A stretch of 64,000 nucleotides of DNA. Source: Notolepis coatsorum (Eukaryota > Chordata > Actinopteri > Aulopiformes > Paralepididae). This document shows positions 1 through 64,000 of the stretch, in pieces. Location of the stretch: assembly GCA_963971535.1 (NCBI GenBank), contig OZ020585.1:157924915-157988914 (forward strand), read 5' to 3'. Each line of letters begins with the position of its first letter. Positions within the stretch are counted from its first letter, which is position 1. The notes below the pieces were generated by a model. It did not search any database. It saw only the letters and a list, made by a program, of their open reading frames with translations, and had not been told where the DNA came from. A program made the translations under genes and the position numbers.

Positions 1-48
1 CGGGGAAGGGGTTCGGAGAGGGGTATAGGCTCTCTCTGGTCGCCGGGC

Positions 49-948
49 TCAGGGTCGCTTGATCGGGTAGGGGAGGGTGCCCTTGACCCTTGTCTTGACG
101 AGGCCCTGGAGCCCCGTGCGGAGGGAGGGGGGGTTACCCTGGTAATCAGCTGCTCCATTATCTGCGCTTGTAATCGGTCGCGCTCGGCTTCGCGCTTGGT
201 GAGAGCGAGGTCGCGCTCTGCTTTGCGTTGGGCACCGGCGGCGGCGCGCTGGGCTTCGGCGGCGGCGCGCTGGGCTTCGGCGCGGTCTCTTCCCATATTC
301 TCTTCCGTCTGGAGGCGTCTAATCTCTAGGCGTATGCGGTCTTCGTCACTCCGTTGCTGCGCTTGAAGGCGGTCTCTTTCCATGGAAGAATGTTCGCACT
401 CGCTAAGCGTCTGTGCTTGGAGTCGATCGCGCTCGGTTGAGGCTGCCAGGCTGGCGATAAAGGCCTGCGCCAGCATCTTGTCCGCCTCGCTGGGGGAAGA
501 CGCTGGTTGAGGTGATCGGCTCCTGGTAGTACTCGTTGGAGATCCGTTCTCCTGTCGCGTACCGAGGAGATCCATCTCCGGGGTGCGCGTCTCTTCTTGT
601 GGTGGGTCGGGTTCCATCCCTGGAGGGCTTTCTTTATCCTGGAGCTCTCCGGGGACTACTTCTTCGGTCTTGGCGGGGGGGTAAAGTCATGTCAGGTCCC
701 TCCTGGTCCCCACCGTGAGCTTGGTCAGTTACGTTAGAACCCACTAGGGTCTCTACTGGCGGGGTAGCCTGGTCGGTAGGGTTGGACATAATTTTACTAT
801 CTACTTTTTCCGCGTTTAACGTCTGTAGAAAGCTAGGTAGTATACTGGCAACGTAATCCTCTAAGTACTGAGGTGTCTGCCGTCTACGCTGCAGGCGATC
901 TATTTTAGGAGAACCGTTTTGTGGAGTGTTCATCATTGGCCATGTCAA
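49..948 (-). pseudogene. Gag-like protein of minus-strand LTR element, frameshifted
   Basis: This lies directly downstream of an LTR and primer-binding site on the same strand, so it should be the first ORF (gag-like) of that element. The first 104 codons carry a basic patch followed by PQYLEDYV, then reach a stop at 634. Past a run of seven C (minus strand; 675-681) the +1 frame stays open to a TGA at 49-51, encoding a long Arg/Glu/Gln/Ala-rich helical stretch with repeated RDRLQAQ and QRAAAEAQ units, probably a coiled coil. One base of slippage in the C run rejoins the two halves. I do not recognise the exact family. Several Met codons near the start make the true start uncertain. Pol would lie left of the window. 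Confidence 0.5.
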
Positions 949-985
949 TATTAATACTACTATATTAATATTACGCTAGTTACCC

Positions 986-1002
986 TCCGGCTCGAAGGAC
1001 CA
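986..1002 (-). other. Primer-binding site, tRNA-Tyr
   Basis: The plus strand reads TCCGGCTCGAAGGACCA, the 17 terminal bases (including CCA) of vertebrate tRNA-Tyr. On the minus strand this is therefore a tRNA-Tyr primer site. It sits 2 bp inside the end of the adjacent LTR, the standard place, and fixes the element's orientation as leftward. Confidence 0.85.
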
Positions 1003-1004
1003 AT

Positions 1005-2335
1005 TGTAACTGAGGGGTACAATTCCCTGACTGTATTATATAAGTATGGTATCATTAAACCACTACTGTCTTATGTACATTACTACTGGCCATACAGTAC
1101 ACAGGTATCTTAGATGAAAACTTCCCACAATGACACGGTTCCACACAAAACTGGGTTTAAGAATATTTATTAGCAGCAATGATAGTATATATAACAATAC
1201 TTTACTTAGGGTGCGCTTATAAGGCAAAGGAATGTGCGTAAGCAAATCAATAACGTATGTCCATTCTCATATTACACAGGAGATAATGAATACAACCTGA
1301 ATCTTAGGAATTATATCTATGGTACTCTAGTAAGGTAGCGGGAGATATTGGTAGGGTCCCTCCGGTTGTAGGCCAGCAAGGGGAGAGGATTTGTCGGTAG
1401 TAGAGTCTGGGTCAACGATGAATAGAGAGACTCCAAGTACAGGAGACGGTGCAATAATCTCTTGATCCGCAGACGAATAACAGCTGTTCTCCGTGGCATG
1501 CAGCTCCGCATGGAAGAAAGCTAGCCAGCCTCAGGCTTCTGAGAGGCGGGCTCAACGTTGCTCCTCACAGGGTGAATCCCACACAATTGTGGGTGTAGGC
1601 GATTCTCCGCTCCATCAATTACCGGACCAAAGCAAATATAATCCAGCCGAAAAGGGCTATGTAGTCGTCGGGTAGATTATCCAGTGTACATGTCCACACG
1701 GTCCTCGTCTAGGGCTCCTCGGGTGAAAGCGCCAGGGTAAGCAGCCCAGCCTGGATAAGCACACTAGCTGGTACGAGGAAACGTTGGTGATGCTGGTCAC
1801 TGTAGAACGGTAGCCGCACGATACACTATACATAAATAGACTATTACTGAATTAATAGAATAGGTCGAACTCGACGGTACAGCGTTAAACTCTGATACTT
1901 CAGTTATTAATTCGCACGCGGTCTCAATGCTCTATTTGGGGCCAAACAGGCCATACTTCACCGCACGTTGTATCGTGGGTGAGGCTTCAACTTATTGGGT
2001 AACTTTTCTTCTGTATTCACCTGCGCCGTATTTATACGTTAGGTGAACAAACTAGTACCAGCTTTATTCCTGTCTCATATCCTTGCGCAGAGCCGTTCAT
2101 GTCCAGGCAAGTCTTTGGCGGTGACTTTGAACCAGACCTCGGGGGTATGGCAATGGCGCCTAAGGGACCGCTGTCCAATAGGAGAACGAAATATTCTGGT
2201 CTGTACTAGGTTAAAGGGATATTCCGTGTATATGTACAAGGAATACACAAGGGATATCAAACGATATACAAATATTATGCAATATATATCAATCAATAAA
2301 TATATATATTCGGTTTAATCTGATCCTTCGTAACA
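1005..2335 (-). mobile_element. 5' LTR (about 1.33 kb) of an LTR retrotransposon or ERV
   Basis: Read on the minus strand the segment starts TGTTACG at 2335 and ends GTTACA at 1005, giving TG...CA ends, and is followed after 2 bp by a tRNA-Tyr primer site. A TATA-like TATAAATA lies on minus at about 2035-2028, about 300 bp into the LTR. That would leave an unusually long R-U5 of about 1 kb. No second LTR is in the window, so the ends are inferred from the PBS spacing and terminal dinucleotides. The small ORFs inside are not convincing genes. Confidence 0.65.
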
Positions 2336-2499
2336 CTGTCTGTCACACATTCCATCTGTCAAACTGTCTGCTTGGGGAAAACTACATTAAAATACCCTAA
2401 AACGCTCCATTCTCTCTCCTCCTGTGTTTGCTATTGGGCTCCGCCAAATCACCTTCTCACAGTGTGTGTGTGTGTGTGTATACGTGTGTGTCACATGAA

Positions 2500-2560
<61 letters not shown>

Positions 2561-2649
2561 ATTGTGTGTGTTAGTGTGTGTGTTTCAGACAGACAGCTGT
2601 ATTTGTTTAACTTAGTATCAAATCAATTGGCCATATGAATTAAATGTTA
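2336..2649. repeat. TG-rich microsatellite in non-coding DNA
   Basis: Flank of the LTR element, holding an interrupted (TG)n microsatellite at about 2461-2586 in three blocks. No coding potential is seen; the apparent Val-Cys ORF is the translated TG repeat. Confidence 0.85.
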
Positions 2650-2872
2650 CTTCACTTGTAGCAGGCTTGTAGGAGTTCTTGTAGGAGGCTTGTAGGAGTT
2701 CTTGTAACAGGCTTGTAGGAGTTATTGTAGCAGGCTTGTAGGAGTTCTTGTAACAGGCTTGTAGGAGTTCTTGTAGCAGGCTTGTAGGGGTTATTGTAGC
2801 AGGCTTGTTGCAGGCTTGTAGGAGTTATTGTAGCAGGCTTGTAGGAGGCTTGTAGGAGTTATTGTAGCAGGC
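2650..2872. repeat. Minisatellite of the GGCTTGTAGGAGTT type, copy 1 of 3
   Basis: Tandem array built from GGCTTGTAGGAGTTCTTGTA-like units of about 23 bp, mixed with a shorter 11-bp form (GGCTTGTAGGA). The same units recur at 24422-24935 and 36066-36360 in this window. It ends about a dozen bases before the first visible exon of the gene at 2885. Confidence 0.85.
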
Positions 2873-2884
2873 GCGTCGTTGACA

Positions 2885-4079
2885 CCAAGAGAAAGGGACA
2901 TGTGTCTGTTGTCCATTATTGGAACATGCCAAAATGTTTCAGAGAAGACGCAAAGTACAAAGAGAGTAAACGCTGTCCGTGTGGCTTCGAGGACAACATA
3001 CAGATTTCACGACGTTGTTGTCTGTCGTCCAACGTTCTGTTTCATTTATGGGTAAGTGTCTTTATGCTTGTATATTGTATTGGACGTAGATGTATTGTAT
3101 TGGACGTATATGTATGTTTAGCAATAGCAATAAATCGGTTTAAATAGGTGTTAAAGTCTAGAGATAGTCGTCGAATCCTATTCTACCCTGCGAGGGCGTC
3201 CATTTTGGATATTCTGGGTAGTGTAGTTTTTGTGCGGCCATTTTGTAATGCACATCGCTAGGATAGGGATTCTTAAAAACTACACCTGAATGTAAACAAG
3301 AGTGATTGATTGATTGATTGAAAAGTTTATTAACAGATTGCAGAATGGGTACAGTACAGTACAGCTCAATACATACAATTGTTAAGGGGATGCAGACCAG
3401 AGAAAGACTTTCATCTTGTTTACATCAGGGTCCCCCATTTTCAATTCATCATAACATAATATATGACATACATGACATACAGATACAGTGTGTACAATGT
3501 GTGTATTTCATTCATTAATTCTCTTCCCTATTGTTAACATTTTTGTTTAGGATCAGCGATGCGCTTCTCAAAAGCCTTTTCAAACACTACAAGACAGATG
3601 GCCTCACACCGCGGGAGAGGAAGAAACAGCCGAGAAATCACAAGCGTTTTTTGTCTCTTTTTGACGTAAAAAGGGTTGTGAAATTTCTGATCAACTTTGC
3701 TGTCCTCCATGCGATTGTGTTGCCTGGCCGTCATGCTGGTCACAAGGATTTCACTGCAAAGTTACTGCCAACCAATCTGACCAAAGCTTCCCTGTGGCGC
3801 CTTTACAGCAGTATAGAAGGTATGTCACAAAACCACCCCTTGCTCTCTCTCTTTCTCTCTCACACACACACATGGTTCCCACTTTTTCTTATTCTACCAA
3901 TCTAACAAAAACACTTGTCTTTTCAGGATTTCGTGTTGTTGGTCAGAGATCCTTCCTTCGGTTGTGGAAAGCTGATCACAAAACCCAGGACAGATCTGTG
4001 TTCTCAATGCTACTCCAACAATCACCAATTACAGCAAGCCGCGGGAAGGCCAGAGAAGTTGCAGGTGGAGAAACTCCAG
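2885..4079 (+). pseudogene. DUF7869-like transposase-type protein, exons A-C (broken)
   Basis: Three exons of a multicopy fish gene family (DUF7869 from memory). Exon A (about 2885-3051) is open in the frame passing through TTC TGT TTC ATT TAT and ends at a GTAAGT donor. Exon B (3551-3819) follows a pyrimidine-rich AG and joins A in phase, giving the family's conserved helix leading to HAIVLPGR and LLPTNLTKASL. Exon C (3927-4079) starts in phase with VVGQRSFLRLW, then needs a +1 frameshift near 3970-3985 to reach ITKPRTDLCSQC, the family's Cys motif; a few residues seem lost there. Exon C ends CTC CAG, but its donor is displaced to 5832 by an inserted MITE. The 5' end of exon A is uncertain because it abuts a minisatellite. 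Exons D and E lie at 6610-8934 and 9651-10490. Confidence 0.6.
3305..3520 (-). mobile_element. L2/CR1-like LINE 3' end (ATTG tail), in intron A
   Basis: A (GATT)n tail, then AAGTTTATTAACAGATTGC and AATTGTTAAGGGGATGCAG, the antisense of a LINE 3' UTR. Similar copies occur at 5868-6190, 6532-6598, 39440-39600 and, attached to reverse transcriptase, at 47347-48669. It sits in the intron between exons A and B. Confidence 0.75.
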
Positions 4080-5828
4080 GGCCCTCATTCATCAACGTGT
4101 TCTACGCACAGATTTGTGCTTACCCTGTGCGTACGATCATTTCTAAGCAAAGAGTGGGATTCATCAATTTCAACTTGAACTTGACTCCGTGCTTACGTCT
4201 ACGCACAGGTCAGAGCACACTTAGCTGACGCCCAGTGGTAGAATATCGTTACTACGCATAAGCACTCCTCAGTTCTGCATTAGTTTCAAGGCGGAAATAA
4301 GCTTCCGTGCATTAGTGTTCAACTTCTGTATGACCCGTAATTCATTATAGTTCATTGTAAAATAGCGACAGTAGTGTAATTATAACGGGCTCACACGCGA
4401 ACAAGAGGTTGGCCTGCTTGTTTGGCATGGGGGGGCAGACGCAAAACACCAACCTCCAAACGCGATTAGATATTGTTTCAAATAAAAAGCAAATTATTTT
4501 GTGTGTCATGTTTCCAAATAAGATTGGTCACGAAATGCTTTCTACTTCAATTTGTTGGTTAGAATAGATGACCTCCGTTGAAACTTCACTGAGACTAACA
4601 GTCTATTTGTGAGCTCCCGCACAGATGTGATGATAATAATAATAACAATTATAATAATAGCTTCATTTTATATAGCGCCTTTCAAGAGACCCAAGGTCGC
4701 TTTACATAGATAGGGGGGGGGGGGGGAATAACAAAGTAACAAACATAGTGGACAGACACACAACATATATATATGATGATGGAATTCATTCAAGATCCTC
4801 TCCACCCTCGGGTCTTTGCCACCGGCACGGTCCATCGTGATATTGGAGATGGATCGAGCAATAGACTGTTACTGTAGCTGTCAAAGCTCCATCACAAATG
4901 CAGTTATGTGAATAGAAAGGGATTCCACTCAGTCAATGTTGCGATGCGCATTTGCCTGATACATGTTATTGCTGGATGCCGGGAGGAAGGCGATGCTGAA
5001 TGTTTTCAATTCATTAAATAAAACGGATACTTTTTGCAAGGGTTTACTGACTGTCATACAAATAATCAACCAACTACATACTGTAACTTTTCAGTGCACA
5101 TTCTTATTTACATTGTGACAACAGCCTTGTGAGTTCCCGCAGTGTCCCGCACACAGACATGATGGAATTCAAGTTCATGTTTGTATTGATCCCATATAGG
5201 CAGGCTACACATGGCGTATCTGCTACATCATACATGGCAGTAAGATTCATTGTTCTTGTATATGCTCTCGTATTATTGTTTATATAGGCTACCCAATACT
5301 GACATCAAAATAGATTGTAGTATGCCTCTAGAAATCATATGCAGCAGGTAGAGAATTGACGGGAGATCCATCGCGATTTGGAATAAAATTGAGGAGAACT
5401 TTAATCCCTGGGTATTAATCAAACAACACGGGAAAAGGCAGTCATATTCCAGCGCGGTATTTATTAGTGTTTGCGCTGCCCAGGCAGCAATGGTTAATAG
5501 ATATCATATCCGACATCACCGTAAGTGTACACATCTGTCAGCCTGTCTCATGACACGCTTCCCTCGGCTTAGTCCATTTTTCCACATTTCATGGGTGTAT
5601 TCCATTACCGTATATGGTTAATCGGGGCGTTTCTGGTATGCAAATACTTAAAACAGTGCACGAGCTCAAACGTAGGATCAAAGTCATATTCATCATGACA
5701 GGTGTGCGTAGAACCTGCGTACGCACGTGTGATGAATCCCGACTTCCCTGTGCGTACACTCATTCTAAATTCTGTGCTTACGTGTGGAAATAGAACATGT
5801 TCTACGCACACGTTGATGAATGAGGGCC
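4080..5828. mobile_element. PIF/Harbinger-like non-autonomous DNA transposon
   Basis: Ends are perfect inverted repeats of about 21 bp beginning GGCCCTCATTCATCAACG, flanked by a CAG direct repeat at 4077-4079 and 5829-5831, matching the 3-bp TSD of PIF/Harbinger elements. Both subterminal regions are dense in TACGCAC/GTGCGTA motifs, as expected for transposase-binding sites. No transposase ORF is present. An L2-like tail with TATATAGCGCC and a poly-G run is nested at about 4630-4730. The insertion lies exactly at the 3' end of an exon of the surrounding gene. Confidence 0.75.
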
Positions 5829-5867
5829 CAGGTGTGTACAGTCTACTTTCACTACTACACTACAGAC

Positions 5868-6190
5868 TGTTTTTTACAATACAGTACAGCTCAATACAAC
5901 AACAGTGGACTGGAGGATGAAGACCAGAAAAAGACTTTTGCCTTTTTTACATAAGGGTCCTCCATTTTCAATTCATCAAAACATTTAGAGACATACAAAT
6001 ATACAGTAGTTTCATAAAAATGCTAAAATGCTATTTATTGATTGATTGATTTAAAACTTTATTAACATATTGCAGAATGGGTACAGTACAGCTCAATACA
6101 TACAATTGTTAAGGGGATGCAGACCAGAGAAAGACTTTCGTCTTGTTTACATCAGGGTCCCCCATTTTCAATTAATCATATTTCATATCT
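5868..6190 (-). mobile_element. Two adjacent L2/CR1-like LINE 3' ends
   Basis: A diverged copy at about 5868-6020 and a closer copy at 6033-6190, the latter with an ATTGATTG tail and GATGCAGACCAGAGAAAGAC. Both are 3'-end fragments without coding sequence, lying in the intron between exons C and D. AT-rich sequence with no gene follows to about 6390. Confidence 0.7.
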
Positions 6191-6389
6191 AAATCATATA
6201 ATATCTCATTGCTAAATATATGCAATATATAATCTAATAATCCAATAATCTAAATCTAATATATAATATAAAAATGCTAAATGCATGGGTATTTTATTTT
6301 GTCTTTAATGTTAGCTTGCAAACTCGAATACTGTCTTGGTAAGCCTCATAATGAATTGTTTGGGGAAAAAAAGAAAAACATCGTGATGT

Positions 6390-6458
6390 GTATCGTGTAT
6401 CGCCGAAAGGTCAGAAAATATCGTGATATCATATTTAGGCCATATCGCCCAGCCCTAG
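6390..6458. repeat. hAT-type MITE remnant
   Basis: Sequence ending ATATCGCCCAGCCCTAG, the inverted form of the CTAGGGCTGGGCGATAT terminus common in fish hAT MITEs. Only one end is recognisable. Confidence 0.4.
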
Positions 6459-6531
6459 CTTCAACACACATCACATTAGGATAACCTGAGGATAACTGAG
6501 CACTGCCACCTCATTAGCCGTGTGTGTGTGT

Positions 6532-6598
6532 GTGTATTGAGCCGTACTGTGTTGTACCCATTCTGCAATCTGTTAAATAACGTTTTCATTCATTCATG
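6532..6598 (+). mobile_element. L2/CR1-like LINE 3' tail, sense strand
   Basis: Short sense-strand fragment of the same LINE 3' end (TACCCATTCTGCAATCTG, then TCATTCATTCAT), preceded by a short TG repeat. It sits just before the splice acceptor of exon D at 6609. Confidence 0.6.
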
Positions 6599-7086
6599 CT
6601 TTCATCCAGGTGCAGTTAAAACATCTGGCCCTTGTTGACAGAGAACGCGAGCTGTTGCGGGAGATGACGGCGGCCACAAAGAGCACATGCGCCGCGAACA
6701 TGGATCTGTCGCTAGGCCCCTCCCCACCTGCAAGCAGAGATATCACGATGCACTACAGCAGGGGTGGGCAACTTTGTATATGGTGAGGGCCACAAAATGT
6801 CCACAATCAATCTGGGGGGCCGCATTGTTTATCGGCAGTCCCGCCAGTAGTACCCCATCACTCAAATAGCCCTAATAGTCACAAGGTATATAAACAATTA
6901 TAATTTGTTGTAACTTTGTTTTTATTCCATTTCAAATGCATTTAGTAATGCAATTTCAACTTTATGAATTTATAAACAGCTGAATTTAAAAGTATTGCTG
7001 TGTAACCCCATATATATACAAAAATTATCAATTATAATTAAGGCTTCTAATAAAATAAATGTATGAACTTAAAGCCCACTGCTCAA

Positions 7087-7352
7087 CAAACACAAAGCAG
7101 CATTCCTGCTGCATTTCACTACAACAGTAAATCAAAAGTGCAATAATAAATGATTTTGTTAAATGTATAAACTTTTATCCTGCTACTAAACAAAACATTA
7201 TAACACTGAAATGCATGTTATGGATATGAAGCACTCAGGAATGTTTTGTTTAGTAGCAGGATAAAAGTGTATACATTTAACAAAATCATTTATTATTGCA
7301 CTTTTGATTTACTGTTGTAGTGAAATGCAGCAGGAATGCTGCTTTGTGTTTG
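7087..7352. repeat. Long inverted repeat (foldback) inside the hAT element
   Basis: Arms of about 105-110 bp, roughly 7092-7196 and 7242-7352, are near-perfect reverse complements (for example GTAAATCAAAAGTGCAATAA against TTATTGCACTTTTGATTTAC), separated by about 45 bp. The transcript of either strand would fold into a long hairpin. Confidence 0.85.
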
Positions 7353-7492
7353 TGTTATTAGTGTTATCTGAACACTACAAAAGTAAACAAGTAAAGTGCA
7401 AGTAAAGTAAAGTGCAATACTACATGCCTCCCATTGACCCTTTATTAAACTGGCATGACATTCACCCTCGCCCCACAGTGGGTCAATAATGG

Positions 7493-7745
<253 letters not shown>

Positions 7746-7866
7746 GTCTTTAATGAGACACTTGTGGTCTCTCCATTTGGCGCACAATAGCAGGAATGTC
7801 AACTTCAATGTTTGTGCATGCAATCTGCATCAGATGAAATAATGTTTCATCCGACAGCCTGTTTCT

Positions 7867-8690
7867 CTACTTTGACTTGATGTGCTTCATGTTTGAGAAA
7901 TTGCTCTCACATATGTATGTGCTCCCAAACATACTGGCCATAGAGAGGGCAAAGTCCCTGAGGAGTGGGAAGCGGGGCTCAGGTAGCAGTTTCCAAAACG
8001 AAATTCCCCTCTCATTTCTCTTTGCTTGAAAAAAAGGATCTGACTGTAGCTCGCACAGTTCAAGCTGCAACGGTGGGGGCTGCTCTGACACCGTAGCGGT
8101 GAGGGGGCCGGCAAACAGCGCTATCCGTGACTGCATGCCGTTGAAATCTTCAAAACGATCATTGAATTGCATTTGCAGTGTTTCAATGTCGCTCCTGTAC
8201 TTTCTGACGGCTCAGCCATTGGATTTCTGTGTGTAGCTGCAAGTCGCCATAATCAGTGTCCATCTCTTCCAAAAAGGAGACAAACTTTCTATGGTTTAGT
8301 GACCTGTTGCCTCCACGAATTAGATTGGTAACCTTGGTAACCAAATCCATAACATGGCTGTAGTAGTCAAGCTTCTTGGCACAGAGAGCCTCCTATATCA
8401 GATGAAAAAAAAGAAAAACGATTTAACGACTCTTGCATATAATTTGACTACACTCGACTCGCATTGGTCATTATAGTGACCCACAATAGATGGAAATTAT
8501 GTTAGCGAACTTACCTGATGTATAATGCAGTGCAGCATTGGACACTCAACGCCACTCTGCCATAGAAGCCCGGCGAATCCTGTGTGTTTTCCTTTCATTG
8601 CCGGTGCTCCATCGGTAACAACAGCCGACAGTTTATCAAAACCCCCATATTGCTGCACAGCACTTTCAACAGCGTTTCATATGTCCACAC
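7867..8690 (-). pseudogene. hAT transposase relic, GTF2IRD2/ZBED-like
   Basis: Two exons are visible on minus. The upstream one (about 8690-8515) encodes VVTDGAPAMKGK and ends with a CxxH-like HCIIHQ before a GTAAGT donor. The second (8392 down to about 7867) runs through YYSHVMDLVTKV and LNHRKFVSFLEEMD and, after frame breaks, FPLLRDFALSMASMFGSTYICE, the start of the hAT C-terminal dimerisation region. The TDGA aspartate and the W-containing stretch fit the RNase H-fold of hAT transposases resembling domesticated GTF2IRD2. Stops and frameshifts make it inactive. Confidence 0.65.
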
Positions 8691-8779
8691 TAGGGCTGAC
8701 CCCTATTAGTCAAATAGTCGACTAATCGATCGAAAGGAGCCATAGTCGACTGCCAACTCTTCTTAGTCGAATACAATAC

Positions 8780-8810
<31 letters not shown>

Positions 8811-8830
8811 ATAATTTTTTTTTTTTTTTA
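8691..8830. repeat. MITE fragment and poly-A/poly-T tract nested in hAT
   Basis: Begins CTAGGGCTGACCCCTATTAG and includes TAGTCGACTAATCGATCG, one end of a common fish hAT-type MITE, followed by more than 30 A and then a T run. No second terminus is seen. Confidence 0.45.
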
Positions 8831-8934
8831 TATATATTGGCCTGGGGCCGCATGGAACGTCGGTGAGGGCCGCATGCGGCCCGCAGGCCGCCAGTTGCCC
8901 CTCCCTGCACTACAGCTTTGATTACGCACAGCAG

Positions 8935-9650
8935 GTGAATATCCAATATAATGTTGCTTCTTGTTGTTAAAGGAAAACTTACAGGAACGTTTGAGTTGTA
9001 TTTGGAGTGTATTTGGTGACTGTAGGACCCTGTAGGGAACGTCATGCTATTGATTAGAGATAGCATTAGAGGAGAAAAGAGAGGAGAGGAGAATAGAAAA
9101 GTGGTGGGGTGAGGAAATGAGAGGGGAGGAGAGAAGAGAGGAGAGAGAAACATGGATAGGAGAAGAGAGGGGAGGAGTGAGGATAGGAGAGAGGAGAGGA
9201 AAGGAGAGGAGAGAGAAGAGAGGAGATAAGATGAGAGGAGAGAGAAAATAGGAGAGGTGGGGAGAAGAGAGGAGAGGAGAGATGAGAGAAAATGGGAGAT
9301 GAGAGGAGAAGAGAGTAGATGAGATGAGAGTGGGAGGAGAGAGGAGAGAGAAAATAGGAGAAGAGAGGAGAAGAGAGGAGAGAATAGGAAAAGAGAGGAG
9401 AATATAGAGAGAGAAGCACTTTGAGCTGCAATTCTTGGAATGAAGGTGCTATACAAATACGGTTTATTATTGTTATTATAGTTTATTCAGTTTTAATGTA
9501 AAAATAGTTCCTTATAGTTTTAGCAGTATTTTTTCATGAATCACTCGCCAAACATAAAAAATACTTGCATTTGGCTAGTAAAGTGGCCTAATTTCCTCCC
9601 CTGTTCCCTTATTTCAATGTCCTTTTTTCTTTTTCTTCTTTCTCTGTCAG
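8935..9650 (+). other. Intron D-E with purine tract and L2-like tail
   Basis: Intron bounded by GTGAAT at 8935 and TTCTCTGTCAG ending 9650. It contains an imperfect GAGAGGAGA tract (about 9070-9415) and, at 9416-9480, an L2-like tail (GCTATACAAATACGGTTTATT). The Ser/Leu-rich ORFs on minus are translations of the purine tract. Confidence 0.7.
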
Positions 9651-10490
9651 GTTCATTTTCCATCTCACCCTTTTCAAGTGGGTCCCATCTTTTTTCAAAC
9701 ACCGCGCAAATGTGGCCTGTTCGGTGTCCACTGTGAAGGGCTGACGAAGCAGGTGAATTACCTGATTGATGAAGGGATGTCAACTGGTAAAGGCAGCAAT
9801 GCCGTTATCAGCTATGTGGATCATTTCTTCACCAACTATGGAGTTGGAGAAAAATCAGTGGACCTGCACTGCGACAATTGCTCCGGGCAAAATAAAAACA
9901 ATTATGTCTTATGGTATTTTGCGTGGCGTACTATTCACAAACTTCACCTGCAGCTTCCGCTCCACTTCCTAATTGCAGGCCACACTAAGTTTGGCCCCGA
10001 CTGGTGCTTCGGTTTGATAAAGCAGGTCTACAGGAAGACTGCGGTCGACACCCTGGCAGGCATCGCAGACATCGTCAGGAAAAGCTCTGCAGTGAAAGGA
10101 GTCAATATCCCCCAACTTGTCGGTCGCGAAGATGGCACAGTGTATGTTCCAAGCTACGACTGGCAACAACATCTGGGAGGCTTCTTCAAAAGATTCCCAC
10201 AAATAAAGAAATACCAGCACTTCAGCTTCGATGCCAACAGTCCTGGCATGGTGACGGCGAAATTACACTGTGACGATACAGAGCCATTCACGTTTCAGCT
10301 GTTGAAAGACCCAAAACGCTACCCAACCATCTCTGGTTTTCCTGTCCTCCCCCCACCTGGTCTAGACAACGACCGACAGGAATATCTTTATAAGGAGATA
10401 AGACAATACTGTTCTGATGACGCAAAAGACATTACATGCCCACTCCCAACGTCTAGAGCACCTCAGAACAAGAAGACTGTACGATGTTAG
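9651..10490 (+). CDS. DUF7869-like transposase-type protein, terminal exon E
   Basis: Open from the acceptor to a TAG at 10488-10490, about 279 codons. It encodes QVGPIFF and RKCGLFGV, then VNYLIDEG, LHCDNCSGQNKNN, AGHTKFGPDWCFG, YQHFSFD and a C-terminal SDDAKDITCPLP. The Asp-Asn-Cys-x-Gly-Gln-Asn-Lys-Asn block and the GHTKFGPD block are what one expects of an RNase H-fold (DDE-like) nuclease core; that is inference, not shown. The exon is phase 0 with exon D. Unlike exons C and D it has no lesion, so either the breaks upstream are recent or this exon can still be used. Candidate AATAAA signals lie at 10946 and about 11201. A GTG at 9678 has no role as a start. Confidence 0.7.
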   Translation, partial: VHFPSHPFQVGPIFFQTPRKCGLFGVHCEGLTKQVNYLIDEGMSTGKGSNAVISYVDHFFTNYGVGEKSVDLHCDNCSGQNKNNYVLWYFAWRTIHKLHLQLPLHFLIAGHTKFGPDWCFGLIKQVYRKTAVDTLAGIADIVRKSSAVKGVNIPQLVGREDGTVYVPSYDWQQHLGGFFKRFPQIKKYQHFSFDANSPGMVTAKLHCDDTEPFTFQLLKDPKRYPTISGFPVLPPPGLDNDRQEYLYKEIRQYCSDDAKDITCPLPTSRAPQNKKTVRC

Positions 10491-11225
10491 ATACCATGGA
10501 GAAGACACATGGATGTAGAGCACACACACACACACACACACACACTGTACTAGCAGTCACTTTAACATGAACACACACACACACTCATGCTGCACACGCT
10601 CACAATGTAAGGTCACTTTAAAAAAATTAAACAAGAACAGGAGTGGTTCTTGTAGAGTAAAAGCTTTTGTAAAACTCATGTACATATACCTGATATGTCT
10701 TATTCTTATTACTTGTATTATTGCACAATGTCGCATTCTCATCCTATTGGATTCTTATTATTGCATTCTTGACTTGACTTGATAGTATAGTAGTACTAGT
10801 ATAGCATAGGGACATAGAAGAATTGTATTGTTGTGTACCGGTACATGTACATTATATTTTTATTATTATTACTATTGTTTTATTGCACAATCGTAGCGGG
10901 CATGGCCAACCGCATTTCACTGTATGCCCTGGTATGTATGCAATGAATAAAAAAAAGTCACTTTAAACTAAATGGAAAGGTCACTTTAAAGGAAAGAACC
11001 GATGTGGTTCTTGTATAGTTTAGATTATTGTAGTATAGCATAATGACAGAGTTGAAACTGTATTAGCATGTCTATTTTTATCATGCACATCGTATGCCTT
11101 CTTATTACCTGTTTATGTATTTTATTATTAGTATTATTGCACAATCGATGCAGGCATGACCACCCGCATTTCACTGTATGCCCTGGTATGTATGTGACTA
11201 ATAAACCTCTTGAATTGATTTGATA
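10491..11225. repeat. Tandem duplication of a 3'-end repeat, with CA repeats
   Basis: After (CA)n at about 10520-10600, two diverged copies of a block of about 300 bp follow (about 10608-10950 and 10965-11215). Each starts GGTCACTTTAAA and ends CCGCATTTCACTGTATGCCC with an AATAAA. This is probably a LINE or SINE 3' end duplicated in tandem; family not identified. Confidence 0.55.
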
Positions 11226-12152
11226 TTGTCTGCTGATTTTCGTCCAGTTGTCACATGAAAGGTGGTAACAAAGATAATGATAATGATAATAATGAGGCTT
11301 GTGTCTATCACTCCGCTGGCCAGTTCTACCAACTATGCATTAAAATTCCCTGCGGTCAACATAATTTCTTCCTATTTTGGTTGTAATTGTGTAATGATAG
11401 ATGTATAACCTGAACACTGTACATATCTGTTTTCAGGAAACACTGGGCTATACAAAGAATATGCTGTGATGTCACATGAATGTATAAATATATGGCCATG
11501 CATTTAATCTCTCTCTTTTTTATAAAATCATTATAGCCAACATGCAATATATCCCATTGATTGGTACAATGGGACAGACATTTGTTTTATACAGCTATAA
11601 CCTGCATTCTTTAAAAATATATCATTAATCAATAAAACAGATATTGGAATACATAAATAAAGGTTTTCAATTCAATAACTGAAATATACATTATTCAGAC
11701 TAGTAGTTATATTACTACTACAATACAAAATGTTTGATTTTGTATCTGATCTGTCAGCATGGCTGTCACAGCACTTAATTATGTTAATACTATTCAGGGG
11801 AGAGGTGTGGCTGGGAGGTATTGTTTACGCCCAGCAGAATCCTGGCAAAAGGTGTCAAATCTTTAAGAGCTGTTTTCTCTGCTTAGGTCTCTGGGGAAAA
11901 AAGACTGCTACAAGATTTAAAATTAGCACATCACAATAATAACATTCTCAGATTTCAAAGTATGACACATCATTTGAAAGCTTACATTCTGTACTTTCAC
12001 AATCTGGAAAAATCTGGAAAATGAAAAAATAGACATGTAGGCTATAGCACTGGTCGCGGTCACACTTATCAGTTGAAATAGTGTTTGGTTTGGCTCCTTG
12101 GTTTTTAGTAGTTAGTAATTGTTTCTAGATTAGAAGGACAATTAGGGGCCGG
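11226..12152. other. AT-rich flank containing a dispersed repeat
   Basis: No gene is seen. About 11775-12040 is clearly homologous to 55797-56070 (shared TCTCAGATTTCAA and TATGACACATCATTTGAAAG), so it is a dispersed repeat of unknown class. The rest is AT-rich and unassigned. Confidence 0.5.
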
Positions 12153-12258
12153 TGTAAGAGCCAAAGCTATATGTGTTTAGGTTATTGTATTATATGAATG
12201 TTTAATATTGATGGGATTTAGAGAGTCATTGAACCGTCGTATTTGTCATAATAGAGCA

Positions 12259-12486
12259 TTCTAGAACATAGAACCTTCTAGAACGTTTGTGGTGATGTCA
12301 TAATAGAACTTTCTAGAACATAAAACAGTCCATAACGTTTGGGGTGACGTCATAGTAGACTTTCTAGAACGTAAAACATTCTAGAACCACATGATGACAT
12401 CATGATAGAAAGTTATGGAACCTTCGTGATGTCACTGTATGATGTCATAACCGAAACATTCTAGAACCTTTGGGTCTCTATATAAG
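12259..12486 (+). promoter_or_regulatory. LTR promoter: heat-shock-type elements, CRE, TATA box
   Basis: TTCTAGAA occurs six times (12259, 12276, 12311, 12362, 12379, 12459). At 12271-12283 the order GAA-nn-TTC-nn-GAA forms a contiguous three-unit heat-shock element. A perfect CRE octamer TGACGTCA is at 12345-12352, and TGATGTCA/TGACATCA variants flank it. CTATATAAG at 12478-12486 is a good TATA box, predicting a start near 12510. Regulation by HSF1 or CREB/ATF is inferred from motif matches only. Confidence 0.65.
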
Positions 12487-12534
12487 CGGGTGTTTCCTCA
12501 GAACGGGTCTTTTTGCGGGACTGAATAGCAGCTA

Positions 12535-12681
12535 ATGGATGGACTCAACCATGTACTGAAGCCAGAAGCCAACAAGTGGATTTACGGCTTTCACATTACG
12601 AAGGAATTTTCATGTGTCGAGTCGGCGGTGATTTTGGAGACTGGGAAAATACAGTTTTCTTACCTTGTAGTATACGTGTAG
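12535..12681 (+). CDS. 48-codon ORF inside the LTR, downstream of the TATA box
   Basis: ATG at 12535 begins an uninterrupted 48-codon frame ending TAG at 12679-12681, with residues such as LKPEANKWIYGFHITKEF. It would be the first ORF on an LTR transcript starting near 12510, hence an upstream ORF for the gag-makorin message. The second LTR copy (from 19508) keeps the same frame with one early residue change. The family is not recognised. It may be a genuine microprotein, a translational-control uORF, or chance. Confidence 0.4.
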   Translation: MDGLNHVLKPEANKWIYGFHITKEFSCVESAVILETGKIQFSYLVVYV

Positions 12682-12988
12682 CTTGTATTAGTACTTGTAG
12701 CTAGTAGGAGCCACTTGTAGTAGTATTTGTAGTAGGAATATTTAGGAAAGTAGATTTAGGACCACTTCTGTAAAGAGAGACTTTGCAAATAAACCATTTG
12801 GATATCTTTACTTTGCACTGGAGCGGCTGTGGACATTGCTTTTCTTTATCAACGACGGACTACTCACAAGTAAGTTATTTGACCAGTGGAGTGGATCGTC
12901 GGCCCTCACAATAGTAAGAAAACTCTGTTCCAGGAGGAAAAGGGATCAACACAAACTACTGGAGCGCTGAAAGAAGGATAACAACAAA

Positions 12989-15055
12989 ATGTCGAAACTT
13001 AAGAAGGGTGAGAAGACACAAAAGGTCCAGGAGGAAAAGGTCCGTAATGCCATTAATAAAAGGACGTCTACGTTAGGTCATCTAACTGGTCACATGAAGA
13101 AGATGAATCAATTAATGGATGCGGACGACGACGGTAATTTGGAAGGTGTACAGACAGGATTGGTAGAATTCAACAGTCTGCTCGGAGAGTTCTGTGAGCT
13201 TAATACCGCAGTCCAGGCGGCAATAAGCAAAAACATAAGCAAGACATCAAAAGAGGAGAGGAAGAACGATCAGGATGAATGGTTCACGCCGAAGGCTGAC
13301 ACATTTTACAACTTCACAGAAAAGGCTGGTGTATGGATGGAGGAGGTGCATAAGCGTACAGCGGAGTCTAGGAAGCACCAAGATGAGATCAAGCCTGAAG
13401 ACAGTGCATCCGGCATCGTAGAGGGGAAAAGGTCTAGAGCACCATCCACTACCTTTTCCAGAACATCATCAGCAGGCGTGCGTCTGAAAATTGACTTAGA
13501 GAGGGCAGAGTTGCTAGCCCAGGCTTCCGCTCTAAAACAAAAACGACAACTCGAGGAACAGGAGGCTCTGCTCTTGGCTAATGAGGTTAAGCTAAGAGCA
13601 GAGAGAAGAGCAGAGAGAGAGGAGTTACAGGTCCGGACTGCTTTAGCTGCCTTGGAGGCTAAGTGCAAAGTACTGGCAGAGTACGAGGGCCAGCCAGCCG
13701 CATCCAGAGTGTCCCGTAGGGATGGAATGGACTCGTACATAGATAAAAGGATTTCCGTCGTAGCACCAGCTCACGGGCAGGCTAGGCCTGCTCTCGAGGC
13801 CGTAGCAGAAAAGGAAGAACCTGTTTACAGTAGCAGCTCCAGAGCACCTGGCGGTGCTATGCAGAAAGAACAAGAGTCTAAGCAACAAGAGACCCAACGA
13901 GCCAGGGTGGATTTCCCAGTGAGGCAGCAATGCCATGCTACGCTGCCCCCTCAACAGACGGGGAATTTTGGAAATGGATACATCATCTCAATGGCGTATA
14001 TAGACAAGGCGCTGGACTGGCTCCGCTCCTTTGGCTCCTGGCTCCGCTATCTCACTGGATGCCTCAACGCCAAGTTCAGCGACCATGCCGAATTTGTCAA
14101 CCTACAAGCCCAGGAAGCCCTACACCCTCTCTTCGGCAATATCACAGATGGAAACAAGAGCCAAGCTAAGGCTCACAAAGATGAGAAGACATACAGAAAG
14201 AGCGGCGCTCAAGGAAGCTTCACAACAGCTGCTACAGCAGTCAAGAACCCGGCAGAGACTAAAGCAAGGACCAAGGGGGATACACTCTGTGCCTTCTTCA
14301 ACCCTTGCCTCTTCTGCCAAGGAGAACATGCCATTGAGCAATGCAAAAAGATGAAGAAGTCTCTTCACAAGGATAAGATAGATTTTCTCTGGAGTAACGG
14401 CCTATGTTTCAGCTGTCTGAAACAGGGTCACCCGAGCAACGCCTGCCTAGAAAAGATGAGCTGCCAAGTCTGCAAGCTTACCCACCCTACAGTTCTACAT
14501 ATTAAGAAGAATGCCGCCTATGATGAAGCAAGGCACAGAGGCTTTCAGGCGTGCATCGAGTCTCACAAGAAGGACATGGAGATCTCGGTTGCCATCCAGC
14601 GCAGCAAGGACATGATGTGTGGCGTGTGCATGGAGGTGGTGTTTGAGAAGACCCACCCCAGCAAGCGCCGCTTCGGCATCCTGTCCAACTGCAGCCACTG
14701 CTACTGCCTGAAGTGCATCCGCAAGTGGCGGAGCAGCAAGCAGTTCGAGAGAAAGATCACCATGTCTTGCCCAAAGTGTCGAATCACGTCCAACTTTGTG
14801 ATCCCGAGCGAGTACTGGGTGGAAGACAAGGAGGACAAGCAGAAGCTAATTCAGAAATACAAAGACGGCATGGGGAAACAACCGTGTCGATATTTCGACG
14901 AGGGTCACGGGACCTGCCCGTTCGGCTCCAACTGCTTCTACAAGCATGCCTTCCCCGACGGGCGCATAGAGGAGCCCCAGCCCCAGCGGAGGCAGGTGGG
15001 GTCCAGCGGGGCCTTTTGCATCTTCGACCAGACTGACCGAACGGATGGACTCTGA
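12989..15055 (+). CDS. Chimeric Gag-makorin protein (BEL/Pao Gag fused to MKRN1-like RING E3)
   Basis: One 688-codon frame with no stop. Residues 1 to about 508 are BEL/Pao-like Gag: a charged N-terminus, a long coiled coil (about 165-235), a short remnant of the central Gag domain ([14 protein letters not shown]), then [14 protein letters not shown] (C473, C476, H481, C486, a CCHC knuckle) and a second Cys/His cluster ending HPTVLH (492-504). From about 509 the sequence is makorin, closest to MKRN1: the ESHKKDME Cys-His linker, a complete C3HC4 RING (C544-C547 to C594-C597), [10 protein letters not shown], and a C-x9-C-x5-C-x3-H zinc finger (C633, C643, C649, H653). The N-terminal makorin fingers and C-terminal tail are absent. 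Codons become GC-rich at about 14515, marking the join, and there are no introns in the makorin part, implying a cDNA source. Makorins are RNA-binding ubiquitin ligases; ligase activity of the fusion is inference. The last two bases of the Leu codon abut an inserted LINE, which supplies the TGA. Confidence 0.85.
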
Positions 15056-15106
15056 AGATGAATGAATGAATTATTTTATTTTGAATGTTTACAAATAAAA
15101 AAACAA

Positions 15107-15590
15107 GGGGCGGTCAGGTGGCGTAGCGGAGATTGCGTTCGTCACCAAACGCCGGAGACGCTGGATTCGCCTGTTCGAATCCAGCTCACAGCTCCGGCGT
15201 TGTCACCAGCTTGACTGGCCGTTCACACTAATACAATTGGCTGTATTAGAGGGTGGGAAAGCTGGCGGGGTGGGTCCGGGTCGTTGTAAACAGCGACTCC
15301 TACAGTTCGGTCGGGGCGCCTGCTCAGCGCAGATAGGATCTAAGGGGGGTAGTGTGATCCTTCCACACGTTACACCCTCTCAGTGAGAGTCAGCGCTGCC
15401 AGGTGAAAAGAAGCGGTTGATTGGCTAGACGTGTGTCGGAGGAAGCACGTGGTAGCCTCCACTCTCCCAGACCGACTGTGGGGGGTATGTGCGCAGCGAC
15501 CAGGGAGGGGATTGGGAATTGGCATAACGACTAACATTGGGATGGGAGAAAATCGGAGGAAAAAGGAGGGGGGAAAAGACAAATAAAAAA
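15107..15590 (+). mobile_element. tRNA-derived SINE with 14-bp TSD
   Basis: A 484-bp insert in the LINE 3' UTR, flanked by perfect 14-bp repeats AAATAAAAAAACAA (15093-15106 and 15591-15604). The head has Pol III box A (TGGCGTAGCGG, 15119) and box B (GTTCGAATCC, 15173). The body is unrelated to tRNA and the 3' end is A-rich. It is a SINE, not a tRNA gene; family not named. Confidence 0.85.
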
Positions 15591-15949
15591 AAATAAAAAA
15601 ACAAACATAATTTTTCGAACATTTTCACAAATAAACAAACGAAAAGGATAGGTTTGAAGCCGAAGGCTTATAGAGCAACCTACCCCTAATTCAAAAAAAC
15701 AAATTCAAAAAAAGTTAGTTTTCAAAATATAACAAAAATAAAGCAACAATCAAAAATCAACAAAAAACGATCCAGAAAAGAACAAAAAAAGTTAAAGTTT
15801 GCAAGATAAAACAAACAAACAAAAAAACAACAATCAACAAAAAAAAACATTCCTGAAAAGAACATAAGCCAACATAGGAAAAATCTAAAATTCATCTGCA
15901 ATACCAGAGTTTCATGGTAGAAAAAAAATGTATAAAAAAAGATTGTAGG

Positions 15950-18307
15950 TTAAATTGTACTATAAGATTCTAGAACCCTGTTTTTAAACATCTTTTTCAA
16001 CTTAAAAATACTCCTGCTGTTTTTTATTTCATCCGGTATATTGTTCCAGAGTTTCACTCCTTTAACTGACACAGACATACTTTTAAGTGTGGTTCGAGCT
16101 CTAGGCTGTTTCAAATTGAGTGTTCTTCTTAAATTATACGTCACCTCTCGTTCTTTAAACAACATTTGTAAGTTACATGTTGATGACTTCTAGCTTTAAA
16201 AACTATCTCTGCTGTTTTAAGGTCAACTAAGTCGAGGAACTTTAATGCCCTTAGTTAAAAAAACAGTGTGTTTGTAGGATGGAGATAACTAACATTGTTC
16301 ACAGCCCTTATTGCCTTTTTCTGTAAGATGAAAATAGGATTCAGATTAGTTTTGTATGTGTTTCCCCAAGTTTCTATACAGTAAGTTAGATATGGTAATA
16401 AAAGAGTACAATAAATTGTGTATAATGATTTCAAATTTAATATGTGTCTGGTTTTTCTTAAGATACCCAAGCTACTCGCTGTTTTTTTCTTTACATAGTT
16501 AATATGAGTTTTCCAGCTGAGGTTTTGGTCTATCACGACCCCTAAAAAAGTATATTCATTTACTCTTTCAAGATGAACATTATCTATGCATATCTCTACT
16601 TGAGTATCCGGATGTATTTTTTTTTAAAGAAACAGGCCTATAATTTGTAAAAAAAATAAAAAAATCTCCTGCTTTATGTATTGGAATTACTTTGGCTGTT
16701 TTCATTTCAGTTGGAAAGGTCCCCATCCTAAAAGATAGATTACATATGAAAGTAATTGGATCTACAATTTCTTTGATTCATTTTTTAATAAGAGACATGT
16801 CTAACCCATTCACATCTGTAGATGTTTTATTCTTGAGATTGTTTACAATAGCAATTATTTCCATATTAGATACGTCATACAAAAAGATTGTGGATGGATT
16901 TCTATCAATGTATTGTTCTTCAATAGCTCCCCCTTGTGGAGGCTTGATCTTCCTTGCAAGATCTGGGCCAACATTTACAAACAAATTATTAAACTCCTCC
17001 ACTACCTCATGCATGTTGGTTATTTCCGTTCCATTTACAGAAAAATTATCAATATAGCCTGGTTTGTTATTTGATTTTCCAATTATTGTGTTTATAATTT
17101 TCCATGTTCCTTTAATATCATTTTTATTAATTTCTAGTAAGTTATTATAATAATCCTTCTTACGTTTTCTTATAGTATCTATTAATTTATTTTTATATAT
17201 TTTATATTTGATTTATTTCTGTTTAGTTCTATGCTTGATGACATCTCTATAAAGAGTATTCTTCTTTTTACAGGCATTTGAAATTCCTTTTGTTATCCAT
17301 GGTTTATCTGGCTTCCTATTGTCGGCTACTTTGCTGCACAATAGGACAGAAACGATCATATAAAGTCATGAATGTATTCAGAAAGCAGCCATATGCTGAG
17401 TCCACATCAGTTGCTTCAAACACCTCAACCCATTGCTGGATAGCCAGTTCCATTTTGAGTGCCCCTATTGAGTCCTCTGAAAGGTGCCTTTTATTACACA
17501 TTTTCTGAGATTCCCTCTTTGGCTGATTATTATCTTCTATTATTACAAAAACTGGTAAGTGATCTGTTATATCATTTGTCAGCAGTCCGCACACAATTCT
17601 ATTATTTATAACATTAGTGAAAATGTTATCGATCAAAGTAGCAGAATGAGAGGTTATTCTGCTAGGCTTATTAATTATCGGGAAGAGGCCTAGGCTATGC
17701 ATGGTTGATGTAAAATTATCTATATTTGTTTTTTTGTCTGGGTTTAAAAGATTGATATTAAAGTCGCCACAAATGAATGTAACCTTTTGCTCTATGTTAG
17801 TAAGTAGCTCTTCCATCTTTTCTCTGAAATTCTCAATGCTTGAATTAGGCGCTCTATACACACAGCTAACCAAGATGTTTTTCTGCTTTTCCCTTTCAAT
17901 CTCCACTGTAATGTACTCACAGAGGTCTTCAATAGCAGCACTCATGTGGTCAATAACCTTATACTTTAGTTTTTTTATCAATGAATAAAGCAGTCCCTCC
18001 TCCCCCTTTGTGGATTCTGTTTATACATCTAAAATCATACCCATCCAACTCAAAACACTCTTCTTTCTCTTGGGCAATCCAGGTATCAGAAATTGCTACT
18101 AAACTAAACTGTAGAAAATTGGCTCAGATAGTCTTTGATGTGTGAAAATTGTTTGTACATACTCCTGATGTTAAAGTGTATGATTGAAAATCGATTTGCA
18201 TGATCTACTTCACCATTTACTTGCTCTTCTGTATAGTAGTCACACACTATATCAATATTATTAAAGAGGTTGACCTCAGGGTCAATGTCTACATTGAAAT
18301 CATGCAT
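15950..18307 (-). pseudogene. LINE ORF2 (endonuclease-reverse transcriptase) with RT core deleted
   Basis: On minus, ORF2 opens at 18307 and reaches the first endonuclease motif (FSIIHFNIRSM), then frameshifts. The rest of the APE-type endonuclease (17981-17316) keeps CGDFNINLL and the TDHLPVF motif in place of the usual SDH. RT N-terminal sequence follows (17014-16778) to TNYRPVSL at about 16640. The text then jumps straight to YTFLGVVIDQNLSWK (about 16540), so the RT palm with its catalytic aspartates is missing. The C-terminus (WNNIPDEIKNSRSIF) ends at 15950. Confidence 0.8.
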
Positions 18308-18700
18308 AAAGAGAGGTTAAATCATCAACAAAACAAATCCTAGCACAATAATAGCCTATAATAATCATAATAATAACCATTAATCCTAATAATAAATCCT
18401 TATCATCCTCAGACAATTTGCTTAACGCAGTCCAATTTCTCATGCAGTGACTATTTACAGACCCAAAAAAGTATGGCAAATAATTTATCAAAAATGGGAA
18501 CAAAGCAGAGCCTATGACACACGTGAGTTTGATATCAGCATGTGGAAAGAATAATATTTCATAATCAGCCCTTTGTCTAAGCATTAGTCTTGCAAGACCC
18601 AAAAAAGCCAACATAGGACTAGAGTTCATGCAGCAGTGAGCTATGCAGAAATATTTGACCCAGAAGGCAGTCCAAAACACCGTCAAAACAGAGAACACAG

Positions 18701-19411
18701 TCATTTATAAGGGTCAAGGTCTTTTAGCTCTCTTATCATGATTACCTTCTCTGTGTCAGGTGTATCGCCCTTCAACTTAATGAGCACTTTGCAGTCTCTG
18801 GTCCACGTTGCTTTAATCTTGTTGTTTTTTCTCATCAGACGTGCTTCTCTGGCAATCTCGGCATTCTTTGCTGTTAGGTGTTCATTTATATAAACGTTGG
18901 TTCCCTTCAGCTTTTTCCCTTGCATTAGCAGCTCCGTCTTATGTTTGCGGTTTACAAACCGAATAATGATTGCAGGTTTGGCCTCTCGATCTCTTCTCGG
19001 AAGAATGTGACAAGCAGAAATGTTGTTCTTGTCAAGGTGGATGTCCTTGCTTCTCAGGAAGGTAGCGACTTGCATCTCCAGCGATTGTTGGTCTTCATGG
19101 CGAGGCTCCTCACCTCCCATTGCTGAAAGTGCTGCTGCATACGACCTCGGCTTCACCTCCATTCCACTTATGATTACATCGTCCTTTCTTGTGAAAAGCT
19201 CCAGTTCCTGGACTCTCCGTTCCAGCTTCTCCAGATTGTTCACTTTCGATTCCAGCTTCTTTATTTTCTCCTCTCTTTCCTCCAGCATATTCCTGAGTTC
19301 CTTAACTTCGGTCAAGAGGTTCACAAGTTCAGTTTGTTTTTTCGCTACTTCTCTCACCTCTCGCGCCAAGCTCTCCAATGTTTTGCTCATTTCTTTAATG
19401 TTATTTTCCAT
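18701..19411 (-). CDS. LINE ORF1 protein (coiled coil plus RRM-like)
   Basis: An intact 236-codon ORF. Residues about 1-75 form a heptad-patterned coiled coil (KELRNMLEEREEKIKKLESKV). A middle region with DDVIISGMEV and an RRM-like fold (AIIIRFVNRKHK) and a basic C-terminal domain (INEHLTAKNAEIAREAR) follow, the layout of trimeric ORF1 RNA chaperones. The neighbouring ORF2 is dead, so any ORF1 product could only act in trans. Exact LINE clade is uncertain. Confidence 0.75.
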   Translation of the reverse strand: MENNIKEMSKTLESLAREVREVAKKQTELVNLLTEVKELRNMLEEREEKIKKLESKVNNLEKLERRVQELELFTRKDDVIISGMEVKPRSYAAALSAMGGEEPRHEDQQSLEMQVATFLRSKDIHLDKNNISACHILPRRDREAKPAIIIRFVNRKHKTELLMQGKKLKGTNVYINEHLTAKNAEIAREARLMRKNNKIKATWTRDCKVLIKLKGDTPDTEKVIMIRELKDLDPYK

Positions 19412-19507
19412 CTTGCCTTCTGTAGTTAAGATTGCTTTCGTAGGTTGAATTTTAGTCAGTCAAAGATCAATTGTTTGAGAGCAGCATGCTTCCACAACCA
19501 GTTGCCA

Positions 19508-20285
19508 GACTCAACCATGGACTGAAGCCAGAAGCCAACAAGTGGATTTACGGCTTTCACATTACGAAGGAATTTTCATGTGTCGAGTCGGCGGTGATTT
19601 TGGAGACTGGGAAAATACAGTTTTCTTACCTTGTAGTAGTACTTGTAGCTTGAATGAATGACTTTATTTGACAATATAAAAAATAAACATGTGACAGTCA
19701 GGATATACTGCCAAGGATGAAACACAAATATATATATACAAATATTTCCATTGTGGTCCTTGTAGGGGGGTAGGAGAGTGTGATGCTTAGACATGCATCA
19801 TACAAAACATGACATCACAACACATCACATATACCATTTAACATTTATATACATAACAGACTCATACAACATGCAAGGGTGCCTTAAGCTAAGTGTCTAG
19901 GTTAAGTATAGTCCCTTTTGAGCCATGTCTTCAGGCTGGACTTGAATCTAACGGCATTGTCTACGATTTTCAGGTCACTGGGCAGACTGTTCCAATAGAC
20001 AGCTGCTGAATACAGAAATGACTCCTTCCCCATAATACAGCTTGTATTAGTACTTGTAGCTAGTAGGAGCCACTTGTAGTAGTATTTGTAGTAGTGACAG
20101 GAATATTTAGGAAAGTAGATTTAGGACCACTTCTGTAAAGAGAGACTTTGCAAATAAACCATTTGGATATCTTTACTTTGCACTGGAGCGGCTGTGGACA
20201 TTGCTTTTCTTTATCAATGGACGTACTACTCATGAGTAAGTAATTTGACCAGTGGAGTGGATTGTCGGCCCTCACATTAGTAAGG
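19508..20285 (+). mobile_element. 3' LTR fragment of the BEL/Pao-type element
   Basis: Matches the 5' LTR from its GGATGGACTC (12537) onward. The first ten bases lie at 15043-15052, fused in frame to the end of the makorin segment; the rest resumes at 19508 after the LINE. The upstream 385 bp with heat-shock, CRE and TATA motifs are absent. A 386-bp LINE fragment interrupts it at 19653. It keeps the internal splice-donor-like GAGTAAGTAA. Confidence 0.7.
19653..20038 (-). mobile_element. Short LINE 3' end inserted in the 3' LTR
   Basis: Flanked by AGCTTG (19647-19652 and 20039-20044). On minus it encodes the end of an L2/CR1-like RT (a WNSLPSDLK-type motif) and ends in an ATTCATTC tail. It is 5'-truncated, as usual for LINE insertions. 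Confidence 0.7.
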
Positions 20286-20945
20286 AAACCAATAATATAC
20301 CAGTAAATTAGAAATAGTCTACTGTTATAACAATAAAGTAGTAGTAGTCTACTGTTATACCAGTAAAGTAGAAGTCATATACTGTTATACCAGTAAAGTA
20401 GAAATAGTCTACTGTTATACCGGTAAAGTAGTAGTCTACTGTTATACCAGTAAAGTAGAAGTTAGGGATGTCCCGATAGCATTTTTTTGCTCCCGATCCG
20501 ATTCCGATCATGTGATATTGAGTATCTGCCGATACTGATTTTTCCCGATCCGAACTTTCGGCAATGCATTAAGAAAAAAAAATAAATAATGCAAGTTGAC
20601 CCTCAAAGTGTTTTATTTTTATTTATATCCATTATATCCAACATGGATATGGCTTTTTTAACAGTATATCCATTATATCCAACATGTATAGGCTATAGCT
20701 TCTTTTTTTCACTTGCAGCATTGGATCAAAATTTAAAAAAAAATTAAAATAAAGCTTATCAGTGGTGCACCAAAGAAATGAAAGAATTAAAAACTCCAGA
20801 TTTTTTCCCCCCGATTCCGATCTTCTGAAAATCATGTGATCGGCCCCGATCTCCGATCACGTGATTGGATCGGGACATCCCTAGTAGAAACCGTCTACTG
20901 TTATACCAGTAAAGTGGAAGTAATCTACTGTTATATCTACAATTT
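20286..20945. repeat. Minisatellite, about 30-bp unit, split by a MITE
   Basis: About six diverged copies of a unit containing CTACTGTTATACCAGTAAAG lie before 20462 and two more after 20884. The array begins directly at the end of the LTR fragment. Confidence 0.75.
20463..20883. mobile_element. hAT MITE inserted in the minisatellite
   Basis: Inverted ends TAGGGATGTCCCGAT and ATCGGGACATCCCTA, with flanks GTAGAAGT and GTAGAAAC matching at six of eight positions, consistent with a diverged 8-bp hAT target duplication. The interior is AT-rich and has no transposase. Confidence 0.7.
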
Positions 20946-21507
20946 AACTTAAAACTCCCATATTTGGAAATACTTTTTCAGTGCTTGTGCACATATTCAT
21001 ATTGTGTTCATATATTTAATATTTTAAGCATTTTATGAACAAACTAAATTCATTCGATTGGACATTTGATTAATCATATCAAGCGGAGAACGGAGCAATC
21101 TAACAACCCTCGGCACCGGGCTGTTTCTCCCCTCCCCTTTACTAGAGACGAAAAAGTAACCCTAGCGCCCCCTACTGGTTGATACCGTTCATACGGCAAC
21201 TACCCAGAAACCTTGCGGCAAGGGTAGACGGACACGGCTGCTACATCTGTACATTTGCTGTCTCTGATGGGCCTGGGCCTACTAACACTCAACCTGGGAA
21301 AGTCGCATTTTGGACTCTGCTCGCATTCAGAAACTGTGCCTTTAAACGAGCCGTTTGTACCTCTGTCCTTATGATGTCACAGGAAAAAGCTCAATGTAGT
21401 GTGGGGCCCTTGACTCGTGTGACAAATGTGTGTGTACAAAAAGGCGGCTTGCTCGTGTACAAAAAGGTTGCTTGCTTATCTTTTCTACTTTTTTTTTTTT
21501 TTTTTAC
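20946..21507. other. Unassigned intergenic sequence
   Basis: No gene or known element recognised. The segment is AT-rich until about 21060, then more GC-rich with no convincing ORF, and ends in a T run. Confidence 0.4.
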
Positions 21508-21931
21508 TTAAAGGGGAACTATTTTACTATTTCTTTCACTATTTGGGCACTTTTACACAATTCCTGTGAGTCTATGGAACACCTCTGTAATATTTTTTAT
21601 TTTTTTATTCATTGTTTTGTATTTCTAATCAAGTTCTCAAAACAGCATTTTTCTACCTCAAGATCTCGAGCCGTTTTGAGCCTGGGCTCCAACCACTGTT
21701 TGCAGCTCATCGTGTACCTCGCCATTATCATGCAGCGGTGTCTCTCTGACATCACAAATCATCACATTTTCAGATGACTCAGTTCAGTGAGGGTGAATAT
21801 TGTGAGAGGAGAATTGGAAGAATGCGCCAATATGAGAATTAGAGACATAGATCATATTAATATAAGTTCACATAGCTAGGAAACAATGCTAAACACTCAA
21901 AAAGGCCATTTATAAGATAGTTCCCCTTTAA
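21508..21931. mobile_element. Kolobok-like MITE with TTAA target site
   Basis: Perfect 11-bp inverted repeats AGGGGAACTAT...ATAGTTCCCCT sit directly inside TTAA at 21508-21511 and 21928-21931. TTAA duplication fits Kolobok or piggyBac; termini starting AGGGG favour Kolobok. It is non-coding. Confidence 0.6.
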
Positions 21932-22100
21932 AATATCTTTCTGACATTAAAGTGGAGATGAAGCATAGCGATAAATACATATTCATAGCATCACATTAGT
22001 ATTTAGATAAGCCACAGAAAAAATCACGTTATAAAAATAAGCAGTTTCTAAGAAAAAACTATTTGTTATGTGCATTTTTTAAGCATTTATCATTATGGGC

Positions 22101-22124
22101 GCGGCCATTTTGTTGCTGACGTCA
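22101..22124 (+). promoter_or_regulatory. YY1-like and CRE motifs ahead of the THAP relic
   Basis: GCGGCCATTTTG (YY1-type core) is followed by a perfect CRE, TGACGTCA, at 22117-22124, about 70 bp before the THAP ATG. Promoter role is inferred from motifs and position only. Confidence 0.35.
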
Positions 22125-22191
22125 TGGGGCTGGTTTGGTGTATACACTGCTGGTTAGCTGCCTATAGTGAATGGGTCAGTCAGTAAATAAA

Positions 22192-22500
22192 ATGTTGCCT
22201 ACAAAACAACGGGACCGCGGTGGTTCTGTTTGTATTGCTCCTGGCTGTTCAAACTAATTTTACCGTGTGAAAGAGAGGAAAGTTGGTTAATTTCCACAAA
22301 CTACCAGTGAAAAAAACAGTGTTGTTGGCACGTTGGCTCAGGCTGGCTGCACTCAGGCGGCGCGACCAGCCTGTTGGACAGGGAAGGAGGATCTGCAGCG
22401 AACACTTCATTGCCTCGGATTATGTTGTTGGGGTGGGATGTTTGTCCAGAAGACCACTAATCAGCTGAAGCCGGACGCGGTTCCCTCGGTCTTCGACAGA
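22192..22500 (+). pseudogene. THAP-domain (C2CH) relic
   Basis: ATG at 22192 leads to CIAPGCSN, the first two cysteines of a THAP DNA-binding domain. A TAA and a one-base shift follow, then FHKLPVKK, the conserved Trp in LARWLRL, RICSEHF (Cys and His ligands), and, after another shift near 22460, KPDAVPSVF, the AVPTIF-type box that closes the domain. All THAP landmarks are present but in three frames. THAP domains occur in host THAP proteins and in P-element and Kolobok transposases. A Kolobok-like MITE lies immediately upstream, which makes a transposase origin plausible but unproven. Confidence 0.65.
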
Positions 22501-22593
22501 CAGACCGGCCCAGGCAGTTCAGCGCCGCGGAGCATTCAGCCTGCTGGCTACCTAGATCCACTTCAACCAGCGTCGCGGAGCATTCAGCCTGCT

Positions 22594-22850
22594 GGCTACA
22601 CAGCTTGTCGGTGTGCTAATAGCCTCGGCAAGCTAACGGTAGCTGGCTACACAGCTTGTCGGTGTGCTAATAGCCTCGGCAAGCTAACGGTAGCTGGCTA
22701 CACAGCTTGTCGGTGTGCTAATAGCCTCGGCAAGCTAACGGTAGCTGGCTACACAGCTTGTCGGTGTGCTAATAGCCTCGGCAAGCTAACGGTAGCTAGC
22801 TCCAGCAGCTTGTCGGTGTGCTAATAGCCTCGGCAAGCTAACGGTAGCTG
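22594..22850 (+). repeat. 51-bp minisatellite (five copies)
   Basis: Unit starts GGCTACACAGCTTGTCGGTG. Spacing is exactly 51 bp, so each unit adds 17 codons without shifting frame, and the THAP-relic frame stays open through the array. Four copies are near identical; the last is partial and diverged at its start. Confidence 0.9.
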
Positions 22851-22869
22851 CCAGCAGGCTGAATACATA

Positions 22870-22978
22870 CCTGCATATATCGGTATCGGTTGATATCGGT
22901 TGATATCGGTATCGGAAATTAAGAGTTGGACAATATCGGAATATCGGTATCGGTAAAAAAGCCAATATCGAGCATCCC
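22870..22978. repeat. hAT MITE one-sided remnant
   Basis: Repeats of ATATCGGTATCGG end in AATATCGAGCATCCCTA, the inverted TAGGGATGCTCGATATT terminus of a common fish MITE. The opposite end is missing. Confidence 0.45.
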
Positions 22979-23076
22979 TAATTGAAATCTACGCTAATTG
23001 TACGTCATGACCAGCTAGTGTTTCAGTAAGTTGCATTTTGAGAAGTCACAACTTGATTTACAGACATGCGTTAGAC

Positions 23077-23645
23077 CAGTGTTTCTCAACTGGTGGGTTG
23101 TGACCCAAAAGTGGGTCGCGGGGCCATTTTGAGTGGGTCGCGGTTGTGTGTTAAAAAAAAATTAAAAATTAAATTTTTAATAGTTTTTTTTGCACTACCT
23201 ATCTTTGTGAAAGTGGCTTCCCAGCTCTGGTCCAGCTGAAGACAAAGCAGAGGAACAGATTGGACATTGAGCATGACCTCACAGTTGCTTTGTCTACCAT
23301 CACCCCAGACTTTGAGACTCTTGTCAGGAGCAAACAACATCCTTTTGTTGCAACCCCAGTTATCCCATTAGTTCCCCCAAACTTAGGTCTGTTATGTTAA
23401 GCTAAGAAATCTGCTAAGAAGCATATATTATTTATTATTATTTTATTTCATTGGGTTTTTAGCCCTAGTTGCACTTTTGTTGCACTTTTTTGTGTTTATT
23501 TCATGTTTTTAACAGTGCATGAAAGATTGTGTATTACTGTAAAAAAAACTTTTTAAATAAATCATAGTGGTTAAAAAATTTGGGTCGTGACTTAATGACT
23601 AAGGAAAATGTTGGGTCCCGAGGCTAGACCAGTTGAGAACCACTG
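23077..23645 (+). mobile_element. Short hAT element with a ZBED5/SCAND3-like transposase fragment
   Basis: Termini CAGTGTTTCTCAACTGGT and (inverted) CAGTGGTTCTCAACTGG are flanked by CGTTAGAC and CATTAGAC, a 7-of-8 target duplication. A C-terminal transposase fragment on plus (LKTKQRNRLDIEHDLTVALS, about 23230-23340) matches the end of ZBED5/SCAND3-type hAT proteins. An internally deleted, non-autonomous copy. Confidence 0.8.
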
Positions 23646-23653
23646 CATTAGAC

Positions 23654-24165
23654 TATAGGTTATTTTTTTTATCCTTTATCCTATATTTAACCAGGGTAAT
23701 TGTGGTGGAAAATATAGCCAAAGCTAATAACTTACTGTAGCAGGGTGGATTATCCCTGCTTTATGGGAGTGGATGTACACGGCGTGCGCGCGTGCGCGCC
23801 TACAACTCGGCGACCCAGGTTCCTGACGAGAAGGGAAAGTATTTTTTATTTTTATTTTTAATTTTATTTCCGTTTTTTTTTTTTTTTTTTTTATATATAT
23901 ATACTTACAGTTCGAGGGTTGAAGAACATATTTAGTATAACAGCGAACATATATAATAACTCTAATTGTGTTTAAATTGTGTTTAAAAATGGCTCCTTGA
24001 GACATACTCTGATCGTCTCTCACGAAGCTCTGGGGGCAGTTCCCTCGGGCTGTCCTATTTTTGCATGTGAAAGGCTGCTGTTAATGTGAGGTACGCCCCC
24101 ACACTGTCTGGTGTTTATAATTCACAGCACCTGTAGCCCACAACACTTGTTTGCTGCTTAGATAA
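23654..24165. other. Unassigned sequence before a small ORF
   Basis: Contains a CG-rich GCGTGCGCGCGTGCGC patch near 23780 and a T run with TA repeats near 23870-23905. No gene recognised. Confidence 0.4.
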
Positions 24166-24172
24166 CATCGAC

Positions 24173-24385
24173 ATGGCCGCACAAAGATTATCAGTTGCTC
24201 TTAATAGAGGAAGAGATGGAATGAGTATAGACTCCTCTGCGTTAATGAGTGACCACATCACGGACTACTTCGGTGACAACAGAGGAACTCAGAAAGATAC
24301 ACGCTTTCCACTGCAAGTGCCAGGCGCGCCGAAAGGAAAATTCAGAACGATCTGCCCTGTCTTGTTAAAAAAAAATGTCGGTTGA
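24173..24385 (+). CDS. Hypothetical short ORF, possibly a first exon
   Basis: A 70-codon ORF starting MAAQRLSVALNRGRDG, preceded by a TTTATAAT motif 60 bp upstream and a reasonable ATG context (GACATGG). It resembles a first coding exon, but I do not recognise it and no downstream exon was found. It is followed within 40 bp by a minisatellite. It may be chance. Confidence 0.2.
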   Translation: MAAQRLSVALNRGRDGMSIDSSALMSDHITDYFGDNRGTQKDTRFPLQVPGAPKGKFRTICPVLLKKNVG

Positions 24386-24421
24386 GCTAATTTACCAAAA
24401 CCGATTGGACACCGCGTCGAC

Positions 24422-24935
24422 GTGTAGCAGGCTTGTAAGCTATTGTAGCAGGCTTGTAAGAGTTCTTGTAGGAGGCTTGTGGGAGGCTTGTAGGAGTTCT
24501 TGCAGGAGGCTTGTAGAAGTTCTTGTAGGAGGCTTGTAGGAGTTCTTGTAGAAGGCTTGTAGGAGTTCTTGTAGGAGGCATGTAGGAGTTCTTGTAGGAG
24601 GCTTGTAGGGTTCTTGTAGGAGGCTTGTAGGAGTTATTGTAGCAGGCTTGTAGGAGGCTTGTAGGAGTTGTTGTAGGAGTTCTTGTAGCAGGCCTGTAGG
24701 AGTTCTTGCAGGAGGCTTGTAGAAGGCTTGTAACAGGCTTGTAACAGGCTTGTATGAGTTCTTGTAGGAGGCTTGTAGGAGTTATTGCAGGAGGCTTGTA
24801 GAAGGCTTGTAACAGGCTTGTAACAGGCTTGTAGCAGGCTTGTAGGAGTTCTTGTAGGAGGCTTGTAGGAGTTATTGTAGGAGGCTTGTAGACGGCTTGT
24901 AACAGACTTGTAGGAGGCTTGTAGCAGGCTTGTAG
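24422..24935. repeat. Minisatellite of the GGCTTGTAGGAGTT type, copy 2 of 3 (largest)
   Basis: About 510 bp of 23-bp and 11-bp GGCTTGTAGGAGTTCTTGTA-like units. The 190-codon minus-strand ORF of Leu-Gln-Ala-Cys-Tyr-Lys-Pro repeats is the translated array. Confidence 0.9.
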
Positions 24936-26427
24936 AATATCTGGATGGATAGGTAGCACAAATATGTTTTATTCTTATTTTGGGTGAACTGCACCTTTAA
25001 CCGTCTCATGCATATTAGCCATGAGATGAAGACAGACCTGCTAATTCTTCCAATATACTGGAATAAACCAAAACACGCCTCTCTACCAAACCCGTTCCCC
25101 TGCCTACACGAGATGGGAAGTGCAGCGATGATCACATGCGATCTGTGTCCGCCTGTACCGAGCCCACCAATACTGCTGACGTGCCCCTGAGCAAGGACAC
25201 CCAAACCCTTCTCCAAGGACGGGGGCTGAAAATGAGCTATATATGACAATATGAATAAACAGATAAATAATTAAATAAAATCTAAATCTCAGACACAAAT
25301 CTTTTATTCTGCTGATCTTTTCTTTCTTTTCAAAGCATTAAAAGGCAGAGTACAGGGTTCATATGACTTACTCCTACTATTGTCTCATGGTTGATTTCCT
25401 CTCATCGACTGTGTAACACTACGCTCCATTTCATTAAACAGACAAAACAACCAAGCGTGAAAAAGCAACCACTTTCTCTCCGGCATTTCCATTGTTTTTT
25501 GACGTTGTAGAATCTCTTTTTTAAGGATATAAGGGAGAGAAAAACCGCCAGACTCCATTGGTGCGCTTCAATGAGACTTTATTGAATATACACCGAAAAT
25601 CATCTTTAACAAATGATGAGACACTTGAAAGGTGGAACCTCTCTTGAGTTGTCTGCTGTCAAAAAGGTCTCCTTTTTATACCAGTGAGCCAGCGCTACTT
25701 AAAACAAACCAGCCCCTACAGTCATAACGATAATGGCCATTCAGTCCCTTTGTCCTTTCTCTCTGAATTCCTTATGATAGATACAGATCAATAAAACACT
25801 TATCCTTAAAACACTTAGCCTTGGGTGAACTCTAAAAGCTAGGAACGTAAACAAAAGGTTATCTGAGGTTATCACTACCCCAGCAGCTGTTCAGCTGCAA
25901 TGGGACAAACACACAGCCTTTTGATTTATATAAAAATATACCACAATGTCACCCTTCATGTTTGCCGACACTTGCAGTGATTCTGTGGGACAAGGTGTGT
26001 GACGCTATAAGCTCCTCTGTGCCATCACCCTGAGTCTCCTTAAAGGATTTATACAGATACTGTACATCCAGGCAGAGGCGGCTTCATCGTGCTGCTCGAT
26101 CCCAGACAGGGCTCAACCTGCTCCTTCCCTTCAACATAAACCCCCTCTTTTTGTAAATCTCCGGATAGATGGGAATATTAGAGGCGCTGGTGGCGTTATC
26201 CTCTGAAGTCATGAGGACGAGGGGTGTAAATCCTTTTAATGCACCTTAAATCAGCACGTATACCTCCCCAGAGCCGGTCTCGCTTTATCGCGAAAGAGCT
26301 CTCGGCGCTCTCGGCGCTCGTCTCCGCCTCTGTCCTCTGAGGACCACGCAGTGTCTTCTGAGGAGAGATCTTTTTACCCTTACGCGACAGAAACCGTCTC
26401 AGAAATGGGAAGTTCAATATTGCGACT
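24936..26427. other. Unassigned intergenic sequence
   Basis: No gene recognised on either strand; only short, non-conserved ORFs. A TGCCCCTGAGCAAGGAC segment near 25180 echoes the repeat at 50110-50330, suggesting a diverged element end. Several polyadenylation-like AATAAA motifs lie between 25250 and 25310. Confidence 0.4.
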
Positions 26428-26514
26428 ACACAGTAAATTTCGCAGAGTAAATTTTACTCAAACTGAGTACATTGTACATTTTGAGTAAAATTTACTCTGC
26501 GAAATGTACTGTGT
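26428..26514. repeat. Foldback: inverted repeat with about 35-bp arms
   Basis: TTCGCAGAGTAAATTTTACT and its reverse complement AGTAAAATTTACTCTGCGAA sit in arms about 35 bp long around a 15-bp spacer. This probably represents two MITE termini brought together by loss of the interior. Confidence 0.8.
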
Positions 26515-26935
<421 letters not shown>

Positions 26936-27172
26936 GATTTGATCTTTATTTGATTTGATCTTTATTTGATTTGATCTTTATTTATCTCGAACAACCATAA
27001 ACACACACACTTGAAATAAAGATAAATAAAAAATACAAATACAAATACAAATACAAATAAAATAAAATATATCTTCCTAGACATGGAAGCAATTGTCAAC
27101 ACATTTGTTCGAGAAGGGACAGAAAGAAGCAAAGCTTATCTGGTCCTGCCCCTTCCTTACAATATCATATTA
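26936..27172 (-). mobile_element. LINE 3' end with repeated GATCTTTATTT tail
   Basis: Three copies of TTGATTTGATCTTTATT are followed by antisense LINE 3' UTR sequence (GTTCGAGAAGGGACAGAAAG). No coding part is retained. Confidence 0.55.
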
Positions 27173-27180
27173 ATATGTAA

Positions 27181-28533
27181 CAGGGGCGTATCTAGACCCA
27201 GCACTTCAGTAGGGCACAGAAGGGCACCAACAACTATGAAGCGCGAGCGCGCAGCTTGAGCGCGAAAAAAATTTGGCCGGTTTTGGCCGGTTTGTGGGCG
27301 AAAATGGGTGGATTTTGTAACTATTTTTTTTTAACTTTATTTCGGTTTTAGGGTTAGGTTAGGGTTATGTTATTTAATTATTTTGGGGAGCCAGCCCCCC
27401 AAACTCCTGAAATGCATAGAAATCTATGAAATAAATAAAACAATCTGACATTTATATTAAAAAGAGCTAGCCACCCAAACCCCTAAAATACATAGAAATC
27501 TATGCATTTTGGAACAGTTACTATATATATAGTCAATAAAGCATTTAGTCATACTTAAAGTTTAAAGTGCTTTACTTGCATTGAACATTGCATTGAACAT
27601 TGAACATTGAGGAGACATCATTAGAAAGCACAATGTATGTTTCCATAGTTACGCAGATGACACACAATTGTACATCTCCGCTGAACCAAATGATCACACA
27701 GCTATAAACTCCATTTCCGCCTGTCTCTTAGCAATAAACAAATGGATGACGAACAACTTCCTAAAATTAAATGAGGGCAAAACTGAAATCCTACTAGTCG
27801 GTCCTATAACAAAAAGAGAAATGTTACAGAGCAATATGGGGCAACTTACTCCTTGGATCAAACCCGAAGTTACAAGTAAGTAACCTACACTGGCTTCTGG
27901 TAACATTTAGAATTGATTTCAAGGTCCTCCTCCTTATATACAAAGTATAAACATTGTGATCATCTACTACTGGTCTATTGAAGGTTCCAAGCCACAGTCT
28001 AAAGAAAATCAGGGATGCAGCCTTTGCTAACTATGCACCAAAGTTATGGAACACACTACCTATGGACATTAGGGAAGCTAGATCTCTTAATATTTTCAGA
28101 AATAAGCTAAAAACGTACCTCTTCACCATAGCCTTCTAATACACCCCGCTGTTGATTGTACTGTAGCACTATTTTACTCTGGCCATTCTATTGCATAATT
28201 TTACTATCTATTCTACTATTCTATTATTGCACTGTATTATTGGTGTGCAAACCAGTCAACTTACAAAAAAGAGCCTGTTGGAGGATTTCAACAAGATAAA
28301 TGCAGTGCAAAATATTTCACTATAATATTTCAAAGCGAAGTAAAAAATATTATAATAATTATTTGATCATGTTAAATGATCATTTGATCATGTTAAAAAA
28401 GGGAAAATAAAAAAGCATTTGTAAAAAAAAAAAAAAAAAAAAACATTTTTATTTTATTTTTTTTCATCACTGGGGCACAGATGATCATCACTAGGGCACG
28501 TGCCCTAGTGATAGTGGTCTAAATACGCCGATG
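27181..28533. mobile_element. hAT element with 8-bp TSD ATATGTAA
   Basis: Ends are GGGCGTATCTAGACC and (inverted) CGGCGTATTTAGACC, and ATATGTAA repeats exactly at 27173-27180 and 28534-28541. The interior has no hAT transposase but carries a LINE fragment, so the element is non-autonomous and was itself a target. Confidence 0.75.
27625..28140 (+). pseudogene. LINE reverse transcriptase C-terminal fragment
   Basis: Begins with SYADDTQLYIS, the RT catalytic YADD box, then KWMTNNFLKLNEGKTEIL and, after a deletion and frameshifts, PKLWNTLPMDIREARS near the C-terminus. L2/CR1 or Rex1-like; 5'-truncated, internally deleted and inactive, lying within a hAT element. Confidence 0.7.
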
Positions 28534-28541
28534 ATATGTAA

Positions 28542-29075
28542 TAAGTTATCTATCAATATCAAAAGTAATATACCTATCCACTACAGCAAAAGATAAATAA
28601 GGACCGTCTCTGTGAGACAAGAAAAAGAGGGATTTGTTCATTCAAAGGTTAAGGACTAATTGGTGTTGTAGCGTAAATGTAAGGAAATAAAATCAAAGAA
28701 AGAGAAACCCTTGAAAGTTGTGGAAAGAATTATCTTCTTCTTCAGATTCTTCTCTGACAGGCCTGTGGTTCTAAACAGCCGGCACCGGTACCGACTCCTT
28801 TCCACCTCCTTCCCACATGAGTTCTATTGAATCCAAAATGGCCCTCGCTAAAATATCCACACCTCACTATATTTATTGTCCTGACAGACGGATACATTCC
28901 TGTACTCAACAACGGCGGTGGCTCCGGGTTGAAGATTCAAAGCTAAATATAGCGTGTTGACTGTAAGACGAGTGGCTGTTTGCATTACGTCTCCCACTGT
29001 CTGACGGACAGGTCTGACGGACACTTTGTGAATTTCAATTTCAAACCTATTCATTAAACTTGAAAGGCAACTGTG
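28542..29075. other. Unassigned sequence before the Gypsy element
   Basis: No gene or repeat recognised. It ends in CTGTG, the target site of the following Gypsy insertion. Confidence 0.45.
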
Positions 29076-29290
29076 TGTTACGTCTGGTACTCTAGCGAGT
29101 GCCAGCACTTTAACTAGTGTTCTAACTATTGCGACAGTGTCGTGTTATTCTGTTGAGTTTCACGTTACGGCATATGGCCGAACGTGACGTTGACGTTGAT
29201 GTTCTGGTGTACGTTAGAATGCATGTGTCTTCAGTTCAGTAAACACCGACATGCTGAAACTACGTGTTGTCTGATTCTTCCAACATAACA
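29076..29290 (+). repeat. Gypsy 5' LTR
   Basis: 215 bp, TG...CA ends, differing from the copy at 34171-34385 by three transitions. The GTGACGTTGACGTTGATG stretch contains CRE-half-site-like TGACG motifs. The ATG of gag lies 13 bp after the LTR. Confidence 0.9.
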
Positions 29291-29303
29291 TTGGCGACGA
29301 GAG

Positions 29304-29726
29304 ATGGCTGAATTATCTATCCCACCCCCTCCACCTTTCCTACCGCTGCCCGGAGAGCCGCCCGTCCCGTGGGCGCGTTGGATTTCCTCGTTCGAGACGT
29401 ATATCCTGGCTACCGGTTTGGACTTGTCCGCGGTGAGAAAACGTGCATTACTACAGCACTGTTTAGGCGTGGAGGGACAGCGTGTGTGTGAAATGCTCGG
29501 CACATTAGACAGTGACACATATACGTCGGTGGTGGCGCTCCTAAAGGGACATTTCGCCACTCCACAGACTGCACTCCTCCGTCGAGTTGTGTTCCGACGG
29601 AGACATCAACGTACTGGCGAGTCAATAACGCAGTACGTCGCGGACCTACGGGGCTTGGCTAGCTCATGCAAATTCGGGGCATTACAGGATGAAATGGTGA
29701 GAGACCAACTCATATTGAACACTGAC
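29304..29726 (+). pseudogene. Gypsy Gag N-terminal fragment
   Basis: Opens MAELSIPPPPPF, then WARWISSFETYILATG and the capsid-like ESITQYVADLRGLASSCKFG, ending RDQLILNTD where the nested LTR element starts. These are typical Ty3/Gypsy capsid landmarks. The nucleocapsid and everything up to integrase are missing; codons after 29726 belong to the nested LTR. Confidence 0.8.
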
Positions 29727-29941
29727 TGTTATGGATGTGTTAGCAGAGGGCCCAGGCGCAAACAGATACGAGGGAGAGGTAGAGGTAGATTGTCAAATAT
29801 GAGCACTGCTCCTTTAATTCGAGTCACTTGGAGCCAGGGGTGAAGTGTAACAAAACAGCTTTACTTCAAAAAGGAGCAGTAGCAACAAACAAGGATTCTC
29901 CAAAGGACAAAAACAAACTCAGCAAGGCTGGCAAGAAAATG

Positions 29942-30812
29942 ATTGCAAAACCTAACTACAAAATAAACACTAACCAAAAACATGAACTGTAAATGCAAAA
30001 ACAAGGAAAGTCACAAAACAAACACTAATACTTGGGAACACTTACTATGAGACAAAAACAGGATCACGGGAGACAGGGTGAGACAGAGAGCAGAGCAACA
30101 TCAAACAGGAATCTCAAACATGGAACCGAAACAATGAACCGACAACAAGAGTAGGGAACACACACCAGATATAGGGGAAACAATTAACACTAGAGAGACA
30201 GCAGGGCAATTAGCAAAATGAGACGCACATGAGGGAAACACAAGACCAAACACTCTGGGGAAATAAACAGGGAAGCACACAGAACTAACTACACAAGAAA
30301 AGACTGAACACTAGACAGAGTAAACATAACAACCATACAAGGAACTAATAAATAATTACAAAGGGAACGAGACTAAAGACAGAACACAGTTAAAACACAC
30401 AGGAGACAATAAAAACGCCAAGAGTACAAGAATGTCCAAAGGTGGGGGCTGGTGAAGAGTAGAGGAGAAAAGTCCTCGCAAGGGTGGGGGCTGTTGAGGA
30501 GAGGAGACAGCGAAAAAATGTCCAGGGACAGGCGAACCCTCACAGTACCCCCCCCCTCCAGGGACGGCATCCAGACGTCAAAAGGGACCGTCCGGGAACG
30601 GGCAGGACAGGGGCCGGGAGAACACAGGGAGACTCCGGGGAAAAAAGTCAGGACAGACAAGGCCGGGACGAGCGACACTGGGGCAGGGGAGCGGCGACAG
30701 AAACCCAGGAGGGGCACAGGAGAAACGGGGCAGAGGAACGGGGCCGGAGAGGGGAGAACGGGGCACGGGATCAGGAGGACCGGAGACGGGGACAGAGGCC
30801 AGGAGAGGGGGG
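29942..30812. other. 3' part of the nested element, non-coding
   Basis: Adenine-rich on plus to about 30420, then purine-rich to 30812. Overlapping ORFs on both strands are low-complexity. No RT or integrase motifs are visible. Confidence 0.5.
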
Positions 30813-32557
30813 CTAGAGATGGGAACAGGGACAGGGACACGGTGAGCTCGAAACGGGGACAGAGGGCCGATGAGGGGGACGAGGGGAACTGGAAGCAGGG
30901 ACAGAGGGCCGATGAGGGGGTTGAGGGCAAAAGGGCGAGGGTGACAGGCCCGGAGCAGGGCCCCGGACGGGGGACCCACCAGACGCCGGACTTGGGGCCG
31001 GACGCAGAACCCCGGACGGGGTTCCCTGCAGCCGAAGCCCACGGCGCAGAACACAGCGTTTACCACGGCGTAGACCACTGCGCAGACCACGGCGTTGGAC
31101 TGGACCAGAAGAGGAGTCGGGACCAGATGACGAGCCGGGACCAGATGACGAGCCGGGACCAGACGAGAAGACGGGACCAGACGAGGAGACGGGACCAGAC
31201 GAGGAGACGGGACCAGACGACGAGCCGGGACCAGATGACGAGCCGGGACCAGATGACGAGCCAGGACCAGATGACGAGCCGGGACCAGACGAGGAGACGG
31301 GACCAGATGAGGAGCTGGGACCAGATGAGGAGACGGGACCAGATGAGGAGCCGGGACCAGATGAGCTGGGACCAGACGTCAGGACCTCCCCGGGAGCTGG
31401 AGGAGGGACAGGGGCAGCAAGAGCCGCTCTAGCAGGGGCTAAACTGGCAGTAGAGACCGGGTTAGCTACCTGGCTAGTGCTAGCAGGAGGGGCCCTAGCA
31501 GACGAGACTGAGGTGCTAGTAGCAGGGGTTCTAGCAGACAGGACTAAGAGGCTAGCAGCAGGGGCTCTAGCGGACGAGACTGAGGTTCTAGTCGGAGTAA
31601 CACGGAAATAACCCATCCTGATAACTGAAGGGGCAGTTCTAGCAGGATAGTTAACACTGGCTGGAGGGCCAGACCAAGGAACCGAGACCAGAGAAACAGG
31701 GGCCATAGGGAACGAGCTAGCTGACGGGGCAGTCCTAGCTGTTGAGGCCTGGTTAGCTGAAGAGGCTAAGCTATCAGACGGGGCTGTACTAGCTGTTGAG
31801 GCCTGGTTAGCTGCAGAGGCTACGCTATCAGACGGGGCTGTACTAGCTGTTGAGGCCTGGTTAGCTGCAGAGGCTAAGCTATCAGATGGGGCTGTACTAG
31901 CTGTTGAGGCCTGGTTAGCTGCATGGGCTAAACTAGCAGACGGGGCTGGACTAGCTGTAGGGAACAGGCTAGCTGACGAAGCTACAAGGGTAGGCTAACC
32001 ACAGGGGCAGGGTTAGCCATCGGGCCAGTGCTAGCTGCCTGAGCAGTGAGAACTGCGGGGCCTAAGCTAGCCTTCCTAGATCTTCTAGCTCTCCGTGACT
32101 CGGTAGCAGTAGGAGCTAACGGGGTAGCTGTCGAGGCTACAAGGGCTAGGCTAACCACAGGGGCAGGGTTAGCTATAAGGCCAGTGCTAGCTGCCAGAGA
32201 AGTGAGAGCTGCGGGGCCTAAGCTAACTGCTACACACACCGTGGGTCTAGCAGGCAGGGCTGAGGTGCTAGCAGTAGGTACCCTAGCAGGTGAGGCTATG
32301 CTGGTGGTAGAGGCCTTACCAGCAGTAGGGGCTTGACTGGAGGCTGGAGGCTGGAATAGGCACTTGATCCAGTGTCTGCCATACTCCTCCAGCTGTGGGG
32401 CCAGCTCAGGGTGCCACTCCCTGAGAGAGTAGAGCAGACGCAAAACCTCCTTCCTCTCCTCCAAGGAGGAGGAAGGTAAATCCCCCAGTCTGAACGCCTC
32501 CAAGGCGCTCAAAGCCTCCCTCGTTCTGTTCGCTGGGTCTAGACAGGGTCGGTTCAT
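30813..32557 (-). pseudogene. Ala/Ser/Pro-rich ORF of the nested element (one frameshift)
   Basis: Starts at 32557 with MNRPCLDPANRTREALSALE and a helical segment (EERKEVLRLLYSLREWHPEL) that resembles a short Gag-like domain, then long Ala/Ser/Thr/Pro repeats. A single lost G near 31990 (compare the parallel repeat at about 32150) shifts the frame, and the reading continues through three 48-bp-type repeats (NQASTASTAPSDS) and a Ser-Ser-Gly-Pro array to 30813. The apparent plus-strand RDQ-repeat ORF is its shadow. The protein has no recognised enzyme domain. Confidence 0.5.
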
Positions 32558-32775
32558 TCTGTTATGGATGTGTTAGCAGAGGGCCCAGGCGCAAACAGAT
32601 ACGAGGGAGAGGTAGAGGTAGATTGTCAAATATGAGCACTGCTCCTTTAATTCGAGTCACTTGGAGCCAGGGGTGAAGTGTAACAAAACCAGCTTTACTT
32701 CAAAAAGGAGCAGTAGCAACAAACAAGGATTCTCCAAAGGACAAAAACAAACTCAGCAAGGCTGGCAAGAAAATG

Positions 32776-34149
32776 CGCTCTCAACCTACATCAGGCAGGG
32801 TTGGCCGGCAAGGACACCTGACGAGCTGCTTCCCTATAGCAGACTCCGGGACGAGTTGTCATGCTGGAACGACTCCTGCGTCGCTCGTGGGCTCTGTACT
32901 GTGGTCCCGAGTGTCCTTCGGGCGCGTGTCCTTGCTATGGCGCACGAGGGCCACTTGGGCATAGTCAGGCTCAAACAGCGGTGTCGCGACTTGGTGTGGT
33001 GGCCAGGCATCGACAGGGAAATCGAGACCCTGGTCAAGGACTGAGGACTGTACCGCCTGTCTTCTGAGCGGGAAGACCAGGGCCCCAGACCCGCCCCCAC
33101 CCATGCAGCCATTGGACTGGCCGTTCCAACCCTGGGAGCACCTGCAGCTCGACGTCTGTGGTGAACTGCACGGGGTACCGCATCACCAGCATTTCCTCAT
33201 TGTGATCTACGACCTCCACTCCAAGTGGCCTGAGGTGGCGCCCGTGGGCTCAGTCACAGCCGGGGTGCTGATTGAGATTCTCGAGTCCCTGTTCACATGC
33301 TGGGGCCTGCCCAAGAGGATCACGACAGACAATGGCCCCCAAATGATCTCCCACGAACTGGCCTCCTACCTGGGGGGTAAGGGGATACGTCATATCCGCA
33401 CGTCGTTCTACAACCCGGCTGCGAACGGGGGGGTGGAACGGCTGAACCAATCCCTGAAGAATGGCATCAGGGCCCACCTGGCACAAGGGTGCACATTCAT
33501 CAACGGTCTCCAACAGATGCTCCTGCACTACAGGGCTACTCAACACGCCACCACAGGCGTCTCCCCAGCCTCCCTCATGCTAGGGCGCGAGTTTCAGCTG
33601 CCCCTGGACAGGCTGCGCCCTACTCCGGCTCAGGCTCCAGCCCACCCGCTTCAAGCCACAGTCAACGCACGCCAGCGCCGGATGAAGGACCGTTTCGACA
33701 GGACCCGACGTGCGAGACCACCTACCATCGCCGTCTCAGACTGGGTCAGGATTCGGCGACCCCACCGGGACAACAAGCTCCGGTCATTCTGGTCTGACCC
33801 GGTCCAGGTCAGACAGCAGCTTGGCCCGGCCTCATTCAGGCTGGCTGATGGTACGCGTTGGCATGCTGGCCGACTGCGCAGGGTGCAGGCTCCCGCTGCC
33901 CCGGGACAGGGTGTGCCCGCGGCTGTAGCTCTGCAGGACAGACGATTCAATGATGTTGCAGCCCCAGCACCCGCGGCTATAGCTCTGCAGGACAGACAAT
34001 TTGATGATGTTGCAGCCCCAGTACCCGCGGCTCAGCCTGAGGCTGCGGGACCTCTGCCGTTGGCTGTTGCAGTGCCTGGGCCCCACCCACTCCGAGCGCG
34101 CAACAGGCCTGCACACCTGAATGACTTTGAGACTGAGTATCACTCCTAG
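32776..34149 (+). pseudogene. Gypsy integrase (HHCC-DDE), frameshifted
   Basis: The first segment (to 33044) holds the tail of RNase H/linker and the zinc-binding domain (AHEGHLGIVRLKQRCRDLVWWPG). At 33035-33050 GGACTGA/GGACTG is duplicated (7 nt), causing a stop; the shifted frame supplies the CxxC (DCTAC) and is open to 34149. The catalytic core shows D (LQLDVCGEL), D (TTDNGPQ) and E (NGGVERLNQ) with 35 residues between the last two. A C-terminal WVRIRRP...SFWSDPVQV GPY/F-type region follows, then an 18-residue in-frame tandem repeat (33916-34023). Confidence 0.85.
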
Positions 34150-34170
34150 GTTGAGTGAAGGGGGGGGGAA

Positions 34171-34385
34171 TGTTACGTCTGGTACTCTAGCGAGTGCCAG
34201 CACTTTAACTAGTGTTCTAACTATTGCGACAGTGTCGTGTTATTCTGTTGAGTTTCACGTTACGGCATATGGCCAAACGTGACGTTGACGTTGATGTTCT
34301 GGTGTACGTTAGAATGCATGTGTTTTCAGTTCAGTAAACACTGACATGCTGAAACTACGTGTTGTCTGATTCTTCCAACATAACA
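34171..34385 (+). repeat. Gypsy 3' LTR
   Basis: 215 bp, partner of 29076-29290, preceded by a poly-purine tract and followed by the CTGTG target duplication. Confidence 0.9.
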
Positions 34386-36065
34386 CTGTGGTTTCCCTCA
34401 TTTACAGTCACGTCGAGTGCACATACAGAGTTAAGCAAAAGAGGCATATAAAATCACACAGCATATAAAATCAGTATGAGTGTCGTATCTATCATTAGTG
34501 ATGAATCTGAGGGCAGAGTGATAAACAGAGTCCAATGATTTAAGGGTTGAGGCTGCAGCGTGCCTATAAATGACATCACTCACAACCATAATGTGAGAGC
34601 TATCGCTGTGGCACTGGCTGCACCAACTGCACTGGCTGTACTGGTTACTGGCTGCACTGGTTACTGGCTGTACTGGCTGTATTGACTGCACTGGCTGCAC
34701 TGGTTACTGGCTGTACTGGCTGTATTGGCTGCACTGTGTTGTGATGTTTCTGTAATCAGCCAATCTCATCTCGTCATCTCCTTCGTGACTCTCCCTGTCC
34801 TGCATTGGGTTTGTATCAACCCCTGTTAGTACATCTGTTAGTCATAAGAAACGACACTTCAACGTGATCTTTTTCCTTAGATTCTCATGTTTATTTTCAT
34901 AAACATAGCATCTGTACCCGATGTAACCCATTCTGTATTGTCCTTGAACAGTCTTAATTCTCTTTAATCCAATGGTTCTCTCTCTCGTTGTAGCCATGCA
35001 TGATGTGATGATGTGGCATATTTCCCGGCGGGGTGAGGAGGGATGAAAGTCTCTGATCAACGCGTCCGCTCGTCTGTGCTTCGTATCTCAGTCTAACTTA
35101 CCCCGGAAGGAACTCACACCTCATAACATTCTCCCCATAACAACAGGCCCGCCCCCTCTTCTTGTTACTACGTGACACGCTGTCTTTGACAATGGCTCTT
35201 TGACCCAAATCACTATAGCAACGGCGATGTTGATATTATCCCCCTAGTTCTCTCTGACCTGCCTGTGGCTTGATAATGCACTTTCTCCAGATTGAGTGAC
35301 CTTGATGCTGTGGCTATCAGCTGTTGATGTTAAACAGCAAAAGCCTGAATCCTCAACTGCTGCTGTTAGTCTGCTGCAACACACTCTGACTGCTGGCTAC
35401 TTTTAAGATCTATAGATCCGTCTGAGTAGATGCTGTCACCCACCAATACATTATATACACTTTGAAAAACATAGATTCCTTCAACTGGCTGTACTAGTTA
35501 CTGGCTGCACTGGTTACTGGCTGCACTGGTTACTGGCTGTACTGGCTGTATTGGCTGCACTCGCTGTACTGGTTACTGGCTGCACTGGTTACTGGCTGCA
35601 CTGGTTGCTGGCTGCACTGGCTACTGGCTGCACTGGGTACTGGCTGCACTGGCTACTGGCTGTACTGGTTACTGACTACTGGCTGCAATGGCGCTAAAAA
35701 CTATTTGTTTGGTTTATTTCTGGCACCTCTTCTATGGTGGAGTGGCTGCTCCTTATGATGCAGCTGCCAAGTGGAATGATTCATGATTTATGAAACATGA
35801 CGAATGGTCCTTCATAAAGGGGGCTGTGGGTTGCAAGAGCGTCCATCAGTGGAATGATTTGATTGTTTTCCCTATTATGTGACAGGTGTGTGGTTCATTC
35901 TTACAAATGTACTGTAATCCTGGGGGTTAGAAGCTCTTTGTAGCTCAACGTGGGAAATACGTTCTGAAAACACCATTTTCTTCTACAGTATGCGTCTATA
36001 AATCACTTGGGGAAATGTCAAGGTGATCTCCTTCAAAATCCATTCTCCTTAGAAAGTGAACATGC
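34386..36065. other. Unassigned sequence with two minisatellite arrays
   Basis: No gene recognised. ACTGGTTACTGGCTGCACTG-type arrays occupy about 34607-34737 and 35488-35698 with the same unit; the 750 bp between them looks like an insertion into one original array, although no terminal repeats were found. Confidence 0.55.
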
Positions 36066-36360
36066 TGAGCAGGCTTGTAGGAGACTTGTAGCAGGCTTGT
36101 AGCAGGCTTGTAGTATGCTTGTAATAATAATAATGGCTTAGATTTATATAGCGCTCTTCATGACACCCAGAGCACTTCACAGAGTCCATTATTCGTTCAT
36201 ACACAGGAGGCTTGTAGGAGTTATTGTAGCACTTCAGGCTTGTAGCAGGCTTGTATGAGGCTTGTAGCTGTTCCTGTAGCAGGCTTGTAGGAGGCTTGTA
36301 GCAGTTCCTGTAGCAGGCTTGTAGGAGGCTTGTAGGAGTTCTTGTAGCAGGCTTGTGTGG
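36066..36360. repeat. Minisatellite of the GGCTTGTAGGAGTT type, copy 3 of 3
   Basis: Same units as at 2650 and 24422. An L2-like tail (TTTATATAGCGCTCTTCATG, 36122-36208) is inserted, with TTGTA-type array sequence on both sides. Confidence 0.85.
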
Positions 36361-37553
<1,193 letters not shown>

Positions 37554-37595
37554 AATTTCCGTAGCCGCATTTCTCGGAGACAGCTGTGTAGTGAG

Positions 37596-37640
<45 letters not shown>

Positions 37641-38103
37641 CTTACTGTTTAGTTGAAACGTCCAGGGCCATCCACTGTTGATGTATATCCAGAGACCACT
37701 GTCCACTGTCCAGACTGCATCCCCCATAATCCCATATAGCTTGTTAGCCAAGTGTTAGCTGCTGTTAGCACCACACAACACAAGTACTTTGATGATTTCT
37801 TTGTAGACTGCAAAGTGCAAACTACCTGGCGTTCTATCGCCATGCTCTAAGACAAACTCTAACCTTAACCAACTTTGAAAGAGTGCCTAAGCTTAATATA
37901 ACTCACGCTCAGCCTCTAAGACAAATAGCTGCAGATTCACGACACAACCTATGATCACAAGTTCACAACAACACAAGTTTACACAACAGAAACTGGCATC
38001 GGCCAATCAGAGAGCGTCTCCACGAAATGCGGCTACGGAAAAAAGTACTGGCATCGCGTCGGCCAATCAGAGAGCGTCTCCACGAAATGCGGCTACGGAA
38101 ATT
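37554..38103. mobile_element. Possible MITE with ATTTCCGTAGCCGCATTTC ends
   Basis: Left end AATTTCCGTAGCCGCATTT (37554) and right end GAAATGCGGCTACGGAAATT (38084-38103) are inverted. The last 55 bp unit (CGGCCAATCAGAGAGCGTCT) is duplicated in tandem at 37997 and 38059. A GA repeat lies inside. Superfamily is not clear. Confidence 0.5.
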
Positions 38104-38525
38104 CTTGACGCTGCTGCTGCCTAGACCGCTTCAAATCGCGCCCGGATTCCAACATAATAGTCATATTTCAACGCACAACGCGTTACGCACTGATTGGCTG
38201 TGACGGATACAGCGATCAAACTGTGACGCGCACTCAGAGCGCTATCGCGTCTAGCCCGGGCCGAGAAATACAAAAAAATAAAAAAATAAAAAAAGTGAGT
38301 CACTTCCGGTTCAGGAAAACGAGTATTTTTTATTTTATATAGTAACGTTATATTGCGCATTGGAAACACAAACATACTTAAAATGAGTAAATATTATTCA
38401 TTTTAAACATGTTTATATTATTTATAGGGCTATAAAACTAAAAACTAAAAAAAAAAATTTCTTGTTCTCTTACAAACGTCAGACCAGTTGAATGTGAAAG
38501 TGGAGAAACGTCCTACAGTAGAGAC
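38104..38525. other. CpG-containing spacer
   Basis: CG-containing sequence (GCGCCCGG, GACGCGCACT) followed by AT-rich DNA up to the Harbinger terminus. No gene seen. Confidence 0.4.
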
Positions 38526-38821
38526 CCCGCTCTTAACTGGGCGATTTCGGCCGTCCCAGACGAAAGATTACCAATCGTGGCATAATCTGTGGTCGTGGGC
38601 GAAATCGTGGCTCCAAGACGCTGGTCGTACGTCGCACAGTGAGAGAGGTTCAAAGATGACCGACGTGCAAGTCTTGCGATCAAAGATGCCTGCGACAAAT
38701 ATCTGACAGTGCTTGATATTCTACGACCAGCGTCAGCTACCAACCAATAGAAATGCAGCATGATGACGTGTGATCAGTGCGACCGCACATGTGCGTTTAT
38801 GTGCGACTGTACAAATACAAT

Positions 38822-40565
38822 ATGCCACCCCGCAAAAGGACGCCAATTGTGTGGAGTCGTAACAAAGAGGAGAGGCTCGTTGAGTTGTGGCAACAGAAGC
38901 CATGTCTGTATGATGTGTCCTCCAGCTGTTACCATGACCGCGTACAGAAGGACAAAGAATGGAAGGAAATAGCGGAGGAATTGCAGCTCCCGGGTGAGTT
39001 TAACGTTAGCGGCTAGCTAGCTAGCTAGCGGCTGGCTAGCTAGCTAGCTAGCACACACACACACACACTATGCAAGTACAGTCTTGTTTCTGTCAGCCCA
39101 CTTTCAGTGTACATGAACTAACGTAATGTTGTTATTACGCTTCACAGCCGAAGAGGTAGTAATGCATGCAGCGTCCCTGCCTGCGCACCCAATACGGGAA
39201 GCTATTACATCCCAAACCCAGTGGAAGTGGGACAAAAGACCCAACCCAGCGACAGACATGGATACTGAAGTACCTAGACTTCCTCAAGCATCATGTATTG
39301 CCTCGTCAGGCCTACAGCACCCTGGAGGTATGTGTATATTTGGAAATTGACAATATAATAACGTACTTACTGTACATACCACTAAAGTTGTCAGACCGTA
39401 GCATAGATGTAGCAGTACTGTCTATCTGTATGTCATGTATGTCATATATGTTATGATGAATTGAAAATGGGGAACCCTGATGGAAACAAGACGAAAGTCT
39501 TTCTCTGGTCTGCATCCCCTTAACAATTGTATGTATTGAGCTGTACTGTACTGTACCCATTCTGCAATCTGTTAATAAACTTTTCAATCAATCAATCAAA
39601 CCGTTTATTTCTTAATAATGAATACTATTGTCTGTGGTGGCCTTGACTTCTTAAATTTCTCTACTTTTAATTACACATTTAAAATCAACTGGATGAACAC
39701 GTTTCTCTGTACCCATTCTATTTCGAATTTTATACCAAACTATATATTTTCCATATATCTACAAACTATATACTGTAGCCCCCTAGCCTTTGTAAAATAC
39801 CCTGTAACCCACTGCCTCTCGTGGTTTATTGCTTAATTATCACCTCTTTGTACTGTGTCCTACAGTTCACAGAAATGGTGTCACCTGCATAATCATTGTT
39901 GTGTGTAAACAGTACTTGGTCAATAAAGATTATTCTGATCCTATGTCCTTCATCCAGCTAGATGATTCAATGCCAGTGACGGACAGCTGTGCTGACACTG
40001 CTGAACAAGATCCAGAGAGTGATGACCTTGGGGAATCAGCGGCGTCAGAATCCTCAGCACAGGACCCACCAACCAAGTGTCCAACGTGTACCGTAGCCGT
40101 ACATCCACACCCTCACCCGCACCCACACCGGGTGGTCAGGCAAAAGTGGTCCGGCAAAGGAGCAAGCCATGGGAGAGAGGGCTAAACCTTGAGAGAGAGA
40201 AAATTGACCTCCTCAAGCAAGTAGTTTCAGCTGACAACAAAGATGATGATGAAGATGTGATATTTGGTAAGCAAGTGGGCAGTGAGATGCATCACGTAAC
40301 AGATCCTGCTGAGAAAATGCGAGCAAGATGGTCCATCATGAGGATGATTTATGAAGCTCAGGACAGAAGCAAGTCAATACTCCAACAGATGCAGAGTCCT
40401 GCATCACAGCCGATGTATCACACCTTCCCACACAACACACCACACCAGCGGCAAACCTTTCAACCCTACCACCAGCCTCCTGCCACTCCCAGTTCTCAAC
40501 CTTCTAGTAGCTACATGGGGATGCTCACTGAAAATTCAGATACGCAGGGTGAATATGATTTCTGA
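38822..40565 (+). pseudogene. MADF-BESS DNA-binding protein of Harbinger (broken)
   Basis: Exon 1 (ATG 38822 to 38993, GTGAGT donor) encodes the MADF start WSRNKEERLVELW. Exon 2 (39148-39327, GTATGT donor) continues to RTQYGKLL, SGSGTK and TWILKYLDFLKHHV, completing the MADF domain, but ATGC is duplicated at about 39161-39168 and shifts the frame. Exon 3 (39958-40565) has an acidic linker, a further shift near 40085, then FGKQVGSEMHH...MIYEAQ, a BESS-like motif, and ends TGA. In PIF/Harbinger elements this Myb/MADF partner delivers the transposase to the nucleus and the element ends. Confidence 0.7.
39440..39600 (+). mobile_element. L2/CR1-like LINE 3' end in a Harbinger intron
   Basis: Sense-strand copy of the 3' UTR seen at 3305 and 47347 (CTGCATCCCCTTAACAATTG, then CAATCAATCAATCA). 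Confidence 0.75.
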
Positions 40566-42654
40566 TAATCAGTACAACTGGTACGACTTCTGGTCATGCT
40601 TGCACTGTTGTAGCATTTTTTTATTTTTTTGATATCTTGAAGCACCTTATTTTACATTCTTTTTTTGTGATCAAAAGGGGGGAGCAGAGCGAGCGAGTGC
40701 CATTGTCCACTTGTTTTTTTTCTTGTAATTTTAATTATGTATATTTTCTGGGCCCCCTTTGGCTGTGGGTCTGGTGGCCGTGGGCTCTGACTGGGGGGGG
40801 GGGGGGGGGGGGGGGGCTGGTTCGGGGTCTCTGCGGGTCGAGGCATTAAAGAGGTGTGATGCTTTGGCCCGCGGGGGCGCCGGACACCGGGTCCTCCGGG
40901 TTGGGGTTCGCGGCTGCCGGGCCTGGGGATGGAGGGGGCTCAGGAAGCCCGTTTTTATAGTAACCGTTTTATTTTCCTTATACTTTGCACTTTATTTGAA
41001 GTTTTCTAGCCCCTGCTGAGCAGTGAACAGTAAGTTCTTATACTGTCAGCTCATTTCTGTTTTGGTATTTCAGGGTTGTGGCCAGCACTGTTCTTTATAG
41101 ATATTGCAGTGTTGTGGCTTGTTTACACTTCTGATATTCAAAAATAAAGATTACTTTGATAAACCATTCCAGTTTCATTTATTTACATTTCTCAGACAAA
41201 CAAGGAAATAGAATGAAATTAATAATAAAGCAGTTATAATAAAGACAAAGAAAATAATTAATTGGGAGACACCATTACTGTTATGCCAGAGAAGAGTATT
41301 TCACGTACCAATCAGGGGCTGCGTTCCACTGCAGGACAAACAGCAGTTTTGGCTTTGGGAGAGTAACTCATGTTGAACTTTCCTAGACCATGGAAATAAT
41401 ATAGCACGGAATGGTACTGGTACAAGTAGGCTGGTAGCTATAGGCAATATGTAAATAATAAAATAATTACAGTTTATAGTCTTGAGAAGGCGTCTGCCAA
41501 AACTACTGCTGGTCATTTGTATCGGGATTATCAATGACCCGTGTTAGATTGATATTTCAATTTTGTAGAACTTCAGGTTCAAGGTCAAGGTCCAGCAGTC
41601 TTACTTCCATCCAAGAACATCTACAAGTAAGCTAGTGACCACTATCCCTGTTGTCCATTCCTCCCAGGAATCAGGGTCCTCCTCATTAATTTTAATTAAT
41701 TGTGGGGACCTAGTCTATTAACATTATATCATCAACCTTTATTTATACTCGGACAATTGAAGTCACCCTCATTTTCAATGTCATTGAGACTTTACAGACA
41801 TTTCAATGCACACATTTCTACAATATAACAAAAAATATTAATAACTATATAGTATAAAATAAACAGGCATAAAATCAGCACGCATATGTCTGAAGTATAA
41901 ACAAACTACTGATGTGCAAATTTCAATAAAACAGACACTTCTGAGTGGAAGGTAGGCTACAGGTTTGTTTTGGCATTTGATGAGTCTTCAGATAATTATG
42001 TAGACTGTCTCCTGTAAGACAACTGCATGTTGACAAGTTATACTAAAGTGAAATATCCCTTTAACGTCAAACTAGGCTATACACCTTGGTATTTCACACA
42101 GATGGGCATGGTTTTGCAGGAAGTAGCAGTGCTAGCTTCAGTGAGCTCTGTAACCATCTCAGCCCATGCTCTCATGTTTTCCACATGTTACTTTTGACAA
42201 GCACTAATATATATCCAATGATTTGCAACATGCGCCGTCTCTGGTAATTGCACCAACTGAAGAAACGAGTAACATAAGCATCGCAATTGTATCACTACCA
42301 ATTAAAAATCCATCCACAAATTCCAAAAATCGATTGAAAAAATGTAAACGTTTTTAATCTATGATGTAGGCACCATAGATTATTATGCATCTCCCCCGGG
42401 TGAAATACCAAGTTTTTAGGGAGTCATGTACCGCAACTACGCTTTGCTCGCTTCATATCACGATCATTAACTTTAGATAATTTCAAAATGCTTCTGAGCG
42501 ACCAGAAAACTGACGACTCTCCAACATTTTAAGAAGTTGGGGCATTTCAATGCAGGAGATGCGGGAGATCTAAAGTTCATCTCAGTCTGTGTTAATTTGC
42601 CCGGCTGTGGTATGAAGCCTGGGCAAATAATCACAGAGACGGCAGTGTGGCTCT
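40566..42654. other. Harbinger interior without recognised genes
   Basis: Holds a run of more than 20 G at about 40793, a GC-rich stretch to 40960, and an AATAAAGATT at 41143 that could end the MADF transcript. The rest, to 42650, is AT-rich with no supported ORF. Confidence 0.5.
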
Positions 42655-42985
42655 GCAGAACCCACCTCACCCCTGCCCACTTTGACTACCTATGGCTTAG
42701 AGTAAACGACAGTACAGCAACTTGCAATGGGCCTGGTCTACAAGATACACTACACAGGTACCCATGTACATGTCAAAATGTGAATACCACACCCACAACA
42801 CCAGAGGGAGTTCCACAAATCATGTGCAACCCAGATTCGGCACAAACAAGGGACTAAACAAATTTCGCAATTATGCCATAACAATGTGGAACGCCCTACC
42901 CACAGCCTTAAAAAGATGTGAATCCCTACCCACATTCAAAACCGCTCTTAAAGACCACCTACGGGAGGCTGCAATTCGAACCCCC
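42655..42985 (+). mobile_element. LINE ORF2 C-terminal fragment inside Harbinger
   Basis: Reads as the sense strand of 47780-48130: HLTPAHFDYLW, YKIHYTG-like and MWNALPTALKRCESLPTFK motifs, followed by a C run. No 3' tail is kept. It ends just before the transposase stop. Confidence 0.75.
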
Positions 42986-43000
42986 CCCCCAAAAAGGACA

Positions 43001-45054
43001 TTACAACATGTCTTCCTGCCAATGCACAGAACCTGATGGTGAGACAAAGTATTGTTTCAGTGTGTCGCGCTGCTCCTTTGCAGTTCTGTTGGCATTCCGA
43101 TCCCTGCTAGCAGGCACTGATGCCAGGGCGGCATCACTGCGCCAGCTCCCAGGGATGATGTGGTGGTCCTCATCCTCCATGTCGACCAGAGCAGGGGGGA
43201 TGTAGTTGTCTGTGGCCTGGGCTCGTAGGTAGTTGTGCAGGGATAGAGCAGCCAGGGTTACCTGGGACACTGTATCTGGGTCTAGGGGAATGATGGTGAG
43301 AAAGACTCGCCATTTGTTGGCAAGTATGCCAAACGCATTCTCTACAACACGCCTCGCTCTTGACAGTCTGTAGTTGTAGACACGCTGGTCATGGTCAAGC
43401 TGTCTGAAGGGGTATGGCTTCATCAGGTGTGTGTGGAGCGGAAAAGCCTTGTCTGCAATGAACATGAAAGGGGTGACTACATCTGTACCTGGCAGACTTT
43501 GGGCTGGCGGGACATTTAACTGGTTGCAGTCCAATGCCTTTTTCAGGTCACAGTGGGCATAAACACCTCCATCAGACACTCTGCCCTGGGTTCCAATATT
43601 CGCATAGAGGAAACAATAATTGGCGTCTACAACAGCCATCAGGACCACAGACCAACAGCCATCAGGACCACAGAGAAACGAGACTTGTAGTTCCTGAAGG
43701 TGCTCCCACTGTTGCCTGGTGGGCGGATGGTGATGTGTTTTCCATCTATGGCTCCGAGACAGTGAGGGAATTGCCAATTCTCCTGGAAGCCACTGGCCAC
43801 TGCTCTCCACTCAGCCTCTGTAGTCGGTGTCTACACAAACAGACAGACAGACTGCATCAGAACCGTGACATGAATCTATCAATATTTATCTGATCTAGGT
43901 ATGATTGTCCCATATGTTACATTCTAGCTGCTTCTAAATGGATCTTACCGTCAGGTGATCCTTCTTCAGGACCTGGTGCAACACCTTGCATGTCTCCTTG
44001 ACAATCACACCAACAGTGCTCTGTCCAATACGGTACTGGAAGCTCAGGGAAGTGAACGACTCTCCTGTCAGCATGGAGAATGATTGTAGAATATCATTTA
44101 TGTATGCGCGTCGACAAATAAATGTGCCAAACTGCAGCATATCAGAACTATTAGACTGACACATTCTATAGTTACATTCTGGTCACCGCGGATACACTGT
44201 AGCCTAATAGCCTGCCTGCCTAACCTAGGCTACTTTGTAGGCTAATCTGATTTAGTGTATGAAATAAGTAAAAAGATTCTTTATCACCAATACATCGAAG
44301 TAGGCCTAGGCCTATGTGCGTGGTCAAATTGGTGGTTAAAAAACGGGATATGGCGAGAATAACTATCCTGAAGGTAGGTCTATAACAAACTAAACAATAG
44401 GCCTATTTATTAAATATTATGGATATTAAATAATTCCACAACATTAGGCCTATATAGATAATTAGGCCTATTTTGAGCACAGCAGCACACTGATGTTTCC
44501 CACCGTGTTCCCCTCACTCATTAATACAGTTGTTCGGAAAATAGGTGAGTAAACTGAGTTCACTTGGGTTTACCCTCCACTACAACCCCTGATTATTACC
44601 TGTTGCTAAGTATCGCAGTGTGATGGACAGTCTCTCTCTGGCAGTGATTGCTTTCCTCATCTGGGTGTCTGCTTTGGAGATATAAGGAGCCACCAGCTGT
44701 AGCAGATGATCGAACTGTTCCACATCCATGCGGAGTAGACTTCTGAATCCACTTCGATCATCTATCTAGAAGTACAACAGGCAGACTTTAATGAGTGCAT
44801 TGGGAACAACACAAGCTAGCAGTGATAACAAGCTCAACATTCATTAGGAGGCTACGACACATGTAGTGTTAGCATGCTGACGTTAATAACGTTACTTACC
44901 TCAAGTTCCATTTGCAGGACTGGCATTCCCAGTTGGCCTCTTTTCCCTAGCCACGACTTTGTTCTCTTTCTCTTTTTTTTTTTTTTTTTTTAAATATAGC
45001 CGGCCTCTCTAGGCACATAAAAGCCACTATGGCAAGTGTTCGCTTCCTGGACAT
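43001..45054 (-). pseudogene. HARBI1-like Harbinger transposase (broken)
   Basis: Five regions on minus with good splice sites. The start (ATG at 45054) runs into a long A tract (44971-44990) that shifts the frame before QLGMPVLQMELE at 44900. Then come exon 44765-44600 (GFRSLLRMDVEQFDHLL), exon 44064-43949 (ESFTSLSFQYRIGQSTVGVIV) and exon 43830-43001. The last has the DDE_4 core: D in HCLGAIDGKH, D in GRVSDGGVY, E in RRVVENAFGILANKWRV. A 23-bp tandem duplication (about 43631-43676) breaks it between the first two aspartates. The gene is inactive in this copy but has all catalytic residues. Confidence 0.75.
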
Positions 45055-45309
45055 TGGCATGTTCACAGTCTTCTTCTTCTTCGCATCACAACCGTCTTCT
45101 TTACAACTCGTCAGGTTGACGCACACTGATGACACACAGGATAACGCTTTATTATGACGCTACGTAGTCTGCGTCGTAGCCTACGATTCTCATCGCACAG
45201 TGTACATGCATCAGATTGATGGTCGTACCCAAGATTATTCAATTCGTGTCGCACAGTGTGGCTTGCAAGGAACTTATAAGTTGCAAAATATCTCACAGTT
45301 AAGAGCGGG

Positions 45310-46320
<1,011 letters not shown>

Positions 46321-47346
46321 TAAACTAACCCAAAATTGGCATAAAATGAACACAACATTTACAAGAAAGTGCTAGACAAAGTCAAGGTAAGGCATAGAAC
46401 ATTAAATCACATCGTTTTTTCATATTAGGATCTAACATCTCAATAGGCCTCTTTGTTTACAGTTTGATTATCACTGATACACATAATTTTAACTTTAGCT
46501 TTTGTGCGTTACCTCTCCAGACCTCTCACAGGTGACGTATTTCTGGCTGCTCCCGTCCCTCCCATATAATATATTCATATAATATATTCAACTACAGAAT
46601 AAGTGTAATATTATCATATAACAATGATATTTATTGCAGGTTTGTATAGGGTCTAAATTAAGTAAATTAACATTATGCATTCATCTCAAAGGAGAAACAG
46701 GCAGAATACAGAGTTCTGCGAAAATCAAATAGGCGAGACGTACAAACATACGTTTTGCTACAGAAACAAGTCCTTCAGAGACTGAATCTGTTCCCTTCCA
46801 CCCCCTGTCTGCTGTAAGATCAGAGACTGATCTGAATCTGTTCCCTTCCACCCCCTGTCTGCTGTAAGATCAGAGACTGATCTGAATCTGTTCCCTTCCA
46901 CCCCCTGTCTGCTGTAAGATCAGAGACTGAATCTGAATCTGTTCCCTTCCACAGACAGTGAGGACAGACAGTGAGAACAGACAGTGAGGACCAACAGTAT
47001 GTTATATTCAGTATCATTTGAATATTAATAGAATATGTACACTATAAGTAAACACGTTTAAAGGGTAATTCAATTCAAACAGACTACAGCTTGTTGTAAC
47101 ATATAGAAAAGGGGGGATTTCCCAGATGAACAAGCTGAACAAAATAAGCAATTATTTCATCAGTCAAATTCATCATGTGAACAGAGCTCATCAGACTTCA
47201 CCTCAGGAGTCGCAGAGACCCAAGCTATACCCAGATAGCAAAAAATGAGTGAAGGGTTAGGCAGAAATATTGAATCTATGTTGAAGCCTGACATCGAAAT
47301 TATACAAATCGTTGTCTATGACTTACATGTTGAATCAACGTTAGGT
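46321..47346. other. Unassigned sequence with a 50-bp tandem repeat
   Basis: A unit of about 50 bp starting CTGAATCTGTTCCCTTCCAC is repeated about 3.5 times at 46783-46945. No gene recognised. Confidence 0.6.
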
Positions 47347-48669
47347 GAATGAATGAATGAATGAAAACTTTATTTAACAGATTGCAGAATGGGTACAATA
47401 CAGTACGGCTCAATACATACAATTGTTAAGGGGATGCAGACCTGAGAAAGACGTTTGTCTTGTTTCCATCAGGGTCCCCCATTTTCAATTCATATAGACA
47501 TTTATGACATACACAACATACATGACATTTATGGCATAGGGACATATAGGTATTTAGTACTGATACATTTGTGACATAGGCGGTATTCAAATATACAGTA
47601 CTGTTACCCCTAGATCCTGACAGAGTATATACATATGATGGGGAGGGGACTGTACATTAGGAGGGGGTGGGTGGGTGGGAGGGAAATATACATACGGCGG
47701 GGAGGGAATATATACATGCGGTGGGGACAAGACTGTCTATTAGGAGGTGGTGGGGGTTTTGGGCATTTACGGTGGCCAGTTTCGAATTGCAGCCTCCCGT
47801 AGGTGCTCTTTAAGAGCGGTTTTGAATGTGGGCAGGGATTCACATTCCTTTACAGCTTTGGGTAGGGCGTTCCACATTGTTGTGGCATAATTGCGAAACC
47901 CTTGTTTGAGCCGAATCTGGGTTTCACATGATTTGTTGAGCTTCTCTGGTGTAGTGGTTGTGGTATTCACTGACCTTTGGGAAGTATTTTGACATGTACA
48001 TGGGCACCCCGGTCGTATAGTGTATCTTGTAGACCAGGCCCATTGCAAGTTGCTGTACTCTGTCGTCTACTCTAAGCCATCCTAGGTTGGCAAAGTGGGC
48101 AGGGGTGAGGTGGGTTCTGGGGTTCAGGTCAAGTAGTAGTCTGACCAGTTTGTTTTGTGATGTTTGTAATTTTGTTTTAAGCGCCTTTGAGGTGCTTTGG
48201 TACCATGAGGTGCACGCATAGTCATAGTACCCTTGAATGAGTGCTCCTGCCAGAGTCTTCAGGGTATTCTTGTTTACCAGAGAGGAGATCCGGTACAAGA
48301 ATCTAGTTCGTTGGTTGACTTTTTTTATTACATTGGATGCCATTTTGTCACAGGAAAGATTTGCCTCTAGGATGGAACCCAGGTAGGTAATTTCGTCTTT
48401 CCTTGTGACAATATTGTCACCCACTGTAACTGAGAATCCGTCGGTCTTGCTGAGTTTGTTATTTGAACCGAAGAGAATGGACTCTGTTTTGCCCATGTGT
48501 AATGATAGTTTGTTATCAGCGAGCCATATGCAGATTTTGCCTAGTTCCGTGCTGAGGGTTTTTTCAACCTGCAATTTGTTCTTGTCAGAGACCAGCAGGG
48601 CTGAGTCGTCCGCAAACAGGAACAAATTGCAGTCACAGGCTGACGACATGTCATTTGCATAAATTAGGA
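47347..48669 (-). pseudogene. L2/CR1-like LINE, 5'-truncated, RT C-terminal half
   Basis: A sense-strand tail (GAATGAATGAATG on plus) at 47347 and a 3' UTR shared with five other copies here. From 48669 the minus strand encodes LFLFADDSALLVS (catalytic FADD box), NKLSLHMGKTESILFG, ITYLGSILEANLSCD and, after a shift near 48000, MWNALPKAVKECESLPTFK. Truncation lies just upstream of the catalytic box. This copy identifies the family of the shorter fragments. Confidence 0.85.
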
Positions 48670-49974
48670 ACCATAAATGTCAACCATAACTGATACTATA
48701 TCAATGTTGATTTATCCATCATCTAAATGGTAATCTACATGCACATTTTAGTTGATTTTATATTGAATCAATGTTAGACATCAATGTTTATTCAACCATA
48801 ATCTAAATGGTACTCTACTTGTACATTTGTAACTTGTACATCTACTTGTAACTTGTAAAGTTAAGGAATCAATACTGATTAATGTACATTTTACATTAAA
48901 ATATTGCTGCTGATATGTATACATCATAACATTACATGTTTTTTTCCTGCTGTTAAACACACTATTGTTAAATAAATAATAATACAATTCTTATATGACC
49001 ATATTTCCAAAAATGTGTGAACAAAAATGACAAAATGGCTTTAATATGAATTTTTTTTTCTTTCTAGGGTCTCATCATACTTCCAGTGACCAGTTAACCT
49101 TTTACACAAACATTAAATAACAGACCTTATAACAGGCTTTCATTAACAATACTATATATAGCCACTGCCAGAATAGTGACACACGTATTGTGTGTGGTGA
49201 GCACACGCATTCATGCACAACGAAGACAAGATTGCGTTGTCTCAATCATTTTAACTATAAATTTATGAGCTCAAAGTATGAGCTCACTGACTGAAATGTC
49301 CAACAAAAAGCATCAATTGTCAAATAATATTGATCACATTAACTAGACTAGATGTTTTTGAGGAAATTAGAAAGGGAACAACAACTTAACTCTTGTGTCT
49401 GATCAGATTCGTATTTGTTTGATAACTTTGCAGTGATTATGTTTGTAGCCAACATAATATGTGGCATAATCTTTTAATTATCTTGTATTTTTTTTTTACT
49501 CTTCATAAATTGTTTATTCAACTTCAGCCCGATCATAACACCACATATTGTTTTTTTGTCATATTTAACAACTCTTTTCAGAAAAGTGGGAGTATTTCAT
49601 TACAAAAATAATATAAAAAATGGTTATGATCAGGGCTGTGGTTGAATAAAATATTTATGGAAAAGAAAGTGGGAAATTATTTCAACATAATCTTTTTATG
49701 GAGTTTTTCAATTTAGTCCCCTAATAAGAGTATAATACTTTAGTTTTCAGACACAAGGGTTAAATAACAATGGCAGAGGATTTGAATTTAAACACAGTGG
49801 AGCTTAGATGATCTACAGTTGTCCACGACTTATCCTCCAAGGCATCTGCTATATAATAATCTTCAGATTTACTTAAGTGTTATTAGTAGGTTACAGCAGT
49901 AAGCATTAGTTTGCTCAGTCAATTATGGCCAATTCGTTTTATATTGTTTAATACAGTTAAATAAATAGATAAAT
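48670..49974. other. AT-rich unassigned sequence
   Basis: Very AT-rich with no supported ORF. The repeated GTTGATTTATCCATCATCTA and GTTTATTCAACCATAATCTA blocks near 48700-48810 hint at a small diverged repeat. Confidence 0.4.
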
Positions 49975-50072
49975 GAAAAGCATTTCACTGTACCGAAAAT
50001 AATACCGAAGCGTGACTTCAAAACCGAGGTATGTACCGAACCGTGGATTTTGTGTACCGTTACACCCCTAAT
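49975..50072. repeat. hAT MITE remnant (GTACCGTTACACCCCTA end)
   Basis: Contains ACCGAACCGTGGATTTTGTG and ends GTACCGTTACACCCCTA, the inverse of the TAGGGGTGTAACGGTAC terminus common in fish hAT MITEs. Only one end is found. Confidence 0.5.
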
Positions 50073-50109
50073 GTTTCTATAACTCTCTCCCATATAACTC
50101 TCTCCCATA

Positions 50110-50335
50110 CCCTTAACACCAACCGCTGAAGTGCCCTTGAGCAAGGCACTAAACCCCCAACTGCTCCAGTGGAGTTGCTCAGTGGCCAACAGTGTCAGAC
50201 TGTGGTTGTACTGGGCAGCTCCCAGGTGTGAATGGAACTCTGTGAATGTGAAGCAGGGCGTAGCTGAAAAAGAGCATCCGTGCTCAGCGAACCTACCCTG
50301 GGTAAATAAAGGTTAAAATAAAAAATAAAAAAAAT
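50110..50335 (+). repeat. Dispersed LINE/SINE-like 3' end (CCCTTGAGCAAGGCAC)
   Basis: GCCCTTGAGCAAGGCACTAA and a terminal CCTGGGTAAATAAAGGTTAA plus A-rich tail are typical of a widespread fish retroposon 3' end. A weak echo lies near 25180. Family not assigned. Confidence 0.45.
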
Positions 50336-50342
50336 AAACACG

Positions 50343-50668
50343 GCAAGAACAGGCTGAAGCAGCAAGTCATTCAAGTAGATGCCGTCCATGGAAGAACAGT
50401 GTCCATGAGGGTAATTCCTTGTACTGTATGAACCAGGGAAACAGTGTGTGCTGGGGCACCCTAAGTTTGACTCTGGTTCGCTTGACAATTAAGTTTGGGT
50501 CACTTCGGTTCCAAGAACAGGCTGAAGCAGCAAGTCATTCAAGTAGATGCCGTCCATGGAAGAACAGTGTCCATGAGGGTAATTCCTTGTACTGTATGAA
50601 CCAGGGAAACATTGTGTGCTGGGGTACCCTAAGTTTGACTCTGGTTCGCTTGACAATTAAGTTTGGGT
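50343..50668. repeat. Tandem duplication of about 165 bp
   Basis: Two near-identical copies starting CAAGAACAGGCTGAAGCAGC (about 50343 and 50511), with only a few differences. Recent local duplication of non-coding DNA. Confidence 0.85.
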
Positions 50669-53570
50669 TGTAGTACTTTCCTGAGCTAATTGTTCTGATA
50701 TAATCAGAACCTAATATCTAATCTGCTCTGCGTTGTATTCAAAACCTTAAAAGCCCTGGAAAGTACTTTAAACAAAGACTGGGAGGTCTTTGTTTGACGA
50801 CCAGCGGCGCAGCAGGAGAAATGGAGAGGAGAAGGTGGTAAACAGCATCTGGTTTAATTAAAAGTTAAGAGTGTAATTACAATGAAAAATGGATTTTGCA
50901 ATGATATAAGGGTATTCAAGTACTAAGCCACAGATCCCTTATATCAGACTAATATTACAGTAGAGTTGATAAGTTGTTGCTGGGCTTTGTTCTCTTGCTG
51001 GTGAACAAAGCAAAGTCTGTTCTCCCTCCAAAATTTTTCTTCTTTCTTCAGTCTCCTCTCTGCCGGTCGTCGTCTCCTGTGTGAAGAGATGGGTGTGATT
51101 CCTTGGTGGTTTCGTTTCAGAGTGTCCTTCCGACATCGTCACCACACCCCCTCTTATATCCAAAAGCCTGGAGTCTCTGCGTGACGTCACCAAAGTGACA
51201 TCATCAGATGTTTTCCTCCAATCCCAGGCCTACTAAGTTTGAATGTGAAATTGGGGGTTGGCTTCACAGCCAACTCTATACTTTCCTTTGTTTTCCAGTC
51301 AAAGAACAAACACCGTCTAACAACTTAATACTTGGGTTATTGATCTCACAATATATATATTTGAATTGCAATTGATTACATAAACACAGAGATATCATAA
51401 TTGAACACAGTCTGGTACCGTTAAGCCTAGTTTCACCTTAAGTGAAACTAGTCTTATTTTGCAGGGGATTAAATCTGTAACACAGTCTGCTGACTTTCAG
51501 TGAATAGATAACAGGCCTAATCATTCTTTTAGCGTACATCAATATATTTTATACAGTTTATACTTTAGCGTTCATTAATAATATGTTCCTCCATGATTTA
51601 CCAAGCTCCAGCCTAACAGTCTCACATTGATGGTAAACATTCACTACTCAGAACAGTTGAATGTCCTTCTGTCCCCAGGCCGCGAAGCAGCTGATAACAA
51701 CTTCATCGGACCTCATCACCTCATTGTGTTAGCTAGGGCTTATCTGAAATCCTTCCTGTCCCACCCTAAAGGAACCATGTGGCTCTATTATTCTATCACT
51801 CCCGAAGGGGAAGAAGGAAGATTGTTCAAACAGTTTCTTTATCTTTTACAACCGGCTGTTTGAGTGTCCCGGCACACAACCTGTTGTGAGGGTTATTGCG
51901 TTGACTATCTAAGGCAGCTGTTTTCCTGATCAAAGCTTAATCATATGACCTTTCTGTTGGGAATAAAAGATTCAATGAGGTTTAGGATTTATGTTCTTAT
52001 CAAAAACTACTACAGTTTCCACACTCGGATAGTTTAACTATCCTTAATTATGTCAAACATAGATCCTAACTTCTGCTTACTACTACCTGGATAAGAATTA
52101 AGACATTTTAAATCATACTTGGATAAAATACATACGGTTTCCCACACTCGGATCCTAAAAATCAACCCCACATTCTTTTTCTATATCTCTCTTATGTATA
52201 CTTATAAACTCAAACATCTTTATTTGCAGTCCATTTTAATTATTGTGTGCAGTGTGCAGTCTTTGACACGCTTTTTCGTACCAGGATCAATTTCCACTGG
52301 TTTCCACTGTGGGTTGTCAAATTATGACTTGGAGCAGTGAGAAGGGGGTGGGTCAATGTTTTCTAGATTGACCTGGCCCCCTCCTTATTTCTCAGAGCTG
52401 GTGCAGTTCACGACTGCTGAATGCTACAACCAACTCTGGGAGGTGGAATTAGACATCATCCCACCCCGTCTTCTGTCGAGACCTCGTGCCTCGTGCTGAA
52501 CTCTATAGGGGTATGACCCCCTGCTGTATTGCCGGTTCAGTTGAACCAGGAGCTCTTTCCTCGGGTGTCAGTTGCTAAGGCCTTGCAGCCTGTCTGTTGA
52601 CAGCCGGAGTTGTTGATGAGGCCTAGCAGCCTGTCTCCTCGTAGATTGCCTGTCGTTTGGCCTCTCTCGTTCCCCTCCGAAGCCTCAAGACCCGGTCACT
52701 GCGTTGGCCGGAACTCTCAACGCTTGAGAGTTAGGCTTCTCCTGGATCTCTTGGTACTCGCAGTGTTGTGATTCCCCATGGACCTCTGGGTAGACACTAG
52801 CCAGTGTCTGGTTCCCCAGTACTGATGGAGTCCTTGGTCTGCCTCGTACCACACTCGGATGCATGCTGGTTCCCCAATCTCCCATTCGTATCCTGCAGTG
52901 AATATATATCGCTTCGATGGACAGTGCAGGTTACTTCTACCACAACAATTGATTGAGAATCCATATTTTTCCTCCCTCAGACACTCTTTACTGGTCTGAG
53001 TTCTGACAACTTTCTTTTCCAAATCATTTTTCTATTTATTTTATGGCTTCTAGATCGTTAATATTCAAAATTCAGAAAAATTCACATGGCTCTCTTTATA
53101 TTATGCTGTTAAAACAGTATAACCCATACCACCCTTTGATGTGGAATAACATTCAAACATCATACCTCCGTCCCTGGACAGCTGCCTCCGGGCCTGGACA
53201 GCCAGTACTGACACACCCTCTCTCCCAGTAGTCCTACATGTATGGCAACAAATCACAGTCCGCCTTAAACACACATCTTCCACATGCTCTGTCAGCCTCT
53301 ACCAAGCCGTCAGAGTCCCCCACAAGCCAATTATCAATTGCACATGTCCACACCCTACACAAAGACTATTTGGCCAATAGCGACCAAAACCTACTGAGCT
53401 TATCAATGTACAGAGAATCATGCTTCCCAACACTTTCACCAATCACGACACACCCCCAGATCCTAGATCCGGATTTTTAATGGGCGGAGAACAAAAATCC
53501 ATGAACCAGCTCTAGTCCATTCACTTTGTTCCCAGTCCATTATATAGACATATGTGTCACCTGGCAGCGC
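50669..53570. other. Unassigned G-poor region with LTR-like promoter motifs on minus
   Basis: The plus strand is notably poor in G from about 51,400. On minus, a CRE (TGACGTCA, 51182-51189), a CCAAT-type box near 51215 and a GGATATAAGAGG TATA-like box near 51150 lie in promoter order. A 25-bp palindrome CTAGTTTCAC...GTGAAACTAG is at 51427-51451. No partner repeat or pol was found, so an LTR origin is only a guess. Minus ORFs at 52685-53022 (Cys-rich) are not recognised. Confidence 0.35.
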
Positions 53571-54302
53571 TAGTGACCACAACTCGGCCCGCCCCCTTCT
53601 CGGCTAGACGTTCTAGAGTTTTTTCTTTTTTTTGTATGTGTTTTTTTCTTTTCTTCATATTATTATAAATTGAATGTATAAGTACTTGTTTACTATAAAA
53701 ACGAACAGTTAGAATATCTAAAATAGTGTCAATCCTGTGTTTAAATTTAGGTTGTTCACAGACTTTATTTCAATGAAACGGGGGCGTAATTACTGTATTT
53801 GCATGTGAATCAAGCCCGCAGAGATTTACATTGGGGGAGTGTTTGAAGCGACGCACTGGCTGTCTGTTTACACTTTCAATGGGATTATCATCAGGTTGCA
53901 CTCTGGATCAGAAAGAGATGAATGCATTGGATCTAATGAACGAGTACAGGAACTTTGTTAAACCAGTTGATTCAGTCTCTGCTCACCGGTGAAAACACCG
54001 CGCTATTCAACGGAATTAACTATGAGATCGGTCGAGATGCGTCTGCATGGGTACGTTTAAGAATGTTTATTTATGTTTACAGTAGCATGTTTACAATTCC
54101 GCATCTTTGATAAAACTACACCAAGTTTTTCTGCCGACCACAAGTCCAACCATGTCACGTTTATTGTGTTATTACGACGAGCTCATGCTACATTAACGTT
54201 AGCGTTAGCTAGCTAGCTAGCCACACAGCCATGTAAGTTGCTAACGTTATATTGATAGCTATTGTTTCAGATAGCAAGGTGGAGAGCTACATAACATGCA
54301 CA
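53571..54302. other. Unassigned sequence before the 34-bp array
   Basis: No recognised gene. (GCTAGC)-type repeats lie near 54205-54225. A short open stretch around 53920-53990 has no family resemblance. Confidence 0.35.
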
Positions 54303-55135
54303 GTGTGTATGTGTAACTAGGAGGGATATGAGGACTGTGTGTATGTGTAACTAGGAGGGATATGAGGACAGTGTGTATGTGTCACTAGGAGGGATATGAG
54401 CACAGTGTGTATGTGTAACTAGGAGGGATATGAGGACAGTGTGTATGTGTAACTAGGAGGGATATGAGCACAGTGTGTATGCGTAACTAGGAGGGATATG
54501 AGGACAGTGTGTATGTGTAACTAGGAGGGATATGAGGACAGTGTGTATGTGTAACTAGGAGGGATATGAGGACTGTGTGTATGTGTAACTAGGAGGGATA
54601 TGAGGACAGTGTGTATGTGTAACTAGGAGGGATATGAGGACAGTGTGTATGTGTAACTAGGAGGGATATGAGGACAGTGTGTATGTGTAACTAGGAGGGA
54701 TATGATGACTGTGTGTATGTGTAACTAGGAGGGATATGAGGACAGTGTGTATGTGTAACTAGGAGGGATATGAGGACTGTGTGTATGTGTAACTAGGAGG
54801 GATATGAGCACAGTGTGTATGTGTAACTAGGAGGGATATGAGGACAGTGTGTATGTGTAACTAGGAGGGATATGAGCACAGTGTGTATGTGTAACTAGGA
54901 GGGATATGAGGACAGTGTGTATGTGTAACTAGGAGGGATATGAGGACTGTGTGTATGTGTAACTAGGAGGGATATGAGGACAGTGTGTATGTGTCACTAG
55001 GAGGGATATGAGGACTGTGTGTATGTGTAACTAGGAGGGATATGAGGACTGTGTGTATGTGTCACTAGGAGGGATATGAGGACTGTGTGTATGTGTAACT
55101 AGGAGGGATATGAGGACTGTGTGTATGTGTAACTG
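54303..55135. repeat. 34-bp minisatellite, about 24 copies
   Basis: Unit begins GTGTGTATGTGTAACTAGGA with exact 34-bp spacing. Copies vary chiefly at the GAGGACAG/GAGGACTG/GAGCACAG positions, giving a clear variant-repeat map. Confidence 0.95.
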
Positions 55136-55194
55136 TGACACTGACATCCATCACTTCAATCATACATTATTTTATTATTTATGCATCAGAGAAT

Positions 55195-55690
55195 GGCCCA
55201 TGCCACTGAGTGAGGACTTTGTTGCTTTTTCTCGTTGTGACATAGATTTAACAATAATTCTGCTTGCAGCTTGATGTGTGTATGTGTAACTACCCCACCT
55301 CATACAATGTACACTTTCTTCATCAAATACTCTCTTCTTCTTTTTTAACTCTTAGCATATCAGGTAAGTGTGTGTGTAAGCAGCTTGCAGAGCTACATAA
55401 CATTAGGCCCATGCCACTGAGTGAGGACTTTGTTGCTTTTTCTCGTGACATAGATTTAACAATAATTCTGCTTGCAGCTTGATGTGTGTATGTGTAACTA
55501 CCCCCCACCCCACCTCATACATTGTACAGTTTCTTCATCAAATACTCTCTTCTTCTTTTTTAACTCTTAGCATATCAGGTAAGTGTGTGTGTAAGCAGCT
55601 TGCAGAGCTACATAACATTAGGCCCATGCCACTGAGTGAGGACTTTGTTGCTTTTTCTCGTTGTGACATAGATTTAACAATAATTCTGGT
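55195..55690. repeat. About 213-bp tandem duplication, 2.3 copies
   Basis: CCCATGCCACTGAGTGAGGA recurs at about 55197, 55408 and 55623. Each full unit contains TTTTTTAACTCTTAG, then CATATCAG, then GTAAGTGTG, an acceptor and donor pair eight bases apart. Confidence 0.9.
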
Positions 55691-55796
55691 GTCAAAGCAG
55701 CATGGGGGGGGGGTACATAGCTTCACAGTCCTATACAGTCCAGATAGGGGGTCCTGGAGAGACAGGGGTCCTGAGGAGAGAGAACTCTGATGGCAG

Positions 55797-56070
55797 CACT
55801 TAATTATGTTAATGTTATTCAGGTGAGGGGCGTTGCTGGAGGGGTTTTTGTTGACGCCCAGTTGAAACGGTCTGAAGTGTGAAAAGTAGCCTTCCTTTGA
55901 GAAGCCTTTTCACCCCTTAAGTATTCTAGAACACAGCCAGTTTTAGAAGTTATAATTGAGCACATCGTGTTCAAAACATTCTCAGATTTCAACATATGAC
56001 ACATCATTTGAAAGCTTAGATTCTGTACTTTAGCAATCTGGAATAATCTGAAAAATTGAAATGTAGAGAT
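55797..56070. repeat. Dispersed repeat, partner of 11775-12040
   Basis: Shares CTTAATTATGTTAAT, TTCTCAGATTTCAA and GACACATCATTTGAAAGCTT in the same order with the copy upstream of the BEL-type LTR. Class unknown; no coding sequence. Confidence 0.7.
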
Positions 56071-56838
56071 CTGGCACAAAGCGCTGTGAGGTGACACATA
56101 TACTACCCAGTCCTGATGTGTCGAGATCACTCCCAGCTTGTCAGGTACCCTAAGAAAAAATATAGAAAAGAAACAAAAACAAAGAAAAAACATGCCCAAC
56201 CTAATAATTGAAAACAATAAACCAAACTTGTGAGCATCTCTTTTTTCAACTCACTCTTAGAAACAAAATTAACCTATTTTTCTAGGGGCGTATTCACCCC
56301 CGTATAAACTAAGAAACAAAAATGAAAACTCAAATGAATAAACAAAATGAACGCTCCCGGCCTAAGTCAGGAATTGCTCGTAACACACTAGAAAAGAGAA
56401 AACATATGTAGAAATAAAAATAAACACCTATATCTATTACTCATAATGTTTGATGTCCATCTATCAATATCATAAAACCTAGGAACAACTATGGGTCTTT
56501 TTAATTTCTTAACCATGCAGTCCACCCTTTGACTAATCTGACATGGATAATCTACTGACCACTAGCTGCCGCAGTGTCACATCATCTCACTGTCTAATAT
56601 TGAATACCTAATATTAACTGTTTAACATGATTTGATTTTCTTGTTAGTCCGATTAGTTCACAAATCCGTCAGTTATTTCATCACGCCATATTAGTCACAC
56701 AACCATTTTTGTAACTTCCACTCATAACCTAATCACCTAACCCCTCTATTTATTTTGTATTCTATTTTTATTCTAATCAGGAGCATATATTTTTTATTCA
56801 ATCTATTCCATTTTTACCCTAATCAGTTGTATATATTT
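56071..56838. other. AT-rich sequence downstream of the gag-like ORF
   Basis: No protease, RT or integrase motifs are seen on minus after the gag-like stop. A TTTTTATTCTAATCAGGAGC-like segment is repeated near 56760 and 56810. Confidence 0.45.
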
Positions 56839-58341
56839 TTATTCTGCCGGTGGCCTCTGCAGACATGACCTTTGAAAATGACCTTTCAGTCCACAGATCC
56901 AGCAAACCTGTCCTTGTTCCCTTGGTTGTGGGACTCTGTGGCCCGTCCGCCTGTGATCGGATGGCCCCAGGGTCATCAGGCCCAGAGCATGTCCTTGCTG
57001 TCTGCCATCACCGCCATGGTTCCCTTGAGCCTGTTCTGGGGAGGGGCCTGCTATCTGTCCGGGCAACGGGGCACACGGCATTTCTTGATCACGGCGGCCT
57101 AACACCGACGCCCGAAGCATGATCTCAATAGCTGTACCATCTAACAGTGCAGTCTTTCTCGCCAGTTCTTGTTCCAGTCTCTGAGTCTCGTGTGCGGCTT
57201 GACCGATCTCCAGCCGTGTCTTCATCAGATCTCGATGAACTGCCTCGTGTCGTTCGAACGCTGATATAAACGCTCTCTGTTGTCTATAGGACGACGCCTC
57301 TTCCCCCATCTCAGCACTGGCGGTTTGACTTCCCATCGCTGGGCCCCGCCCCTCATCTTGGCTCTGGTGCTGAGGGGGTCCTGGACAGGGGGAGCTTACG
57401 GGCAGTGGACACTGCACTTGATACCGACCTTGGTTTTGCCCACGCCCACCTCCTCTGTTCCCCCCTCGAGTGCCTCCCCTTCTGGCTCTATAGCCATTCT
57501 CACATTCCCATGAAATATGTCCGATCTCCCCACACTTCCAGCAATCAACCTGCCGACCTTTGTTTCCATTCGCGCCCCCTCTCCTGCCTCCACTTGATCC
57601 CCGTGCCTGCCAGGTTGTCCCTCTTGGGGTTTGTTGTTGTTCCGGCGCAGGACCCCCTTGTGGCCCCAACTGGGCCCGTCTCTGGCCATTTGGTTCTCCG
57701 TTGGAGCCCGTCTCCCCTCTTGGCTGTGTGGACTGGATTAGGCCTTGGAGGTATTCCACTACCTGTCCAGCCTCAGTTGGCTGTTGTTCTAGAGGGAGGC
57801 ACGTCCTCCGCTCTTCCTCCACCCTGGCCCTTGTTGACTGGCTCCTAGTCATCGGGCCACGTCTCTCAGGTTGGTACTGATGGTGGGGGTGGGGGAAACC
57901 TAGGCACGGGACACAGGTGGGCTGTAGAAACTGTTTATGTATTATCTCATACCTGCTGTCGGTTTCTATTTCAGCCGTACGGCCAGCGTCAACTCCCTGG
58001 GACTGCTGTAACAACATCGCTCTCCTCAGTTGCTTTCGTTGTCTCTTGGTTAACTGGCAGTCTCCTGCAACGGACACTTCAGCGTGGATCGGCTCGGGTA
58101 ATACAGTTGTCTCTGGGTCGCTCGCAGCAACGACCCCCTGTGGCGGAGTTAAAGACATTATTTCCAGTCTCTCCGTCACACTGGTCTCAGGAGGGGAGTC
58201 GGTCACATTCAAGTCAATCAGGTTAACGTCACTGTTCAATTCGGTCAATGAAATGTCTGCAGAAGTTATCGGCATTCCCCCCCCATTGGCCTGACTGTTG
58301 GCCATTTTTATATTGCTTCTATCTATTACACTATGGCTCAA
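56839..58341 (-). CDS. Gag-like protein with two separated CCHC knuckles and RGG-rich region
   Basis: A 500-codon ORF without lesions. The N-terminal 160 residues are acidic then basic (TKRQRKQLRRAML). Residues about 240-305 form an Arg/Gly-rich (RGG-like) region around the first knuckle CWKCGEIGHISWEC (C267, C270, H275, C280). Residues about 345-405 look helical (HETQRLEQELARKTALL). A second knuckle CWICGLKGHFQRSC (C480, C483, H488, C493) closes the protein. Both fit C-x2-C-x4-H-x4-C, the retroviral/retrotransposon nucleocapsid pattern, but the 200-residue separation is unusual. Met13 (58305) is an alternative start. No pol, primer site or LTR pair was found nearby. It may be an LTR-element gag, a LINE-type ORF1, or a gag-derived host gene. 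Confidence 0.55.
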   Translation of the reverse strand: MSHSVIDRSNIKMANSQANGGGMPITSADISLTELNSDVNLIDLNVTDSPPETSVTERLEIMSLTPPQGVVAASDPETTVLPEPIHAEVSVAGDCQLTKRQRKQLRRAMLLQQSQGVDAGRTAEIETDSRYEIIHKQFLQPTCVPCLGFPHPHHQYQPERRGPMTRSQSTRARVEEERRTCLPLEQQPTEAGQVVEYLQGLIQSTQPRGETGSNGEPNGQRRAQLGPQGGPAPEQQQTPRGTTWQARGSSGGRRGGANGNKGRQVDCWKCGEIGHISWECENGYRARRGGTRGGNRGGGRGQNQGRYQVQCPLPVSSPCPGPPQHQSQDEGRGPAMGSQTASAEMGEEASSYRQQRAFISAFERHEAVHRDLMKTRLEIGQAAHETQRLEQELARKTALLDGTAIEIMLRASVLGRRDQEMPCAPLPGQIAGPSPEQAQGNHGGDGRQQGHALGLMTLGPSDHRRTGHRVPQPREQGQVCWICGLKGHFQRSCLQRPPAE

Positions 58342-60899
58342 ATTAACTAGTCTATTTGTCCAGTTTTGGTTACCCTATCTTTGCTCCTAATTGCACCTAT
58401 CAAAGTTAGTGAATCCGCTCTATATTAATCATTCACACGTGCTCTCATACACTCAAATTCCACCGTTTGGAAAGCAAGTTTCTCTGTATTTAAACTATCT
58501 TTACAAACTTGAGTTAATATCACTCATACTGATATATTGGTGCAAACAGGAATTGATAAATCGCTGTGTGTGATACTATACCCCGACTTTCAACAGTCAA
58601 TTTGATTCCCCTGTCTGGAGTTTGGAATTGTCAGCACTGCCCTAACCGCCCTGGAGCAGCTGTGAAGAGAGAAAAAAAAGCATACACTTAATTATCAGTG
58701 GCATTTCCCGTTCACAATCCATCATTTATCTTTAAGCATGGAATGTCGGGCATCTTCTATACTAATATCACTTAAGAGAGCATTTGTGTAATTTTCTTTT
58801 GAATTATCAACGACACGGCCTTAATCGTTTTTCGTTGTCTCCATCGGAAACCTGGATCTCCCATTCCCGTTGTCATGCTCCTTCACACAACTCCGGGGAA
58901 CCCTATTTCACATCAGTCTTTTCCTTCTGTTGATCAATCAGAAATTTGTTATTCACAGCCTATCATTTCTAAACATTTGTACTGGATATGGTAATTTAGG
59001 TGAATAAAATCACTTTAACTCTTATTGCTCTGCAATTGACTATGTGTATCTTTAATTCTAACATTTCCTTCTATGTGTAGCTTTATTTATTTCTATCTGA
59101 GAAAGCCTAAAAATGTACTCCTCGCTTCACATTTTACATCTCAGTAATACCCATATTTCACACATAATTTTGCACACAATTTCTACACATTCCCCCGTAA
59201 CACCTAACCACTTAGGTGTTAAACCCACTTCTCACGAGAAAATAAATTAATTTTCAGTGCCTTATGTCACCGAATCCTCGTGCCTTGGGAACAGTGTCGC
59301 ACAACCTGTTTATTAAACCACAGGTGCAGACACCACCCCCATTTTGAAATCCCTGCAGACCAATGACATCTCACTGGTCAGCCTGACTTGTGGCCCAACG
59401 GCGTCCCCCCCAGTTTGCAACCTGGAACGCGAAACCCCGGGCTTCCTACTCAAGGATATCCAAATTCCATACCCACTCTCAACCACTGCTGCACACACAC
59501 AGCACCTCCGACTCAAATTACCCACCGTAACCACCTTCACCCAAATATCCACACATAATATGACTCAATGCGCGCAGTGTGGCAGCAAGCTTTTGACGAG
59601 TGCACGCATAGCGCATCCCCGTTAATGCGCGGTGGCAGACAGCGAGCCACGACGATCTGTCTACCCCCCCCGCCACGACGTCTAGCAGTCCCCGTACCCC
59701 CGTTAAAACGAAAATGCGCGCCGTGTGGCAGCGAGCTTCGACGAGTTGCACACATAGCGCATCCCCGTCAATGCGTGGAGGCAGACAGCGAGCCACGACG
59801 ATCTGTCTACCAACACCGCCATCGCAGGTGCAGCCGAGCAGAGTGACCCCTCACACGCAGGTCCATCTGCGTGGAGAGTCCCTAACCCGTCCTCAAAGCA
59901 TGCTCCGACTTACGACCCACCAACATGAACGCAACACCCAAACCACTGGCACGGAGACCTGGTGAGAGCCAGAGAGTATGGCCCACCGCTGGTTGCTACA
60001 ACGGCATCGCCCTAACGCCAGCCAATACCACTACCAGCACTAGAAATCCCCAAAAAATAACAATAAAACTGCATTTGGAACCTACAGAGAATAACAACAT
60101 ACAATAAACAAGTCCAAAACTTAACAAACTGCCTTTGAAACCTACAGAGAATAACAATAAACAATAAATCTAACAATACACTGCATTTGAAACCTATAAA
60201 GAATAACAATAAACAATATATAAGTCCAAACTAGGAGAGAAAGAGAGAGCGTTTTGGGGGGGGCCGAGGGGGGAAGAGAAAATGGAAGAGAGGTGGAGGA
60301 GGTATACCTCTAAGCGAGATTCCTTGTCCATATAACACCTCATTACAATATAGCCTGTGCCACATGACCATGCGGGGAGTGAGGGGGAGGGAGAGAGAGA
60401 GAGAGAGAGGGGGGGGGGGAATGGAGAGGGAGAGAGAGGGAGGGAGAGAGAGCGAGGGAGAAAGAGGGAGAGGAGGGAGGGAAAGAGGGAGAGGGGGGGT
60501 TTAGGGAGAGAAGAGAGAAAAGAGAGAGAGAGGGGGAGAAAGAGGGAGATAGAAGGGGGGGGGGGGTTGTGGAGAGGGAGAGAGAGGGAGGGAGAGAGGG
60601 GGGGTTTAGGGAGAGAAGAGAGAAAAGAGAGAGAGAGGGGGAGAAAGAGGGAGAGGGAGAGAGAGAGGGAGGGAGAGAGAGGGAGAGAGAGAGAGAGAGA
60701 GGGGGGGGAAAGGGAGAGAGAGGGAGTGAGAGAGAGGGAGAGAGAGAGAGAGAGGGAGAGAGCGGGAGAGGAGGGGGAGGGAGAGAGAGAGGTGGGGGAG
60801 AGAGAAAGGGCGAGTCAGGGAGAGTGAGGGGGAGGGGGGGACCTGGGCCCCACATTCCACCACCAGATTAAGCTATTGCCCCAAATTATCACAGCATAA
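58342..60899. other. Region upstream of the gag-like ORF, with tandem repeats
   Basis: No coding exon is recognised. A unit of about 143 bp (GAGCCACGACGATCTGTCTA) is duplicated at 59567-59830. A unit of about 60 bp (AACCTACAGAGAATAACAAT) is repeated three times at 60045-60230. An imperfect GA/GGGA purine tract fills 60380-60840. If the gag-like ORF is transcribed, this is its leader or intron. Confidence 0.5.
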
Positions 60900-62850
60900 C
60901 AATCTAACTCTATTATTAAACTAACCTCTAAATGAAATCGTTCTGTGTGTAGAACCCAAAAACAGTTTCGAATGGAAACTCACCATGTCCTCTACTGCCC
61001 CCTATCGCATTCCTAAATAAACTCCACCTTCCCCTTAACAATGGACGCCCGGCGCCCCTACTCAAGATGGCCGCCTCATCGCGAGATATCCCTAGAGTCT
61101 CGTCATGCTATGTCGTTAGCACAGTTAGCTTAGCATATTAGCTTCGTTAGCTTTAGCCCAGCGCAGGCCGCCAGTCTTCCGCTCCACGCACCCTTATGAC
61201 GTCACAACCGGCGACCGCTTAGCCGTTAGCGCGGCTAGTTAGCATTAGCTTAGCTTCACCCACGACACCATAATAACGTTCCCCAACGGCCCATTGTCCT
61301 CTTTCGCCGCGCGGGCCGACACCTCGCAATGTTAACACAACACCACTTTCCCCACAACAGAACTCTAATCCCCTCAAAACGCCAGTGTAGAGATTTAATC
61401 AAAAAATAAAAACAATACAACACACCTTCTCAAAACACTAGCTTGACCCCACCGCCTTCGCTTCCGCGGTGCTCAGAACGACTTCCGGGTCAACCTTTCA
61501 TTCCATCCCGATCCCTTAAAACATTAAACAACTACTTTATCCGCGTCAAATTTGAAAATTTTAAAGTGCCTTACACATCCCCGTAGTCCCATGATACTAC
61601 CGATCGACTTTATACACTCGAAACTACGCCGCTTCGTCACTAGCATTCTCCGGTCGCCCCCAGGCTAATGTAGCAGCTAACTGCTGCCTCGTTCCAACGG
61701 CCCTCGAAAAAACCGGCGTTCTACTATTACATTTCCCCACGGCTGTTTGGTCATTAAAATTTCATAATAATACAACAATAAGCTCTCACGTTTCATCAAT
61801 CATTCCTAATCATTCAATCATACATAATCCTGCCACTCCTAACCACAAATAAAAACACAAACATCCATTCAGATTTACATACTATTGTTACCAGAGCCCC
61901 CGCGCGGCCATTTTAAAAAATTCACATTTCGTTTCACATTATTCAATAACTTCCGCGCGACTATTAAAAACGAGATCAAGTGCAATCGTACACTTTAACT
62001 ATACTGAATGTTTAAGTTTACAACAGTCTTTCAACCGAATTGCTACCAAGTACTATATCAGTCTTTCAACCGAATTGCTATCAAGTACCATTGTTCGCCC
62101 TTTATTACAGCGGACGAGTCTCATAATATGTCCTGGAGTGTACGTATTAAAAAAGGATCGTCTTTTGACTTTCGGGTTTTTGTAATCCACATCTCAATTT
62201 GTTGGACAACCCCCTCGCCATTTTAATCCTATTCGAAAATGCCCTAAAGCAAGCATAGTCTTCATTTAATTCGGTCGATAGTCACTGCAGATACCACGCT
62301 TCGTCGAATCGACGTCACAGCGCTTATCTCAGAAAACTACGTTACAACCTCGTCTCACCAGCTAGCCCTCACTCACATTAATTGAGTCGTTTCCTTCCTG
62401 TAATCGCATAACGTGTCCCCTATTTATCCACTGATCTATTTCGCTCTTAATCATTCTGATTTACATGATCCAAATAATGTTGAATTTGTGTATTTAACGA
62501 CCCCATACCTCGTCGATGGACCAGTCTCCACGCTGGTTCCGCTTGAGTCACGGTTCCAGGCCCAGATCCTGCCCCACCAACTAGTATAGACACAATCCAC
62601 TCATCGCCTCGATATGTAAAAAAATAGCCAACTTATCCGCGCCCCGTTCTAGGTCATAAATGAAATAGTGTTTTTCACTACCCAAAATGCGCCCAGTTAA
62701 CTTGCCACTCTAGATATACCGCGTTCACGATTCAATAAACGTTTCATCTACTGCAGTTCAACGCTTTGATCATGTTGTTAAAATAGTTGTCATGCCTCCC
62801 CTCCTTCGTATATCGTCTTATACGAGGCTTTCAACGTTCTCATATATTTC
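60900..62850. promoter_or_regulatory. CpG-rich, promoter-like tract
   Basis: CpG density is raised at about 61060-61940 compared with the surrounding DNA (GATGGCCGCCTCATCGCGAG, TTCGCCGCGCGGGCCGAC). Motifs include a CRE TGACGTCA (61197-61204), an ETS-type ACTTCCGG near 61480, a minus-strand TATAAAG near 61610 and a YY1-type GCGGCCATTTT near 61905. This could be the promoter of the minus-strand gag-like ORF or an LTR. No LTR partner was found. 62000-62850 is AT-richer and unassigned. Confidence 0.35.
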
Positions 62851-64000
62851 TGGACAAGATTGGAGAAATCATTTACAGCTATGGAGCAGAGAGATTTGGG
62901 GTGAAAAGTCAGAACCTTAGGACACAGAAGGAACCATCAGCTCATCTCAAGTCCAGGAGACAACAAGAGATTGAAAGACTTGTGAAAGAAAGAAGGTGCC
63001 TGAGAAAGCAGTGGAAGAAGGCCACAGAAGTGGAAAGGAAAGGACTTGAGGCTCTACAGGGGGACATCAAGCAGCGTCTTGCAACACTGCAAAGAGCAGA
63101 ATGCTTGAGAAAGCAACACAAGAAGAAAGAGCGAATGAGGACCACCTTCTACAGAGATCCCTACAAGTTTGTCAAAGATCTCTTTGTCAAGGAGAAAACT
63201 GGGACCCTCAAAGTACCCATAAGGGAACTAGAGGATCACCTGAGGAAGACCTACTCTGACAATCAGAGGCATGTGCCAGCCAGCATTCCGGATGACATGC
63301 CACCAATACAACCACCTGAGCACCAGCTGGAAACAAGGCCCCCCAAATGGAGCGAAGTTGAGAGCACAGTAAAGCGGGCAAGAACAGCCTCAGCCCCTGG
63401 GCCCAACGGCGTTCCATATAGGCTCTATAAGAACACTCCGGGCGTCTTGAAGTACCTCTGGATGCTAATGAAAGTGGCATGGGAAAAAGGAATTATACCA
63501 AAGGCATGGCGAAGGGCAGGAGGGATCCTGATTCCCAAAGAGAAGAACTCCTCAACCATCGACCAGTTCCGCCAGATCAGTCTTCTGAATGTGGAAGGAA
63601 AGATATTCTTCAGTGTTGTGGCCCAGAGGCTCTCAGTATTCTTGCAGAAGAACAACTTTGTCGACACCTCAGTGCAGAAGGCAGGGATAAGTGGTTTCTC
63701 AGGATGCCTGGAACACACAAGTGTCATCTGGCACCAGCTGCAGACGGCCAAGAAGGAGAAGAAAGACCTGCATGTGGTTTTCTTAGATCTTGCCAATGCC
63801 TTCGGATCAGTGCCTCATGAGATTTTGTGGACAGCGTTCAACTTCTTCCAAGTCCCAGAGGGCATCTCAAGGCTGGTCAAAGCCTACTTCCAAAACCTCC
63901 AGTTTTGTCTTACAGCACAGGCCAGTACAACTGCATGGCAGCACCTCGAGATAGGCATAATGGCGGGCTGCACCATCTCTCCACTGGCGTTTACCATGGC
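62851..64000 (+). CDS. LINE reverse transcriptase (R2/NeSL-like), open to window end
   Basis: Frame GAC AAG ATT from 62853 is open for about 382 codons and runs off the window. A basic N-terminal helix (RRQQEIERLVKERRCLRKQWKK) precedes RT blocks: SAPGPNGVPYRLYK (fingers), AGGILIPKEKNSS, FRQISLLNVEGKIF, DLHVVFLDLANAFGSVPH (motif A with the first catalytic Asp) and AGCTISPLAFTM (motif B). Motif C lies beyond the edge. There is no Met at the boundary and the frame does not continue convincingly upstream, so this looks like a 5'-truncated copy starting inside the ORF. It resembles restriction-like-endonuclease LINEs (R2/NeSL type) common in fish, but the clade is not certain. Confidence 0.75.

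Follow-up and report, generated by a model that had tools for sequence, protein, structure and literature searches.

Host mRNAs carried by retroelements

Acute transforming retroviruses of the gag-onc type carry a host mRNA fused in frame behind Gag, and chimeric splicing is also known from retroviral oncogene capture. The Gag-makorin fusion described here follows the same plan, with an in-frame host mRNA behind Gag, loss of pol, spliced exons, a probable need for a helper and two unlike joins, one attributable to RNA processing and the other likely to have arisen during reverse transcription. It differs in belonging to a BEL/Pao element, in being germ-line and multi-copy, in having its founder still in the host gene and in its cargo, an RNA-binding RING ligase with no known growth effect. 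The mechanism of acute retroviral capture is summarized in excerpts of PMC4299795, which also describe crocodilian endogenous retroviruses that carry KIT-ligand or nectin3, and host-mRNA capture by vertebrate endogenous retroviruses is already known from the same excerpts. As described there, the crocodilian elements resemble the present family as vertebrate germ-line LTR elements with a captured host mRNA, several copies, retained ORFs and in-frame indels. However, KIT-ligand has an ORF of its own, located between pol and env, nectin3 stands in place of env, and purifying selection is reported, whereas Gag-makorin is a Gag fusion in a BEL/Pao element and shows fast amino-acid change.

A host mRNA within an LTR element is also found in maize Bs1 and in LTR-mediated retroposition by template switching, as presented in part of PMC5408686, with short overlaps at switch points such as is seen here at the 3′ join. 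The 5′ join differs from that of Bs1 in being attributable to splicing from an intronic element of the captured gene itself. Pxyfem of the moth Plutella, a set of gag-linked host retrocopies described in excerpts of PMC9674220, shares with the present family gag fragments, spliced host mRNA, many copies, tandem clusters and the enrichment of one chromosome; according to these excerpts Pxyfem acts via small RNA, whereas the reading frame of Gag-makorin is kept, which points to a protein. A makorin survey, in excerpts of PMC3022923, places mkrn1 retrocopies in mammals only, with none in five fish, and ascribes MKRN3 and the mammalian mkrn1 retrogenes to LINE-1. Those retrogenes are intronless mkrn1 copies, like the one reported here, but the latter is carried by an LTR element. 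Background on BEL/Pao elements is given in part of PMC3118150. No report of a Gag-makorin fusion was found in the literature searched, and no such protein appeared, as judged by name, length and domains, among the 13 Gag matches listed, the best 120 of 407 matches or the best 120 of 225. The capture of host genes by LTR elements is as a rule deduced when the founder has already disappeared. In the present case a single genome still shows the founder insertion, with its donor, the acceptor and the two joins, which opens every step between the insertion into the intron and the mobile chimera to testing.

The fusion frame and its copy in the window

The window is the whole stretch of 64,000 nucleotides of Notolepis coatsorum DNA that was analyzed; the features of the fusion and its surroundings are listed in Table 1. 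The 688-codon frame at 12989-15055 was confirmed to be open, and the proposal of the initial annotation that a retroelement has transduced a ubiquitin ligase of the host, fused in frame to Gag, is borne out. The front half is BEL/Pao Gag, as had been proposed: the 13 database relatives listed, several of them from fish, are all of Gag or Gag-Pol type. Gag and the pol remnant found in related copies match proteins P0001-P0013, several of which have Peptidase_A17 or DUF1759 domains; P0009, one Gag relative whose domains were checked, has Peptidase_A17 and RVT_1. The Gag of the window is incomplete, with in-frame deletions in the capsid region relative to two fuller copies, L031 and L032, and the Pfam domain DUF1759, which scores above the cut-off in L031 and below it in L032, was not found in the window Gag. 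The back half has 73-86% identity to fish makorin-1 (the best among the matches listed) and is without introns, native exons 4, 5 and 6 being directly joined, and the ligands of the RING and C3H finger are at the positions originally assigned to them. The border between the halves needs revision. Gag had been thought to end near residue 508, but element-derived sequence reaches residue 520 and makorin begins at A521; the sharp rise in GC that had been placed at 14515 is absent, the GC content in 300 bp changing from 0.49 to 0.54-0.55, a level already seen at 13600-14050.

Table 1. Features of the Gag-makorin copy in the window and of the surrounding sequence
Feature	Position	Strand	Remarks
Stretch common to other type-A places on C6	11058..23279	no strand	about 97-99%
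Element 3′ tail, left of the left LTR	12062..12152	+	sequence that precedes the 3′ LTR in L031/L032
Left LTR	12153..12911	+	TGTAAGAGCC...CCTCACA; ends by comparison with L031
gag	12989..14537	+	coiled coil, capsid region with in-frame deletions, zinc knuckles, to ...NAAYDEARH
GAGGCTTTCAG	14538..14548	+	at least GGCTTTCAG LTR-like; ends at the founder's splice-donor position
mkrn1 exons 4-6	14549..15010	+	intronless
RING, C544-C597	14618-14779		within mkrn1 exons 4-6
C3H finger, C633-H653	14885-14947		within mkrn1 exons 4-6
3′ LTR fragment	15012..15057	+	gives the last codons and the stop codon (15053-15055)
LINE	15058..19507	-	inserted in the 3′ LTR
SINE	about 15105-15590		inside the LINE; boundaries approximate
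LINE endonuclease	17319-17981
LINE ORF1-like	18704-19411
Right LTR piece	19508..20278	+	without U3; broken by insertion at about 19653-20038

The makorin part of the window copy starts with exon 4, lacks exon 3 and ends at GSSG in exon 6, where LTR-derived codons follow, so that the last ~14 codons of the ORF are LTR sequence and not makorin; this assignment of the 3′ LTR fragment is based on a 23-base match (95.7%) to the L031 LTR at 15014-15036. The RING and the makorin-type C3H finger are present with 12 of 12 ligands. The N-terminal C3H fingers, the Cys-His motif, PAM2 (placed in makorin according to part of PMC6805484) and the full C terminus are absent from the window fusion, the back half of which is a makorin-derived domain pair rather than a makorin. 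The RING and C3H scores in a Pfam search of the whole ORF were weak, a search of solved structures with the whole ORF gave no match, and an AlphaFold2 model of residues 509-688 had a pLDDT of 49, too poor for use.

The element tail to the left of the left LTR is what a tandem LTR-internal-LTR origin predicts and suggests such an origin. The SINE within the LINE is presumably of the tRNA type. Further copies with the same junction do exist, three of them at about 99% identity, and other chromosomes have the join as well, a recurrence far outside what chance would give. On C6, the copy at 129.62 Mb (L035+L034) shares the range 11058-20691 with the window and that at 116.99 Mb (L042) shares 13696-23279, whereas the copy at 150.23 Mb (L002) was read over 13013-16579 only. 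These four C6 copies, including that of the window, are ~99% identical over the parts read and all have the same join; because the two of the other three that were read further share the flanks of the window, they represent segmental duplication. Type-A copies have spread by DNA duplication. No target duplication was seen for the window copy, the right LTR of which is truncated and the flanks duplicated, and no pol was seen between its LTRs. With deletions in the capsid and with the makorin C terminus and the pol remnant lost, the window copy is a later derivative and not the founding element.

The founder in mkrn1 intron 3 and the two joins

Native mkrn1 exons 3 to 6 were located on C35, where exon numbers follow from the order of the matches; over exons 4-6, the closest matches listed for the native makorin come from gadids, smelts and carps, with up to 95% identity. 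The makorin part of the fusion starts exactly at native exon 4. When the DNA spanning the join was used as a query, it identified a gag copy inside mkrn1 intron 3 (C35:33932091-33932203, 94%), which is part of a BEL/Pao copy on the same strand as mkrn1 and without pol between gag and the LTR piece. The joint sequence of this founder, GGCACAGAGGCTTTCAG, is followed by GTGTGG, and GGCTTTCAGGTGTGG is also present in the upstream LTR of the founder copy. When the LTR-derived donor CAG^GTGTGG (last base C35:33932198) and the native exon 4 acceptor CCTCAG^GCGTGC (first base C35:33934323) are cut and joined, the result is the sequence of the window at 14548/14549, in frame. The mkrn1 part is preceded by Gag and about 9-11 bases of LTR that end at the GT donor in the founder copy. 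At the corresponding position all eight of the BEL copies without makorin that were fetched (L057-L064) read GGCACAAGAAGG; native exon 3, which ends with VLHPTDHGQRSEHTK, is not in the fusion, and introns 4/5 and 5/6 are missing from it. Judged from these sequences, the 5′ join is a chimeric splice junction, with the founder still in place. The knuckle-region gag of the founder is not the closest to that of the window (89% over 436 bases, as compared with 88-95% over 117-436 bases for ten other BEL copies), suggesting that gag later recombined or that a short tree is without resolution.

It had been proposed that the 5′ join was made by template switching at VLH, a sequence common to Gag and makorin. 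VLHP is indeed present at a comparable position in makorins, but the native exon 3 that encodes it is wholly missing from the fusion, and the mkrn1 sequence starts 48 bases past the VLH codons, where the join coincides precisely with the exon-4 acceptor and the GT donor, which refutes such a switch. The idea of a short overlap at a switch point applies instead to the other end of the cargo, where ATGG lies at the join to pol. Makorin exon 3 was also considered as the source of a 14-residue segment and was rejected because the native gene, like those of other fish, has VLHP there. The exact splice joint is found at eight gag-makorin places (L001, L002, L003, L004, L016/L033, L020/L032, L040 and L041), which are on C6, C35, C9, C1 and C8 and have differing deletions. 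It is present with one base changed in L052/L065, which run on into other repeated DNA, and has been lost to deletions in other copies. Although there are assembly gaps near some copies, such as a run of N in L033, an artefact of assembly or annotation is extremely improbable in view of the recurrence of the exact joint at eight places on five chromosomes or contigs with different deletions and of a target duplication belonging to L031 itself.

The oldest form is that of L031 on C4 and L032 on C1, which comprise Gag with a capsid-type DUF1759 region followed by makorin, a pol remnant (LTTEDPEV...), the frame of which is intact in L032, and a 3′ LTR. The LTRs of L031 (TGTAAG...TCACA) are identical at 364 of 398 aligned bases and are flanked by a 5-bp target duplication, GTACT. 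This layout, together with the LTRs and target duplication of L031, indicates that makorin replaced most of pol and that this form moved by reverse transcription. L031 therefore has the paired LTRs with TG/CA ends and the short target duplication of a BEL/Pao element; an own protease, reverse transcriptase and integrase are lacking, and only the short pol remnant is present, in L031-L033 and L040, which makes the element non-autonomous. As in transducing elements, a spliced host mRNA is bounded on both sides by element sequence (the splice join at its 5′ side, the pol join at its 3′ side, and the LTRs), and mobilization as a unit by reverse transcription is seen in L031 only. The four best pol hits that were fetched (L053-L056) belong to a different BEL lineage, 37-41% identical to the gag and pol remnant of L032; closer pol relatives are many, at 80-97% among the matches listed, of which L068 alone was read. 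The genome contains many BEL pol copies with open frames, the best ones being of another lineage.

In L031 and L033 a sequence like exon 7, recognized in the copies from other fish makorins, directly follows the exon 6 part. The 3′ join reads GAGGAGATGGGGACC in L031, L032, L033 and L040, where the exon-7-like GAGGAGATGG meets GGACCT of pol, as compared with CCATGGGGACC in L068, a pol copy without makorin that has CCATGGGGACCTAACC at the join position. The two sides overlap in ATGG. Native exon 7 was not found in L038, so the makorin side of this overlap rests on the conserved Met-Val of other fish, and the 3′ join probably arose by a template switch. An independent retrocopy with its own poly-A, which the initial annotation had named as the competing origin, does not fit: pol follows makorin in L031, L032, L033 and L040, and L031 is bounded by two LTRs and flanked by a target duplication. 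A LINE-type retrocopy was rejected for the same reason, that pol and LTR follow makorin. Neither was the LINE part of the original capture, since no match to it was found in L031, L032, L033 or L040.

The account that we favor, and regard as highly probable as a whole, leads from an intronic founder through a splice and a reverse-transcribed chimera to a multiplied family with a selected fusion protein. A BEL/Pao copy would have inserted into mkrn1 intron 3 in the orientation of the gene, and the loss of pol would have left gag leading directly into LTR sequence with a GT donor. Splicing of the transcript from C35:33932198 to C35:33934323 would give a gag::mkrn1(exons 4-7) mRNA in one frame, which could then, during reverse transcription, have been linked through the ATGG overlap to a remnant of BEL pol with its 3′ LTR. 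By this step makorin would have replaced most of pol, and the product would have integrated with a 5-bp target duplication. Multiplication was presumably aided in trans by other BEL elements and followed by tandem and segmental duplication, the window copy being among the products of the latter. For a good part of that time the fusion protein is likely to have been under selection that kept the frame and the RING and C3H ligands while other residues changed fast.

The family, its reading frame and its possible role

A search of the 3.42-Gb genome with the makorin half gave 45 matches, which, after exclusion of three native mkrn1 exons (C35) and of four fragments that belong to other makorins (C9:176 Mb and C44) and merging of pieces at each place, represent about 35 places (a count from the match list). 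The 30 loci that were fetched (L001-L030) are the best tblastn hits; L001 is the window copy, L031 and L032 lie at the same places as L019 and L020, and L033 at that of L016. Gag or LTR sequence is near makorin in 29 of the 30, the exception being L015. Loci L005-L014 share the LINE insertion and have lost the zinc knuckles, the loss being in frame in the aligned copies. Loci L022-L030 are on small contigs, and C3632 has a tandem array of nine places, 4.5-6 kb apart, two of which are fragments; the tandem-array copies retain little Gag. Chromosome C6, which is 6.3% of the genome, holds 12 of the 21 loci L001-L021. The capsid, the knuckles or the makorin C terminus is missing from many copies.

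In an alignment of 14 copies, 31 of 32 distinct coding indels, of up to 885 bases, are multiples of three, and with events added from L011, L013, L022, L040 and L041 the figure is 37 of 41. In contrast, indels in the LTR, LINE and SINE sequence of largely the same copies are multiples of three in 2 of 23 cases (Fisher P = 6e-11), and in a wider LINE/SINE control that includes A-rich sequence in 8 of 47. The 14-copy count was made without L001, L003, L006, L009, L011, L012, L013, L015, L016, L019, L020, L022-L030, L040 and L041, of which L003, L006, L009, L011, L012, L013, L022, L029, L040 and L041 were compared afterwards, adding six in-frame events (27, 9, 3, 3 and 192 bases and the 81-base deletion of L022) and three out of frame. 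The TE insertion in L009, the lost N terminus of L012, two in-frame differences between L040 and L033, possibly duplicates of events already included, and, in the L022-L030 arrays, a 2-base insertion past the C3H finger were not counted, nor was an alignment that included L012, L013 and L022, which was distorted by their unrelated N termini. The out-of-frame events are four 1-base indels (in L013, L033, L040 and L041). Because the 30 loci are the best tblastn hits, the sample favors unshifted makorin parts; gag was not picked by the makorin search, which could not favor open gag frames, and indels in gag only, counted from the 14-copy alignment, are in frame in 21 of 22 cases.

The RING-bearing frame extends beyond the C3H histidine in 28 of the 30 loci, the stops in L014 and L015 being at the end of the RING. 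It reaches back to the start of gag or of the sequence fetched in 16 of the 30 loci (L001-L008, L010, L011, L014, which stops at the RING end, and L017-L021) and does not do so in L009, L012, L013, L015, L016 and L022-L030. The 12 zinc ligands are unchanged in all 30 loci (23 distinct sequences), with no replacement observed as compared with 7.7-8.2 expected under the observed mutation spectrum. A Trp and a Pro of the RING, which we take to be its E2 face, are kept in 30 of 30 loci and the Arg after the last RING Cys, presumably the linchpin, in 15 of 30. The in-frame indels and the retention of the zinc ligands make the copies more than plain fossils, and the kept frame and ligands suggest that a protein product is likely to have existed in the past.

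Synonymous changes in makorin are fewer than expected (25 versus 40.4, P = 0.0004; as unique variants, 18 versus 30.5, P = 0.001), a deficit that is weaker in separate CpG and non-CpG strata (P = 0.02 and 0.057) and is not found in gag. There is an excess of amino-acid changes on the stems (14 N:4 S for type A, 12:2 for type B and 16:2 for the arrays), and recent changes are as neutral (15 N:6 S versus 14.3:6.7 in type B; 8:1 versus 6.9:2.7 in type A). Stop changes in makorin are as neutral overall (5 versus 6.8, P = 0.32) and number 2 versus 6.1 up to the C3H end (P = 0.053). With L033 left out, gag stops are below neutral in the N-part (3 versus 9.2, P = 0.011) and the capsid (0 versus 4.0, P = 0.021) and as neutral in the knuckle part (2 versus 1.9). 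The NG86 dN/dS of makorin is 0.89 for the window versus native mkrn1 and 1.38 and 0.62 between copies, one pair having no synonymous change; that of gag is 1.03-1.22. As in a domesticated Gag, the frame is held by selection, but outside the zinc ligands there is no purifying selection on amino acids, dN/dS being near 1 or above. We read these patterns as those of a protein that was once needed and was changing, with some copies now drifting.

The NG86 ratios near 1 in both halves, the neutrality of recent variation and of the overall makorin stop count, the loss of capsid, knuckles or makorin C terminus from many copies and the presence of broken ones would also be expected if the mkrn1 exons, captured once by splicing, were a neutral passenger in a non-autonomous, decaying element and the open frames were chance survivors in a young family. 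This is unlikely and, for the family as a whole, already hard to hold, given the share of coding indels that are multiples of three as compared with adjacent non-coding DNA, the unchanged ligands, and a RING frame that ends before the C3H end in only 2 of 30 loci.

With a selected fusion protein as the preferred reading, the Gag part would most likely serve to deliver the RING-C3H ubiquitin ligase to Gag particles or to the RNA of these particles. According to part of PMC6805484, MKRN1, a ligase that binds RNA, gains access to poly(A) via PABP and PAM2, and, because the fusion is without the part of MKRN1 that has PAM2, Gag would have to supply the address. We tentatively suggest, as a possibility that the sequences allow, that Gag is the targeting arm and the makorin RING-C3H the warhead of a natural Gag-directed ligase engaged in an arms race. 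Selection would have preserved the frame of this ligase and, on deep branches, diversified it; the ligase would restrict BEL/Pao elements for the host or defend its own element and would have been amplified on one chromosome. If frame retention reflects a working protein, a Gag-targeted E3 ligase would have evolved naturally in a vertebrate. Such a ligase would come close to combining what Fv1, which is Gag-derived, and TRIM5alpha, a RING ligase on capsid, do separately.

In the more specific form of a host-domesticated restriction family, a Gag-derived bait with an E3 ligase would co-assemble with BEL Gag and mark it, like Fv1 and TRIM5alpha combined. Frame and ligands are retained in LINE-bearing copies too, and those type-A copies read that far have a 3′ LTR without U3, so their promoter is not renewable by normal retrotransposition. 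The amino-acid excess on deep branches resembles an arms race, and the many open BEL pol copies are in keeping with this reading; however, most of the aligned copies have lost part or all of the Gag capsid, through which contact is usually made, and there is little Gag in the tandem-array copies, which leaves a domesticated restriction family rather doubtful.

Selfish action, in which the fusion aids its own spread, either as a counter-defence of the element or, given the C6 cluster, by meiotic or sex-chromosome drive, is quite unlikely. It would accord with the share of loci on C6 and the tandem array on C3632, and gag-linked Masc retrocopies on the moth W chromosome provide a precedent in the excerpts of PMC9674220, but the excess on C6 is partly the result of segmental duplication.

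Genomic distribution of the gag-makorin copies

On C3632, a 64.6-kb contig of the same fish genome, nine places between positions 21264 and 63202 carry pieces of gag-makorin, spaced 4.5–6 kb apart. The fusion has turned into a tandem array on this contig. Chromosome C6, which makes up 6.3% of the genome, holds 12 of 21 gag-makorin loci (L001–L021), mainly at 111–178 Mb, and may be sex-linked or contain an ampliconic region.

A possible second product of the founder donor, and another makorin fragment

Two gag copies, L052 (1–1288) and L065, bear almost the joint of the founder, GGCAGAGAGGCTTTCAG, and in both the joint is followed, at the splice position, by other repeated DNA; they are perhaps a second chimeric product from the founder's splice donor. 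About 30 places in the fish's own genome (G000), on C27, C9, C35, C7, C32, C33, and small contigs, resemble a single makorin N-terminal C3H segment (query residues ∼7–54, identity mostly 65–72%), and most of these matches contain one TAG. They are a second amplified makorin fragment, separate from the gag-makorin fusion.

Other features of the window

The 51-bp array appears not to be the same in L042, a type-A (window-like) duplicate on C6. Judged by eye, the minus-strand frame looks like another retroelement Gag, and the integrase resemblance was assessed in the same way.

Additional features in the window
Feature	Position	Strand	Size	Remarks
Open frame with Pfam DUF7869 (domain of unknown function)	9678–10490			Adjoins microsatellite DNA
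Tandem repeat array	22540–22860		51-bp unit	
Integrase-like frame	33103–34149		348 codons	Resembles retroelement integrase
Retroelement-Gag-like frame	56839–58341	−	500 codons	CCHC-type knuckles CWKCGEIGHISWEC, CWICGLKGHFQRSC
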